Shown piece by piece: positions 1 to 54,631 of a stretch of 54,631 bases of DNA. The DNA is from Ignavibacterium sp. GTDB lineage: Bacteria > Bacteroidota > Ignavibacteria > Ignavibacteriales > Ignavibacteriaceae. The first letter of the stretch is position 1; every line of letters begins with the position of its first letter. The stretch is from the NCBI GenBank assembly GCA_032027145.1, contig JAVSMP010000001.1, positions 3,611,116 through 3,665,746 on the forward strand, written 5' to 3'. Under the pieces are notes generated by a model, which was not told where the DNA came from, made no database searches, and saw only the letters and a list, made by a program, of their open reading frames with translations. The position numbers and the translations under genes were made by a program.

Positions 1-284
1 GAACCCAAGATACTTCTATCAACATGTGATTCGGCAGCAAAATTAATTACGTATTTGATTTTATACTTTTCAAAGATGAAATTAATTAATTCAGCATTTA
101 CTATATCACCTTTGACAAAAGTATAATTTTTTTTTGATTCAACTTCTTTTAGGTTCTCAAGGTTTCCGGCATAAGTAAGTTTATCAAGATTGACGATAAA
201 ATAATCGTCTCTTTTATTAAGAATGTAATTAATAAAATTACTGCCAATAAATCCTGCTCCGCCTGTTACTAAAATATTTTTCAT
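1..284 (-). CDS. rfbB: dTDP-glucose 4,6-dehydratase, N-terminal part
   Basis: This is the first 94 codons of a gene that continues past the left edge. The ATG is at 282-284. The translation has the Rossmann nucleotide-binding motif TGGAGFIG near residues 7-14, then LDKLTYAGN and the NFAAESHVDRSI segment, which are hallmarks of RmlB/RfbB. The family converts dTDP-glucose to dTDP-4-keto-6-deoxyglucose, the second step of dTDP-rhamnose synthesis, in the cytoplasm. An RmlD-like reductase lies nearby at 1140 on the opposite strand, which fits a surface-polysaccharide sugar context. The catalytic YxxxK part is outside the window, so a related dehydratase or epimerase cannot be fully excluded. Confidence 0.85.
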   Translation of the reverse strand, partial: MKNILVTGGAGFIGSNFINYILNKRDDYFIVNLDKLTYAGNLENLKEVESKKNYTFVKGDIVNAELINFIFEKYKIKYVINFAAESHVDRSILG

Positions 285-286
285 AA

Positions 287-1012
287 TTAAAACGCAAAAA
301 ATCCGGCAAGGATGCCAGCCTGAATAAAAAATCCATCTGATTTCAGATCAGAAGGGATACCAGATATTGATTGGTCATTTTCAGTTTTCCAGGAATTTCC
401 AATTGATAATTGATAACCGGTACCTATCCGAAAAGCTAAAAATCTATAGAATGGAATTTCAACATTGAGCGTTGGTGAAAAGATCCAAAAATGATTTTCT
501 AATCTTCTTGAAACATTTGAGGTAGATCCATTATTGATCTCATTCCAGATATTACTCCAGCTAAAATTTCCATCGTTATGATAAAGTTCAATACTCAAAC
601 TTCCGGCAGCTAATGTTCCGCCGATTGATACACCAATATTTTTAACAAATGGAAGTGTATATTCAATTGTTATTCCACCCCCTCCAATAGAATAGATTAC
701 TTCCCTATTAATACCATTTATTGAGGAGGACTTTGAAGTTGAACCGCCAAATCCCATTCCACCAACTCTAAGATTTTTCACAAATCCAATATAGAGAAAT
801 CCTGCTCCACCAGTTGTAAATAACCCGCCGGAAGAAAATTCTGGAATACCAACCTCTTTTAGCTTTGTATTAAGTTGGTCAACATTTGGAATTTGCCAAC
901 CTGCAATAAATCCGCCGCCTCCACCAAAAGGTGCATCAAAATATCTATTAGTCTGAGAATAAGAAAAAACACTAATTGTAAATATTAAAACAAGAGTTAA
1001 AAAATATTTCAT
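287..1012 (-). CDS. Secreted outer-membrane-type beta-barrel protein, function unknown
   Basis: The reading frame extends up to 1063, but the start at 1012 is preferred because it begins directly with a signal peptide (MKYFLTLVLIFTISVFSYSQ). The mature part is rich in glycine (a GGGGG run) and has alternating hydrophobic strands (FLYIGFVKNLRVGGMGFGG, SIGGGGITIEYTLP, FFIQAGILAGFFAF). It ends in phenylalanine like many outer-membrane barrels. No enzyme motif or T9SS domain is visible. The stop lies 2 bp from the rfbB start, so the two genes may be co-transcribed. I cannot assign a substrate or a named family. Confidence 0.7.
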   Translation of the reverse strand: MKYFLTLVLIFTISVFSYSQTNRYFDAPFGGGGGFIAGWQIPNVDQLNTKLKEVGIPEFSSGGLFTTGGAGFLYIGFVKNLRVGGMGFGGSTSKSSSINGINREVIYSIGGGGITIEYTLPFVKNIGVSIGGTLAAGSLSIELYHNDGNFSWSNIWNEINNGSTSNVSRRLENHFWIFSPTLNVEIPFYRFLAFRIGTGYQLSIGNSWKTENDQSISGIPSDLKSDGFFIQAGILAGFFAF

Positions 1013-1139
1013 AATTCTTTCATAATTTCTTGATAAATTTACCAAAGTAAGTAAGATTTTCAAAAGGATACTATATGATGAATGTGAAAATAAAAAGCAA
1101 ATAGAAATATTTTAGTGTAATTATAAATCAATAAAATTT

Positions 1140-2009
1140 ATGAAGATATTAATTACTGGTGGAAGCGGATTACTTGGGCAATATCTTAATGTTCAATTGT
1201 CGAAACAGCATAATATTTTTACAATTTACAACTCAAATTCGGGCAATTGTAAAAAATATAATTCAGCTAGGATAAACATTTTAAACTACGATGAGCTTAA
1301 AAATATTTTTGAAATTCAAAAACCTGATATTGTTGTTCATACAGCAGCTATAACATCAACAACTCCCAATAAAAATATATCTACAAAATTATTTTACAAC
1401 CTTAATGTTAATGCAACTGCAAAAATTGCCGAGTTCTGTGATACTTATAAAGCAAAACTAATTTATACATCAACAGATTTGGTTTATGCAGGCTATCGTG
1501 GTTCAATGCTGAAAGAAGATGCAAAACTTATCCCTGTTTCTATTTACGCAGAAACAAAACTGATGGGCGAAGTAAAGATTCAGCAAACTTTTGATAATTA
1601 TTTAATACTTCGGACGGCTTTGTTATTTGGAATTGGACTGAACCATTCACAAAATTACTTTCATAAAATGCTTAATGATTTAAAAGACAAAAAAAGAGTA
1701 AAGCTGTTTACTGATCAGTATCGCACTCCTCTTTCTCTTAAAGAAGCTGCAAGAATTATTAGTGAGTTGATAGCTAAAGGTATTAAATCGGAAACAATAA
1801 ACTTCGGCGGACCTGAAAGAGTATCTCGTTATGAGCTTGGAATAAGACTGTGTGAGCTTTACAATCTTGATAAAAGATTATTAGTTAAAATTACATTGGA
1901 TGATGTACCCGGTTTACCAAAAGTTGAAGATGTGTCTATGAATACAGATAAGCTGAAATCTTTTAAGATAAATCATAAAGGATTAGATGAGATGATTTTA
2001 GAGATCTAA
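1140..2009 (+). CDS. RmlD-like dTDP-4-dehydrorhamnose reductase family (SDR)
   Basis: A 289-residue NAD(P)-binding protein. The N-terminal dinucleotide motif TGGSGLLGQ is at residues 6-14, an STD catalytic segment at about 111-113, and the YAETK motif gives Tyr136 and Lys140. The C-terminal INFGGPERVSRYELG segment is typical of the RmlD substrate-binding family. RmlD reduces dTDP-4-keto-rhamnose to dTDP-rhamnose. Many family members instead act on other nucleotide sugars or serve as the regulatory subunit of methionine adenosyltransferase, so the exact substrate is open. It is divergent from the minus-strand genes at 1-1012 and transcribed alone. Confidence 0.75.
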   Translation: MKILITGGSGLLGQYLNVQLSKQHNIFTIYNSNSGNCKKYNSARINILNYDELKNIFEIQKPDIVVHTAAITSTTPNKNISTKLFYNLNVNATAKIAEFCDTYKAKLIYTSTDLVYAGYRGSMLKEDAKLIPVSIYAETKLMGEVKIQQTFDNYLILRTALLFGIGLNHSQNYFHKMLNDLKDKKRVKLFTDQYRTPLSLKEAARIISELIAKGIKSETINFGGPERVSRYELGIRLCELYNLDKRLLVKITLDDVPGLPKVEDVSMNTDKLKSFKINHKGLDEMILEI

Positions 2010-2060
2010 CCTGAGCCTCAAATATTTCACCAATTCTTCAATTAGAATTTACATTGAGTA

Positions 2061-2240
2061 TTATTTTTTTTTAAACAGATCTGCATTCTTTAGTAATAGC
2101 AGTCTTTTCAGTTTTCTTTTGATAACTAATTCTGAGGTTTTGTACATAAACCAATATAACACAGAATTTAACTCATCAGAATTTTTGTTTAATCTAAAAT
2201 TAGATTTTGTATTACTGTAAAAACTCCTATAATTCTGTTC
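2061..2240 (-). pseudogene. Possible C-terminal remnant of an unidentified protein
   Basis: The gap between 2009 and 2241 contains 60 sense codons on the minus strand, directly after the stop codon of the beta-helix gene and in the same frame. They end in a basic stretch (VIKRKLKRLLLLKNADLFKKK) and a TAA at 2061-2063. There is no start codon at the beginning; the first ATG is well inside. The composition looks protein-like, but this is a weak call and chance openness in AT-rich DNA is possible. Confidence 0.2.
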
Positions 2241-3791
2241 TTACTTTATTAATAACATCTTCTTCGTTTGAATAAATTTTCCCGCTTTCAACTGATAAAA
2301 ATAAATTCCGGTTGCCGGATATTTGATACTGGATTCTGGTGAAAATTCAACTTCATAACTTCCTGCAGGTAAATATTCATCAACTAAAGTTGCAATCTCG
2401 TTTCCGAGTATATCATATACTTTAAGAGATACATGCGAGATGCTGGATACTTGGTACTGAATTATGGTAGAAGGATTAAACGGATTTGGATAATTCTGAA
2501 ATAACTGAAATGATTCCGGATTATTTGTTTCAGTAACTCCTGAAGCATTGTTGAATTCATAACACCCAATATCAAAATCATTTCCTTGCGGACGGACAAC
2601 ACCATCTTTATCAATATTCGGAGCTTCATCCCCAATTCCTGCATCAATTGCCGGACTTGTAGCATTCAGGTGATAATCACCGTTACCTCCTGTTGTATTT
2701 ACAAAGTAAGTTGAAGCATTGTTCATTGTGATCTCAATATTATGATCTGCTGTATATCCGCCGGTGAGTGAGAAATCAGTAGCAATATTGTTTCTAACAA
2801 TTACTCCCGATGAAGGTGTACCGTTTTTATGATTATTCACCATAATCCAGGGATCCGGATTGGGGCTATTATTATTATCAATAACCGTATTATTAATTAT
2901 TTTACAATTGATAGCTCCATAAAATGAAATTCCATGCCAGTGATCAGTGATGATTAAATTATTTTCAACAACCCAGTTCTCAAACATACCATCGAACAAT
3001 CCGATTCCCTGCAAATTACCTCTATAAGGTTGATTGGGATCTTCAAAATTTATAATTGTATTCCCGCGAAGTGTTACATTTTTCACTGTTCCTGTTCCAA
3101 CTCCACCGCTGCCATAAGACCACGACTGGAATCCATCATCATGATTTTCATCAACATCATACTCATTCTTGATTGTGTTATACTCATAAACATTATCATC
3201 ACCTAATCCTCGAATACCATCGCCGCGAAAATTTACAATGAGATTGTGAGATACTAATGAATTATTTGCGCTGCAAGCTATCCCATGATCGATGGCAGTA
3301 ATTGTATTATTAAGTGCTTTTATATTCGATCCATCCATAATAATTCCATTGCCCGTTCGCTCCACCCAATCTATTGCTGTCCAGCCTGAAATATCATCAG
3401 AATAATTTATGGTACAATTCTCAACTGTAAGATAACTGCCATCCAGATCAACAGCTTCTGTACCGTCTGCACCACTGGAATATCTTGGTTTAATATCAAA
3501 TCCAAATAATCGCCAATAGCTGCTGTTATGAATACTTACACTCGAAAAAACAGGTATCGCTCCAGGGTAAGCACGAATTGTAACTAAAGAATTATTATTT
3601 TTACCGGAGATTGTAAGATTACCATAACTACCACTAAGCAGACTAATTGTATCTCCACCTTGAACATTATTTATTGCATTTTGTAATTCTGTTGAATTGG
3701 ATACAATGATTTCAGTAGCAGCAGCTGACTGCAAAAAGACAAAGATTATAATTCCGATAAAGTAAATTATTACTGATTTTTTCATCTTCAT
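2241..3791 (-). CDS. Right-handed beta-helix protein with T9SS sorting domain
   Basis: A 516-residue secreted protein. Residues 1 to about 25 form a signal peptide ending AAAT. About 30-410 is a parallel beta-helix with many N-rich turns (GNTIINFED, NNTVIDNNNS), as in polysaccharide lyases and NosD/CASH domains. The last 85 residues are the T9SS type-A domain starting at the NYPNPFNPST motif and ending KMLLIK. It is probably exported by T9SS and attached to the surface or released, possibly acting on polysaccharide, but no catalytic residues can be named. It lies 5 bp downstream of a similar gene (3797-5359), and their C-terminal domains are nearly the same at DNA level. Confidence 0.85.
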   Translation of the reverse strand: MKMKKSVIIYFIGIIIFVFLQSAAATEIIVSNSTELQNAINNVQGGDTISLLSGSYGNLTISGKNNNSLVTIRAYPGAIPVFSSVSIHNSSYWRLFGFDIKPRYSSGADGTEAVDLDGSYLTVENCTINYSDDISGWTAIDWVERTGNGIIMDGSNIKALNNTITAIDHGIACSANNSLVSHNLIVNFRGDGIRGLGDDNVYEYNTIKNEYDVDENHDDGFQSWSYGSGGVGTGTVKNVTLRGNTIINFEDPNQPYRGNLQGIGLFDGMFENWVVENNLIITDHWHGISFYGAINCKIINNTVIDNNNSPNPDPWIMVNNHKNGTPSSGVIVRNNIATDFSLTGGYTADHNIEITMNNASTYFVNTTGGNGDYHLNATSPAIDAGIGDEAPNIDKDGVVRPQGNDFDIGCYEFNNASGVTETNNPESFQLFQNYPNPFNPSTIIQYQVSSISHVSLKVYDILGNEIATLVDEYLPAGSYEVEFSPESSIKYPATGIYFYQLKAGKFIQTKKMLLIK

Positions 3792-3796
3792 TCCTC

Positions 3797-5359
3797 CTAT
3801 TTAATCAATATCATTGATTTTGTCTGTGCATAGTTTCCAGCTTGTAATCTGTAAAAATAAATTCCGGATGCTGGATACTTGATACTGGATCCTGGTGAAA
3901 ATTCAACTTCATAACTTCCCGCTGGAAGATATTCATTAACCAATGTTGCAATTTCATTTCCCAGCACATCATATACTTTAAGAGATACTTGCGAGATGAT
4001 GGATATCTGATACTGGATTCTGGTAGAAGGATTAAACGGATTTGGATAGTTCTGATGCAAATGAAATAATTGCGGAATAACTTTTTCATCAACTGAGACT
4101 GCATTCGTGAATTCATAACATCCAATATCGAATCCACTTCCCTGCGGTCGTGAAATATTGTCAAGATCTTCATAAACTATTGGAAGGACTAAATTTGTTC
4201 CGGCATTAACCGTCTGTGCATTTTGCAGAAGATGATAATTGTTATTCGTGTAATCAACAAAAATTTGTTCCTCAGGATTAGCTACCATCGAATGTAAATC
4301 ATAACCAAGTGACTGCCATTGAGCTAAACTCATATTAGAATTTCCATCATCATTACTTAACCGGTTTACAAGAATATTGTAATCGCTGACAAATCCATTT
4401 GCTGAAGCAGCATCAATAGAAATGCTTCCACGAAAACCGTGATGATTAATTAAAATATTATTATAAATAGTATTCCCGGTTGAACCGTCAACAGAAATTA
4501 TGCACCATCTCCCATCAGATGGCTGTATAATCGTGTTGTTGAAAACTTTATTATTCTTTGATGCATCACCACCATCGATCTGAAACATTGCAATTCCGGT
4601 TGCATGATTGTTATAAATAAGGTTGTTATATATATCAGAATTTTGAACACCATCCATATTTATTGCTGAACCACCGCCATAACCATTATCGTGTAAAATA
4701 TTTCCTTCAACCGAAGCTTTGCTGATAATTCCATCACTGCCCATTGAAATGTCTCCATTCATATGAATTCCACATCCATTATTGTTGAATGAATGATTGT
4801 TTCTTATGATTGGTCTATCACTGCTATTGGATACATAAATTCCGTGCTCATCGGCACTAAACGAACAGGTATTATTTTCGACAATTAAATCATCTGTAAA
4901 TCCAGTGAAGATTCCCCACCGCTGATTGTTATGGCAGTAATTGTTTTTTATAGTTACAAAATCAGATACAGCAGCACGAATTCCGGCACGAGGCTGATCT
5001 TTAACTTCAAATCCATCAATCACAATCCAGGAAGCATTCTCGATATTGATTCCATCAGGTGTAACAGAATTCCGTTCATCAATTACAACATTATTTTCTA
5101 TTGCTTTAAAGACTATTGGGAGAATTTGAGTTCCATTGGTACGGATATCAAACCCGGCATAATTTCCAGCAAGAACTAAAACCGAATCTCCTGCTGCAAC
5201 AATATCAGCTGCATGCTGAAGAGTGGCAAAAGCAGTTTGAGCTGTTAAACCATTATTGCCATTGTTCCCTGTTTCGGAAACATAGTAAGTTGTTTGTGCA
5301 GTTATTTGAAAACAGAATATTAATCCAACCAAAGTTAAAAGAGTAAGAAGTTTTATCAT
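3797..5359 (-). CDS. Right-handed beta-helix protein with T9SS sorting domain (DUF1565-like)
   Basis: The frame is open to about 5497 from a TTG codon, but the ATG near 5359 starts a clear signal peptide (MIKLLTLLTLVGLIFCFQ..AQ), giving 520 residues. The mature start TTYYVSETGNNGNNGLTAQTA is the usual opening of DUF1565/beta-helix surface proteins. N-rich helix turns fill about 80-410, and the C-terminal 90 residues are the NYPNPFNPST sorting domain ending MILIK. It is likely co-transcribed with the beta-helix gene at 2241-3791. The two look like paralogues. The substrate is unknown. Confidence 0.85.
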   Translation of the reverse strand: MIKLLTLLTLVGLIFCFQITAQTTYYVSETGNNGNNGLTAQTAFATLQHAADIVAAGDSVLVLAGNYAGFDIRTNGTQILPIVFKAIENNVVIDERNSVTPDGINIENASWIVIDGFEVKDQPRAGIRAAVSDFVTIKNNYCHNNQRWGIFTGFTDDLIVENNTCSFSADEHGIYVSNSSDRPIIRNNHSFNNNGCGIHMNGDISMGSDGIISKASVEGNILHDNGYGGGSAINMDGVQNSDIYNNLIYNNHATGIAMFQIDGGDASKNNKVFNNTIIQPSDGRWCIISVDGSTGNTIYNNILINHHGFRGSISIDAASANGFVSDYNILVNRLSNDDGNSNMSLAQWQSLGYDLHSMVANPEEQIFVDYTNNNYHLLQNAQTVNAGTNLVLPIVYEDLDNISRPQGSGFDIGCYEFTNAVSVDEKVIPQLFHLHQNYPNPFNPSTRIQYQISIISQVSLKVYDVLGNEIATLVNEYLPAGSYEVEFSPGSSIKYPASGIYFYRLQAGNYAQTKSMILIK

Positions 5360-5550
5360 TTCATTTACTCCTGAAATATTTTTTATGTTACGTTTTTTTG
5401 CTGCAATTAAAATACCAGCGAAATGAAGATATGAAATGCATTTAACATCAGTAATGACATAGTTGAAGTGTTTAAATGTGAAAATTCTGACAGTCAACAG
5501 GTAATTTTTGGCTTTAGGGATCTTGCCCTAGATGACGGAATTATTAAAAT

Positions 5551-5588
5551 AAAAAACTCCCAACTCATTTTATTGCCGGGAGTTTTTT
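5551..5588 (-). terminator. Rho-independent terminator, probably bidirectional
   Basis: AAAAAACTCCC (5551-5561) pairs with GGGAGTTTTTT (5578-5588) around a 16-nt loop. On the minus strand the stem is followed by a T run, placing it just after the stop of the Ycf48-like gene at 5607. The A and T tracts on both sides make it usable in both directions. Confidence 0.75.
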
Positions 5589-5606
5589 GAAAAGATAAAT
5601 GAAAAA

Positions 5607-6857
5607 TTATTTCATAAGTATCATCTTCTTTGTTTCAACAAAAAAACCAGCGGTTAGTTTATAGATATAAATTCCACTAGAGAGATTCCGACCTTCGCCG
5701 GAATGACTGCTGAATTCTGTTTCATAAGTTCCTGCTGGTAAATATTCATCAACTAAAGCTGCAACTTCATTCCCAAGCACATCATAAATCTTTAATGTTT
5801 GCCAACTGCTTACTGGTGACTGCCAACTGATCTTTGTTGTTGGGTTAAATGGATTGGGGTAGTTTTGTGCCAAATTATAATCATCAGGATTGATTTCATT
5901 TTTATTTTCCTCAACAAATGTAACCCCACCGTTTGTTGTTTTTAGAATTGTTCCTTGATAGCCCACAGCCCAACCAGTTAGTTCATCTGTGAAAAAAACT
6001 GAGCTTAATGTATTTATAATTCCGGCTATTTGTGTGAACCAATCTGTTCCTCCGTTTGTTGTTTTTAAAATTTTCCCATAGATCCCCGCTGCTTGACCCA
6101 CTGCATAGCCTATATTGGAACTGGTAAAAAAAATTGATTCCAGGCTCGCCGCCTGACTGATTGACTGCGTAAACCAGTCTGATCCTCCATCTGCTGTTTT
6201 AATAATTGTTCCATACTGTCCTGCTGCCCAGCCAATATTTTCGTCGATAAAGAAGACTGAATTCAGCCTGCCTATGGTATCACTTGTCGTAGAAGTCCAA
6301 TCTGTTCCGCCATTGGTTGTTTTAAGGATTGTTCCTGGATCATATATTTGTCCGCCTACAACCCAGCCTGTGTTTTCATCGATAAAATAAACTTCCATCA
6401 GATCAACCAAAGTACCGCTTGACTGTGGCGACCAATAGTTCCCATTTGTTGTCTTTATAATTCTTCCTCCAGATCCAACAGCCCAGCCGGTGCTATCACT
6501 GATAAAAAAGACTGAATACAAAGAATACCCTCCACCCGATGAAACCCAATTTTCTCCACCGTTAGTTGTCTTTAGAATTTGCCCACCCTCTCCTACAATC
6601 CACCCGGCATTTTCATCAATAAAATGAACGGATGCTAAATGGTTCATTGTTCCACTAATTTGTGGATTCCAGGTTGTTCCTCCGTCTCCGGTTTTAAGAA
6701 TTGTTCCAAAAGTCCCCACAACCCAGCCGATACTGCCGTTAATAAAATAAACATCAGTTAAAGAATTTGTGGTCCCGCTGTTTCGCGGTATCCATTGTGC
6801 CTGATTTGCCTGCACTAAGATTAAAGAAGCAGCAATTAATAGCAAGATCTTTTGCAT
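5607..6857 (-). CDS. Secreted Ycf48/BNR-like beta-propeller protein with T9SS domain
   Basis: A 416-residue protein. Residues 1-21 are a signal peptide (MQKILLLIAASLILVQANQAQ). About 22-315 holds seven or so repeats of roughly 42 residues of the form VFFIDENIGWAAGQYGTI followed by KTTNGG, typical of Ycf48/Hcf136-like photosystem-assembly propellers that are widespread as surface proteins in this phylum. The end is a T9SS type-A domain with NYPNPFNPTT. A short palindrome at 5685-5704 lies inside the C-terminal coding region and encodes HSGEGRNLSS. It probably mediates surface binding; its role is not evident from sequence. Confidence 0.85.
   Translation of the reverse strand: MQKILLLIAASLILVQANQAQWIPRNSGTTNSLTDVYFINGSIGWVVGTFGTILKTGDGGTTWNPQISGTMNHLASVHFIDENAGWIVGEGGQILKTTNGGENWVSSGGGYSLYSVFFISDSTGWAVGSGGRIIKTTNGNYWSPQSSGTLVDLMEVYFIDENTGWVVGGQIYDPGTILKTTNGGTDWTSTTSDTIGRLNSVFFIDENIGWAAGQYGTIIKTADGGSDWFTQSISQAASLESIFFTSSNIGYAVGQAAGIYGKILKTTNGGTDWFTQIAGIINTLSSVFFTDELTGWAVGYQGTILKTTNGGVTFVEENKNEINPDDYNLAQNYPNPFNPTTKISWQSPVSSWQTLKIYDVLGNEVAALVDEYLPAGTYETEFSSHSGEGRNLSSGIYIYKLTAGFFVETKKMILMK
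5685..5704. repeat. Palindromic unit inside coding sequence
   Basis: ATTCCGACCTTCGCCGGAAT has a 6-bp stem (ATTCCG/CGGAAT). It lies within the T9SS-domain coding sequence at the same place as a different stem (7074-7093) in the next gene. Confidence 0.55.
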
Positions 6858-6965
6858 AATTTATTACTCCTTTTATTCATTTCAAGGTGGAATTCATCAG
6901 TTAAAAAAATTTTTGTTTAGCGTACACCTTAATCATAAAATTTTTTAGATTTTATTAAATTGAAA

Positions 6966-8693
6966 TTATCGGATAAGCATCATCTTCTTTGTTTGAACAA
7001 AATTTCCTGTCCGTAAAATGTAGAAATATACGCCGGAGGCGTATCCGTCTCTGGCGGAAATTCCGCTAGAGAGATTCTGACCTCCGTCAGAATGACTGCT
7101 GAATTCTGTTTCATAAGTTCCTGCTGGTAAATATTCATCAACTAAAGCTGCAACTTCATTCCCAAGCACATCATAAATCTTTAATGTTTGCCAACTGCTT
7201 ACTGGTGACTGCCAACTGATCATTGTTGTTGGATTAAACGGATTGGGATAATTTTGAAAAAGCTCAAATGTTTCAGGAAGATTTTTCTGAGTATCAACAT
7301 AAACAGATGTACCTACCAATCTGCCGCTTGTGTCAACCATGGAAGCATAAATATCATAGTCTCCTGTCCGGCGGTCCTGCCAGGTAGTAATAATATTATT
7401 ATTGACAGTAAAAATTAATTGTGGTAAAGTTTGGCTTAATGCAGGTACACTGATAGGAACTCCATTTGGTGTCCAGTTTAAATTTCCATTACTCATAACT
7501 CGCTGAGCATAAATATCATCTTGAGAACCGATACGATGATCCTGCCAAACTATAATAGCACCACCTGTTCCATCGCTTACAATGTCAGGTTCCTTCTGTT
7601 CATTAACAGCTTCACACACGCTTACACCATTCAACGCCCAAAGAGCGTTTCCGTTTGAACTGATACGCTGGGAATAAATATCAGCATCTCCGCTAACATT
7701 ACGATAATCCCTCCAGCAAATAATCGCACCGCCATTCAAATCGGAAGTTATCTGAGGAAAAACCTGATCCTCAGCTGACTGACAAACAGCAACTCCACTT
7801 GTATCCCATAATCTGAATCCATCCTCATTAATTCTTTGAGCATAAATATCCACATTACTTGCATTACGGATATCGTGCCAGACGAGTATCGCCCCGTTTG
7901 CATTATCATTTATTAATTGACAATTCAATTGGTCGTTGGCTTCCGTACAAACCCGTACGCCGTTGTTAGCCCAAAGTATGTTACCATTATTGTCTATCTT
8001 TTGAGCATAGATGTCAAATGCACTATATCTTTTATCCTGCCATGCAATGATTGCTCCTTCACTGCTGTCAGCAATTATCTGAGGATAAGACTGTTCATTT
8101 ACAGCCGAACAAATTGCAATGCCATCAACAGCCCAGATAATATTACCATTCGCATCAACACGTTGTGCATAAATATCATAGCCCAGACCACTGCGATAAT
8201 CTTTCCAGACTATTATTCCTCCACCGTTTCCATCGCTGATAATTTTGGGCTCAAACTGTTGGTTAGTTGCTGTACAAATTGGTATTCCATCTGCCGTCCA
8301 TTGGTTAATGCCGTTGTTATCAATTCTCTGCGCATATATATCAGCATTACCTGTACGATGATCCTGCCATACAACAATAGCACCGCCGCTTCCATCAATT
8401 GCAATTTGAGGAGTAACCTGATCATCTGTAGCAGAACACACCGCGACACCATCAATCGTCCAGGCTGGATATCCATCTGAACTAATTAACTGTGCATAAA
8501 TATTGTCATCATTAAAGAAACGGCTGTCTTCCCACACAATAATAGCTCCACCACTACCGTCATCAACAAGCTGAGGAGCCTGTTGATAACCGGAAGCGGT
8601 ACAGATCGGATTATTGATAGTCGAATCAGATGACCACTGTGCCTGTAAATTTGTTATAAACAACAATATCAGAATCATTAATAAAGTTTTCAT
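6966..8693 (-). CDS. Secreted tandem-repeat protein with T9SS domain
   Basis: A 575-residue protein. The signal peptide is about 1-18 (ends LQAQ). About 25-455 is eight imperfect repeats of roughly 52 residues with the core GGAIIVWQDHR, then DIYAQRI and W..DG..IC. This is probably a propeller-like surface domain. The C-terminal 110 residues are a T9SS type-A domain (NYPNPFNPTT) with an extra segment, SSGISARDGYASGVYFY, that the neighbouring 5607-6857 gene lacks. That segment coincides with several short DNA palindromes (about 7030-7093). Function unknown; likely cell-surface. Confidence 0.85.
   Translation of the reverse strand: MKTLLMILILLFITNLQAQWSSDSTINNPICTASGYQQAPQLVDDGSGGAIIVWEDSRFFNDDNIYAQLISSDGYPAWTIDGVAVCSATDDQVTPQIAIDGSGGAIVVWQDHRTGNADIYAQRIDNNGINQWTADGIPICTATNQQFEPKIISDGNGGGIIVWKDYRSGLGYDIYAQRVDANGNIIWAVDGIAICSAVNEQSYPQIIADSSEGAIIAWQDKRYSAFDIYAQKIDNNGNILWANNGVRVCTEANDQLNCQLINDNANGAILVWHDIRNASNVDIYAQRINEDGFRLWDTSGVAVCQSAEDQVFPQITSDLNGGAIICWRDYRNVSGDADIYSQRISSNGNALWALNGVSVCEAVNEQKEPDIVSDGTGGAIIVWQDHRIGSQDDIYAQRVMSNGNLNWTPNGVPISVPALSQTLPQLIFTVNNNIITTWQDRRTGDYDIYASMVDTSGRLVGTSVYVDTQKNLPETFELFQNYPNPFNPTTMISWQSPVSSWQTLKIYDVLGNEVAALVDEYLPAGTYETEFSSHSDGGQNLSSGISARDGYASGVYFYILRTGNFVQTKKMMLIR
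7030..7093. repeat. Cluster of short palindromes inserted in frame in a T9SS domain
   Basis: The stretch contains CGCC-GGAG-GGCG-like, GCGGAAATTCCGC (7055-7067) and ATTCTGAC/GTCAGAAT (7074-7093, loop CTCC) inverted repeats. It encodes the extra SARDGYASG residues that distinguish this C-terminal domain from its neighbour. Confidence 0.5.
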
Positions 8694-8739
8694 TATTTCA
8701 CTTTTAAGAAAAATATTTTCATTTTCTATTTCATCAAGG

Positions 8740-11724
8740 CTATCTGACTAAAACCATTTTTTTAGTCTGGTAAAATGATCCGGTACTGATGCTATAAAAG
8801 TAAATTCCGCTTGCAAGATTATTAGCATTAAACTGATACTCATGCTGCCCGGCTTTAAGTTCGGTATCTACCAGCGTACTAACTTCTTCACCAATTATGT
8901 TGAAAATCTTCAGAGTAACATTAGCTTCTTCAGGTAATTCAAACCGTATAGTTGTTGATGGATTAAACGGATTAGGATAATTCTGTGAGAGAGAAAAATT
9001 CTCAGGAATTTGCTGGAAAGTTTCCTCACCGATAGCAGAGATGTTTCCTGTACTATAAAGAACAAACAGAGAGTCATTACCACTATTATCTGTTGCTATA
9101 ATCGCAAGATCTGTTTTTCCATCAAGGTCAAAATCTGATGAAACAACACCACGCGGTATTCCTGTTGCAATTGATTGGAAACAATTTAGTTCAGGAGTAA
9201 AATTACCTGTACCATCGTTAAGGAAAACAGTCAATCCATGATTTTCTAAAGCCCAATTAACACTTGCAAAATCCAGGTCATCATCATTGTCGTAGTCAAG
9301 TCTAGCAAATCCTCTTCCATTTTCAACAGCCATAGGTTCAGGCTGGAAGTTGAAGTTTCCTTCATTGCGTAAAAGGTTACATTCATTATCCGAAAAGCCC
9401 GTTGTAATAAGATCATTGTCTGAATCATCGTCAAAATCACCTAAGATCACACTGTTTTGATATAAATAATTCCCTCCTACTCCATCTATTTGATGAAATG
9501 GGTTCCAACGTTCAAAGTAATAATGATCGCAGGCACTCGGGAAGACAGTAAATATGTTGAAAAACTCCCAACTCGTGAACCGTCCTGTTGGGTGTAAGCC
9601 TGCAATATCCACCAAATTATCTCCACCGATATCGTCAACAACAATCGACCAGGGACCCCAGGGAATAGTGTCAATCTCATTGCCGTAATGCTGGTAGTCA
9701 TAACAGAGTTGTCTGTCTCCAAGATTCATAACAACTCCTATGAATGATGAATAATAAGGAGAAGCATTAGGATGAGCGACAAAGATAACTTTGAGACTAT
9801 CATATAGCTGATAAGGCTCGGGGACAAGATGATATGTTCGTCCTTGAGTAATAATTTCACTTGATTCAGGAAATCCTCCTACTCCATCACCCCAATAGAC
9901 TTTAACCAGCGCAGAGTCACCACCAACGATCAGGTCAAGATAACCATCATCATCAAAGTTGCAGAAGGCGAGAGTTGTTGGTTTGAAGCCGACATTCAGA
10001 ATTCCTGATTGAAGGAAAGATCTTGACTCGGGAAGATTATGGAATAAAAGAACCTGTTCATTTTCATAATCTGCAATTGCTAATCCATCAGCCATAAGAT
10101 TATCAAACTTGCCGTATGCAATTGAATTACAAATGCTGGGAAGAGAAGTCCTGAAAACATCTTCAAACATTGGATTTGAACGCAGATTTCCTTCATCAGC
10201 TCCTCTTGTTGGTTTTGTTAAACTGCGCAAGTCGCCATCAACATCATCCACAATTCCGGGATAAGGAATTCCAACAATTTCCGGATCCTGCGCCTGGCAG
10301 TCAGAGAGATGAGGATATTCTTCACCTATGTCAAAATATAATTCCTTGAAAATTGAATTGGAATCCAGACCTGTTGCAGCTTGGTATGAACTAAGACTTG
10401 TGTACCGATTAGATCCGACTGCAGCAAGGTACACGGAGCCAGGTTGATTATAATCATAGTAGAATACATTGTAATCAGAAATCACTCCCGATATATTTCC
10501 ATTTTGTTTGAAGACTACTACAGCTTCAACGATAGGTAAACCTTCGCCGCTGCCGTAATCAAAAACAATGTTGTTCAAGACTTTAGATGAGTCAGAGCCT
10601 TGGCCTAGATAAATTCCATAACTTATTTGTACGCGATAAGGGTGCACAATAGTGTTGTGTATAATAGTTGCTTTTGTATTTGCTATGATTCCATAACGTC
10701 CTATAACTGGTAATCCCCAGCCTCCAACTGAAGCGCTTCCCGAGATCATGTTGTTCACAATCAACATTGATAATGGGTTACTGCTTAAATTGTCCACTTT
10801 GATTGCCCGGAAAGTAACGACTTGACCACTAGAGCCTCCTCCATTCTTGATGATGTTACTCTCGATAAGACCGGAATCGGCATAGACGATTATGCCATTT
10901 AGGCTTCCATAACCATTTGCATTATCCAGATAATTACGACGGACAATAGTTTTATGTGCTTTAATATTAATCCAATTTCCATAAGAACTACCGTGGTGAT
11001 GAGCATCGAGAAATTGATTATCCTCTATAATTACACCGCCACTGCTACCTCCTGCACCACCTATTTCAACAGAATTCATTAATTGTAAGAAAATATTTTG
11101 CCGTATTATTATTTCAGCAGTATTAGTACTTCCATTAACACCAGAATCAGTTCCGCGTGTAGCTCCTCCACCTGAATTTGAATTTCCGATAAATCTGCAT
11201 CCCTCAATAATAATGTCTTCAGTAATCGGATTATAGGAGAAAAATGCATCAATACGAAGAAGGAAATCAGCTCCGAACCCTGTCGAGTCATTATCCTCAA
11301 GCGTGATGTTTCGAATCGTAACGTGGTCGATTCTAACAAGCACAAGCGCCGTACTCGAAGAACTTGTCAGGTCAATTCGCAGTATGACATTCTCAACATT
11401 ACCACCGGCATTTTGATCCGGTTGAAATGTTATGCGATTATCTGCAGAAAGACCGGCAACTGCACTATCAAGAATCATAACTGAACTTACTCCACCATCA
11501 CGCATATAAATTCCCGGACGAATGTTCATAAAAACCGGACCGGAAACACCTCTTGCATTAAGTGCATCAGCAGCATTTTGCAGTGTGAGAAAATCTGGTG
11601 AAGAACCACCAACAGTGTAATTACCGTTTAACGGTTGGGCATTAAGTACGCAAATTGGTATGAGGAAGAAAAGAAGAAATAAATATTTCTTAACTCTCCA
11701 TTTGAAATTTAAACTGTATTTCAT
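8740..11724 (-). CDS. Large secreted beta-helix plus VCBS/FG-GAP protein with T9SS domain
   Basis: A 994-residue protein. The signal peptide is about 1-29 (ends VLNAQ). About 40-430 has N-rich beta-helix turns and the opening PDFLTLQNAADALNARG common in this class. About 550-890 has FG-GAP/VCBS-like segments (FDDDGYLDLIVGGD, DFDDDSDNDLITTG, DFDLDGKTDLAII) with Asp-rich calcium-loop signatures. The T9SS type-A domain starts at NYPNPFNPST and ends KKMVLVR. The ATG at 11724 has an AGGAGG ribosome binding site, which lies inside the end of a 34-codon upstream ORF. It is a probable surface adhesin or polysaccharide-interacting protein. Confidence 0.85.
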   Translation of the reverse strand: MKYSLNFKWRVKKYLFLLFFLIPICVLNAQPLNGNYTVGGSSPDFLTLQNAADALNARGVSGPVFMNIRPGIYMRDGGVSSVMILDSAVAGLSADNRITFQPDQNAGGNVENVILRIDLTSSSSTALVLVRIDHVTIRNITLEDNDSTGFGADFLLRIDAFFSYNPITEDIIIEGCRFIGNSNSGGGATRGTDSGVNGSTNTAEIIIRQNIFLQLMNSVEIGGAGGSSGGVIIEDNQFLDAHHHGSSYGNWINIKAHKTIVRRNYLDNANGYGSLNGIIVYADSGLIESNIIKNGGGSSGQVVTFRAIKVDNLSSNPLSMLIVNNMISGSASVGGWGLPVIGRYGIIANTKATIIHNTIVHPYRVQISYGIYLGQGSDSSKVLNNIVFDYGSGEGLPIVEAVVVFKQNGNISGVISDYNVFYYDYNQPGSVYLAAVGSNRYTSLSSYQAATGLDSNSIFKELYFDIGEEYPHLSDCQAQDPEIVGIPYPGIVDDVDGDLRSLTKPTRGADEGNLRSNPMFEDVFRTSLPSICNSIAYGKFDNLMADGLAIADYENEQVLLFHNLPESRSFLQSGILNVGFKPTTLAFCNFDDDGYLDLIVGGDSALVKVYWGDGVGGFPESSEIITQGRTYHLVPEPYQLYDSLKVIFVAHPNASPYYSSFIGVVMNLGDRQLCYDYQHYGNEIDTIPWGPWSIVVDDIGGDNLVDIAGLHPTGRFTSWEFFNIFTVFPSACDHYYFERWNPFHQIDGVGGNYLYQNSVILGDFDDDSDNDLITTGFSDNECNLLRNEGNFNFQPEPMAVENGRGFARLDYDNDDDLDFASVNWALENHGLTVFLNDGTGNFTPELNCFQSIATGIPRGVVSSDFDLDGKTDLAIIATDNSGNDSLFVLYSTGNISAIGEETFQQIPENFSLSQNYPNPFNPSTTIRFELPEEANVTLKIFNIIGEEVSTLVDTELKAGQHEYQFNANNLASGIYFYSISTGSFYQTKKMVLVR

Positions 11725-11727
11725 TGC

Positions 11728-11832
11728 TTAGCCTCCTTGTTTATAGTCAAATTTTTTAATTGAAAAAGGTTCAACAGAGTCAAGAGCAGAGTTAATTATC
11801 ATCCGCTCTGAATTTCTCTTCAATGTTTTCAT
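11728..11832 (-). CDS. Candidate small ORF (34 aa) upstream of the 994-aa secreted protein
   Basis: An ATG at 11830-11832 is preceded at good spacing by AAGGAAG and opens 34 codons (MKTLKRNSERMIINSALDSV...) ending in TAA at 11728-11730. The TAA is 3 bp before the ATG of the big gene. Its last codons (GGAGGC) contain the downstream Shine-Dalgarno sequence, so translation of the two would be coupled. It may be a leader peptide. It resembles no family I know. Confidence 0.4.
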   Translation of the reverse strand: MKTLKRNSERMIINSALDSVEPFSIKKFDYKQGG

Positions 11833-12051
11833 AAATACTTCCTTGTTTTGGATTAGATACCCGGTTACTTATTAAATTATTATCAAGTGATTTATTTCAG
11901 ATTTTATTGTCTGATTTTTATATACGGCTTTTCGTAACAATTGACACCTCTCGAATAATTTAATTGAAATAACTCCGGATAATTTATTTTTTAAGGAATC
12001 TGTTTTCAATCACGCAATTGCGTGATTTTTAAAGATAGAGGCTTGAATATT
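11833..12051. other. Intergenic region upstream of the 994-aa gene
   Basis: The stretch is AT-rich and probably holds the promoter of the small ORF and the 994-aa gene. Apart from the palindrome at 12008-12027 I see no gene or RNA in it. Confidence 0.5.
12008..12027. promoter_or_regulatory. Perfect 20-bp palindrome, candidate operator
   Basis: AATCACGCAATTGCGTGATT is a perfect inverted repeat, 25 bp past the stop of the NarL-type regulator gene and upstream of the secreted-protein gene. A nearly identical copy is at 12754-12771. Dyad symmetry of this length suits a LuxR/NarL dimer. A weak terminator is the alternative, because T runs follow on the plus strand. Confidence 0.45.
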
Positions 12052-12696
12052 TTAAAGAAGCTTTTCTCTTATTGCTTTGGAAATTGCACTGCTGCGGGAA
12101 TGAACTTCCAGCTTTGCGTAGATGTTGCGGATATGTGAATCGACAGTATGATGGCTGAGAAATATTTTATCTGCAATTAATTTTTTACTTAAGCCCTCAA
12201 CCAACAGACTTAAGATTTCTTTTTCTCTTTCAGAAAGACCATAACCATCAGATTTTATATTATGGTCACGGAACATATTAAGCACTTTCTTAGCGATGTG
12301 AGAATTCATTGGTGCGCCGCCGTTCATAACTTCACTGATAGAAGATACAATTTTATCTGATGACAGATCTTTCAGCAGATAGCCGGAAGCACCAGCACAA
12401 ATTGCATTAAATACATTCTCATCATCATCGTGAATAGTTATGATAATTATTTTTGATGATGGAGACAATTTTCTAAGCTCAGGTATTACTTCAATGCCAT
12501 TCATTCCCGGAAGACCAATATCAAGCAGAATTATATCGGGAACTAACTCTTCCTTTTCAATAAAATCAAGAGCGGCTTCACCAGAACCAAACGAATGCCT
12601 GCAGCTGATCTGACCGCTCTTGTTGATAGCCTCCTTAAGCGAATCTCTTAACAGCTCATTATCTTCAATAATAATTACATCGGTTAATGATTTCAT
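12052..12696 (-). CDS. NarL/FixJ-type response regulator
   Basis: A 214-residue protein. The receiver domain is about 5-125, with acidic residues E11/D12, the phospho-acceptor Asp59 in IILLDIGLPGMNG, and Lys109 in YLLKD. The LuxR-type HTH is about 148-212 (LSEREKEILSLLVEGLSKKLIA, then HTVDSHIRNIYAKL). It is activated by phosphotransfer and then binds DNA as a dimer. It starts 54 bp downstream of the sensor kinase gene at 12751-15993 on the same strand, so the two form a cognate pair. Near-identical palindromes flank the gene and are candidate autoregulatory sites. Confidence 0.95.
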   Translation of the reverse strand: MKSLTDVIIIEDNELLRDSLKEAINKSGQISCRHSFGSGEAALDFIEKEELVPDIILLDIGLPGMNGIEVIPELRKLSPSSKIIIITIHDDDENVFNAICAGASGYLLKDLSSDKIVSSISEVMNGGAPMNSHIAKKVLNMFRDHNIKSDGYGLSEREKEILSLLVEGLSKKLIADKIFLSHHTVDSHIRNIYAKLEVHSRSSAISKAIREKLL

Positions 12697-12750
12697 TTTA
12701 TAATTTCTGTATTAATTGTGGTTTGAAAATAATGATTGTTTAAAACGTGT

Positions 12751-15700
12751 TCAATCACGCAAATGCGTGATATTAGTTATTAATTCAAGCAGCGAACCTA
12801 TGCCCTGATTACTTTCAATTTTCAATTGTGCATTTATTTCTTTTGCCCGCGATTTTATGTTTTTCAATCCATTACCTGAGCTAATCAGCTCAGTATTAAA
12901 TCCTTTACCATCATCTTTCATTGAGAGTAAAATAGAATTGCTTTCAATATGGAATTTAATTTCCACACTTTTAGCATCAGCATGTTTTATGATATTGTTC
13001 AGAGCTTCTCTGTAGATGAAGAAAATATTTCTTTTTGTTTCGGGTAAAAGATTGATTTCAACCACTTCCTGCGGATAATCAAATTTTAAATTAAATTTTC
13101 CAAGAGTATTGTCAGCAACTTCTTTCATTTTAGCAATTAGCTCTTTCAAACTATCGGAAGAAGGATTCGTCAGCCAGACAATATCCCGAATTGATTGAGT
13201 TGATCCTTTTGCTACTTTGTGAATACGTTTTATTTTTTCCGAAACTTCCTGATTTATCTTTTCATCAATCTGGATAAGCTCGCTCATCAAGGAGATGCTG
13301 CTAAGGTTACTGCCGATTTCATCGTGAAGGTCTTGTGCAATTCTGTTCCTGATTTTTTGATTTTCTAATTCCTTTTCCTGCTCAATATTTTTTGCTTTTA
13401 ATTCCGCTTCACGTAATCTCGCCTCCTCGCGCTCTCTTCTTAATCTGTCTTCCTCCTTCTTTTCTCTTCTTTTAATTTCTGTAGATCTTATGAAAGTCAT
13501 AGTACCAAGAAATACGATCGTATAAATTGAATATGCCCACCAGGTTTTCCAGAAAGGTGGATTGATCGTAATAAAAATTTCAGCTACTTGATTACTCCAG
13601 ACACCATCACTGTTGGTTGCTTTTACCTTAAAAACATATTCACCAGGGTCCAGATTGGTATATGTAACAAATCTCCGCTTGCCACTGTAAATCCAATCCC
13701 TGTCAAATCCTTCCATAAAATATGCATACTTATTTTCATCAGGTGCATTGTAATCAAGAGAAGCAAACTGAAAGGATAAATCATTTTGATAATATGAAAG
13801 ATCAACCGATTCATTATTTAATTCATTCACCACAATTTCAGGGCTGGTATTATTCTCTACAGGCTGATTAAGTATTTCGAAATCAGTTATAATTACCGGA
13901 GGATAATAATCTGATTTCGTGATTCTATTCGGGTTGAAAATATTGAGCCCTGCTGTACAGCCCAAAAGTATAATTTCATCAGATAATTTAATTGCTGCAC
14001 CCGAATTAAAAGAGCTGCCGCTCAAACCATCTGCAGTAGTGTAATTTATAAATTGTTCTTTTCTAATATCAAAAAACGAAACAGCTGAGCTTGTTCCAAT
14101 CCATAAGTTTCCGTTTTTATCTTCAAGAATACTTTCAACTGAGTTATCATGTAATCCATCTTCTACTGTGTAATATTTAATCTTTACATTCAGCTCAGAA
14201 CCATTTCTGCTGCCTGAGTCATTAGTTACTTCAAATTTATTCAAACCATTTGCTGTTCCTATCCATAAAATCGAATGATCTTTTTTCTTATTACCTTCAA
14301 CTGATTCATAAATTGTGAAGATGTTGTTGCTGCTAAGATTCTGTTTACTGCCTTCATCAGCACTCCAGTTGTAAAAATTCTTTTTATCTTCACCTTGATA
14401 TAAATCCAAACCGCCTCCATTTGTCCCAATCCATATTCTTCCAAATTTATCTTTAAACGTAACCCAAACATCATTATAACTTAAACTTGATGAATTATTT
14501 TGTTCATTCCGCCAATGATCAACCTTTGAAGTCTGAGGATTCAGCCTTGATAATCCGGCTCCCCAAAATCCCAACCATATCATTCCATCATTATCTTCAA
14601 GAACTGTTTTAACATAGCCAAAAGCAGAAATATTAAAATTCGGATTATTGACTTTCCAGGATTTGATTCGGTTAGTATTAAGATTTAATTCTTTTAAACC
14701 TTGTCCGTAAGTGCCAATCCATAGTTTGTCATTATTACTATTATACAAACACCAAACATTTAATGCACTCAGCTCAGCGCTCTTAATTATTGATGATTTT
14801 GAATTACTTGTTTGTACGCCAATTAGCCCGACATCTGTTCCAAACCAGATTGATTTATCTTTTGTTTGTGCAATTGCTCTTATATTATTCTCTGATAATT
14901 GAGAAACTATTTTTAAAAAATGTTCTGCTGAAATAAGATTATTAAACTTAGAGCGTTTGGGACAATAAAAATTTACAGCATTATCAGTAGCTATCCATAT
15001 AACACCAGATCTATCAATAAGTAAATCATGAATCTGATTGCTTAGTAACTCCCGCTTCCCCTCATTATTATAAGTGATTCTTTCTGAGTAATCATTTGTT
15101 AAATTTATTCTGATAATACCGCCATACGTGCCAACCCATAAAATCTTTTCTCCATAAGCAGCTCCTTCAACAATTGCACTTACACTGTAGCCATATTGCA
15201 GATCAAAATTCTGAGGCAGAGGTATCTGAAGAAATATTTCGTCTTCTGTATTAAATTTTATTAAACCGTTTAAAGTGCCAATCCAGATAGTATTGTCATA
15301 AAAATCTGATTCGGTAAGATGCCAAACAGAGGTATTGATATGATCAGTAAATCTTTTGAAAGGATTGTCTGGCTGATCAGGAATAAATTTATTTAATCCC
15401 TTGTAAGTAGCAATCCAGATATTGAATTTTTTATCTTCAATAATCGAGGTTATATAATTTTCGGAAAGGGATTTAGGATTACCGGGAATATTCTGCCAAT
15501 GCTCAAATTTATTTTCAGAAGGATTAAATCTATAGACTCCGTTTTTATAAGTCCCGATCCAGATCAAATTTTTACTATCCACATAAAGACATGTTATACT
15601 TATTTCTTCTGCATCATTGGAATCAATAGTCCAGTTTTCAAATTTATCAGTCTCAGGATTGTATTTGTTTAATCCGCCGGTTTTTGTTCCAATCCACAAA

Positions 15701-15993
15701 TTTCCCGCATGATCTTCCGCCATTGCCCAGATAATATTTTCTGAAATTGAAAATCTGTCAGCAGGATTATTACGGTAAACTTTAACTTCATATCCATCGA
15801 ATCTGTTTAATCCGTCATCGGTACCAAACCAGATAAAACCTGTATGATCTTGTATCAGACAATTTATAAAGTTGTTCGATAAACCGTTCATTGCAGTAAA
15901 CGAACTGAACTTCATTTCCTGTGCAAAGACATCCCTGCAAAAAGAAACGCATAGTAAAACTGATAACAAAAGTTTACAAATTTTCATCTTCAT
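12751..15993 (-). CDS. Propeller-type sensor histidine kinase (Reg_prop, Y_Y_Y, HisKA_3)
   Basis: A 1080-residue membrane kinase. The signal peptide is about 1-24. A periplasmic region of about 30-690 contains many two-component-regulator-propeller repeats (IWFGTDDGLNRFD, LWIGTKTGGLNKY, IWIGTYKNGVYRF). A Y_Y_Y-type beta-sandwich follows at about 700-800, a transmembrane segment after WKTWWAYSIYTIVFLG, a charged coiled coil, the HisKA_3 dimerisation box with the phospho-His in QDLHDEIGSNLSS, and an HATPase_c domain (EALNNIIKHADA, DDGKGFN). Its gene precedes the response regulator. In Bacteroidetes such propeller sensors often respond to polysaccharide breakdown products; here the ligand is unknown. 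Confidence 0.93.
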   Translation of the reverse strand: MKMKICKLLLSVLLCVSFCRDVFAQEMKFSSFTAMNGLSNNFINCLIQDHTGFIWFGTDDGLNRFDGYEVKVYRNNPADRFSISENIIWAMAEDHAGNLWIGTKTGGLNKYNPETDKFENWTIDSNDAEEISITCLYVDSKNLIWIGTYKNGVYRFNPSENKFEHWQNIPGNPKSLSENYITSIIEDKKFNIWIATYKGLNKFIPDQPDNPFKRFTDHINTSVWHLTESDFYDNTIWIGTLNGLIKFNTEDEIFLQIPLPQNFDLQYGYSVSAIVEGAAYGEKILWVGTYGGIIRINLTNDYSERITYNNEGKRELLSNQIHDLLIDRSGVIWIATDNAVNFYCPKRSKFNNLISAEHFLKIVSQLSENNIRAIAQTKDKSIWFGTDVGLIGVQTSNSKSSIIKSAELSALNVWCLYNSNNDKLWIGTYGQGLKELNLNTNRIKSWKVNNPNFNISAFGYVKTVLEDNDGMIWLGFWGAGLSRLNPQTSKVDHWRNEQNNSSSLSYNDVWVTFKDKFGRIWIGTNGGGLDLYQGEDKKNFYNWSADEGSKQNLSSNNIFTIYESVEGNKKKDHSILWIGTANGLNKFEVTNDSGSRNGSELNVKIKYYTVEDGLHDNSVESILEDKNGNLWIGTSSAVSFFDIRKEQFINYTTADGLSGSSFNSGAAIKLSDEIILLGCTAGLNIFNPNRITKSDYYPPVIITDFEILNQPVENNTSPEIVVNELNNESVDLSYYQNDLSFQFASLDYNAPDENKYAYFMEGFDRDWIYSGKRRFVTYTNLDPGEYVFKVKATNSDGVWSNQVAEIFITINPPFWKTWWAYSIYTIVFLGTMTFIRSTEIKRREKKEEDRLRREREEARLREAELKAKNIEQEKELENQKIRNRIAQDLHDEIGSNLSSISLMSELIQIDEKINQEVSEKIKRIHKVAKGSTQSIRDIVWLTNPSSDSLKELIAKMKEVADNTLGKFNLKFDYPQEVVEINLLPETKRNIFFIYREALNNIIKHADAKSVEIKFHIESNSILLSMKDDGKGFNTELISSGNGLKNIKSRAKEINAQLKIESNQGIGSLLELITNITHLRD
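12754..12771. promoter_or_regulatory. Near-perfect 18-bp palindrome, candidate operator
   Basis: ATCACGCAAATGCGTGAT differs from the 12009-12026 palindrome core by one central base. It overlaps the last codons of the sensor kinase gene and lies about 58 bp upstream of the regulator start, a suitable operator position. It could also fold as an attenuating hairpin between the two genes. Confidence 0.45.
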
Positions 15994-16150
15994 TATAATT
16001 GAATCAGATTAGCTCCTGAATAAAATATATATCTCCGATTAAAAAAGAAAAGATACTTTAAAAAATTAATTTCAAAGAAAGCTTAAAAATGAACAGAATT
16101 CCTATTCACGGAAAAAACCGTTAAAAGTATTTACAAATTAAGGTATGATT

Positions 16151-17014
16151 TTAGTTTATTGCCCGTAGAACAATAATACCTGTATGCTTTTTAATTTTCT
16201 GTAAGTAATCGTGTAAAGTTTCAGGAGTAATCTGAACTTTAGCACCAACTAAAGGAGCATGCAAAAAATGAATTTTACCATCATCCATTTTAACTGCAAT
16301 ACCAACATGGTTAATATCCAATCCTTTTACAGAAGAGGTGATAGCAATTAAGTCGCCTGTCTTAATTTTATTTTCTACAGATTCAACTTTTGTTTTTGGG
16401 ATGTAATAATAATTTCTTTTATTTATATCTATTTCCTGTTTACGTATAACTGGTATAAAATCAGGGTTCTCTTCCAGTTGTTTATAGTATTCAGGATTCT
16501 CTGTCATAAAACTCAGATCAAACTTTATCTGTTTACCGCCGATTTCTTTTGTTACATCTTTTACAATGTTTTTTTGTTGATTATTAAAAATCCAATCTGA
16601 AAAGTAATGTAAACGGGAAGGATATTTATCAATTTTTCCATCCCGGTATCTGACAAAAGTTAATTCGTTCTGATAATCCTGCAGTTTGGTTTTACCCTTT
16701 TCAATACAGCGTGCAAGCGTTAATGTAGTTTCTAAAAAAGTAGTGCAGTCAAGTTCTGAAAAATTAATTACCAGTTGTTCATCGCCATCTTTTTCAAGAG
16801 TATGGGCAACATATTCTGTTCCTATAAAACTTTTACCGATTTCTGCTATTATTTCATTAATTGGTTTTTTGCCAAGTTCATTTTCATCAGCAAGAGAAAT
16901 TTTACTGTTAAATATTTTTATATCGTTTTCAGAAAATACCTGGGACTGGATATCCGATGAAATAAAAATAAAAGAAATCAAAATCAAAAATATTTTCATT
17001 ATATTTTTCAGCAT
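16151..17014 (-). CDS. DUF1460 family protein (NlpC/P60-like amidase fold)
   Basis: A 287-residue secreted protein. The signal peptide is near the N-terminus (MKIFLILISFIFISSDIQSQ from Met6, a possible alternative start at 16999). The motif FSELDCTTFLETTLTLARC puts the presumed nucleophile at Cys90, and DINHVGIAV supplies the His. The family is related to N-acetylmuramoyl-L-alanine amidases and NlpC/P60 cysteine peptidases and is thought to act on muropeptides in the periplasm. It starts 3 bp after dnaB ends and is probably transcribed with it, though functionally unrelated. Confidence 0.85.
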   Translation of the reverse strand: MLKNIMKIFLILISFIFISSDIQSQVFSENDIKIFNSKISLADENELGKKPINEIIAEIGKSFIGTEYVAHTLEKDGDEQLVINFSELDCTTFLETTLTLARCIEKGKTKLQDYQNELTFVRYRDGKIDKYPSRLHYFSDWIFNNQQKNIVKDVTKEIGGKQIKFDLSFMTENPEYYKQLEENPDFIPVIRKQEIDINKRNYYYIPKTKVESVENKIKTGDLIAITSSVKGLDINHVGIAVKMDDGKIHFLHAPLVGAKVQITPETLHDYLQKIKKHTGIIVLRAIN

Positions 17015-17017
17015 AAG

Positions 17018-18460
17018 CTATATAATATCTTCCTCAAAATTTGATGCGGCTGCTTGTGAATACTCCTCAAATTGCCTTGCATGTGCAAGATTTTCAAACC
17101 GTGCATATTCTTTAATGAATGCGAGTTTTATAGTTCCTGTTGGACCGTTACGCTGCTTGCCGATAATGATTTCAGCAACACCTTCATTTGATTCTCCGTT
17201 CTCATCTTTTTCAATTCCATAATATTCAGGACGATTTAAAAATATTACAACATCAGCATCCTGTTCAATGGAGCCTGATTCACGAAGATCAGAAAGCTGC
17301 GGGCGTTTATCAGATCTTGTTTCAACAGCGCGGTTTAGCTGAGCAAGTGCAATAACTGGAATGTTCAATTCTTTTGCAAGTGCTTTTAACGATCTTGATA
17401 TATGTGAGATTTCTCTTTCCCGGCTTTCAGCTCTTGGAGGACCTTGCATTAATTGCAGATAGTCTATAATAATCATTCCAATACTTTTTTCTGCTTTTAA
17501 TCTTCTGGCCTTTGCACGGATTTCCAGCACCGTTTGTGAAGGTGAATCATCAACATATAAAGGTGCTTCAATTAGTTTGTGTGCATTCTTACTAAGTTTA
17601 ACACCTTCTTCACTAGGCAATTTTCCGGTTCTTACAAGATGAGCATTTAATCTCCCTTCAGCACAAAGCATACGGATTACTAATTGCATTGTGGACATCT
17701 CAAGACTAAAAATACCAATCGGTATTTTGTGATCAATTGCTGCATTGCGTGCTAAAGTCAGCGCAAATGCAGTTTTACCCATTGATGGTCTTGCGGCTAC
17801 AATTACAAGATCAGATTTCTGAAAACCGCCAAGAATTTCATCAAGTTCATAAAAGCCAGTTGGAACTGAAAACTTTCTTTCTTTTTGAGAGTGAATTGCT
17901 TCAATATATTCAAGAGCTTCTTTTACAGCTTTATCCATAGATCGAAAAGATCTTTTAAGATGAGTTTCAGTTATCTCAAATATTTTCTGTTCAGCTTCAT
18001 CAAGAATTTCAAATGCATCAAGATTTGCCTCATAAGCATTTTGCGCTATTTGATGTGATGATGAGATTAAGCCCCGTAAGATTTGTTTCTCAATCAAAAG
18101 TTTGCAATGAAATTCAACATTAGCTGCTGATGTTATATCCTGAGAAAGTTTGCTTAGATAGACAGCTCCGCCAATTTCTTCAACCTGATTGCGTTTTTTT
18201 AACTCTTCGTAAACCGTAACAGTATCAATCGGCTCACTAGAATCGAACAAAGATTTCATCGCTTCAAAAATCAGCTGATGCTGGTGAGAATAAAAACTAT
18301 CTTGAGTTAAAAATTCAATTACTTTTGGAACAGCTTCTTTTTCAATAAGCATGGCACCAAGAACAGCAGCTTCGATTTCGGGTGCTGATGGTGGTTTTAC
18401 TGCATTTTGTGTAAATGAAGAACTATTTATTGTTTTAGTATTTGCTTTTGTTTTTGCCAT
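17018..18460 (-). CDS. dnaB: Replicative DNA helicase DnaB
   Basis: A 480-residue protein of normal length. The N-terminal DnaB domain is about 25-125 (PPSAPEIEAAVLGAMLIE), followed by a linker and the RecA-like core with Walker A ARPSMGKTAF (about 223-232), Walker B IGMIIIDYLQLM (about 330) and the ALAQLNRAVE / SDLRESGSIEQDAD motifs. It is the hexameric 5'-3' helicase that unwinds DNA at the replication fork and recruits primase. No intein is present. It is the last core gene before the accessory array at lower-confidence sequence 18461-18964. Confidence 0.97.
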   Translation of the reverse strand: MAKTKANTKTINSSSFTQNAVKPPSAPEIEAAVLGAMLIEKEAVPKVIEFLTQDSFYSHQHQLIFEAMKSLFDSSEPIDTVTVYEELKKRNQVEEIGGAVYLSKLSQDITSAANVEFHCKLLIEKQILRGLISSSHQIAQNAYEANLDAFEILDEAEQKIFEITETHLKRSFRSMDKAVKEALEYIEAIHSQKERKFSVPTGFYELDEILGGFQKSDLVIVAARPSMGKTAFALTLARNAAIDHKIPIGIFSLEMSTMQLVIRMLCAEGRLNAHLVRTGKLPSEEGVKLSKNAHKLIEAPLYVDDSPSQTVLEIRAKARRLKAEKSIGMIIIDYLQLMQGPPRAESREREISHISRSLKALAKELNIPVIALAQLNRAVETRSDKRPQLSDLRESGSIEQDADVVIFLNRPEYYGIEKDENGESNEGVAEIIIGKQRNGPTGTIKLAFIKEYARFENLAHARQFEEYSQAAASNFEEDII

Positions 18461-18964
18461 TTTTTAATCACTATCCCAAATATTTATCGGGGATGTAAAA
18501 GTAACTTTCTTACAGATTATTTACAAGGTTGGATTTAAAGAGTTATTAACTTCAACGGCTGTCATTTTGTTGAGAGAGATTGCGTTGAGTCTATAAGATA
18601 ATGGCTGAGTGCTTGTTAAAATACACAATTTAATGTTTGCTTACTTTACTTTTATTATTTCTCATTTTTTCTTGATGCTCTATTGAAAAATTAAATTTTT
18701 CAACAATTTTTTATAAGCACCAGTTTATCTATCAATTCTGTTTTTGATAATCTTTGCTGATTCAGAAATTGGTAAGAACTGAACAGCTTTTTCTAATTCG
18801 GGTAAGATTCAAAGAACTTATTTTACAATCCATAAAATGGATTGAACAATATTTCTATATCCTCTTGACTTTCTACTTATTAAAGAGGTTATATGCGCTT
18901 ATTAGTTTTTATTAACCACCAATACTACCGAACTTAAAATTAAGAGGAATTGGTAAAACCGTTT
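18461..18964. other. Gene-poor stretch between dnaB and the cassette-like array
   Basis: No convincing gene is seen on either strand. The segments TTCAACGGCTGTC (about 18551) and GGCTGAGTGCTTGTTA (about 18602) faintly resemble the two ends of the array repeat, so a decayed repeat may have been here. That is too weak to call. Confidence 0.3.
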
Positions 18965-19399
18965 CTAATCCAAAATCGGTATAAAAATAATTTTAGTAAT
19001 CATTGTTGCTTTAATGAACGCACCATATCCAATGAACGCGGATGCTCTGAACGAAATAGGACTGCTTTGCTGATTTAGATGTAGATTAATTCCAATACCA
19101 CCACCAGTAAATAATTGTAATTTTCTAAACTCTATTGGTTTTGATAAAACCCCAAATTGAGTTTCAAAATAATAATACGGTTACACTCTATTGTTTGAAC
19201 TGGAAGCTCTCCCAATTGTAATATTATAAAACTTTCCATTTTCTAAATAACCCACGCTAAATTTTGGACTAAAAATAAAATTGCTGTTTAAGTCCCACGA
19301 AATACCCATCCCGGGACTCAAATAAACAGATCCATCTTGTGAATAAAATTCTGTAGAAGAAAGTATAAAAACTGTAGTTATTAATAGAACTGTTTTCAT
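18965..19399 (-). pseudogene. Outer-membrane-type protein with premature stop
   Basis: The ATG at 19397-19399 starts a signal peptide (MKTVLLITTVFILSSTEFYSQ) and beta-strand sequence (VYLSPGMGISWDLNS). An in-frame TAA at 19181-19183 interrupts the frame. Coding resumes in the same frame (YYYFETQFGVLSKP, LFTGGGIGINLHL, FIGYGAFIKA) to a TAG at 18965-18967, giving about 144 residues in all. The single stop suggests a recently inactivated small porin-like protein, or a sequencing error. It starts 13 bp after the repeat copy at 19413-19656. Confidence 0.6.
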
Positions 19400-19412
19400 A
19401 ATTATTTAAGCA

Positions 19413-19656
19413 TATAACGACGTTGCTGATAAGCAGCCTCCGAGAACAGCAATGCAGATTAAAATGATAAAGCCAAAGACCTGCCTGCCGGCAGGCAGGT
19501 TTAGCAAACTGCATTATCTTTCTTTGCAGCAGAGTTTAAAAGTTAATAAAATAAATAAGAACACTTAGAACAACAAACTTGTAACGGAGTAACCAACCCA
19601 AATATTTTATAAAACCCGAATGCTAAAAGGTGGCTGGGTTGAGGCGCTGGTTAGGT
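19413..19656 (-). repeat. attC-like intergenic repeat, copy 2
   Basis: On the minus strand it opens CACCTAACCAGCGCC with inner arm TCAACCCAGCCACC, and closes with GCAACGTCGTTATATG. It contains the 20-bp palindrome at 19480-19499. The opening CACCTAAC fits the attC R'' consensus RYYYAAC. The membrane-protein gene stops 11 bp before it. Confidence 0.65.
19480..19499. repeat. 20-bp perfect palindrome inserted in the repeat
   Basis: CCTGCCTGCCGGCAGGCAGG sits between CCAAAGA and TTTAGC. The same unit occurs at 20428-20447 and 26337-26356. The copy at 29599 has CCAAAGATTTAGC without it, so it is a precise insertion. Confidence 0.8.
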
Positions 19657-19666
19657 GTTATTACTT

Positions 19667-20356
19667 TTACATTTCATACTTATTTCTTGGTTCAAATCTA
19701 AGTGTATCATTTTTGAATATCAGAAATCTTGAATCATATAAGAAATTTTTGTAGTAAAACAATAGTGAATCATCTTTAACAATTGCTAATTCTTTGCCAG
19801 TGTAGTCGAAAAGATTTAATAAATATTTCCAAAGAAATAAATCATTTTTATCAATTATGGATTTAGTTAGTTCTGCTGTTGTATCGGAGTTGAATATTAA
19901 AGTCTCATTAATCAAGCCAGGATTGCTAAAAACACTTCTAAATCTAGTGTCTGTACGTCTACTCCAAGAAACCTTTTTATAGTCTTTATCCATTTGAGTT
20001 ATGGGTTCATAAATAAATGGATCATTTACAAGTTTTAGGTAAATATGTTCGTTAGCGTAGTGATTTGCAAAGAAACCAAAAAATAGTGTAAAGAATAAAA
20101 CGCTAGCTATTACTGAAGGTTTATTATTTGCCTTAATAATTCTGAGCTTATAAATAATTAAAAAGATTAATCGAATAATTAAAAAGAAAAAATATGGAAT
20201 AAAAAAAATGAGAAATCGACTTAAGTAGTTCCAAAAACCTTGTTCATATTTTTTCTTTGGTAAGAATGGAAAATTAAAATATTGAGAAAAAACAAAAGCA
20301 AAAATTAATCCAAAGAAAAACCAGAGTATAAAGTATTTTAATTCTCTTGTCATCAT
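19667..20356 (-). CDS. Membrane protein of unknown function
   Basis: A 229-residue protein with three predicted membrane segments at about 7-28 (FILWFFFGLIFAFVF), 46-70 (FLIFFIPYFFFLIIRLIFLII) and 84-100 (IASVLFFTLFFGFFA). A roughly 130-residue hydrophilic C-terminal domain follows (KKVSWSRRTDTRFRSVFSN, ELAIVKDDSLLFYYKN). No known domain is recognised. It is the sole gene of its cassette-like unit, starting about 5 bp after one repeat and ending 11 bp before the next, so it may lack its own promoter. Confidence 0.7.
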   Translation of the reverse strand: MMTRELKYFILWFFFGLIFAFVFSQYFNFPFLPKKKYEQGFWNYLSRFLIFFIPYFFFLIIRLIFLIIYKLRIIKANNKPSVIASVLFFTLFFGFFANHYANEHIYLKLVNDPFIYEPITQMDKDYKKVSWSRRTDTRFRSVFSNPGLINETLIFNSDTTAELTKSIIDKNDLFLWKYLLNLFDYTGKELAIVKDDSLLFYYKNFLYDSRFLIFKNDTLRFEPRNKYEM

Positions 20357-20360
20357 AACA

Positions 20361-20602
20361 TATAACGACGTTGTTTTTAACCCGCCTCAAAGAACAGCAA
20401 TGCAGATTAAAATGATAAAGCCAAAGACCTGCCTGCCGGCAGGCAGGTTTAGCAAACTGCACTTATATTTCTTTGCAAGTGCAGTTTGCAACAATGTTAT
20501 TTAATAGAACAACCTTGAACAAAAAACTTTTCACATAACTAACTCGAAAATCTCATAACTGCCGAGTGCGAACTCGCAGACAGCTTCAACCTTTTGTTAG
20601 CT
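20361..20602 (-). repeat. attC-like intergenic repeat, copy 3
   Basis: On the minus strand it opens CAGCTAACAAAAGGTTG, and the vapC stop codon TAA is part of its CTAAC box. It closes AACGTCGTTATATG. It carries the 20-bp palindrome at 20428-20447 and the GCAAACTGCACTT / AAGTGCAGTTTGC stem. Its CTAAC-side arm is more diverged than in copies 2 and 5. Confidence 0.6.
20428..20447. repeat. 20-bp perfect palindrome inserted in the repeat
   Basis: The same CCTGCCTGCCGGCAGGCAGG unit and the same flanks as in copy 2. Confidence 0.8.
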
Positions 20603-21001
20603 GCTTTTTAGAACTAAAGATTGTAATCCTAAATGTTTTTCTAAAGCGAAGAAATCTTTATCATTGTGCAATAGTTGTAGTTCATTCTCAATACAAAATG
20701 TAGCTATTACTACATCAATTGTTTTTCGGACTGTTACTCCTTTTTTTCTTAACACTCTATAATTATTAGCAGATTTTATTGCTATTTCTTCTCCACAAAT
20801 ATTCAAACAAGGGAATGATTTAAGTACACCTTTAGCAATATTATAATCATTATCATTTCGAAATCCCTGCAATACTTCGACTAAAACATAATCACCTATT
20901 ACCACAATCTCTTTTCCTAATATCTCATCAAGCTTTTCGACTTGCCAATTCTTTTTCCCATTAAAGTAGTCTATTAATACCGAAGAATCGACAAATATCA
21001 T
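20597..21001 (-). CDS. vapC: PIN-domain ribonuclease toxin, VapC type
   Basis: A 134-residue PIN-domain protein. The four acidic metal-binding positions appear to be Asp5 (MIFVDSSVLIDYF), Glu42 (VLVEVLQGF), Asp96 (KTIDVVIATFC) and Asp114 or Asp116 (LLHNDKDF). VapC toxins cut tRNA or rRNA and are held in check by VapB. The start overlaps the vapB stop by 4 bp (ATGA), so translation is coupled. The TAA stop lies within the CTAAC box of the downstream repeat. Toxin-antitoxin pairs are common stabilising cargo in chromosomal integrons. Confidence 0.9.
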   Translation of the reverse strand: MIFVDSSVLIDYFNGKKNWQVEKLDEILGKEIVVIGDYVLVEVLQGFRNDNDYNIAKGVLKSFPCLNICGEEIAIKSANNYRVLRKKGVTVRKTIDVVIATFCIENELQLLHNDKDFFALEKHLGLQSLVLKSS

Positions 21002-21192
21002 TTATCTTTTCTCATTTCATTCAGGTTGCCTTCCCATTTTAATTTTCCTCTCAATAGCTTGAGCTTTTTTTGATTCTTTACTTTTACTAATAGTTGTAAA
21101 GCTTCTTCAACAACTTCTTTTTTGGTAGTCAATCCAGAAGTCTTAAGAGCAATCGACATAAGTTTATCGTCAATTACAATATTTGTTCTCAT
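20998..21192 (-). CDS. vapB: VapB-type antitoxin
   Basis: The frame opens further up, but the ATG at 21190-21192 gives the typical start MRTNIVIDDKLMSIALKTSG of VapB antitoxins with a ribbon-helix-helix N-terminus (TTKKEVVEEALQLLV) and a basic C-terminal toxin-binding tail. It is 64 residues long and overlaps vapC by ATGA. It is expected to neutralise VapC and repress the operon. The 83-bp leader before it is long enough for its own promoter, as is usual for toxin-antitoxin cassettes. Confidence 0.88.
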   Translation of the reverse strand: MRTNIVIDDKLMSIALKTSGLTTKKEVVEEALQLLVKVKNQKKLKLLRGKLKWEGNLNEMRKDK

Positions 21193-21479
21193 TTTTTCAT
21201 TCCTCTTATGTTGTGTATAATTTAGAGCTAATATACACACAATTTATCTTTATTGCATACCTACATACTTAGCGGCTAACGGCGTTGCCGATAACATCAA
21301 TGCAAATTAAAAAGACAAAGCTAATGTTTTAGTAAACTGCACTTATCTTTCTTTGCAAGAGCAGTTTGCAACAATGTTAATTAATAGAACTACCTTGAAC
21401 AACAAACTTAAAACGGAACAACCAACCCCATAATCTGAAAACTGCCGAATGCGAAAAGGCGGTCGGGTTGAGTCCACAA

Positions 21480-21705
21480 TGATGGCGTTGCCATCAAGTT
21501 TTTATTTAATGAACTTTCGGGTGCACTTAACAAGTAAATGTGACAGACCAGCGCATTGGTGCTTTCCATTGCCCGTGCTTGAGTCTTGTTCCGAAGCTCG
21601 TGTAGTTTTTATTGGTGGTAGAAATAGGTTTCTTTCTATTTCTAACCCCGCTTAGCAGCTTACTCTATTTACACCTTCGGACTTGTTAAGACTTTTTATA
21701 ATTCA
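21480..21705 (+). ncRNA. Candidate IS110 bridge RNA region
   Basis: The noncoding left end folds into hairpins: GATGGC-GTT-GCCATC at about 21481-21495 and AGAAATAG/CTATTTCT at about 21620-21645. IS110 elements express a structured bridge RNA from this position that pairs with target and donor. The heptamer TTGAGTC spans the left insertion junction (21468-21474) and recurs inside this region at 21579-21585, which could reflect a guide segment. This is inference from position and folding only. Confidence 0.35.
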
Positions 21706-21723
21706 TTAAAAGGAGTTAACCCG

Positions 21724-22296
21724 ATGGCAAAGCCAAAGAACAAACTTTCTGTTGTTAACAACAATACTGCCGGTATTGATATCGGCTCCAGAAAAATCTT
21801 TATAGCAATTGCTGATAAACCCGTTATCTCATTCGGTACTTTTACCAATGATTTTCTCGATGCTGTAACTTACCTAAAAGAAAACAATATTTCATCCGTT
21901 GCTATGGAAGCCACGGGTGTTTACTGGGTTTCTCTTTATGACATACTCGATCAATCCGGCTTAACAAACAAAAAGAAAAGATTTAAGCGACATACTTCCG
22001 CTGGGCAGGTCTTTCGTCTTGCCGCTCAAGCTATTGCTCAAAGTAAACATCTTGCTCTTACTTCTTTTTATCACAGGATTAAAGCACGGAAAGGTTCTCT
22101 TACTGCTATTAAAGCCACTGCAAGAAAAATTGCCGTTATCTTTTATAATGTTATGACCAAAGGGATAGAGTTTGTTGAACAAGGCATCAAACAATACGAA
22201 CAAAAAATCAAAGAACGACAGTTAAAGTATTTACATAAACAAGCTAAACGTTTCGGACTCACTCTTACTCCTCAACTACAAGAATGTGTTCATTAG
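21724..22296 (+). pseudogene. IS110-family transposase, internal deletion
   Basis: The 190 codons start at ATG 21724, 7 bp after AAAGGAG. Residues 1-80 are the RuvC-like DEDD N-terminal half (TAGIDIGSRKIFIAIADKP, VAMEATGVYWVSLYDILD). They then jump directly to the C-terminal end (ARKGSLTAIKATARKIAVIFYNVMT), omitting most of the middle and the C-terminal Transposase_20 motif. Normal length is 320-400 residues. The protein should be inactive. The deletion stays in frame, so a short product could be made. Confidence 0.8.
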
Positions 22297-22316
22297 CATT
22301 GGCTTGTTAGTTGGCG

Positions 22317-22661
22317 TTACATAAATTTTAAAATAATTACAAAAGCCAAAACGATAATTTGTAATACAATTACAGTAATGAGCAATGTAGTATTTTTTGA
22401 AGAAATCTCTTTATTTTCTCTTAATTGTTCTAAAATGGATTTTAGGTTGACCTCAAGTTTTGCCTTCTCAATTTGATCAAAAATACTTTTCCCGCGAGCA
22501 ATTAATTGTAAAGAATTATTGTTTGCATTGTCAGCAATTTTAGCTGTCTCATTTGATATTTTCTCAAGTTTATCTATCTGTTCATTTGCGGTTCTAATCT
22601 TAGATAGCTCATTTAAAAGATTACTTATAGTTTCCTCTACTTTCAAAAAATCATCTGGCAT
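22317..22661 (-). CDS. Tail-anchored coiled-coil membrane protein, helicase partner candidate
   Basis: A 114-residue protein. About 5-90 is heptad-rich and charged (ETISNLLNELSKIRTAN, IFDQIEKAKLEVNLKSILEQL), and residues 92-113 are a single C-terminal membrane helix (LLITVIVLQIIVLAFVIILKF). There is no signal peptide, so the coiled coil should face the cytoplasm. It starts 1 bp after the stop of the nuclease-helicase gene, a strong sign of co-translation. The family is unknown. In defence systems small membrane partners often act as effectors, but that is only an inference here. Confidence 0.7.
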   Translation of the reverse strand: MPDDFLKVEETISNLLNELSKIRTANEQIDKLEKISNETAKIADNANNNSLQLIARGKSIFDQIEKAKLEVNLKSILEQLRENKEISSKNTTLLITVIVLQIIVLAFVIILKFM

Positions 22662-22662
22662 T

Positions 22663-25600
22663 TTATTTACCTATATAATGTTTGTTATAATTTATCGTGT
22701 TTTTTAAGAGAATGGATAATAATATCATTTTGCTATGCTTTGGTAATGAAGGATAAATTAGGCGGGCAATTTTTCTTGATGAGATTAAATCAAGCAACAA
22801 CTTGCCAAACTCAACATTTATCTGTCCAATTTTTCTTTGATAGATATCAATAATATTGGCAATTATATTCTCTTGAATTTCAAAATCATATTGTTGTCGA
22901 ATAAAATTAATTCCGGTTCTAAAGTCTTGATTTACAAGTTCAATTTCGTGATTGGGTATTGATAATCTGGCAAATGCACTAAGAATATATAAACCAGAAT
23001 ATTCAGGATAACTTTCCATTGTTCTGCGACAGCCGCCTAGTAGTTGTCTTGCTAAGTCAATGTCTGTTACTTGTTCGAGAACCTCCCACCATTTTGTATG
23101 GTCATCAGACTGAACAATTTCTAAAAGAAGATCTGTGAAAATTGATTTTTCCAAATAAGTTAATAATTGCTCACGTATATAATTATTTCTATTATTTGGT
23201 GGCATTTGTGAGGAACTTCTTGAAACTTCTAAAATAGTTTTTAAAGCGGTTCTTCGTTTTTTCTCAATTTCATTGTAAGCAAAACGTACAATGTAGCCAA
23301 GACAACGTTCAAGCATATTTGCTCCATTTGCGTTAAATATTTGTGTCTCCGCTGTACGAATATAATCGGGAGTTTTATAACGACTTAAATAAGTTTTTAA
23401 ATTTGTCAAACATTCTTCATCCGATAATCGATTTAAAGTAACACTGTATTGGTTTGCATTCCAATCGATGGTATAATCTGAAATAATTCCAAGAATTGAA
23501 AGTCGATAAATCGATTTGTCTAAGTTATCATTTCGTGGAATTATTATTTGATGTGTTTGTCCAAGTTGCAAATTATTGTAAACTGGGTAAATGCTATTTG
23601 TTAGCAAGTTGTGAAGATTATTAATTTCGATATCAACCCCTTGAAAAGCATTCATATGAAAAAATAACATTCTATGAATATCGCCTTCTTGTCCAAATTG
23701 GGGCCATTGACCTTGTTGTTTTAGAATTCTCAAATCTTGTGCTGAAAGATTAATGTCTAAAAACTGATCTGCAATTGTAGAATTATCGTCAGAAAAAATT
23801 ATTATACAATAAGAATTATTCCTATCCCTTCCGGCTCTACCAGCTTCTTGATAAAAAGCTTCTAGTGAAGCAGGGATTCCAAAATGTACAGTATATCTAA
23901 CATTTGGTTTATCAATACCCATTCCGAATGCTTTTGTAGAAACTAAGACAGAAAATTCATTATTCTTAAAATCATTCTGAATTCTTCTTTTTTCTTTATT
24001 CCACTCTATTTCGCGTTGAACACGATGCAAATTCGGTTGAAAATATTTTGGTACTGAACCACTAAAAAATCCAACTTGTATATTTAACCTATTTTGTAAA
24101 TCGTCTCGTACTTGTGAACCGAACACATTGTTTGTCCAAGGGACAAAGACCAAACCAGATTTGGTGTTATTTCGATTCGGTTGAAATAATTCATTTTCAT
24201 TAGTATTAAGGACTTGCGGAATCGTATTCTGTAACAATCCTAATAAAATGTCTTTTTTGTTTGTGCTTGGTGTAGAATAAATATCGAATTGTAATTCATC
24301 TCTGTTAAATGTAGATGGATATATTTTAGCTTCTTCTTCGTCTATTCCAATTTCTCTTTGAACGTCAGTTAAGACAGAATAAGAAGCTGTTCCAGTTAAA
24401 GCTAATACAGTAGGTACATAGTTTTGGTATTTGCAATATATTTTTGCGGTCTTAGCTAAATTTAAATAGGACGTTCTGAAATCGTGACCCCACTCTGATA
24501 CACAATGTGCCTCATCAATTACAAGATAAGGTATAGAAAAAGAAACAGTCATCTGAATTAAGGAATTTCTAAAGTTGTTATCTTGAAATCTTTCGGGTGC
24601 AATAAATACTAAATGATATTTCCCATTCGACATTTCATTAACAACTTGCACTCTTTCTTCACTCGTTAATTCGCTATTGATAAAGCTAATATTATCAATA
24701 AGGTAATTGTTCATATTATCAGCTTGATCAAACATTAATGATCTTAGGGGATCAACGACTAATGATACGCCAGGCTGTAAAAGTGCAGAAAGTTGGTAAG
24801 TTAGAGATTTACCAGCACCAGTAGGCAACAATCCAATAACTGGTTTTAATGCCAGAGAACGTTTAAGGATTTCAATCTGACCTTCCCAATAGTCTTCTTT
24901 TCTGAAAATACTTTGCAGTAAAAATAAAAGATTCTTTTCCTTGCTTTCATTTATCTCATAAGGAAAAGGAGTTATAGAATTCACTTTAAAATTATTATCA
25001 AAATAGAATCTAGATGTAACGACAAACGCTAAGCAATTAACTTTCTCACGGATTTTTTGTTTTTCTTGAATTGCCCATTTCTTTTTTAATGAGATATAAA
25101 ACAATATCTCATTGTTACTGTTGGAATTGAAGTCTTCAAGTGATTTTGCAGTTCTATATTGAATTTCTGGTAAAGGTATATTATAAAGTGAACAAAAATT
25201 AGACAACCATACTTTTGAATCCTCAACTGCAAATTTTGCGTATGACACATCATCTTCAATGAAACAGAAATTCCAACATTCTTGATTAAAATTTAAGTAG
25301 CCTTTTTTTAAAGCCCATAATAACACTTTTTGGAATCTTGCTACAAGTAACGGAATTTGGATTAACTGATCTGAAAGAGATGAAAAAGCAATTGATTGAT
25401 CTTGATTTAATCGACCCAAATATTCACTATCAAATACTATTTGTTTCAGCGCATTAAGATTTTGATCATTCAAGCCCTCATTAATTTCCAATGCAGTAAT
25501 TTCAATAACTTTCCATCCATTGTTTCGTAATGAATTCCTTCTCTGATTGTCAAGATTCATTTGAACTTGATCTTGGAAATGTTGTAAGCCATCAATTTCA

Positions 25601-26241
25601 ATAACAACTTTGATATCTACGGTCTCAATTGCAAAATCAACTCTTTGACCAAAATAATTTTGAGCTTCATTAGCCGGAAGCATAGTTTCAATTTTTCTTT
25701 GTGGTTCAAAAAGTTGCGAACTATTCAGTCCGATAATATTGGGTAGTATTTGGCAATAAAATTTTTTCTCTTCTTGGCTGACAGTAATATTATTTTCAGA
25801 ATTATACTTCTTTTCAATTTCTTCAAATACTTTATTGGGATCAAACATTTGATCGGATAATATTAACGAGCCAGTAATGGATTTTATCCATTCAGCTTTA
25901 TCCCGATTGTTAGAGATGCTATCATTAAACTTTATTGCTCCTTGAACGGTCGATTCTTGAATATCAAAATCATTTCTAATAATTCTTGATAAATCTCTTT
26001 CTAAATTAGTTGAACAAAAGGTTGGGAATCCTCTACTTAGCAAATTTTCTAAAACATAGACTAATTGTCTTTCCTTTTGCGATAGATTATTTGTTGGAGA
26101 ATATGAAGATATTGTTTCTAATTCGAATGCAGATAAGGAACGAAATATATCTTTGTTTTTATAGTGGCTATAATTATCCATTTCTGGCAGTAAATCTTTT
26201 ATATAGCTTGTTATATAGCCACATTCTAATTTTTCAATCAT
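22663..26241 (-). CDS. PD-(D/E)XK-like nuclease fused to RecQ-family helicase
   Basis: A 1192-residue protein. About 195-255 holds a nuclease-like core with Asp202 (GQRVDFAI), E215-I-D217 followed by GLQHF, and GWKVIEITALEI, as in DUF559/Vsr-type endonucleases. A RecQ-like SF2 helicase follows: Walker A LLPTGAGKS (about 471-479), DEAH within LVIDEAHCVSEWGHDF (about 574-589), LALTGTAS (about 613-620), and motif V-VI STKAFGMGIDKP ... YQEAGRAGRD (about 768-806). A roughly 390-residue unknown C-terminal part follows, without clear RQC or HRDC domains. The gene sits between repeat copies 4 and 5. Nuclease-helicase fusions in such islands are often anti-phage proteins; the function is untested. Confidence 0.85.
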   Translation of the reverse strand: MIEKLECGYITSYIKDLLPEMDNYSHYKNKDIFRSLSAFELETISSYSPTNNLSQKERQLVYVLENLLSRGFPTFCSTNLERDLSRIIRNDFDIQESTVQGAIKFNDSISNNRDKAEWIKSITGSLILSDQMFDPNKVFEEIEKKYNSENNITVSQEEKKFYCQILPNIIGLNSSQLFEPQRKIETMLPANEAQNYFGQRVDFAIETVDIKVVIEIDGLQHFQDQVQMNLDNQRRNSLRNNGWKVIEITALEINEGLNDQNLNALKQIVFDSEYLGRLNQDQSIAFSSLSDQLIQIPLLVARFQKVLLWALKKGYLNFNQECWNFCFIEDDVSYAKFAVEDSKVWLSNFCSLYNIPLPEIQYRTAKSLEDFNSNSNNEILFYISLKKKWAIQEKQKIREKVNCLAFVVTSRFYFDNNFKVNSITPFPYEINESKEKNLLFLLQSIFRKEDYWEGQIEILKRSLALKPVIGLLPTGAGKSLTYQLSALLQPGVSLVVDPLRSLMFDQADNMNNYLIDNISFINSELTSEERVQVVNEMSNGKYHLVFIAPERFQDNNFRNSLIQMTVSFSIPYLVIDEAHCVSEWGHDFRTSYLNLAKTAKIYCKYQNYVPTVLALTGTASYSVLTDVQREIGIDEEEAKIYPSTFNRDELQFDIYSTPSTNKKDILLGLLQNTIPQVLNTNENELFQPNRNNTKSGLVFVPWTNNVFGSQVRDDLQNRLNIQVGFFSGSVPKYFQPNLHRVQREIEWNKEKRRIQNDFKNNEFSVLVSTKAFGMGIDKPNVRYTVHFGIPASLEAFYQEAGRAGRDRNNSYCIIIFSDDNSTIADQFLDINLSAQDLRILKQQGQWPQFGQEGDIHRMLFFHMNAFQGVDIEINNLHNLLTNSIYPVYNNLQLGQTHQIIIPRNDNLDKSIYRLSILGIISDYTIDWNANQYSVTLNRLSDEECLTNLKTYLSRYKTPDYIRTAETQIFNANGANMLERCLGYIVRFAYNEIEKKRRTALKTILEVSRSSSQMPPNNRNNYIREQLLTYLEKSIFTDLLLEIVQSDDHTKWWEVLEQVTDIDLARQLLGGCRRTMESYPEYSGLYILSAFARLSIPNHEIELVNQDFRTGINFIRQQYDFEIQENIIANIIDIYQRKIGQINVEFGKLLLDLISSRKIARLIYPSLPKHSKMILLSILLKNTINYNKHYIGK

Positions 26242-26270
26242 AAAAATACTATCCTATTTTACAAAGCCAA

Positions 26271-26514
26271 CTAACGGCGTTGCCGATAACCCGCCGCCCA
26301 TAACAGCAATGCAGATTAAAACGACAAAGCCAAAGACCTGCCTGCCGGCAGGCAGGTTTAGCAAACTGCACTTATCTTTCTTTGCAAGTGCAGTTTGCAA
26401 CAATGTTAATTAATAGAACAACTTTGAACAACAAACTTAAAACGTAACAACCAACCCATAAATTTTATAAAACCCGAATGCGAAAAGGCAGTCGGGTTGA
26501 TTGGCTTGTTAGGT
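26271..26514 (-). repeat. attC-like intergenic repeat, copy 5 (intact reference copy)
   Basis: The minus strand opens ACCTAACAAGCCAATCAACC (R'' and L'' arms) and closes CGGGTTATCGGCAACGCCGT followed by TAG (L' and R' arms). The inner parts are a 13-bp stem GCAAACTGCACTT (26361-26373) with AAGTGCAGTTTGC (26386-26398) and the 20-bp palindrome at 26337-26356. The upstream gene stops 7 bp away, and the next gene starts 29 bp beyond. Confidence 0.7.
26337..26356. repeat. 20-bp perfect palindrome inserted in the repeat
   Basis: The third copy of CCTGCCTGCCGGCAGGCAGG, with the same CCAAAGA and TTTAGC flanks. Confidence 0.8.
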
Positions 26515-26520
26515 AACATT

Positions 26521-27117
26521 TTAAAACAAATTTGGCAAAGGTTTATAAAACATACTTGATGCTTGACCAAAAAAGTTAAGCAATGATTGATACGAACCAT
26601 AATCTACACCACCCATTACCATTCCAGTAAGTTGCATAAAAGCAGATTCTTGATCAGTGCCAAGATAACCTAATGCAGACCAGGCATAAATAAGTTCAAT
26701 ACCACAAGTATAAAAATAGTATGCTAATTCAATTTCTTGCACTTCTTTATTATCACCGGTTTGAGCTTTCAATACACGATTGCGAGTAGAAGCCCAATTA
26801 AAACCAGCAATTGAATCTATAGATTTGTATTTATTCTCAACAATTGGATGAATATCGCTTCTTGCTATAATATTGCTACGGTCTATTACATATTTATGAG
26901 CATCTTGGAAATTATTAAAACTCTTCTTCCCGACATTGAAGAATGATTTCTTATAGGGGCTTTGAATTTCATTCCACATTTTTTCAACAACTAACATTTC
27001 ATAAAGTAAATTAAAGGCAACTTTGTATGGGTATTCTTGTTTAGAATATCTATCACGCCAAGTAAAAAGTTTTTTTATTTTTATTCCGCTGAGTGTTTCT
27101 GAATATCTTTGTTCCAT
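26521..27117 (-). CDS. Unknown protein, last gene of a four-gene unit
   Basis: A 198-residue soluble-looking protein without signal peptide. It is rich in aromatic residues (WRDRYSKQEYPYKVAFNLLYEMLVVEKMW, ELAYYFYTCGIELIYAWSALGYLG) and ends in a Gly/Ser-rich weakly hydrophobic stretch (MVMGGVDYGSYQSLLNFFGQASSMF). No domain is recognised. It lies 15 bp downstream of the zinc-cluster gene and is probably part of one transcript with 27133-28703. The stop is 7 bp before the CTAAC box of repeat copy 5. Confidence 0.65.
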   Translation of the reverse strand: MEQRYSETLSGIKIKKLFTWRDRYSKQEYPYKVAFNLLYEMLVVEKMWNEIQSPYKKSFFNVGKKSFNNFQDAHKYVIDRSNIIARSDIHPIVENKYKSIDSIAGFNWASTRNRVLKAQTGDNKEVQEIELAYYFYTCGIELIYAWSALGYLGTDQESAFMQLTGMVMGGVDYGSYQSLLNFFGQASSMFYKPLPNLF

Positions 27118-27132
27118 TTTGTCTCCAGATTT

Positions 27133-27918
27133 TTATGATGGTATCGGTTGGAAAAATGAAGGTCTATGAATAGGGTTTCCAAGCATTTTATTAAAAATCT
27201 CTGTCTCCTTTACGATTGCACCAAGTCTTTCTTTATCCATAATACTATTAACTAGGATAAATACATTTTCATTTTTTACAACTTCATAAGCACAATCATA
27301 AGAACAATAATTTACTTTTTTTGCTTTGTCATTAGCTGTTTCGTAGCCATACCAATCACCGTTTTGTTGCTTTTGGGAAAGACCGCTTAAAACAAGTTTG
27401 TACTTCATCAGATTAATATTTGGGCGTTGATTAAAATTACCATTTATCTTTGTAGTGCTTATAACTGGGATTTTAGTCCAGTTTCTACCATTGCTCTTAT
27501 ATTGTTGATTGCAATACTCACATTTACGATTCTCTCCACCAATTCGGTTAGAAGGAATCGCTATAGGATTAAATACATTCATTTGCTTGAAATTATAAAG
27601 CGGATGTTGACCACGAACGAAAACAGATGAATATTCTTGCAAAAATTTATCTTCACAACTTTCGGAGCAAAGGAGATGTTCTGTTGCATTTTCTGCATAA
27701 GCAAAAAGATTTGGTTCAACTTCAAAGGTATATTCTAGGCGTTGACCGTTTGATAAAATTGCGATTTGGTTATTTCTATCTACTTTAGAGATCTGAAAGT
27801 TTGTCGCATCAATAGAATAAATTATAGAAAATATTACCGAGTAGTATGGTGAAATAACTGAATCACCACAGCGCTCACAATATTTTTTTACTTCTTTGCT
27901 TTTATTAAAACCAAACAT
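27133..27918 (-). CDS. Unknown protein with several Cys pairs (zinc-binding candidate)
   Basis: A 261-residue protein with paired cysteines typical of zinc sites: CERCGDS (about 14-18), CSESCEDKF (about 83-87), CEYCNQQYKSNGRNW (about 134-137) and CSYDCAYE (about 202-206). The last resembles a C-x3-C shortened finger. Between them is beta-rich sequence. It is probably a cytoplasmic scaffold or nucleic-acid-binding protein, but I recognise no named family. The gene lies between the TerB-like gene (35 bp) and the 26521 gene (15 bp) on the same strand. Confidence 0.65.
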   Translation of the reverse strand: MFGFNKSKEVKKYCERCGDSVISPYYSVIFSIIYSIDATNFQISKVDRNNQIAILSNGQRLEYTFEVEPNLFAYAENATEHLLCSESCEDKFLQEYSSVFVRGQHPLYNFKQMNVFNPIAIPSNRIGGENRKCEYCNQQYKSNGRNWTKIPVISTTKINGNFNQRPNINLMKYKLVLSGLSQKQQNGDWYGYETANDKAKKVNYCSYDCAYEVVKNENVFILVNSIMDKERLGAIVKETEIFNKMLGNPIHRPSFFQPIPS

Positions 27919-27953
27919 AAGAAAAGCCCTTCCTTTATGTTTATATAATTTTC

Positions 27954-28373
27954 TTAATTCATAGCTGCAATTTTTTGAGCAAGAATATCTCTTTCAACAT
28001 TTTGATTAATACTATCTACAACAATTTTAACTAACTTATCAACAATTGAAGGAGGATAGCCTAAACTTGGGGCTAATGTTTTACATAAATCCATTTCGCT
28101 TTCTCTAATCTTTTCATCTATCATCATCATAAAGACTAAATCAAGGAGCTGATAAGCCCTATCTTGATTATTTGTTGGGGGAGTAAATTTAACTTTATGG
28201 GGGTTTTTTAGTAAATCTTGAAATTCATTTGGAGAAAGCCCCCAACGAGAAGCAATGTCAAATAACAAATCTTGTTCACGCTTGTCTATGTGTCCATCAG
28301 ATATAGCCAATGTCATTAAATTAATGATATGACTTTTTCGAATTTTTGTTTTTTCACTATCGAACCAACTCAT
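27954..28373 (-). CDS. TerB-like (tellurite resistance/stress) protein
   Basis: A 139-residue all-helical protein. The segment HIINLMTLAISDGHIDKREQDLLFDIASRWGLSP and the mirrored second half LLDLVFMMMIDEKIRESEMDLCKTLAPSLGY are the two acidic helical halves of the TerB fold, with candidate metal-binding Asp and Glu residues. TerB domains occur in tellurite resistance and in predicted stress and anti-phage complexes at the membrane. It has no signal peptide and lies 21 bp after the 28395 gene, in the four-gene unit. Confidence 0.7.
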   Translation of the reverse strand: MSWFDSEKTKIRKSHIINLMTLAISDGHIDKREQDLLFDIASRWGLSPNEFQDLLKNPHKVKFTPPTNNQDRAYQLLDLVFMMMIDEKIRESEMDLCKTLAPSLGYPPSIVDKLVKIVVDSINQNVERDILAQKIAAMN

Positions 28374-28394
28374 AATTATACTCCATTTTTTTTA

Positions 28395-28703
28395 TTAAAA
28401 TTTGCCATAAAAGTTAGTGATGTCAAAAAATATTTTCTTAGAGATTCCGTTTGAAAGTTTAATTTCCATTATATCATAGCTTCTTGAATTTTTATCATAT
28501 TGCATTTGTTGTTCCAATTCCCAATCACGTCCCTTTGCCCCAAATTTCGATTGGATAAATTCATATTCAGCAGGAATTCCAACTAAAGAACTTGAAGCGT
28601 TAATTATTACTGCGTTTTGTTCTGTAGAACCATCGCCACCACCGAACATTTTTGAGTTTAGAGATACTGAATTTTTCTTTTTGAAGAAATCTAATATGCT
28701 CAT
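28395..28703 (-). CDS. Unknown small protein, first gene of the four-gene unit
   Basis: A 102-residue cytoplasmic protein. It begins MSILDFFKKKNSVSLNSKMFGGG and continues with an alpha/beta segment (AVIINASSSLVGIPAEYEFIQSKFG, YDIMEIKLSNGISKKIFFDIT). No family is recognised. The start is 23 bp beyond repeat copy 6, and the next gene follows after 21 bp, so it heads the unit and depends on a promoter within or beyond the repeat. Confidence 0.6.
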   Translation of the reverse strand: MSILDFFKKKNSVSLNSKMFGGGDGSTEQNAVIINASSSLVGIPAEYEFIQSKFGAKGRDWELEQQMQYDKNSRSYDIMEIKLSNGISKKIFFDITNFYGKF

Positions 28704-28726
28704 ATTATACCTTTCTAATTTTGTTG

Positions 28727-29145
28727 CCTAACTATTAATTAACCCGCCGATTACAACATTTGTTTGGAATGATATCTACCGGCAAATTGTTTATTTATTT
28801 TGTAAAAACTCATTTCTATGCTTGCTATAAACCTAATCTAAATTAAGTTATCTATCGGACTTTTTACACCCATTACTGTTTTCAATGTTCTTGCATAATC
28901 CATTGCAATATCAATTAATTGTAAACTTAGAACAATTACAATTGATAATCAATCGTTAATTAGCAAGCATTCGCTTATCTACTCAGCCTTAGGCGGATAA
29001 TTTTTATATTTGCACAACATCAAACAATACGAACGGAAAATCAAAGAACGACAGTTAAATTATTTACATAAACAAGCCAAACGCTTCGGACTCACTCTTA
29101 CTCCTCAACTACAAGAATGAGTTCATTAGCAGGCGCTGGTTAGGC
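28727..29145 (-). repeat. attC-like intergenic repeat, copy 6, degraded
   Basis: The plus strand starts CCTAAC (28727) with inner arm AACCCGCCG (28741) and ends GGCGCTGGTTAGGC (29132-29145), whose GTTAGGC fits the canonical GTTRRRY. The middle has been replaced by unrelated DNA and an IS110 right-end remnant. Confidence 0.5.
29017..29130 (+). mobile_element. IS110-family right-end remnant
   Basis: It matches 22185-22298 over about 114 bp with a few substitutions: the transposase C-terminus (IKQYERKIKERQLNYLHKQA) through ...TCATTAGCA. It adjoins the repeat end GGCGCTGGTTAGGC at the same position as the element at 21472-22298. The left end and the rest of the element are lost. Confidence 0.75.
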
Positions 29146-29161
29146 TGAACATATAAAAAAA

Positions 29162-29572
29162 TTAAAGAGATATTCCTTTTTGCTCATTTATTAAAGGACC
29201 AAATGATCCTTCTTGTAAAAAGAAATCAATTAAATATTGATGTCCTTCCTCAATTTTAATATTAAATAGTATTGCATTATCAAATCCTATATAAGAAGCT
29301 TTAATATTATAAGTGCCAGGTAGTATTTTTGAAATTTTATAATTTCCATTAGAATCTGTTACAGTTCCGATCAAAGCTGAATCAATAATTATATTAGCAT
29401 TAATAAGCGGTTCGTTAGTGTCTTTATAAACAACCCTTCCAAATATTACTGAGTAATCATCAAGATTTACATCAAGCTTACCAGAATAAAGTAAAACTGC
29501 TTCAGAATTATTTGCACAACTTGATAAAAATAATAAGCTTGATGTTATTATGAATAAATAAAATTTGATCAT
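29162..29572 (-). CDS. Lipoprotein with carboxypeptidase-regulatory-like domain
   Basis: A 136-residue protein. The lipoprotein signal ends in the lipobox LSSC (Cys19). About 42-125 is a CarboxypepD_reg-like beta-sandwich (VIFGRVVYKDTNEPLINANIIID, GTVTDSNGNYKISKILPGTYNIKASYIGF). This domain is common at the N-terminus of TonB-dependent receptors; here it stands alone as a surface or periplasmic lipoprotein. It is the sole gene between repeat copies 7 and 6 (26 bp and 17 bp away). Confidence 0.8.
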   Translation of the reverse strand: MIKFYLFIITSSLLFLSSCANNSEAVLLYSGKLDVNLDDYSVIFGRVVYKDTNEPLINANIIIDSALIGTVTDSNGNYKISKILPGTYNIKASYIGFDNAILFNIKIEEGHQYLIDFFLQEGSFGPLINEQKGISL

Positions 29573-29598
29573 CTCTTAGAATGAAATTATTTCTTCAA

Positions 29599-29834
29599 CC
29601 TAACGGCTTTGCCGATAACCCGCCGCCAAGAACAGCGATGCAGATTAAATAGGCTACACCAAAGATTTAGCAAACTGCACTTAACTTGCTTTCGCAAGTG
29701 CAGTTTGTAAGTTAATTAAATAAATAAGAACACTTAGAACAAAATCCTTAACAAAAAACAACACCTCAATAAATTGTTTAACAAAATTAGAGCGCTAACT
29801 AATACCTATCAGCGATTTCGCTCACTTGTTAATG
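29599..29834 (-). repeat. attC-like intergenic repeat, copy 7
   Basis: The plus strand starts CCTAACGGCTTTGCCGATAA (the minus strand closes CGTTAGG, fitting GTTRRRY) and has the stem AAACTGCACTT (29672-29682) / AAGTGCAGTTT (29696-29706). CCAAAGATTTAGC shows the site without the 20-bp palindrome. The other end is diverged, ending near CACTTGTTAATGCG. Confidence 0.6.
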
Positions 29835-30116
29835 CGTAGAGCCTGAAGCTTTTGATCAAAATATTATTTTTATGTAATAAGATTTTACAAGAACTGTATC
29901 TAATATTAACACCGGTTTCATCTTGTCTAAGCATCACCCATCATATAACAAGACCCCCACTCCGATATCACGCCAGTAAATGCTGGAGGGTTAACATAAG
30001 TGCGGAAGAAAACTAAACAATTTAGAACTCAAACTCAAGAAAAACTCTGATTATAATAATTCACTTTGGGCAAATAAAACTTACTTCAATAGACTTAAAA
30101 CTTTATGTTCAGTTTT
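29835..30116. other. Noncoding stretch at the edge of the array
   Basis: No gene is visible. A small hairpin CCAG-TAAATG-CTGG is present near 29968-29981. This may be the ancestral junction between the core genome and the array. Confidence 0.3.
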
Positions 30117-30650
30117 TTATAACAGGTGAAATCCTAAAGAAAATCCAATGCCCAAATATCCTGTCTTTTCTATGAATGATTTTGCACCTTTAAATAAAAC
30201 TGCAATTTCATAGTCTGTTAAATTATATCTTAATTCAAATCCTGCTCTGGGAACAAAATGAGTTACAGTTTCATTGTAATCTTTTTGTTTTTGAACTGAT
30301 GCCCCAACTAAAAAACTAAACCAAAAAACAGATCCCTTTACTGTGTGTTTTGCATAAATATTATAATTGGAAACAGCTTCACTTGAACCGCCGCCGCCTG
30401 CATCTAAACTGAGTATTTTAGAATATTCAAAACTAAATCTAACACCTAAATTATAATATTTATTTGCAGATGAATATAAATCAAAATCAGCAAGTCCGCC
30501 TATTTCATTTACTACAAGAAAAGATACAGCTTCTGCCTGCACTCCGGTAAATCTTGGATTGAATCTTAAATCATTATCATTATAATTTATTGAATCAGAT
30601 TGAGGCTGTACAATTATTGGACAAAGTATTACCGTAAAAAAAAGTAATTT
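30117..30650 (-). CDS. Outer-membrane-type protein lacking a normal start codon
   Basis: From a GTG at 30542 the frame gives 141 residues of beta-barrel-like sequence (YYNLGVRFSFEYSKILSLDAGGGG, GYLGIGFSLGFHLL). The same frame continues upstream without a stop into a good signal peptide ([18 protein letters not shown] at 30650-30597), but the codon where ATG is expected reads TTA. The true start is therefore lost, non-standard, or misread. The extension abuts the udg stop codon, suggesting the gene was once translated in tandem with udg. Function unknown. Confidence 0.5.
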   Translation of the reverse strand, partial: KLLFFTVILCPIIVQPQSDSINYNDNDLRFNPRFTGVQAEAVSFLVVNEIGGLADFDLYSSANKYYNLGVRFSFEYSKILSLDAGGGGSSEAVSNYNIYAKHTVKGSVFWFSFLVGASVQKQKDYNETVTHFVPRAGFELRYNLTDYEIAVLFKGAKSFIEKTGYLGIGFSLGFHLL

Positions 30651-31426
30651 TAATTAATTGTCTCATCATAAAGTTTTCTGAATTTCTGAACATCAGCCCA
30701 GCAGTCTTTTTTCCAGTTAGGATTACGCAATAAAGCAGCGGGATGGAAAGTAACCATTACTTTAATTCCGTTATAATCAAAAATCTGTCCGCGCAAAGCA
30801 GTTAAACTTTCCTTTTTCCTCAACAGACCTTTTGCCGCAGTTAAACCCAAACATAAAATCAGTTTTGGTTTAATCAATTCAATCTGTTTATTTAAATATG
30901 GTATGCAGGCATCCATTTCATCAGGCAGCGGTGCGCGGTTATTCGGCGGACGGCATTTTACAATGTTGCCAATATAAACTTCTTCTCTGCTGAATTTGAT
31001 CGCTTTAAGAATATCGGTTAAAAGCTGTCCGGCTCTTCCAACGAAAGGCAGTCCTTGTTTATCCTCTTCAGCACCGGGTCCTTCGCCAATCACCATTACT
31101 TTGGCATTTGGATTTCCAGAGCCAAAAACAAAATTTGTTCTCCCTTTATGCAAGTCGCACTTAGTACAATTACATATCATATTATTTAATTGTTCAAGCG
31201 ACTCAGCGTCTTCCCAATCAGATTTAGCTTTGTCAAAAAGTTGAGCTGGGTTTTTAACAGGTTCTTTAACTACGGTAACTTTTTTTTCAGGCAGATTATA
31301 TTCTTTGGGGTGTTGAGAAGGTTTGACAGTTTTATTTTCAATTACAGATTCATCAAACAGATCGTCACCAAAAATGTCCTGCTGATCTTTGAGTGCTTCG
31401 ATTATTTTTTTCTTTGTTGAATCCAT
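30650..31426 (-). CDS. Family 4 uracil-DNA glycosylase (Fe-S)
   Basis: A 258-residue protein. A variable acidic N-terminal 75 residues precede the UDG domain, which has the iron-sulfur cysteines [12 protein letters not shown], the active-site motif [20 protein letters not shown] (about 115-134), [14 protein letters not shown] and the late [13 protein letters not shown] motif. It removes uracil from DNA to start base-excision repair. The long N-terminal extension resembles that of phage SPO1-type/UdgB relatives (family 4 is usually near 200 residues). It lies downstream of a terminator, so it is probably its own unit. Confidence 0.93.
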
Positions 31427-31474
31427 TAGAAATTGAATAATTTAAAAAAACTATAAAATGCTATTTGCTCTGAT

Positions 31475-31512
31475 AAAAAAAGAAATGTCATCCTGCTGCT
31501 GCAAGATGACAT
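31475..31512 (-). terminator. Rho-independent terminator after rpoZ
   Basis: ATGTCATC (31485-31492) pairs with GATGACAT (31505-31512). On the minus strand a T-rich tail (TTTCTTTTTTT) follows. It lies 23 bp past the rpoZ stop and ends the rpoZ-gmk-yicC transcript. Confidence 0.75.
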
Positions 31513-31534
31513 ATAATCCGGTTAAAACAGGGAT

Positions 31535-31825
31535 TTATTTTTTATACTTAAATTTAATCTGACCATCAAGCAATTCATCAAGCGCCTGAAGATGGGGTTT
31601 TGGTCTCTTTTCATATTCAAGAGCCATCTTTAACTGAGCCGGGTTTGTTACATCTTCAGCTTCATCGTCGCTGCCTGTAACAGGTATTGTATTTAGAAGA
31701 GCATTAAACTCGATTTTATTTTCTGAGTTTATTTGTCTTGCTCTTCTAGCGGCAACAATAATAGCTTCGTAAACATTTTCTGCCCGCTCATCAATTTCTC
31801 TTAAATCAATTGGTGATAAGTTCAT
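31535..31825 (-). CDS. rpoZ: RNA polymerase omega subunit
   Basis: A 96-residue protein. Residues 1-60 contain the omega signature (LREIDERAENVYEAIIVAARRARQINSE) that binds the beta-prime C-terminal tail and helps assemble the polymerase. The C-terminal half (KMALEYEKRPKPHLQALDELLDG) is the usual variable tail in this phylum. The gene follows gmk by 5 bp, the classic gmk-rpoZ order, and ends just before a terminator. Confidence 0.85.
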   Translation of the reverse strand: MNLSPIDLREIDERAENVYEAIIVAARRARQINSENKIEFNALLNTIPVTGSDDEAEDVTNPAQLKMALEYEKRPKPHLQALDELLDGQIKFKYKK

Positions 31826-31830
31826 TATTA

Positions 31831-32403
31831 TTACTCCTTACTTAATATTTTTTTAATTAAACTCTCAACGCTTTTATAAACTTTATTTAATTCATCATTA
31901 ATGAAAATATAATCAAATTGTGTCTTGTAACTCAATTCCATTTTTGCCCTGTCAATTCTTTTTTGCAAATCTTCTTCACTCTCAGTTTTACGGTTTTTAA
32001 GCCGTTTAACCAATTCTTCAAAAGAAGGCGGATCAATATAAATTAAACAGCTGTTATCAGGATATATCTTTTTTAGTGACAAGGCACCTTTAACATCAAC
32101 CTCAAAAAGTACTGATTTACCTGAAGCAATATTATTATCAACAAAGCTTTTTAAAGTACCGTAATAGTAATCATAAAATCTTTCCCATTCGATAAACTCG
32201 TTATTCTTAATTCTTCGTTCAAATTCCTTATCATCAACAAAAAAATAATCTACGCCATCAACTTCATTTTTCCTTTTAGGGCGTGTAGTAACTGAAACAG
32301 AAAATATAATCTCAGGAAAATTCTTTAACACCTGTCTTACAACCGAGGTCTTTCCGCCTCCGCTGGGTGATGAGATTGCAATTATCTTTCCTGTTTTCTC
32401 CAA
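31831..32403 (-). CDS. gmk: Guanylate kinase
   Basis: A 190-residue protein of standard length. The P-loop SSPSGGGKTSV is at about 10-20, then SVTTRPKRKNEVDGVDYFF (GMP-binding), EWERFYDYYYGT and FEVDVKGALSLKK. It phosphorylates GMP to GDP using ATP. It starts 2 bp after the yicC stop and 5 bp before rpoZ, in one operon. Confidence 0.97.
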   Translation of the reverse strand: MEKTGKIIAISSPSGGGKTSVVRQVLKNFPEIIFSVSVTTRPKRKNEVDGVDYFFVDDKEFERRIKNNEFIEWERFYDYYYGTLKSFVDNNIASGKSVLFEVDVKGALSLKKIYPDNSCLIYIDPPSFEELVKRLKNRKTESEEDLQKRIDRAKMELSYKTQFDYIFINDELNKVYKSVESLIKKILSKE

Positions 32404-32405
32404 CT

Positions 32406-33284
32406 TTATTCAATATTTTGTATTTGTTCTCTGATTCGCTCTATCTCTTCTTTAATATAAACCGAACTGTGCGAAATTGATGTAGAAAGTGTTTTGGCTG
32501 AAATCGTATTTGCTTCCCGATTCATCTCCTGACATAGAAAATTTAACTTTCTCCCGGGATCATCATCTTTAGTAATACTTTCGAGAAAAAATTTAATGTG
32601 ACTTCTCAGCCGCACACATTCTTCGGTGATATCTGCCCGTTCAGCAATCATTGCCAGTTCAGTCTCAAGTCTTTCGTTATTAATTTTTGCATTTTCATCA
32701 AGCAGGTTCTTTATTTTTTCTTTATACTTTTTAAAATGCTCACTTACCTCTGATTCAGCTTGTTCTTCAATTGAAGCAAGATATTTGCTGATTGATTTTA
32801 TTCTTTTCTTCAAATCTTTTTCAAGTACACTGCCTTCAGCTTTTTTCATCTTTATAAGGGAATCAAGTGAAATATTTAATGAGCTTTTTACACTTTCAAA
32901 TTCTTTTTCGGATATCTCTTCAAGTGGCGCAATTAATATTTCTTTGCTCGTCAGAATATGATCCAGCTTGATCTTATCAGATAATTTAGCTGTCTTTTTA
33001 ATTTTTTTAATAAGTGCTAAATATTCTTTTAATTTTTCTTCATTGAAAGAAACAGTTTCATTCTCAAAACCGTTTTTCTTAATCTGAATATTAAGATTGA
33101 GCTTACCTCTTTTAATTTTAGATTTTACTAATTCCCTGATTTCATATTCTTTTGTTGCCAGAACTGGCGGATATTTAATAAAAACTTCAAGGTATCTGCT
33201 GTTTATACTTTTAACTTCGGTATCAACACTCCACTTACTATTTGAAGCAGTGCCTTTACCGTAACCGGTCATACTTAAAATCAT
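32406..33284 (-). CDS. yicC: YicC-family endoribonuclease
   Basis: A 292-residue protein. The N-terminal YicC domain opens MILSMTGYGKGTASNSKWSV and carries SINSRYLEVFIKYP. The C-terminal DUF1732 has the highly conserved RADITEECVRLRSHI and GRKLNFLCQEMNREANTISAK signatures. YicC proteins cut RNA and affect small-RNA turnover. It is first in the yicC-gmk-rpoZ operon. Confidence 0.95.
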   Translation of the reverse strand: MILSMTGYGKGTASNSKWSVDTEVKSINSRYLEVFIKYPPVLATKEYEIRELVKSKIKRGKLNLNIQIKKNGFENETVSFNEEKLKEYLALIKKIKKTAKLSDKIKLDHILTSKEILIAPLEEISEKEFESVKSSLNISLDSLIKMKKAEGSVLEKDLKKRIKSISKYLASIEEQAESEVSEHFKKYKEKIKNLLDENAKINNERLETELAMIAERADITEECVRLRSHIKFFLESITKDDDPGRKLNFLCQEMNREANTISAKTLSTSISHSSVYIKEEIERIREQIQNIE

Positions 33285-33370
33285 AATAATCTTTAATAAA
33301 AGGGGTTGAAAGATAGCGATTTACTGAATCCTATAAAAGAATTGATTTTCTAAAAAATTCACAAAAATGC

Positions 33371-35437
33371 TTAAAATGCTTCACCTATGCCAAACTGGAT
33401 TGATAAATTATCCCATAGATTTTTTTTAAATATCATTCTTCTATCCGATGGATCAAAAAACTTAGTTCCAAAATCTAATCTGAAAGGTGCAATCGGAGTA
33501 TATACTCTGATTCCAAGTCCGATAGCTAAAGCAATATCATTAATCTGAATTTCTTTCCAGCCGTTCCAGGTATTACCATAATCAGCAAAAACAGCATATC
33601 CAAAAAAATCATTAAGTTTTTTTCTAAACTCAACCGAACCTTCAAACCAAGTAGTGCCTCCGCGAAAATCCTGAGTATTAGTTGTATATCCGGCATAGTT
33701 TATTTTGTTAGTTGGAATCAATTCCCGGGCTTTCCATCCTCTAATTGAATTGCTTCCGCCGGCATAAAAAGTTTTATTTGGCGGGATTAATTCTTCTGAT
33801 GAAAAATCTTCATTATGTGAAGAAGTAAAAGGTTGTGCATAACCAATTCTTATTTTACCGGCAAGCACTGTCATCTTATCGTTTGATATTGAAAGATATG
33901 ATGAAAACCCTGTTTGAATTCTATAAAAATAGGTATTGCCGATTGATACTGTATCATTCAAACTGACTTCGCTATTAGTTAAGTATTCAGTAATACGATA
34001 TTCTGTCTGAGAATAAAATAATTCAGGAGTAATGAAAAAGAAATTTCCTTTTGTCGGAAATAATATATCATCTGTTTTAGAAGAGCCCAGTTCAATACCA
34101 ATACCGGGAGTAAAACTGCTAACTTTAATAGATATTTCATTTGAAGTTGTTAAAGGTACAAATCTTGCTTTTCTTTCAGCAATATCAAATCCGATAAAAG
34201 GTCGTAATAAGGTAACGAAAGTATAATACGGCATTTCAAAATCAAATCTTTGTGTACCGCCGTAAGCATTTTCATCCTGTGGAATTGTTTGCGATCTTAA
34301 ATATAACTCAGTTGATGTTAGTATTGGACTGCCAAACAAAAATGGCTGTTCCATTTTCAGGTTAAGGTCAATAATACCATGGTTTGAATCAAAGATTTTA
34401 TTAAAATCATAATTTGTTACATCTAATAATCTAAAGGATGTTGATATGGTCAGCTTTCTTGCATCGCCAAAAAAGTTTTTACGTGTGTAGCTTATACCCA
34501 AACCTGTATTAAATGTATTGAACTCGTTATCAGCTTTAACCTCTGGTGCTAATTGATTAAGTGAAGTTATAACAGCATTAATTTCAATCGGAATAGTTTT
34601 GTTAACAGTATCGGAAATCAATGGATTTATATCGAGAGAGGAAAACAATTCTGTTTTTAGTAATCTCAGTTCGCTTCTGTCAATCTGTGCCTGATCATAA
34701 TTTTTTCCGGGTTTAAGATCAGCAATTTCTCCAATAAGCCTATTACTTATCTGCTCGATTGATTTGCCGGTTTTGTTAATAATAGTTTCTTTAATTGTAT
34801 ATCTGTCATGCGGATCAAAAAATATTTTGATATTAGTTTTATTAAGCACAGTATCTATTGACACAACAGTGCTGTCATAACTTCCAAAAATATAGCCATG
34901 GTTTGAAAGAAATCTTTTAATCGAAGTTATATTTGATTCTATTTCTGTTTCTGAAAACTGCTTAGTAGTATCCAGTTCGATAAGTTCTTTGTTCAAAAGA
35001 TCTATTTCAAAATCAGGAAGCTTATTCAAGCCAGCATAATCAATCGTGCCATAATAAAACGGTTTGTTTTCATTTATTGTATAATTTAATGTTATTGTTT
35101 TATCTGATGTATCGGGACTAAATGAATGCTCAACCTCAGTCAAAAAAAATCCATTTGAATGATAAAGCTCTTTGATTGCCATAATATCAATTGAAATCTT
35201 TGAAGAATCAAAGTATATCGGTTCATCTCCAAAGGGTGTAAATGAATTAAGAAAAATCCAAAACCACATTGGTGATTCTTTGCTTTCAATATTTTGTTTT
35301 AGGTCGGATTCTGAAAAAAAGGAATTACCTGAAAAATTTATTTTCTTTAATTCATAGTCATAATAAGACTGTGCAATTACAGTCTTGCAGCTTAGTAAGA
35401 GTATGATCATCAGGGAAATACTTATTCGGTAATTCAT
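33371..35437 (-). CDS. BamA/TamA-family outer-membrane assembly protein
   Basis: A 688-residue protein. The signal peptide is about 1-22 (ends VIAQ). Three or so POTRA-like domains lie at about 27-290 (KINFSGNSFFSESDLKQNI; ETIINKTGKSIEQISNRLI), then an Omp85 barrel at about 310-688 with FYAGGSNSIRGWKARELIP (the RGW/lid-loop signature) and a C-terminal phenylalanine. The family folds or exports outer-membrane proteins. Because the POTRA number is low, it may be a TamA-like or accessory paralogue rather than the main BamA. Confidence 0.88.
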   Translation of the reverse strand: MNYRISISLMIILLLSCKTVIAQSYYDYELKKINFSGNSFFSESDLKQNIESKESPMWFWIFLNSFTPFGDEPIYFDSSKISIDIMAIKELYHSNGFFLTEVEHSFSPDTSDKTITLNYTINENKPFYYGTIDYAGLNKLPDFEIDLLNKELIELDTTKQFSETEIESNITSIKRFLSNHGYIFGSYDSTVVSIDTVLNKTNIKIFFDPHDRYTIKETIINKTGKSIEQISNRLIGEIADLKPGKNYDQAQIDRSELRLLKTELFSSLDINPLISDTVNKTIPIEINAVITSLNQLAPEVKADNEFNTFNTGLGISYTRKNFFGDARKLTISTSFRLLDVTNYDFNKIFDSNHGIIDLNLKMEQPFLFGSPILTSTELYLRSQTIPQDENAYGGTQRFDFEMPYYTFVTLLRPFIGFDIAERKARFVPLTTSNEISIKVSSFTPGIGIELGSSKTDDILFPTKGNFFFITPELFYSQTEYRITEYLTNSEVSLNDTVSIGNTYFYRIQTGFSSYLSISNDKMTVLAGKIRIGYAQPFTSSHNEDFSSEELIPPNKTFYAGGSNSIRGWKARELIPTNKINYAGYTTNTQDFRGGTTWFEGSVEFRKKLNDFFGYAVFADYGNTWNGWKEIQINDIALAIGLGIRVYTPIAPFRLDFGTKFFDPSDRRMIFKKNLWDNLSIQFGIGEAF

Positions 35438-35478
35438 ATTAATTTATTATAAGAAAAAGTCGGATATGTAGTAATACA

Positions 35479-36093
35479 CTAATCAAGTATAACATCATCT
35501 GTAACTATTTGTAAACCAGGATAATCTTTTTTAAAACTTAATGTAAAGAAATTAACCAACTCTTTACTTTCAGTATTATCAGAGATATAAAGAAAAATAG
35601 CTGAGGTAGATTCAACTACAAGATGAGCATAGTAAACCTGTTTCTTTTCCATATCTATCAGGTAAGAAAAAATCTCACCGCCGCCGCTTCCCATAAAATA
35701 TCCCTGCGAATTATAATAAAGAAGATCATAATCATCAGACACTAATTTTATTTTATCAACAAGACTTTCTTTAAAGGAGCCTTCAAGTAAATCAGTTTCA
35801 TAAATCAGATTAAACTCTTCTCCGGATTTTTCTACAAACGAAAACCTTATTCCCCATTCTTCTGAATTTTCAAATTCAACTCCATAAGCAATATATTGCT
35901 TTCCTCTTTCATCAAACATACCGCCTACAGCAATTGCTGCCTGACTATTGCAATATCTCTGAACAACATCAAGTACTTCTTTTTTACTTTCATAATTTAT
36001 TGCTGGAATTTTTTCCTGCTTATCTGAGCAGGATGCCACAATAAGAGTTAGTAGAAACAGAAATACAGGTTTTAAAATTTTATTTGATAACAA
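35479..36093 (-). CDS. Putative lipoprotein, unknown function
   Basis: A 204-residue protein with a signal peptide and lipobox (LLTLIVASC, Cys22). The mature part is alpha/beta (YGVEFENSEEWGIRFSFVEKSG, QVYYAHLVVESTSAIFLYISDN) with no known motif. It overlaps the start of the preceding L,D-transpeptidase-like gene's end (36080) by 14 bp, so the two are likely co-translated and may work together in the envelope. Confidence 0.7.
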   Translation of the reverse strand: MLSNKILKPVFLFLLTLIVASCSDKQEKIPAINYESKKEVLDVVQRYCNSQAAIAVGGMFDERGKQYIAYGVEFENSEEWGIRFSFVEKSGEEFNLIYETDLLEGSFKESLVDKIKLVSDDYDLLYYNSQGYFMGSGGGEIFSYLIDMEKKQVYYAHLVVESTSAIFLYISDNTESKELVNFFTLSFKKDYPGLQIVTDDVILD

Positions 36094-36760
36094 TTTGTGT
36101 TCCTGGTTTAATTACTTTAATTATTTCATCAAGATCCTCATTGCTTAATGCAATTGATCCATCGGTCCAATTATAAACAAAGGGCAGATTTTTAAATATA
36201 ATATTTAATCTTCCAATCCCCTGGATACCAACATTCCCGCCCAGTACTTGATTATAACTGACACATTCTTCATAATAAAATTCAAATTTTATCTGGTTAA
36301 ATTCTTTTTGCGTAATAAATGATTTTCTTAAAGCATCTGATGCATCATCAAGATTAGGGTAATTAATTTTAACGAACTTATAATAATTTTTATCATCAGA
36401 TATGCTGCAGATTTTGTATGTACCAACAGGTGTAGCGCCATCATTAAATCTTTTTTTCTTATCTGTCAGATTTCTTCCAAAACTTGCCCGATATGATTTT
36501 ATCAGTACAGTATCTTCATAAACGCTTAAAGTATAATTCTTCCTTTCGACAACAATGTTTACATCTGCTAATTTTCTGAATCCTTTATTTAACATAGCTT
36601 CCTTTAAAGGTATCTCACGAATATTTAAAATAACACCGTAAACAAGAACTCCCGAAAAAAACAGAACAATAGCTCCGATAGTTAACAGGACATTTCTTAC
36701 AAGAACGCTCTTAAAAATGCCAAGTAAAGCTTTATTATTGTTTTCTTTGTTTGGTTCCAT
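36080..36760 (-). CDS. L,D-transpeptidase (YkuD)-like protein with altered catalytic residues
   Basis: The frame extends to 36838, but the ATG at 36758-36760 (MEPNKENNNKALLG) is preferred, since the upstream part overlaps the frr terminator. It has 226 residues: one membrane helix at about 18-40, then a YkuD-like domain (VERKNYTLSVYEDTVLIKSYRASFGRN, GATPVGTYKICSI). Where active enzymes have HG and DGCIAL, this one has IQGIG and TDGSIALSN, so the catalytic His and Cys are replaced by Gln and Ser. It may be a non-catalytic relative that binds peptidoglycan. Confidence 0.75.
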   Translation of the reverse strand: MEPNKENNNKALLGIFKSVLVRNVLLTIGAIVLFFSGVLVYGVILNIREIPLKEAMLNKGFRKLADVNIVVERKNYTLSVYEDTVLIKSYRASFGRNLTDKKKRFNDGATPVGTYKICSISDDKNYYKFVKINYPNLDDASDALRKSFITQKEFNQIKFEFYYEECVSYNQVLGGNVGIQGIGRLNIIFKNLPFVYNWTDGSIALSNEDLDEIIKVIKPGTQIVIK

Positions 36761-36820
36761 CAAAATAAAATAAATATACCATGCAAAATAATAAATTAAA
36801 GAGGCATATATATAATGACA

Positions 36821-36849
36821 AAAAAAAACCCAACTCATCGGGAGTTGGG
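36821..36849 (-). terminator. Rho-independent terminator after frr
   Basis: CCCAACTC (36829-36836) pairs with GAGTTGGG (36842-36849), loop ATCGG. On the minus strand an 8-T tract follows. It lies 21 bp after the frr stop and ends the rpsB-tsf-pyrH-frr region. Confidence 0.85.
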
Positions 36850-36869
36850 CAAAATCAGTATTTCCCTAC

Positions 36870-37424
36870 TTAAACTTCCAAAATTTCTTTTTCTTTATGC
36901 TTAAGAATTTCATCTATTTGTTTAATATGCTGATCAGTTAATTTCTGAACTTCATCCTCTGAACTCTTTAATTCATCTTCGGACATTTTTTTATTTTTTT
37001 CTTCACGTTTTAAATGATCATTAGCATCGCGTCTGACATTTCTTATTGCAACTTTAGAATCTTCACCAAATTTTTTAACCAATTTAACAAAATCTTTTCG
37101 CCTCTCTTCAGTAAGAGCAGGAATCGGAATTTTCAAATTAGTGCCGTCGCTTATAGGGTTAAATCCAAGGTTAGCCTCAAGTATTGCTTTATCAATAACC
37201 TGAACCATCGACTTATCCCAGGGCGTTATTGATAATGTATGCGGATCAAGTACAGTTATATTGCCAACCTGATTTATAGGAGTCATAACCCCGTAGTAAT
37301 CTACTTTTACACTATCAAGCAGAGCGGTTGTAGCTTTTCCGGTTCTTACTTTAGCAAGCTCTAATCTCAATGCTTCAATAGTTTTATCCATTCTGCTATT
37401 TGCGTCTTTAATTATTTGATGCAT
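36870..37424 (-). CDS. frr: Ribosome recycling factor
   Basis: A 184-residue protein of standard length with the RRF signatures LELAKVRTGKATTALLDSVKVDYYG, GNITVLDPHTLSITPWDKS and RRDANDHLKREEKNKKMSEDE. With EF-G it splits the post-termination ribosome. The gene is 29 bp downstream of pyrH, the usual pyrH-frr order. Confidence 0.97.
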   Translation of the reverse strand: MHQIIKDANSRMDKTIEALRLELAKVRTGKATTALLDSVKVDYYGVMTPINQVGNITVLDPHTLSITPWDKSMVQVIDKAILEANLGFNPISDGTNLKIPIPALTEERRKDFVKLVKKFGEDSKVAIRNVRRDANDHLKREEKNKKMSEDELKSSEDEVQKLTDQHIKQIDEILKHKEKEILEV

Positions 37425-37453
37425 AACAACTCACTTATTATTTAAAAATATTT

Positions 37454-38170
37454 TTAATTACTAATAGAAGTTCCAACAGCTTCGCCCATAACAAGTTTTA
37501 ACAGGTTACCCGGAACATCCATATTAAAAACCATCATAGGCAAATTATTTTCCTGACATAAACTGACCGCCGTTAAATCCATAACACGTAAATCTTTTGT
37601 AAGAATATCCAGATAAGAAATTTTTTCAAACTTTACAGCGTCTGTGTTTTTTTCAGGATCAGAATCATAAACGCCGTCAACTCTTGTTCCTTTTACAATA
37701 ATGTCGGCACCAATTTCAACAGCTCTTAAAGAAGCAGCAGTATCAGTGCTAAAATACGGATGACCGGTTCCGGCACCTAAAATAACAACTCTTCCTTTTT
37801 CAAGATGTCTTATTGCTCGTCTTCTGATATAAGGCTCGGCTATTTCTTCCATTTTTATTGCACTCATCAATCTTGTTTGTATATCTTTCTTCTCAATAGC
37901 ATTCTGAAGTGCAAGTGAATTGATCATTGTTGCAAGCATTCCCATTTGATCGCCTGTTGCTCTATCGATACCCTGTTTACTGGCACTTAAACCGCGATAA
38001 ATATTTCCGCCGCCTATAACAATGCCCAATTGAACTCCGGCATCATGAACTTTTTTAACTTCTTCGGCAAAAAAATCCAGAACTTCGGAAGATATACCAA
38101 AACCCTGATCACCTTCTAACGATTCGCCGCTCAATTTTAAAAGTACTCTCTTATATTTTACTTTATTCAT
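37454..38170 (-). CDS. pyrH: Uridylate kinase (UMP kinase)
   Basis: A 238-residue protein. The amino-acid-kinase fold is shown by [51 protein letters not shown] and [21 protein letters not shown]. It converts UMP to UDP and is allosterically controlled by GTP and UTP in the hexameric bacterial family. It is downstream of tsf, with a terminator-like hairpin between, which may reduce read-through from the translation genes. Confidence 0.97.
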
Positions 38171-38194
38171 TATTCTCCTAAAAAATACGTTTAA

Positions 38195-38228
38195 ATATAA
38201 AAAAAGGTCTTAAGAAACTTAAGACCTT
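38195..38228 (-). terminator. Rho-independent terminator between tsf and pyrH
   Basis: AAGGTCTTAAG (38204-38214) pairs with CTTAAGACCTT (38218-38228) around AAA, followed on the minus strand by a T tract. It is 10 bp after the tsf stop; partial termination would set the ratio of translation genes to pyrH-frr. Confidence 0.85.
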
Positions 38229-38238
38229 AAGAACAAAT

Positions 38239-39102
38239 TCATTTATTCTCATCGCCAAGATGGAAGCGTTTGAACATACTAATTTTAGTTTGTGTACCAT
38301 TTTTCTTGTTGTAATCATCCATAAGATTTGAAATGGTTTTTGAGCTGGTACTATCCTTAATATAAGTTTGTTCAAACAGACAATTCTCAGCAAAAAATTT
38401 ATTCAGTTTTCCGGTTGCAATTTTTTCAAGAATATTTTCCGGTTTACCTTCTTTTCTTGCAAGCTCTTTATAGATGTCTATTTCTTTTTCTATTGTGGCA
38501 GATGGAACTTCATCTCTATAAACACACATTGGATTCATAGCAGCAACCTGCATCGCAAGATTTTTTCCCAGCTCAATCAACTCATCATTTTTTGCAGGTA
38601 CATTATCAAACTTAATAATTACGCCAAGTTTGGAACCCATATGTATATAATCTACAATTAATCCATTTTCAGCTTTAACAGTCAAAGTCCGTGATACTTC
38701 TATCTTTTCACCAACTTTACCCATTACATCAACTAACATATCATTTAAAGCTTTATCAGAATCCAATAATTGTTTAGCATCAACAGATTCGGAGCTATAA
38801 GCAGACTCAAGAACAGCTTTAGCTAATTTTATAAAGTCATCACTTTTTGCAACAAAATCAGTTTCACAATTCACTTCAATAATAACAGCTTTCTTATTAT
38901 CATCCGAAATCTTTGTAACAACAATTCCTTCATTAGCAGATTTCTCAGCACGTTTGCTGGCAACCGATGCACCTTTTTTTCTCAAGATTTCAATTGCTTT
39001 TTCAAAATCACCGTTTGCTTCGGTAAGTGCTTTTTTACAATCCATCATACCAGCACCGGTTTTTTGTCTAAGTTCATTTACTTGTGCAGCTGTAATAGCC
39101 AT
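38239..39102 (-). CDS. tsf: Translation elongation factor Ts
   Basis: A 287-residue protein. The N-terminal UBA-like domain has VNELRQKTGAGMMDCKKALTE, and the core has the CETDFVAKSDDF motif that contacts EF-Tu. AAMNPMCVYRDEVP and the late C-terminal module follow. It exchanges GDP for GTP on EF-Tu. It lies 40 bp after rpsB, the conserved rpsB-tsf pair. Confidence 0.97.
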   Translation of the reverse strand: MAITAAQVNELRQKTGAGMMDCKKALTEANGDFEKAIEILRKKGASVASKRAEKSANEGIVVTKISDDNKKAVIIEVNCETDFVAKSDDFIKLAKAVLESAYSSESVDAKQLLDSDKALNDMLVDVMGKVGEKIEVSRTLTVKAENGLIVDYIHMGSKLGVIIKFDNVPAKNDELIELGKNLAMQVAAMNPMCVYRDEVPSATIEKEIDIYKELARKEGKPENILEKIATGKLNKFFAENCLFEQTYIKDSTSSKTISNLMDDYNKKNGTQTKISMFKRFHLGDENK

Positions 39103-39142
39103 TTATTATTCACTTCCTTTCAAAATTAAATTTATCAGAATA

Positions 39143-39979
39143 CTATTCTTCTGTTTTTTCGTTTGTATCTGTTTGTTCCTTAGCTTCTTTTTTTGCTTTG
39201 GACTCCGATTTTTTCTTTGCTTCTTCCTTTCTTTCAGCTTCTTTTTCTTTCTTTACACGCTCTTTTTCTGCAACTTCTTCGGCTTTCTTTTCTTTAAACT
39301 TCGATTCTCCTTCAATAACTGCGTCAGCCATAAACTGAGTAATTATTTCAACTGTTTTAACTGCATCATCATTGGCAGGAATTAAATAATCCACTTCATC
39401 CGGATCACAATTTGTATCTACAATTGCAAATACAGGAATATTTAATCTATGAGCTTCCTGAACAGCGATAGCTTCTTTTTTAATATCAACAATAAATAAA
39501 GCTCCGGGCAATTTATTCATTGACTCAACACCCTCAAGAACTTTTTTCAGTTTATCTTTCTCTCTTGTCAGAAAAAGTCTTTCTTTTTTGGTTATCTTAT
39601 CAAACGTACCATCAGTTTCCTGCTTTTCGATATTACTCAATCTTTTAACACTTTTTCTAATCGTAGCAAAATTAGTTAGCATACCACCAAGCCATCTTTC
39701 GCTAACCCAATTTTGATTACTTCTTCTGGCTTCTGTTTCAATTACATTTTTAGCTTGTTTTTTGGTTCCAACGAAAAGAATTTTTTTACCTTCAGAAGCA
39801 AACTTTGATAATTCATCAGCAGCTTCAATCAGATATTTTTGTGTTTTTTTAAGATCAATTATATGAATCCCGTTTTTTTCCATAAAAATATATGGCTTCA
39901 TCTTAGGATTCCATCGGCGGGTTAAATGACCGAAATGCGCACCAGCTTCTACAAGCTGAGTTAAATCAACTTTTCTCAT
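39143..39979 (-). CDS. rpsB: Ribosomal protein S2 with charged C-terminal extension
   Basis: A 278-residue protein. Residues 1-225 are standard S2 ([73 protein letters not shown]). The last 50 residues are an almost purely Lys/Glu/Ala tail ([19 protein letters not shown]). Such tails are common in Bacteroidetes-type S2 and are probably disordered. It is a small-subunit protein needed for S1 binding and initiation, first gene of the rpsB-tsf group. Confidence 0.97.
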
Positions 39980-40084
39980 ATATCTCCTGTTTTTCTTCTA
40001 CTTTCTTCTACTTTACCTTTCCATCCCTTTTTTTGTGGGACACAGGCGGCAAATCAGAAAGTATGATTGATTATTTAATTATAT

Positions 40085-40127
40085 AAAAACAAGTTCAGTA
40101 AAAACTGAGCTTGACCGCTATATGCGG
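40085..40127 (-). terminator. Hairpins after rpsI, likely terminator
   Basis: AAGTTCAGT (40091-40099) pairs with ACTGAGCTT (40104-40112) with one G-T pair, followed on the minus strand by GTTTTTATA. A second stem, CCGC-TATAT-GCGG, lies at about 40115-40127. They sit between the rpsI stop and rpsB. Confidence 0.6.
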
Positions 40128-40141
40128 ATTGAATAAAAAAA

Positions 40142-40528
40142 TTATCTCTTTGAAAATTGAAATCTTTTACGAGCTTTTGGCTGACCATATTTCTTTCTTT
40201 CAACCATTCTCGGATCTCTTGTTAAAAGTCCTTCAGTTTTAAGCTTTGCTCTGTAATCAGGATTGATTTCTACTAATGCTCTTGCAATACCTAATCTTAC
40301 AGATTGAGCCTGACCTGTAGTGCCGCCGCCTTTAACATTAACCTGAACATCATATTTGCCTTCTGTCTCAGTAAGCTTGAATGGTAGTAAGATATCTTCT
40401 CTGCTTAAAAGCTGAGGAAAGAATTCCTCAAACTCTTTATTGTTAACAGTAATTTTACCGTTACCATTTTTTAAAATAACTCGTGCAACAGATGTCTTTC
40501 TTCTTCCAACAAAAATTTTCTCAGCCAT
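40142..40528 (-). CDS. rpsI: Ribosomal protein S9
   Basis: A 128-residue protein with the S9 signatures [42 protein letters not shown] and the C-terminal basic tail [16 protein letters not shown] that reaches the P-site tRNA. It overlaps the rplM stop by 1 bp, the universal rplM-rpsI operon. Confidence 0.97.
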
Positions 40529-40977
40529 TATTTCTCCGTTAAACTAATTGTTTCAGGTTTTTGTGCAGCATGAGGATGCTCAGTACCGGAATATACTTTA
40601 AGTTTTTTTATCAGTTTGTTTCCTAATTTAGTTTTCGGAAGCATTCCTCTTACAGCATTTTCAACCACAAATTCTGGTTTTTTAGCGAGCATCTCTTTAA
40701 AAGAAGTTACTGTCTGACCGCCCGGATAACCTGAATGTCTTTTATAATCTTTTAAGTGTTCGCGTTTACCTGTCAATTTTACTTTTTCAGCATTGATAAC
40801 AACAACAAAATCGCCAGTGTCAGTATTAGGCGTAAAGATTGGTTTATTCTTACCTCGAATAATCTTAGCAATTTTGGAAGCCATTCTGCCCAAAGTCTGA
40901 CCTTCTGCATCTACAAGATACCATTTATGTTCGGCATCCTCAGTTTTAACAAATTTTGTTAATTTTTCTTGTTTCAC
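40528..40977 (-). CDS. rplM: Ribosomal protein L13
   Basis: A 149-residue protein with L13 signatures [39 protein letters not shown] and [21 protein letters not shown]. It is an early-assembly protein of the large subunit and the first gene of the rplM-rpsI operon. Confidence 0.97.
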
Positions 40978-41119
40978 GTAATTTTCCTCCGAAAACCTTA
41001 AGTCGTTTCAAATAAAGGCTTGAAAAATATAGCTAAGTACTTGAAAAGTCAAGAATTATAGAATGTATTAATCAAAGTGAGTAATGAAAAGTACATTTAT
41101 TTGCAAAAATAGGATGATG

Positions 41120-41836
41120 TTAAAATAATGTTCCGCCAAAATCAAAGGATTTTAAGATTGCCCAGAACCTCGGCTTAAATAATTCAAATTCGCTCTCCCC
41201 TTTTATCATCAGCTTTAATCTGAAATCTTCATCATCATTGGTTCTTAAATAAATAATCTGAGTAAAATAACCTTGTAATTCTTCCGGATCGTTATAGTAA
41301 GCAATGTATTTGTTAAAATCAGTTTTGTATTTAAATCGCTTTTCGATAAAATAATCTCTATCAACAACTTCAAGATGAAAATACGGCGGCGGATTGACCG
41401 AACCATCATTTAACCAGAATGTAACCCCTTCAAGTTTTTTATTTTTCTTTTGATCTATGAACGTCCAGCCGCGTGGATAATTTATTTTAACATTTAATGT
41501 AGGCTCAGTATAAAGTTGCTCTAAATTTGTAGTGTCAGCTACTATGTCTGTAAAACTTACTGTTCTGATTTCATCAGCATTTACATCTGATGGCTCTGGT
41601 ATTTCATCAATATCCTTTGGGTTACTTTCCTTTTCGGAAAATGAATTTTCCGGCTGATATTCTTTTGAATCAAGTGAAAATATAACTGAGTTAATTCTTG
41701 ATGTATCTGAAGTTAAATCAAAAAAATAAATTAGTATTACAAAAAGTATTAAGTGAAACAAAATTGAAAAGGAATAATTCCTTAACCAGATTCTTTTTTC
41801 GTTATTCTGATTTATGTCGTTAGAATTTATGTTCAC
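41120..41836 (-). CDS. Single-pass membrane protein of unknown function
   Basis: A 238-residue protein. A membrane helix at about 24-42 (FSILFHLILFVILIYFFDL) follows a short basic cytoplasmic tail, then an acidic linker (EKESNPKDIDEIPEPSDVNAD). The C-terminal 120-residue beta-rich domain (LNVKINYPRGWTFIDQKKNKK, FHLEVVDRDYFIEKRF) resembles PsbP/TPR-less lipid-binding folds only loosely. The layout recalls TonB-type N-terminal anchors but no TonB motif is seen. It is divergent from the SDR gene at 41907. Confidence 0.65.
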   Translation of the reverse strand: MNINSNDINQNNEKRIWLRNYSFSILFHLILFVILIYFFDLTSDTSRINSVIFSLDSKEYQPENSFSEKESNPKDIDEIPEPSDVNADEIRTVSFTDIVADTTNLEQLYTEPTLNVKINYPRGWTFIDQKKNKKLEGVTFWLNDGSVNPPPYFHLEVVDRDYFIEKRFKYKTDFNKYIAYYNDPEELQGYFTQIIYLRTNDDEDFRLKLMIKGESEFELFKPRFWAILKSFDFGGTLF

Positions 41837-41906
41837 AAGTTTAATTTGATGCCTGAACCAAAATTACTAATTTTGTATCCACATTATTAATAAATTATCA
41901 GGTAAA

Positions 41907-42944
41907 ATGAAGTATTTAATTACAGGCGGTGCGGGATTTTTAGGAATTAATCTCGTAAGATATCTGCATTCACGCGGACACGAAGTCACCTCTCTTGATA
42001 TCGTTCAATTCGATTATCCCGATATGAATGACAAAATTAATATCATTACCGGTGATATCAGAGATAAACAAAAAGTTAAAGAAGCTGTTGCCGGACAGGA
42101 TATAGTTGTTCATACTGCTGCAGCACTGCCGCTTTATAAACCTGAAGATATTTATTCTACAGATATTGACGGAACAAGAAATCTGATTGAAGAATCTTTT
42201 AATCAAAAAGTAAAAAGATTTATTCATATTTCATCAACAGCTGTTTATGGAATTCCGGATCATCATCCTTTATTAGAAAATGATAAACTTGATGGAGTTG
42301 GTCCTTATGGTAAGGCAAAAATTTTAGCAGAAGAAGAATGCATTAAGTTTAGGCAAAAAGGAATGTGTGTTCCTATTCTGCGTCCAAAATCTTTTATCGG
42401 ACCGGAAAGACTTGGAGTATTTGATCTGCTTTATGATTGGGCACAGGATGGGAAAGGTTTTCCAATGATCGGCAACGGAAAAAATCGTTACCAGCTTTTA
42501 GATGTTGAAGATCTCTGCGAATCAATTTATCTAGCAGCAACTCTTGATGAAAAAATTGTTAACGATACTTTTAACATTGGGGCAAAAGAATTCACAACAA
42601 TGCGCGAAGATTACCAGGCAGTTTTAGATTATGCTGGTTTTGGTAAAAAAATAGTTGGGCTGCCGGAAAAGCCAATCATTTACACTTTAAAATTTTTAGA
42701 AGCGCTTAAACTTTCTCCGCTTTACAAGTGGGTTTACGAAACTGCCTCTAAAGATTCATTCGTTTCAATTGAAAAGGCAGAAAAAGTTCTAGGATACAAA
42801 CCAAAATTTTCTAACAAAGATGCTTTAATAAGAAATTATAAATGGTACATTGAGCATCGGGATGAGTTTATTAACAAAGACGGTGTTTCTCATCGTGTAC
42901 CATGGAAACAGGGAATTTTAAGATTTGCTAAAATCTTTTTCTAA
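41907..42944 (+). CDS. NAD-dependent epimerase/dehydratase (SDR)
   Basis: A 345-residue extended SDR. The dinucleotide motif TGGAGFLG is at 6-13, an acidic residue at Asp31 favours NAD, Ser109/Ser110 occur in HISSTAVYG, and Tyr134/Lys138 in YGKAK. The C-terminal half with NRYQLLDVEDLCESIYLA and FNIGAKEF is typical of nucleotide-sugar epimerases. The substrate is unknown. It probably acts in envelope or polysaccharide sugar metabolism and is transcribed with the next gene, 72 bp on. Confidence 0.85.
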   Translation: MKYLITGGAGFLGINLVRYLHSRGHEVTSLDIVQFDYPDMNDKINIITGDIRDKQKVKEAVAGQDIVVHTAAALPLYKPEDIYSTDIDGTRNLIEESFNQKVKRFIHISSTAVYGIPDHHPLLENDKLDGVGPYGKAKILAEEECIKFRQKGMCVPILRPKSFIGPERLGVFDLLYDWAQDGKGFPMIGNGKNRYQLLDVEDLCESIYLAATLDEKIVNDTFNIGAKEFTTMREDYQAVLDYAGFGKKIVGLPEKPIIYTLKFLEALKLSPLYKWVYETASKDSFVSIEKAEKVLGYKPKFSNKDALIRNYKWYIEHRDEFINKDGVSHRVPWKQGILRFAKIFF

Positions 42945-43016
42945 TTAATTGGATTGTATATAAAGTAAATGATATATTCTTACAGTAACTAAAAAGAAAA
43001 CAGATAAGGAGAAAAA

Positions 43017-44060
43017 ATGGCAGAAAAAAAAGATTATCTAAAAGATATTGTTAAACATATTGATATTAAACAGCATAACGTTGTATCGCTTGTTGATGCA
43101 ATGGAAGATATGGCATTTACTGCAAGAGACCTGAACCGTGCAGCAAATATTTTTGATATGATGATAAAAGATGAAAATTGCGGAATAATATTAACTCTTG
43201 CCGGAAGTCTTTTCAGCGCAGGTTTAAAAAAAGTTGTTTATGATATGATTATGAATAATATGGTTGATGCAATTGTTTCAACCGGTGCAATTATAGTTGA
43301 TCAGGACTTCTTTGAAGCATTAGGTTTTAAACATTATAAAGGAACCAAATGGGTAGATGATAACGAAATGAGAGAGCTGCATATAGATAGGATTTATGAT
43401 ACTTTCATTGATGAAGACGAACTTAGAATTTGTGATGATACTACTGCTGCAATTTTTGATTCAATGAAACCGGGTGCTTATTCATCAAGAGAGTTTATTT
43501 GGGAGTTTGGAAAATATCTTGAGGAAAATGGCGGACCTAAAGTTGACGATTCTGTTATATGGGCAGCATACAAAAAGAATGTTCCGATTTTTGTTCCTGC
43601 TTTTTCAGACTGCTCTGCCGGATTCGGATTTGTAATGCATCAACATAAAAATCAGGATAATTATGTTAGCTGTGATTCAGGAAAAGATTTTTATGAACTG
43701 ACAAAAATTAAATTACACAGCAAAGAAACCGGAATATTTATGATAGGCGGCGGCGTTCCGAAAAATTTTACACAGGATATTGTTGTAGCAGCAGATATTC
43801 TTCAGGAAGAAGCAGATATGCACAAATATGCAATCCAAATTACTGTTGCTGATGAACGCGATGGTGCACTTTCCGGTTCAACTTTAAAAGAAGCAAGCTC
43901 TTGGGGTAAGGTTTCTACAAGTTTTGAACAAATGGTTTACTCGGAAGCAACAGTTGCAATGCCTTTAATTGCCGGTTATGCTTACCACAAAGGCAATTGG
44001 AAAAGAAGAAAAGCAAGAGAGTTTCAAAAGATTTATCAAAAAGAAAAAGCTGAAGCTTAG
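43017..44060 (+). CDS. Deoxyhypusine synthase-like protein
   Basis: A 347-residue protein of the DHS fold. Signatures include LTLAGSLFSAGLKKVVYDMI, NMVDAIVSTGAIIVDQDFFEALG, FSDCSAGFGFVMHQH and SSWGKV, whose Lys is the position that forms the enzyme-imine with spermidine in eukaryotic DHS. Bacteria lack eIF5A, and bacterial relatives are thought to make homospermidine or carboxyspermidine-type products, or to have unknown roles. A ribosome binding site (AAGGAG) precedes the ATG by 7 bp. A terminator follows. Confidence 0.9.
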   Translation: MAEKKDYLKDIVKHIDIKQHNVVSLVDAMEDMAFTARDLNRAANIFDMMIKDENCGIILTLAGSLFSAGLKKVVYDMIMNNMVDAIVSTGAIIVDQDFFEALGFKHYKGTKWVDDNEMRELHIDRIYDTFIDEDELRICDDTTAAIFDSMKPGAYSSREFIWEFGKYLEENGGPKVDDSVIWAAYKKNVPIFVPAFSDCSAGFGFVMHQHKNQDNYVSCDSGKDFYELTKIKLHSKETGIFMIGGGVPKNFTQDIVVAADILQEEADMHKYAIQITVADERDGALSGSTLKEASSWGKVSTSFEQMVYSEATVAMPLIAGYAYHKGNWKRRKAREFQKIYQKEKAEA

Positions 44061-44062
44061 TT

Positions 44063-44091
44063 AAAAAAGCGCCTCCTTTGAGGCGTTTTTT
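44063..44091 (+). terminator. Bidirectional Rho-independent terminator
   Basis: CGCCTC (44070-44075) pairs with GAGGCG (44080-44085), with TTTTTTA after and AAAAAA before. It serves both the plus-strand DHS-like gene and the minus-strand gene that stops at 44094. Confidence 0.9.
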
Positions 44092-44093
44092 AT

Positions 44094-44720
44094 TTATCTC
44101 AACAACATCATCTTTTTTGTTGATATAAATGAACCAGCCTGCAAACGATAGATATAAACTCCGCTTGCAAGGTTTGATGCATCCCAGCTTACTTCATAAT
44201 ATCCCGGCTCTTGTTTTTCGTTTACAAGTGTTGCTGCTTCACTGCCGAGTATGCCATAAACTTTTAAGCTAACTTCTGAGAGGCTGGATACCTGATAACG
44301 GATTCTGGTTGTTGGATTAAATGGATTTGGATAGTTCTGCTCAAGCTTAAATTCTTTTGGACCTGTGTAGCTGAAGATAAAACTTTTCATCATCATCAGT
44401 CCGTTTGAATCTGATATCATAAAATCAATTGTATCTTTTTTATTGATTGGTGCGTTTCTGTTTACATCAAATGTAAAGATTGCATTTGCCTCCGCCTTTG
44501 CCTCAATCAATTCTATTGTCTCCATCTCTTTGCTGAAACTAAGTGCTGAAGATTTCCTGGTGAGAACGATGTTCACATTCGTTGCAGGACTTGTCTCCGA
44601 GATGTTTGAGACGGTTAGGGTTATTTCATTTCCTTTCGTTCCCGGTGGTATTTCGTAAATGGTTTGTGCGAATGAATAATATGTTATTGCCGATGCGATA
44701 ATTAAAATTTTTATTAGCAT
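44094..44720 (-). CDS. Short secreted T9SS protein, module gene C (copy 1)
   Basis: A 208-residue protein: signal peptide about 1-18, a beta-rich domain at about 20-120 (GTKGNEITLTVSNISETSPA, IDFMISDSNGLMMMKSFIF), then the T9SS type-A domain from NYPNPFNPTT to KKMMLLR. It differs from the copy at 49795-50421 by one residue (Glu instead of Asp before VSLKVYG) and about two bases in 627. It is the last gene of module A-B-C and shows recent duplication or gene conversion. Confidence 0.85.
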   Translation of the reverse strand: MLIKILIIASAITYYSFAQTIYEIPPGTKGNEITLTVSNISETSPATNVNIVLTRKSSALSFSKEMETIELIEAKAEANAIFTFDVNRNAPINKKDTIDFMISDSNGLMMMKSFIFSYTGPKEFKLEQNYPNPFNPTTRIRYQVSSLSEVSLKVYGILGSEAATLVNEKQEPGYYEVSWDASNLASGVYIYRLQAGSFISTKKMMLLR

Positions 44721-44855
44721 TTTTTACCTCTGCATCTATATCGTCCCTGACGGGACTTTTATTCTTTTATTCTTTTCTGTTTCTATAAATATTTTACTCC
44801 TAACGGAGTTTATTATTTCTTTTTGCTTATTGCCTACTGATTACTGCCTGCTGTT
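44721..44855. repeat. Duplicated spacer with small REP-like palindromes
   Basis: GTCCC-TGAC-GGGAC (44743-44756) and ACTCC-TAAC-GGAGT follow each other in a T-rich spacer. The same 135-bp spacer, with a handful of changes, is at 50422-50556. Confidence 0.6.
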
Positions 44856-47021
44856 CTACGGAACATTTAACTGAATCTCAACCAAATTATTTACAGAAAT
44901 GTCCTGCTGTTTATCCTGACTTACACTTCCGGATGTTGCTCTGAAGTTCAGGCTTTTTGGCAGAAGTTCTTTTGTTGTTTCTCCATTTGTATTCGTTAAA
45001 CCAATATCTCTCCACGCACCTGAATAATATTTTGTGCCTGCACCTGATAATGGCTGTCCATTTGCCTTTGTTACTTTGACTGTGCACAATACTGTTGAGA
45101 AAGTTACAGTACTGTTTGTGCTTATATCCTGCTGTTTGTCAAGCGAAACATACTCGTAAGTCATTCTAAAACTGTAGTTGATTGGTAGAAGCTCTTTGTG
45201 TGTAACTCCATTCTGAGTTGTTCCGAATGTTCGCCACGCACCTGCATAATATTGTACTGTTCCCTGGTCTATCAAAGTACCTGTGCTGTTATGCAATTCT
45301 ACTGCTGCATTCACTGTCTGGAAAACCACAGTTGGATTAACAGAAATATCCTGCTGTTTGTCCTGGTTTCCATATTCGTAAGTCATTCTAAAGCTGTAAT
45401 TGATTGGAAGAAGTTCTTTGTTTGCTACTCCGTTTTGTGTTGTTCCGAATGTTCTCCACGCACCTGCATAATATTGAACTGTTCCTTGATCTATTAAATT
45501 ACCTGAACTGTTACGCAGCTCTACCGAAGCATTAACTGTATGAAAAGTGTATGTGTTGTTATGTGCAGTAATGTTATGCACAGTCTGGTTTGCATACTCG
45601 TAGAACATTCTGATGCTTACTGTTGGTTTTGTTGTTGTTATTGTGAATGTTCCATCTCCATTGTTAACTGCATCTTTCCATTTGCTCTCATAGTACATTA
45701 CATTACTTGCAGGTATTTGGTTACCCAAACTGTTTTTTAAACTTACAACAAGATTTGGATTTGCTGGCGGCTCTGGCAGTCTGTCTAAAATATACTGTGC
45801 ATTCCAGTAAAGAAATTTCCAGCCTTCTATTGTTACAAAACGAGGGTCTGTGTTTAGTGAGTCTTTATAAACATTATCTACTAAATCCTGGAATTCTTTT
45901 ACCTGAACTCTGCAAGCAAGTGAGTCGCCATTTTGTAAGTTGGTTTTAGCTATTGTTAAAATGTTTTTTAGTTCGTTGGAGAAAGTTAAATCGCCGAGCC
46001 AGGTGTAGTTAAAAACGCTATCAACATAATTATTTAAGTTATCTAATAAATCGATAGTCGGTTTCAACGAATCTGGTTGAGCTGGTACGAACAATAAAAG
46101 AAATTGCTTTTTCGAGCGATATGTTAGTGAGTTTGTATCAGATATACTCAATTGTTTTAATAAATTAATAAAACTTGGTTCAATATACCTTTTAGATTCA
46201 AAACCATAATTCAATACTTCGAATGGATTAGGCAAATATTTCGCTCTCAGCGTGTCATTGTTTTCATTCTGTAATGCGAAGATACTTCTTTCTGGTTGAC
46301 CATCTTTATCTATTATACCCAATTCAAAAAAGTAGTCATATCTTTGTTCACCTAAATTGTTTTCAAAGTAAGTATCTAATAAAATCGTTCCCTCATTAGA
46401 AAAAATATTTAGATCATATGCAAGCATAATTACCTGTGAGGTTGTACTTGATGAAACAATTTTGTTCATTATTATTGATTTAACCTCTTCTTTATATCTG
46501 CTATCATTCCCATACCAAGCAAGCAAGTTAATGAATAACTCAGGGGAATCATTATATCCAGCAATAACAAAACTATAGTTATCGTAAATTCCAATTTCTG
46601 CAAGTGTTCGTATTGCAAGTAAGCGCGTTAAATAAGTTGCATGATTTGCTATGATTTTCATTTTTTCAACTGCCATATTATCCCCAAGTAACCCTCTAAA
46701 GAAAATATTTGTATATACTTTATACCAGTATGCAGAATTTTCACTTACCGATAAGGATGTATCGATCTCAGAGTTTAAATTATCTAATAGAAATTCTGCA
46801 TCTGATTGAATATAATATAAATACTTAACGGAAGCAGGATAAAGAAGATTTTGAGATTCAAGGTCAACAGTAACGATAATCTGTTTTATGCTATCAACAG
46901 AAAGATTACTCATCATATGTAAACTTCCAAGATCTATTTTGCCTCTCAACCACATATTTTGTCCATAGGAAATTGTTGAGATCAATGTTATTAATAATAT
47001 CATTTTAATTATAATTTTCAT
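44856..47021 (-). CDS. Secreted repeat protein, module gene B (copy 1)
   Basis: The ATG at 47019-47021, six bases after GGAG, is preferred over 47039 because it begins the signal peptide (MKIIIKMILLITLISTISYGQ). About 25-400 is helical and HEAT-like (TYLTRLLAIRTLAEIGIYDN). The rest is four beta-type repeats of about 75 residues with the core TVQYYAGAWRTFGTTQNG, KELLPINYSFRMTYEY and KQQDIS. No T9SS domain is present. The copy at 50557-52455 has one repeat fewer. It may be a cell-surface repeat protein. It lies 28 bp after gene A. Confidence 0.75.
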   Translation of the reverse strand: MKIIIKMILLITLISTISYGQNMWLRGKIDLGSLHMMSNLSVDSIKQIIVTVDLESQNLLYPASVKYLYYIQSDAEFLLDNLNSEIDTSLSVSENSAYWYKVYTNIFFRGLLGDNMAVEKMKIIANHATYLTRLLAIRTLAEIGIYDNYSFVIAGYNDSPELFINLLAWYGNDSRYKEEVKSIIMNKIVSSSTTSQVIMLAYDLNIFSNEGTILLDTYFENNLGEQRYDYFFELGIIDKDGQPERSIFALQNENNDTLRAKYLPNPFEVLNYGFESKRYIEPSFINLLKQLSISDTNSLTYRSKKQFLLLFVPAQPDSLKPTIDLLDNLNNYVDSVFNYTWLGDLTFSNELKNILTIAKTNLQNGDSLACRVQVKEFQDLVDNVYKDSLNTDPRFVTIEGWKFLYWNAQYILDRLPEPPANPNLVVSLKNSLGNQIPASNVMYYESKWKDAVNNGDGTFTITTTKPTVSIRMFYEYANQTVHNITAHNNTYTFHTVNASVELRNSSGNLIDQGTVQYYAGAWRTFGTTQNGVANKELLPINYSFRMTYEYGNQDKQQDISVNPTVVFQTVNAAVELHNSTGTLIDQGTVQYYAGAWRTFGTTQNGVTHKELLPINYSFRMTYEYVSLDKQQDISTNSTVTFSTVLCTVKVTKANGQPLSGAGTKYYSGAWRDIGLTNTNGETTKELLPKSLNFRATSGSVSQDKQQDISVNNLVEIQLNVP

Positions 47022-47049
47022 TTTTATCTCCGTTATCAAATTTTATTTG

Positions 47050-49401
47050 TTAAGGATTACACGGAACGAACTTACAGTCATAATAATATGGAGGACCATA
47101 CAAACCAATAATTCTAAGATCACACCACCAACTTTGTTTACTTGCCCAAAGTATAATTCTTTCTTTTATTTTCTCATATTCTAATGATGCAACTCTATCT
47201 GCTTCTATTTCAGCTTTAGAATGACCTCCGACATCGTATCCCATTAAATGCGACATATTATTAAAATAATATTCCAAGTCAAATTTTAAATTATCTCTAA
47301 TATCAAGTTCATTTTTAATTAATGCATCTTCAGGGCATTGATAAATTTCACTCTTTTCGATTTTTTTAGATTTCAACCTTCCAAATCCTCCCACACCATT
47401 CCAGAAAAATGGTAAGAGTCTTTTAATTTGCTCAACATGTACATTTTCGTGAGCGACAATGCCTGTCGAAAAATAATATTTGTATAAAGGTTTCATTCCT
47501 ATTCTTTCAGGTCCAATAATCCAGTAATTGAGCGTTATCATAACTTTGTTATAATCAGAACAATCCTTGATATGTTGAGTTAACAGTGTAGGATTCGACC
47601 CATCACCTAAATCAATGTAACCACATTGTTGCGGTTGGTTAGGACAGTGAGAAGAAAATAAAGGAACACGAAAATTTTCAAGACTAAAATTCCAGTAATG
47701 ATGGCCTGGGTCATTTTTATCAAGACAAACCGTCACTTTCATATCATCAAGCAAATTATATACAGGTGGTGCACCGATACTTGGCATAATATAGGTCTGG
47801 CCAAATATAACCGTGTCACAACCTGATGGTAACTCATAATTACATACAGCACCTGTATTTGCTGTGTGGGGAGTTCCTTGTTTATCTACCCATTGCCATG
47901 GATCGTTTTCACCTAAAACAGATATGGTCCCAACATTTTCAAAAATTGGTGGGCTATAATTATTACACACCACTATCTCCTCATCACACTCATCTTGTAT
48001 AACCACAACATCACCGTAACCTTCAATCTCCTGTCCCGGATTACCGATTGAAGCATCAGGAATAATTGTTTGGATATAATCATCAATTTCAACTGTAATG
48101 CTTTCTTTATATTCTGATTTTAGAATTTGATTAGTGATTGTTCTTGAGGCACTATTACCACCAACAGATGTATTTACTTTTATTCTTATTACAACACTAT
48201 CATAAGGTACTGATGCCGCTGTTATAACTTTAAATCCATTGCTTACTCCCTGTAAATTATCTGCTATATTGCCTGTGCTTGGATCAAGTAGAATTCCAAA
48301 TTCATTTCCACCTGTTATCTCAACATTAAACAACTGTTCTGCAGGAAAATCCAGAAGTTCATTATAAGCTGTCAACCATTTACAGTTTATTGTTGCTGTA
48401 TCTCCAGGCTCGTAAATCTGTTTATCCATCCCTACTATTATATAACCTCCTTCATCTGGCGGGTCTTCATTATATTTAACAGAAAAACTTACTTCTACGG
48501 GTGCAATATCAAAATCATTTGAAGAACATCTTATCGTTACTATACCAGGAGTTAAACTATCTGGCTGCAATCCATCAGCCTTATACTTAATTGAATAATT
48601 AGTAATTCCTACTCCATCTTCATCATAAAGATTTGTTATTGATGTTCCATATTGTTCAGGCTCTGCAACTGTTCCAGGATAATATAAATTTCCGTATTCC
48701 TGTCCCTGAACTATTGCAACATTGAATTTAATCCCTTCAGGATACGCACCACCATATTTATCTAATTGACAATTACCAGAACTTTCCTGAAAGTCTAATA
48801 CAAACTCTATCTCTCTGCTATGGTAATGTAGAAGTGTATCCTCTTCTGTTATGGAAGTTATGATGAAAGTTCGGATCTCTATTCTTGAATGATAATTAAT
48901 GGTTTCTTGTCCATCAAATACTGACATTATTATTTCTGTTCCTGCGGGGACATCCCTACTTATTCTCATTAAATACTTTGAATTATTGTGATATAAACCA
49001 TTTGGGTAATCCTGTACATAATTATACCAACCTGTTGCACCAAGATCTGAGCCAGTGACGCCACTTAAAGAACTGCCCATATATTGTATCGGCACATAAC
49101 TTCCAGTGGAGTTATCATAAAATCCTCCATATGTAAAATATGCATATTCATCTGACTGTTGAATTGTTAAATTGTAGCTTTTGTTTGGATCAAGTATATA
49201 TGTTCTTCGCTGTAATCCAGGACCATATCTGTTATCCTGAAAGTTGAACATCTGTTGATAGGGGTCGGGTGCGAAGTACATATTATTCCAGATTATCTGC
49301 CAGGGATTTAGTCTATCATAAGAACTAATCCATGGACCACAGGGTGTATATTGAGGTGCAGGATAGTAGTAAGGAAGATTTTTTTGCGGATTTATCTCCA
49401 C
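47050..49401 (-). CDS. Secreted Ig-like protein with HExxH motif, module gene A (copy 1)
   Basis: From a GTG at 49401 there are 783 residues, but the same frame runs upstream to 49500 and encodes a signal peptide (LLAFTFFVFIFSSHINAQ) with no start codon. The only good ATG (49551-49553, after GGAG at 49563-49566) is out of frame across a heptamer repeat. The mature protein has Ig/filamin-like domains (about 180-460) and near the C-terminus AHENVHVEQI (His651-Glu-Asn-Val-His655), a zinc-metallopeptidase-type HExxH, with EIEADRVASLEYE downstream. The gene may be phase-variable and currently off. No T9SS domain. Confidence 0.75.
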   Translation of the reverse strand: MEINPQKNLPYYYPAPQYTPCGPWISSYDRLNPWQIIWNNMYFAPDPYQQMFNFQDNRYGPGLQRRTYILDPNKSYNLTIQQSDEYAYFTYGGFYDNSTGSYVPIQYMGSSLSGVTGSDLGATGWYNYVQDYPNGLYHNNSKYLMRISRDVPAGTEIIMSVFDGQETINYHSRIEIRTFIITSITEEDTLLHYHSREIEFVLDFQESSGNCQLDKYGGAYPEGIKFNVAIVQGQEYGNLYYPGTVAEPEQYGTSITNLYDEDGVGITNYSIKYKADGLQPDSLTPGIVTIRCSSNDFDIAPVEVSFSVKYNEDPPDEGGYIIVGMDKQIYEPGDTATINCKWLTAYNELLDFPAEQLFNVEITGGNEFGILLDPSTGNIADNLQGVSNGFKVITAASVPYDSVVIRIKVNTSVGGNSASRTITNQILKSEYKESITVEIDDYIQTIIPDASIGNPGQEIEGYGDVVVIQDECDEEIVVCNNYSPPIFENVGTISVLGENDPWQWVDKQGTPHTANTGAVCNYELPSGCDTVIFGQTYIMPSIGAPPVYNLLDDMKVTVCLDKNDPGHHYWNFSLENFRVPLFSSHCPNQPQQCGYIDLGDGSNPTLLTQHIKDCSDYNKVMITLNYWIIGPERIGMKPLYKYYFSTGIVAHENVHVEQIKRLLPFFWNGVGGFGRLKSKKIEKSEIYQCPEDALIKNELDIRDNLKFDLEYYFNNMSHLMGYDVGGHSKAEIEADRVASLEYEKIKERIILWASKQSWWCDLRIIGLYGPPYYYDCKFVPCNP

Positions 49402-49466
49402 TTTTTCTTTGATTATTACTTGGGCGTTAATGTGAGACGAGAAAATAAAAACGAAAAACGTAAAAG

Positions 49467-49499
49467 CGAGAAGCGAGAAACGAGAAACGAGAAACGAAA
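49467..49499. repeat. Heptanucleotide tandem repeat (CGAGAAA), four units plus partial
   Basis: Units are at 49467-49473 (CGAGAAG), 49474-49480, 49481-49487 and 49488-49494 (CGAGAAA), then CGAAA. It lies in the signal-peptide coding region of gene A. Because 7 is not a multiple of 3, each unit gained or lost shifts the frame; all three frames of TTTCTCG are stop-free. Confidence 0.9.
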
Positions 49500-49562
49500 G
49501 CTATTGCTTTTTGTGTGCTTGTCAAGTGATTTTTTTTCTAAACTTTTTCCCATAAAGTTTTA

Positions 49563-49566
49563 CTCC
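49563..49566 (-). promoter_or_regulatory. Ribosome binding site before the out-of-frame ATG of gene A
   Basis: GGAG lies nine bases upstream of the ATG at 49551-49553. It supports that ATG as the true start even though it is out of frame with the mature protein in the present sequence. Confidence 0.45.
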
Positions 49567-49640
49567 ACTGGTTAAAGCTGATTGATCTTTTTTCTTTGGA
49601 ATTTTATCCGCAGTGCTTGGAGGTTTTTATTCCCGCTGAT

Positions 49641-49669
49641 AACCTAAAATTATTTTTCCCTTTTGTCAA
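49641..49669 (-). promoter_or_regulatory. Possible promoter for module A-B-C (copy 1)
   Basis: Minus-strand TTGACA (49664-49669) and TAGGTT (49641-49646) are spaced by 17 bp, about 90 bp before the ATG. The -35 match is perfect but the -10 match is poor. Confidence 0.3.
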
Positions 49670-49794
49670 TAGCTGTTGTTAATTATTTTAGTTGCGCGTA
49701 GTTAAGTGTTGACTTTCCTTGGTGGGCTTAGTGGTTAAATGTCGTTTTTTATACCAAAGGACAAAGGTTTTTACAAAGATTACCGGCTTTTAGT

Positions 49795-50421
49795 TTATCT
49801 CAACAACATCATCTTTTTTGTTGATATAAATGAACCAGCCTGCAAACGATAGATATAAACTCCGCTTGCAAGGTTTGATGCATCCCAGCTTACTTCATAA
49901 TATCCCGGCTCTTGTTTTTCGTTTACAAGTGTTGCTGCTTCACTGCCGAGTATGCCATAAACTTTTAAGCTAACATCTGAGAGGCTGGATACCTGATACC
50001 GGATTCTGGTTGTTGGATTAAATGGATTTGGATAGTTCTGCTCAAGCTTAAATTCTTTTGGACCTGTGTAGCTGAAGATAAAACTTTTCATCATCATCAG
50101 TCCGTTTGAATCTGATATCATAAAATCAATTGTATCTTTTTTATTGATTGGTGCGTTTCTGTTTACATCAAATGTAAAGATTGCATTTGCCTCCGCCTTT
50201 GCCTCAATCAATTCTATTGTCTCCATCTCTTTGCTGAAACTAAGTGCTGAAGATTTCCTGGTGAGAACGATGTTCACATTCGTTGCAGGACTTGTCTCCG
50301 AGATGTTTGAGACGGTTAGGGTTATTTCATTTCCTTTCGTTCCCGGTGGTATTTCGTAAATGGTTTGTGCGAATGAATAATATGTTATTGCCGATGCGAT
50401 AATTAAAATTTTTATTAGCAT
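49795..50421 (-). CDS. Short secreted T9SS protein, module gene C (copy 2)
   Basis: 208 residues, identical to the 44094-44720 protein except Asp for Glu before VSLKVYG. Same signal peptide, beta domain and NYPNPFNPTT T9SS domain. Near-identity at DNA level while the A and B genes differ widely suggests gene conversion or a strong selective need for the shared C protein. Confidence 0.85.
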   Translation of the reverse strand: MLIKILIIASAITYYSFAQTIYEIPPGTKGNEITLTVSNISETSPATNVNIVLTRKSSALSFSKEMETIELIEAKAEANAIFTFDVNRNAPINKKDTIDFMISDSNGLMMMKSFIFSYTGPKEFKLEQNYPNPFNPTTRIRYQVSSLSDVSLKVYGILGSEAATLVNEKQEPGYYEVSWDASNLASGVYIYRLQAGSFISTKKMMLLR

Positions 50422-50556
50422 TTTTTACCTCTGCATCTATATCGTCCCTGACGGGACTTTTATTCCTTTATTCTGTTCTGTTTCTATAAATATTTCACTC
50501 CTAACGGAGTTTATTATTTCTTTTTGCTTATTGCCTACTGATTACTGCCTACTGTT
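50422..50556. repeat. Duplicated spacer with small REP-like palindromes (copy 2)
   Basis: Same length and order of GTCCC-TGAC-GGGAC and ACTCC-TAAC-GGAGT palindromes as 44721-44855. Confidence 0.6.
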
Positions 50557-52455
50557 CTACGGAACATTTAACTGAATCTCAACCAAACTATTTAATCCAA
50601 TGTCCTGCTGTTTATCCTTATTTACATTTCCCGATGTTGCTCTGAAGTTCAGGCTTTTTGGCAGAAGTTCTTTTGTTGCTTCGCCGTTTGTATTCGTTAA
50701 ACCAATGTCTCTCCACGCACCTGAATAATATTTTGTGCCTGCACCTGATAATGGCTGTCCATTTGCTTTTGTTACTTTTAATGTACAAAGAACTGTTGAG
50801 AATGTTACTGTGCTGTTTGTGCTTATATCCTGCTGTTTGTCAAGTGGTACATACTCGTAAGTCATTCTAAAACTGTAATTGATTGGGAGAAGCTCTTTGT
50901 GTGCAACTCCATTTTGTGTTGTTCCGAATGTTCTCCACGCACCTGCATAATATTGAACTGTTCCTGCATCCATTAAATTGCCTGAACTGTTACGCAGCTC
51001 TACCGAAGCATTAACTGTATGAAAAGTGTATGTGTTGTTATGTGCAGTAATATTATGCACAGTCTGGTTTGCATACTCGTAGAACATTCTGATGCTTACT
51101 GTTGGTTTTGTTGTTATTACTGTAAATGTTCCATCTCCATTGTTAACTGCATCTTTCCAGCTCCCCTCATAATACTTTACATTACTTGCAGGTATTTGGT
51201 TTCCTAAACTATTTTTTAGGTTTACTAATAAGTTTGGGTTTGCTGGCGGTTCCGGCAGTCTGTCTAAAATGTACTGTGCATTCCAGTAAAGAAATTTCCA
51301 GCCTTCTATTGTTACAAAACGTGGGTCTGAGTTGAGTGAGTCCTTGTAAACATTATCCACTAAATCCTGGAATGCTTTTACCTGAACTCTGCACGCGAGT
51401 GAATCTCCGTTTTGCAAGTTTGTTTTGGCAGTTGTTAAAATGTTTTTTATTTCGTTGGAGAAAGATAAATCGCCGAGCCAATAATACATTATCGATTGAC
51501 TAACATACGAACTTGTAGTGTCTATTATTTCTTTAATTGATATGGTTGAATCTGGCTGAAAAGGGGTCCCTGGGCAAATATATTCTTCATACACTTTATT
51601 TAACCTCTTAAATTCAGAATAACTACCTTCATCATTCAACCAGGATATTACATAAACATAATTTGATGGTGTTCTATATTCAGTCAGTAATTTTTCATAT
51701 GCAATTTGTTTACAAATTGTATCTGTGTCGTTTACCAAAATATATTTTAGCAGATTAGCTACTGTTTCAAAATCTCCATAGTGGGTATATTTTCTAATGA
51801 TATTGAATTTGATTACATCATTATCTTCTTGATGATATCTGTTAATCATTAGTTGAGATAATTCAGCCATATAATAATCTTCAAGCCAACTCATAGCCTT
51901 ATATCTTACTTCCCAATATCTGTCAAGTTGAATGAATTCAAGTAGTCTATTTTTTGCCAGGAGAGAATAATTTGGAAAACTAAGTAAACGACTCCATAAT
52001 TGAATGCATAATTCCAAATTGCTTTTACTCATTGAATTATTTGCACAATAATCTAAATAATCAATTTTTGAAAAATCGCCTAAATCAAATAATTCATCAA
52101 TCAAATAAAGTTTTTTGTAAACTGTATCTATTCCTTGATAAGTTTTGATCTGAAGCGTATCAAAGAGTGCAAGGCTATAACTTAAAGTTTCTTGCGATTG
52201 CAATACTTTCATTGCTTCTAAATATGAAATCCTAGAATTAAGGCTTTGATTCCAGAAATTATCTCTTAGAATTGGTAAAGCTTCGGTTATATTATTATAA
52301 ATAATATCTATTGTTGCATTATCTACAACAGTCCAATCATCAGAATATAAATCATTGATAATTGAATCAATTTCAGTTTGGTTTAAATTTTGAGCCAATA
52401 TAATCCCAGTTAATTGAGTGATAATAAAAATTATCATTTGAATTTTATTTTTCAT
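50557..52455 (-). CDS. Secreted repeat protein, module gene B (copy 2)
   Basis: A 632-residue protein. The signal peptide is about 1-21 (ends ILAQ). About 25-330 is helical and HEAT-like (SRISYLEAMKVLQSQETL, EVRYKAMSWLEDYYMAEL) and much diverged from copy 1. The last 290 residues, starting near GDLSFSNEIKNILTTAKTNL, are close to identical to copy 1 and hold three of the roughly 75-residue beta repeats. So the two proteins have a variable N-terminal and a conserved C-terminal half. It starts 19 bp after the A-copy stop. Confidence 0.8.
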   Translation of the reverse strand: MKNKIQMIIFIITQLTGIILAQNLNQTEIDSIINDLYSDDWTVVDNATIDIIYNNITEALPILRDNFWNQSLNSRISYLEAMKVLQSQETLSYSLALFDTLQIKTYQGIDTVYKKLYLIDELFDLGDFSKIDYLDYCANNSMSKSNLELCIQLWSRLLSFPNYSLLAKNRLLEFIQLDRYWEVRYKAMSWLEDYYMAELSQLMINRYHQEDNDVIKFNIIRKYTHYGDFETVANLLKYILVNDTDTICKQIAYEKLLTEYRTPSNYVYVISWLNDEGSYSEFKRLNKVYEEYICPGTPFQPDSTISIKEIIDTTSSYVSQSIMYYWLGDLSFSNEIKNILTTAKTNLQNGDSLACRVQVKAFQDLVDNVYKDSLNSDPRFVTIEGWKFLYWNAQYILDRLPEPPANPNLLVNLKNSLGNQIPASNVKYYEGSWKDAVNNGDGTFTVITTKPTVSIRMFYEYANQTVHNITAHNNTYTFHTVNASVELRNSSGNLMDAGTVQYYAGAWRTFGTTQNGVAHKELLPINYSFRMTYEYVPLDKQQDISTNSTVTFSTVLCTLKVTKANGQPLSGAGTKYYSGAWRDIGLTNTNGEATKELLPKSLNFRATSGNVNKDKQQDIGLNSLVEIQLNVP

Positions 52456-52474
52456 ATTAAAGACCTTCTCAAAA

Positions 52475-54514
52475 TTATTTCGGTAAGCTTAATATTAATT
52501 TTTTAATCTCAGTTTTATATTTATCGATAACTTTTTTTGCTATCGCATTATGAGTATTTATTTCATTTTTCCTATAGTTTTCAATTTCTTTTGGTGTGCC
52601 ATCCTTTTTACCCCATACTTTAAATTGAAACTTTATACTTTCTTTTTCAAAATATGAGAACCTTTTTTCAAAATTACTTTTCATCTCATTTACGACATCA
52701 TTTAATTCACTATATTTGTTACACGTAACATCCAACTTTGAATAATCTAAATAATCAAAATCTTTATTCACAACGTTAAAAATCTCATTGACATAATTTC
52801 TCTTATGTTGAAACTCATGTTCCCACGCAAGTTCAATCGGATAAAAAGGTGAACTTGGGTTTTCATTTGTAAAATAGTCTAAGAATATATCAAGATCAGA
52901 ATATAATTGTAACAATGCACGTAAATTTTGTGGTACTTTGGTTTTTAATTCTGTGGTATTGTATAAAATTGTATATCCTTGATCAACAATCACATCTTCA
53001 CAAGCTGTTACAATGGCTCTAAGTGTCATTAAATCATTTTTAATTCCAAATTGTATCACATTAGCATTCTCATCGCAACAATTTTCGATTTCTATTGGTA
53101 AGAAAAGTTTTTTCTCGTTTTCACTCCATAGCATATAAGTAATACCAGATACATTGTTGCATTTATTTTTACCGTCCGTTCCATCTGGAAAGTCCATTAT
53201 TTCAATGTTCGGTTTTTTACCTGCATTGTTTTCAGTACACTTTGGCAATGTCGCACAAACATTCCCCACCACCACATTGGCATCTCCAGTAACTACGGAG
53301 TATAAATCACCCAGAAAACAATATTCGCCAATAACACCGCCATCAATAAAACTTTTAGCTTCTCTACGGTTATCACTTGCAGAAGATTTTTTTATCTGGT
53401 TTTCACTTTTTCTACTCTTAAAATTATTATTTAACAAACTACTTGATGACATTCCTTCAATAACTCCAACTCTTAACTTAACAGTTCCCTCAACTGCTCC
53501 TGTATCTGCAATAAAGTAAAAAGGCTGCAATGCTGCATCAACATAAACCCCGCTGTCTGTTGCAGTTTTTATCATTCCAAGAGCACAACCATCAAGCATC
53601 CCAATCTCAAAAGTCTGCTCAATAGGAAAATCACTTAAGCTGCCATCCGGGTTTTTCAGTTTTGGAATTATCTGGGCTGTATCTCCTGGTGCAATTGTTT
53701 CAGGGACAATGTTTACAACCAATAAGTTTGTAAAAGTCATTTCAATTGGTTCTATTGACGGGTCAGATGTGCTAACACGAATCTTAATCTCACTATCAGC
53801 CTGAATCTGATCATTAGTTCTTAAAATAATTTGGTCCAAACATCCGTAATTATGTGGCAGATCGTTTAATACTTGTCCAGAATCACTTGTTGTGTTATTT
53901 ACTAAATTACCAAAATCATACCCCATAATAATCTCAACACTGTATTTAGTAGTATCTGGTAGATTTAGAGAATAACCGAATTGTGGAGAAGCACATACGT
54001 CTAGTATAATTTCATTATTTCTTTTTAGATTATGATCATATGTATAGTCAAATAATGTAAAAACTGGATTTACAACAAATACATTAAAAGTATAAACTTC
54101 GTCAGAGTAATCTGTAACAATTATTTTTACAAATGCTGTATCCGTTGGTTTTGTCTCATTAAATTTTATATATGTACATTCACCATCAGGCTACAAAAAC
54201 AAATTATCAGTTGTAAGGAAGTATTCAGTACAATCAGAACAACTGCCTGTTTCAGAAGTTGGAGGAACATAACCTAAATATATCTGAACATAATCACTGC
54301 CTTCTACAACATTTATTGATTTTGTAACAGTTGGCAAAAAACAAAAGTTGTAAAAATCTTCACCATACCATACGACACTAGTATCACAAAACGCACGTAG
54401 ACACTGCATTTCACCAAAAGTCTGTTGATAATAGTAAGGATAATAAATATGATTGCAGTAATAAGAGTTAACCGGGTCATCAGAGATAACAATTGTTTGC
54501 GGATTTATCTCCAC
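52475..54514 (-). pseudogene. Secreted HExxH protein, module gene A (copy 2), with in-frame amber codon
   Basis: The frame begins at a GTG (54514) and, as in copy 1, continues upstream into a signal peptide (LLSFNVNAQ) and the heptamer repeat. An in-frame TAG at 54191-54193 ends a 107-residue product. The frame is then open for 572 more codons to 52475. The downstream part has Ig-like segments and WEHEFQHKRN, an HExxH motif at the same relative place as copy 1. The stop makes it a probable pseudogene, unless the amber codon is read through or is a sequence error. The C-terminal part differs much from copy 1. Confidence 0.65.
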
Positions 54515-54579
54515 TTTTTCTTTTATTAATACTTGTGCGTTAACGTTAAACGAAAGAAGAAAAGCGCAAAAAGTAAAAG

Positions 54580-54631
54580 CGAGAAGCGAGAAACGAGAAA
54601 CGAGAAACGAGAAACGAGAAACGAGAAACGA
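54580..54631. repeat. Heptanucleotide tandem repeat (CGAGAAA), seven or more units
   Basis: Units start at 54580 (CGAGAAG), then six perfect CGAGAAA units to 54628, and the tract runs off the window edge. It lies in the signal-peptide region of gene A copy 2, as in copy 1, but with at least three more units. Confidence 0.9.

What the first reader, a model, noticed from the sequence alone, without database searches (positions are those of the whole stretch)
54580..54631. Same heptamer tract, longer, at the start of the second A copy
The paralogue has at least seven units at the equivalent place against four in copy 1, and the tract reaches the window edge. Length difference between duplicates indicates slippage in the lineage, and two independently switching copies would give combinatorial surface variation.
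Basis: partly seen in the sequence, partly recalled or inferred. Interest (0 to 1): 0.65.

Follow-up and report, generated by a model that had tools for sequence, protein, structure and literature searches.

The report
Repeat switch on swappable secreted proteins
A seven-letter DNA repeat in the export-signal part of a secreted protein's gene appears to switch the gene on and off as its length changes, and the same genes also seem to trade their working ends with spare copies elsewhere in the chromosome, giving an uncultured bacterium a two-level system for varying what it secretes.

Summary
The tract is real: seven full TTTCTCG/CTTCTCG units plus three bases at window 54580-54631, against four in copy 1. 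The window ends where a one-contig genome ends, so copy 2's start codon is missing and its state cannot be read; its body also has an in-frame TAG. The contig's other end holds a third module with eight units. Copies 1 and 3 show the mechanism: the same ATG and leader precede the repeat; eight units are in frame, four are not. Sixteen such loci in seven genomes fall in frames 0/1/2 as 2/8/6, and the repeat unit differs between species at the same place. Beyond the finding, the module is a recombination site: 1,987 bp of module 1 (end of A, start of B) are identical to a cassette at 896 kb that lacks leader and signal peptide, one of six such pairs found. I read it as a phase-variable, cassette-swapping secreted effector system, working like Opa (switch) and MafB (cassettes). 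Toxin-immunity function is inferred: no family match for A or B; A's fold inconclusive, B's front an alpha solenoid.

The parts
54580..54631 (-). Heptamer tract of A2 (sense unit TTTCTCG, last unit CTTCTCG), 7 full units + 3 bases, cut by the contig end
   Evidence: contig end
54194..54631 (-). A2, 5' part: FLVSRFS repeats from the tract, signal-peptide-like LLAFTFCAFLLSFNVNAQ, conserved VLIKEKVEINPQ, variable stretch; ends at in-frame TAG (54191-54193)
   Evidence: signal peptide by eye
52478..54190 (-). A2, 3' part after the TAG: PGDTA stretch and C-terminal domain with HEFQH
50557..52455 (-). B2: signal-peptide-like start, variable alpha-solenoid N-terminus, conserved element, C-terminal repeats
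   Evidence: fold
49795..50421 (-). C2: small secreted protein with type IX sorting tail (PF18962, E 7e-9)
49551..49553 (-). ATG of the A1 leader (MGKSLEKKSLDKHTKSNS...), GGAG upstream
49467..49494 (-). Heptamer tract of A1, 4 units: body out of frame with the ATG (45-aa product)
47050..49401 (-). A1 body (HENVH, EIEAD), ORF as called from an internal GTG; open to its end although out of frame with the leader
46003..47989 (-). 1,987-bp block identical to the cassette at C1:895977-897963 (end of A1 + start of B1)
45769..46002 (-). Conserved B element: 15 mismatches in 234 bp against the same cassette; element found at 9 places in this genome; probable right-hand recombination zone
44856..47039 (-). 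B1
44094..44720 (-). C1: type IX sorting tail (PF18962)

Best explanation
The tract is the ON/OFF switch of a secreted, polymorphic effector-like gene (A). A is translated from an ATG whose leader encodes a lysine-rich start; the (TTTCTCG)n tract encodes FLVSRFS repeats just before the hydrophobic core of the signal peptide. Because 7 is not a multiple of 3, gain or loss of a unit moves the rest of A out of frame (three units restore it); the repeat reads as the same heptapeptide in each frame, so only the exit frame changes. Shown: the tract, its place, the frames of copies 1 and 3. Inferred: slippage as the cause. Second level: the C-terminal part of A and the N-terminal part of its neighbour B form a unit that is exchanged with cassettes lacking A's leader and signal peptide, through conserved flanks (shown by sequence identity; direction not shown; that the cassettes are silent is inferred, since their A-ends have an in-frame ATG). 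Function, inferred: the A-end is a variable exported enzyme or toxin and B its cognate partner, most likely an immunity or inhibitor protein, so that a population carries mixed weapons, mostly switched off.
For: Copy 3 (8 units) is in frame for 787 aa; copy 1 (4 units) stops after 45 aa, and its body frame has no ATG, GTG, TTG or CTG before KEKV, only two ATT. Sixteen leader-tract-body loci in seven genomes: frames 0/1/2 = 2/8/6; in 4 of 4 genomes with two such copies the two differ in frame. Same place, different unit: TTTCTCG, CTTCTCG, TCACTAC, TTCCGTC/TTTCCGT and an 8-mer TTCAATCA (up to rotation). Bodies stay open although out of frame: 12 of 14 out-of-frame loci are open for 467 codons or more from KEKV (11 of these 12 to the end of the stretch held), and A1 against the G232 copy, both out of frame, has dN 0.175, dS 1.07 over 396 codons. 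Leader peptide M-x-[KR]-S-L...LDK alike in 12 of 16 loci from two genera, one more with LYK. Cassettes: 1,987 bp without mismatch between A1/B1 and the 896-kb copy, then 15 mismatches in 234 bp of conserved element; six A-end+B-start pairs found outside the expressed modules, one split by a transposase pair. A-end and B-start similarity go together (Mantel r 0.85, p 1e-4, 15 non-redundant of 20 hand-picked pairs). B-start model is an alpha solenoid (pLDDT 79; top Foldseek rows HEAT/ARM/alphaRep, best E 2.4e-3, none at 0.001).
Against: No reads or second isolate: variation within a clone not seen. Only 2 of 16 loci are in frame, one with a body of 8 codons (P for <=2 of 16 at 1/3 is 0.059, for <=1 of 14 full-length 0.027; copies within G433 are not independent), so many may be dead or started otherwise: in the body frame some copies have a TTG in the leader (G433, G430 C47, G232) or a start after the tract (G434, G432, G290 2428k). 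No family above its cut-off in A1-A3 or B1-B3 and no defence-family match; A-end model poor (pLDDT 58.8) with no PDB row at E<=0.001. Pairing of A-end and B-start is expected from linkage alone. A1-A3, B1 and B2 lack the type IX tail (B3 is cut), so the route beyond the periplasm is unknown. G461's A has neither such a tract nor HExxH.
Confidence: 0.6

Rival explanations
1. Antigenic variation of a secreted or surface protein against phages, predators or neighbours, not a weapon: the cassettes vary what is displayed and B is a co-displayed partner.
For: Switch plus cassette exchange is the layout of surface antigens such as Opa, pilin and vlsE (recalled; Opa passage); a type IX cargo (C) is in the module; B has an alpha-solenoid front and C-terminal repeats.
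Against: The variable part of A keeps HExxH in 17 of 20 hand-picked pairs (3 of 20 have another domain), with a gluzincin-like E..[A/C/N][D/N] in 9 of 9 members of one cluster, three of them near-duplicates of others: this suggests catalysis. A-end and B-start change kind together.
Confidence: 0.25
2. Dying gene family: the tracts are neutral microsatellites in pseudogenes, or frame errors of draft assemblies.
For: 14 of 16 loci are out of frame; A2 has an in-frame stop; the contig breaks at repeats; the same heptamer lies between genes in G079 and G372.
Against: Bodies remain open for hundreds of codons and dN/dS is 0.16 between two out-of-frame copies; copies differ by whole units; a tract recurs at the same spot in seven genomes with different units; 500 bp upstream of the A1 and A3 tracts are identical.
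Confidence: 0.13
3. The frame is read by another start or by recoding, not by slippage: e.g. the TTG at ATG+28 serves frame 1, or ribosomes shift in the repeat.
For: Five of six G433 copies are in frame 1 with exact arrays of 2 to 6 copies, and frame 1 from the TTG reads as a signal peptide (by eye); several frame-1 and frame-2 copies have an ATG, GTG or TTG in the body frame in the leader or after the tract.
Against: A1 and G430 C12 have no ATG, GTG or TTG in the body frame before KEKV, and G290 2428k has no TTG at +28 in its open frame; all three frames occur among close copies; starts after the tract would lose most of the signal peptide.
Confidence: 0.12

Closest known systems
Opa proteins of Neisseria (CTCTT repeats)
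   Same: Short repeat, unit not a multiple of 3, in the part of the gene that encodes the leader peptide; frame-shifting by unit number (PMC3960869, passages read).
   Different: Unit is 7 (or 8) bases and is replaced by other units in related species; the end of the gene is exchanged together with the start of the next gene. No sequence relation was tested or is claimed.
MafB/MafI polymorphic toxins of Neisseria
   Same: Conserved front, variable C-terminus, partner gene directly downstream, C-terminus+partner cassettes thought silent, cassette and full-length gene with identical ends (PMC4287609, passages read).
   Different: Partner B is a large two-part protein with a signal-peptide-like start, and the exchanged unit ends inside it; a repeat switch lies in the signal peptide; the cassettes' A-ends have an in-frame ATG (the Maf ones called silent have no initiation codon); no shared family in the scans.
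TANFOR polymorphic toxins of Bacteroidetes
   Same: Large proteins with variable C-terminal domains beside immunity genes and type IX cargo (PMC7073777, passages read).
   Different: No TANFOR match for A1-A3 in the NCBIfam scan up to E 0.1. In that paper's main text 'phase vari' occurs 0 times and 'cassette' once.

Membership tests
Translational phase variation by simple sequence repeat | Repeat of a unit not divisible by 3 between start codon and gene body | tested here: met
   A1 and A3: ATG, 48-base leader, flank, 4 or 8 heptamers, body
Translational phase variation by simple sequence repeat | Unit number differs and goes with the frame | tested here: met
   A1 4 units frame 2, A3 8 units frame 0; 16 loci 2/8/6
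Translational phase variation by simple sequence repeat | Reversible length change within a clone | not testable with these tools
   one consensus sequence per genome; no reads
Opa-type leader-peptide repeat | Repeat lies in the signal-peptide coding region | tested here: met
   FLVSRFS repeats followed by LLAFTFFVFIFSSHINAQ; signal peptide judged by eye, no predictor on hand
Polymorphic toxin system | Conserved front with exchangeable C-terminal domains and standalone cassettes | tested here: met
Polymorphic toxin system | Recognised toxin domain | tested here: inconclusive
   no Pfam, NCBIfam or PADLOC family for A; HExxH motif only; fold search on a weak model; lysozyme-like motifs by eye in a third kind, hhalign probability 0.4%
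Polymorphic toxin system | Adjacent cognate immunity gene | tested here: inconclusive
   B-start co-varies with A-end, but linkage alone would give that; protection not testable
MafB | MafB N-terminal conserved domain | tested here: inconclusive
   no family above cut-off in A1-A3 (Pfam, NCBIfam); it was not checked which model defines MafB
TANFOR toxins | TIGR02542 domain at the N-terminus | tested here: inconclusive
   no match up to E 0.1; not checked that this model is in the library; the A1 and A2 pieces given lacked the first residues
Type IX secretion cargo | C-terminal sorting domain on A and B | tested here: not met
   PF18962 absent from A1-A3, B1, B2 and present in C1, C2; B3 is cut by the contig start
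Gluzincin metallopeptidase | HExxH plus downstream glutamate and matching fold | tested here: inconclusive
   HExxH in 17 of 20 hand-picked pairs, E..[A/C/N][D/N] in 9 of 9 of cluster I (trait of the family recalled); fold not settled

The most novel reading that the evidence does not exclude
An Ignavibacteriota lineage maintains by selection a slippage switch at a fixed spot in the signal peptide of its effector genes while the repeat sequence itself is replaced over evolution (several distinct 7-mers and one 8-mer), and couples this switch to recombination with arrays of effector-end + partner-start cassettes whose right-hand border lies inside the partner gene: a two-layer (ON/OFF x identity) arsenal in which effector and antidote are swapped as one piece.
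Probability: 0.4. Interest if true: 0.78.

Novelty: new variant of a known kind. Interest (0 to 1): 0.62.

Why it matters
Repeat-driven phase variation and cassette exchange are best known (my recollection) from host-adapted pathogens, where immune escape is the usual reason given. Finding both on one locus in an uncultured Ignavibacteriota lineage (habitat not looked up here) would suggest that competition or predation can drive such systems too. The recurrence of different repeat units at one position would be a natural experiment on how contingency loci arise and are renewed. Much of it could be tested on existing long reads.

Tried and rejected
Other heptamer sites as a genome-wide family: rejected. 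The pattern occurs only at the three A genes in this genome and in 4 of 395 phylum genomes, own included. In G079 (two sites) and G372 it lies between genes; in G298 it follows the ATG of an unrelated gene whose end looks like a type IX tail by eye.

Cassettes shared with G433 as proof of lateral transfer: rejected for the general case, since the flank of the locus is itself 92% identical to G433, like the shared cassettes (92.1 and 95.7%); one cassette (HEEHH) has dS 0.08 against 0.39 for another, suggestive only.

Third kind of A-end as a lytic transglycosylase: the motif register fits by eye (KES...DWGLxQ...NWKTNI.xG), but Pfam, PDB sequence search and hhalign gave no support. PDB sequence search of the HExxH kind: 0 matches up to E 10. 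Foldseek and VIA rows for the A-end are weak throughout (best E 1.4, best Z 4.3) and nothing is concluded from them. The viral collection gave no relatives of these two A-end kinds; BFVD gave B no match at E<=0.001. Sigma-70-like promoter before A1: 1 found, 0.7 expected. The first Mantel run held one pair in a wrong frame (g290_2433); one search is the corrected run. The first core-gene comparison used a gene that looks laterally acquired; one search replaced it. My notes say 14 mismatches beside the identical block; the alignment string gives 15.

After re-checking I lowered the main confidence from 0.62 to 0.60 and raised the other-start rival from 0.10 to 0.12, because several out-of-frame copies do have a possible start in the body frame.

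Literature: no paper holds 'Ignavibacteri' with 'phase variation'; one holds it with 'polymorphic toxin' and by its title concerns another superfamily (listing only). Searches were seen as listings; passages were read in PMC4287609, PMC7073777 and PMC3960869. Most subscription papers are not in that library.

Full report
1. The observation. The array at 54580-54631 is real (7 full units plus 3 bases; TRF 7.4 copies, 97%) and far beyond chance (45-base exact run against at most 18 in 1,000 simulations). Copy 1 has four units at 49467-49494. The window is the last 54.6 kb of a single-contig genome of 3,665,746 bases. What lies right of it is not in the assembly; the other end of the contig begins inside a third module (L004), in its B gene at the start of the C-terminal repeats. 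If the chromosome is circular, which was not shown, the break lies between copy 2's tract and B of module 3.

2. Anatomy. On the minus strand each module reads A, B, C. A3 has an ATG, a leader MGKSLEKKSLDKHTKSNS, then repeats of FLVSRFS encoded by eight heptamers, then LLAFTFFVFIFSSHINAQ, in one frame of 787 aa. A1 has the same leader and flanks (no mismatch over the 500 bp before the tract, 3 by 550) but four heptamers; its ATG product is 45 aa, and the body frame has only two ATT codons as possible starts before KEKV. A2 lacks its 5' end and has a TAG after 146 codons, followed by 571 open codons. The leader and first residues (to EKVEINPQ) are alike, while A1 and A2 are 30 and 26% identical to A3 in alignment (A2 given only after its stop). 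C1 and C2 carry the type IX sorting tail; A1-A3, B1 and B2 do not.

3. The tract across species. A DNA search with the A1 leader hit 11 of 80 genomes of the family, 24 places; a profile of A hit 17 of 80. I read 15 of the 24 places plus the A gene of G232: 16 loci in 7 genomes with leader ATG, tract and body. The 9 dropped: own A2 (5' missing), G430 C80 (contig end), G433 2525k (leader truncated), two pieces at the G298 gene, and weak hits in G232:3385k, G431, G411 and G461. Of the 17 genomes with A-profile matches, the 5' ends were examined in seven (own, G430, G432, G433, G290, G232, G461); G461's gene has no such tract; the other ten were not examined. Frames relative to the ATG: 0 in 2 (own A3; G433 2528k, whose body stops after 8 codons), 1 in 8, 2 in 6. 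The two copies differ in frame in own, G430, G290 and G432; in G433 five of six are in frame 1. Units, up to rotation: TTTCTCG (own, G433, G430), CTTCTCG (G434), TCACTAC (G290), TTCCGTC and TTTCCGT (G432), the 8-mer TTCAATCA (G232). The leader peptide is alike in 13 of 16 loci (one with LYK for LDK) and differs in G432 and G232, while the (Q)VIIKEKVEINP-like sequence after the tract recurs in all seven genomes, so the place is the same while the unit is not. Of the 14 out-of-frame loci 12 are open for 467 codons or more from KEKV; the others are G433 383k (8 codons) and G434 (8 codons, end of the contig piece). A1 and the G232 copy, both out of frame, have dN 0.175 and dS 1.07 over 396 codons: selection has kept the protein although this sequence does not express it from the ATG. 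The in-frame share is low (P 0.059 for <=2 of 16; 0.027 for <=1 of 14 with full bodies; copies are not independent), and several out-of-frame copies have another possible start in the body frame. Four of five CP053447.1 loci ('Ignavibacteriota bacterium isolate IGN3') matched G433 stretches with no mismatch (30,001 bases; the fifth was not placed in the four stretches tried).

4. Cassettes. The A profile found C-terminal copies elsewhere in the own genome. At C1:548-568 kb lies an array, and at 896 kb a single copy, of units made of the end of A (from MIIETKIDYPTN..., no signal peptide, no tract, but an in-frame ATG) and the start of B. I found six A+B pairs, one of them split by a transposase pair (HTH_Tnp_1, rve), and two B parts without an A-end; a further 47-bp scrap of the left element lies at 66.6 kb. 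Of the eight B parts, five end at ...YILDRLPKP and one at ...LPEP, two run on into the C-terminal repeats. Window 46003-47989 is identical over 1,987 bp to the 896-kb copy; to its right the conserved B element has 15 mismatches in 234 bp, and to its left the alignment ends after four bases. This is what exchange through conserved flanks leaves; which way it went cannot be told. The B element was found at 9 places in this genome, 10 in G433, 4 in G430, 1 in G434, 0 in G431 and G432.

5. What the proteins may be. I picked 20 A-end/B-start pairs by hand (own, G433, G290; fragments and other genomes left out). Seventeen have HExxH; one cluster of 9 (three near-duplicates) also has E..[A/C/N][D/N] 70-92 residues on, as in gluzincins (trait recalled). 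Three have another domain with lysozyme-like motifs by eye, and their B fronts form a cluster of their own, the one scanned having a TIG domain. A-end and B-start similarity go together (r 0.96 for all 20, 0.85 for 15 non-redundant, 0.79 for 13 HExxH pairs; p 1e-4); linkage alone would do this. B-start is predicted as an alpha solenoid (pLDDT 79; top Foldseek rows HEAT/ARM/alphaRep, best E 2.4e-3; Pfam HEAT_2 at E 0.24 in B2, below cut-off). The A-end model is weak and settles nothing. So the toxin/antidote reading rests on layout and motifs, not on a recognised domain.

6. Comparison. The switch works like Opa's leader-peptide repeats (PMC3960869); the cassettes work like mafB-CT/mafI (PMC4287609); polymorphic proteins beside type IX cargo recall TANFOR toxins (PMC7073777). 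No such family was matched by sequence. The searches found no report for Ignavibacteriota. Hence new variant of a known kind.

7. Verdict. Observation confirmed; the slippage reading is well supported for copies 1 and 3 and cannot be tested for copy 2; the surface-antigen reading is one of two live options; the cassette exchange is the more striking part.

Noticed in passing
window 22663-26241: DEAD-box helicase with DUF559 domain, 93% identical over its whole length in G290 (another genus) but with only short matches in G433 and G430 and none in G232: looks laterally acquired.
   Followed up: partly
L032 9925-12844 (G298): Gene for a 969-aa protein (type IX tail by eye) with about 13 TTTCTCG units right after an ATG that is out of frame with the body; a TTG at 9935 is in frame: the same kind of possible switch on another gene.
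   Followed up: partly
L004 4060-5594: Gene upstream of module 3 (Ycf48/BNR-like) ends before its type IX tail, which lies just downstream; the G433 counterpart is one 514-aa frame with a tail by eye.
   Followed up: no
L065 3188-4470: Transposase gene pair inserted in a cassette, splitting its A-end.
   Followed up: partly
window 45124-45546: 222-bp tandem repeat encoding 74-aa repeats of B1's C-terminus; B2 lacks one of them, and the contig starts at this region of B3.
   Followed up: no
window 47050-49401 and L056 6951-9344: A1 and the A gene of G232 (another genus) are 74% identical over the first 396 codons but 35% over the C-terminal domain, so front and end have different histories.
   Followed up: partly
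L033 8124-8173, L034 8510-8547, L035 8751-8771: The same or related heptamer runs between genes in G079 and G372, so the repeat is also a plain microsatellite elsewhere.
   Followed up: partly
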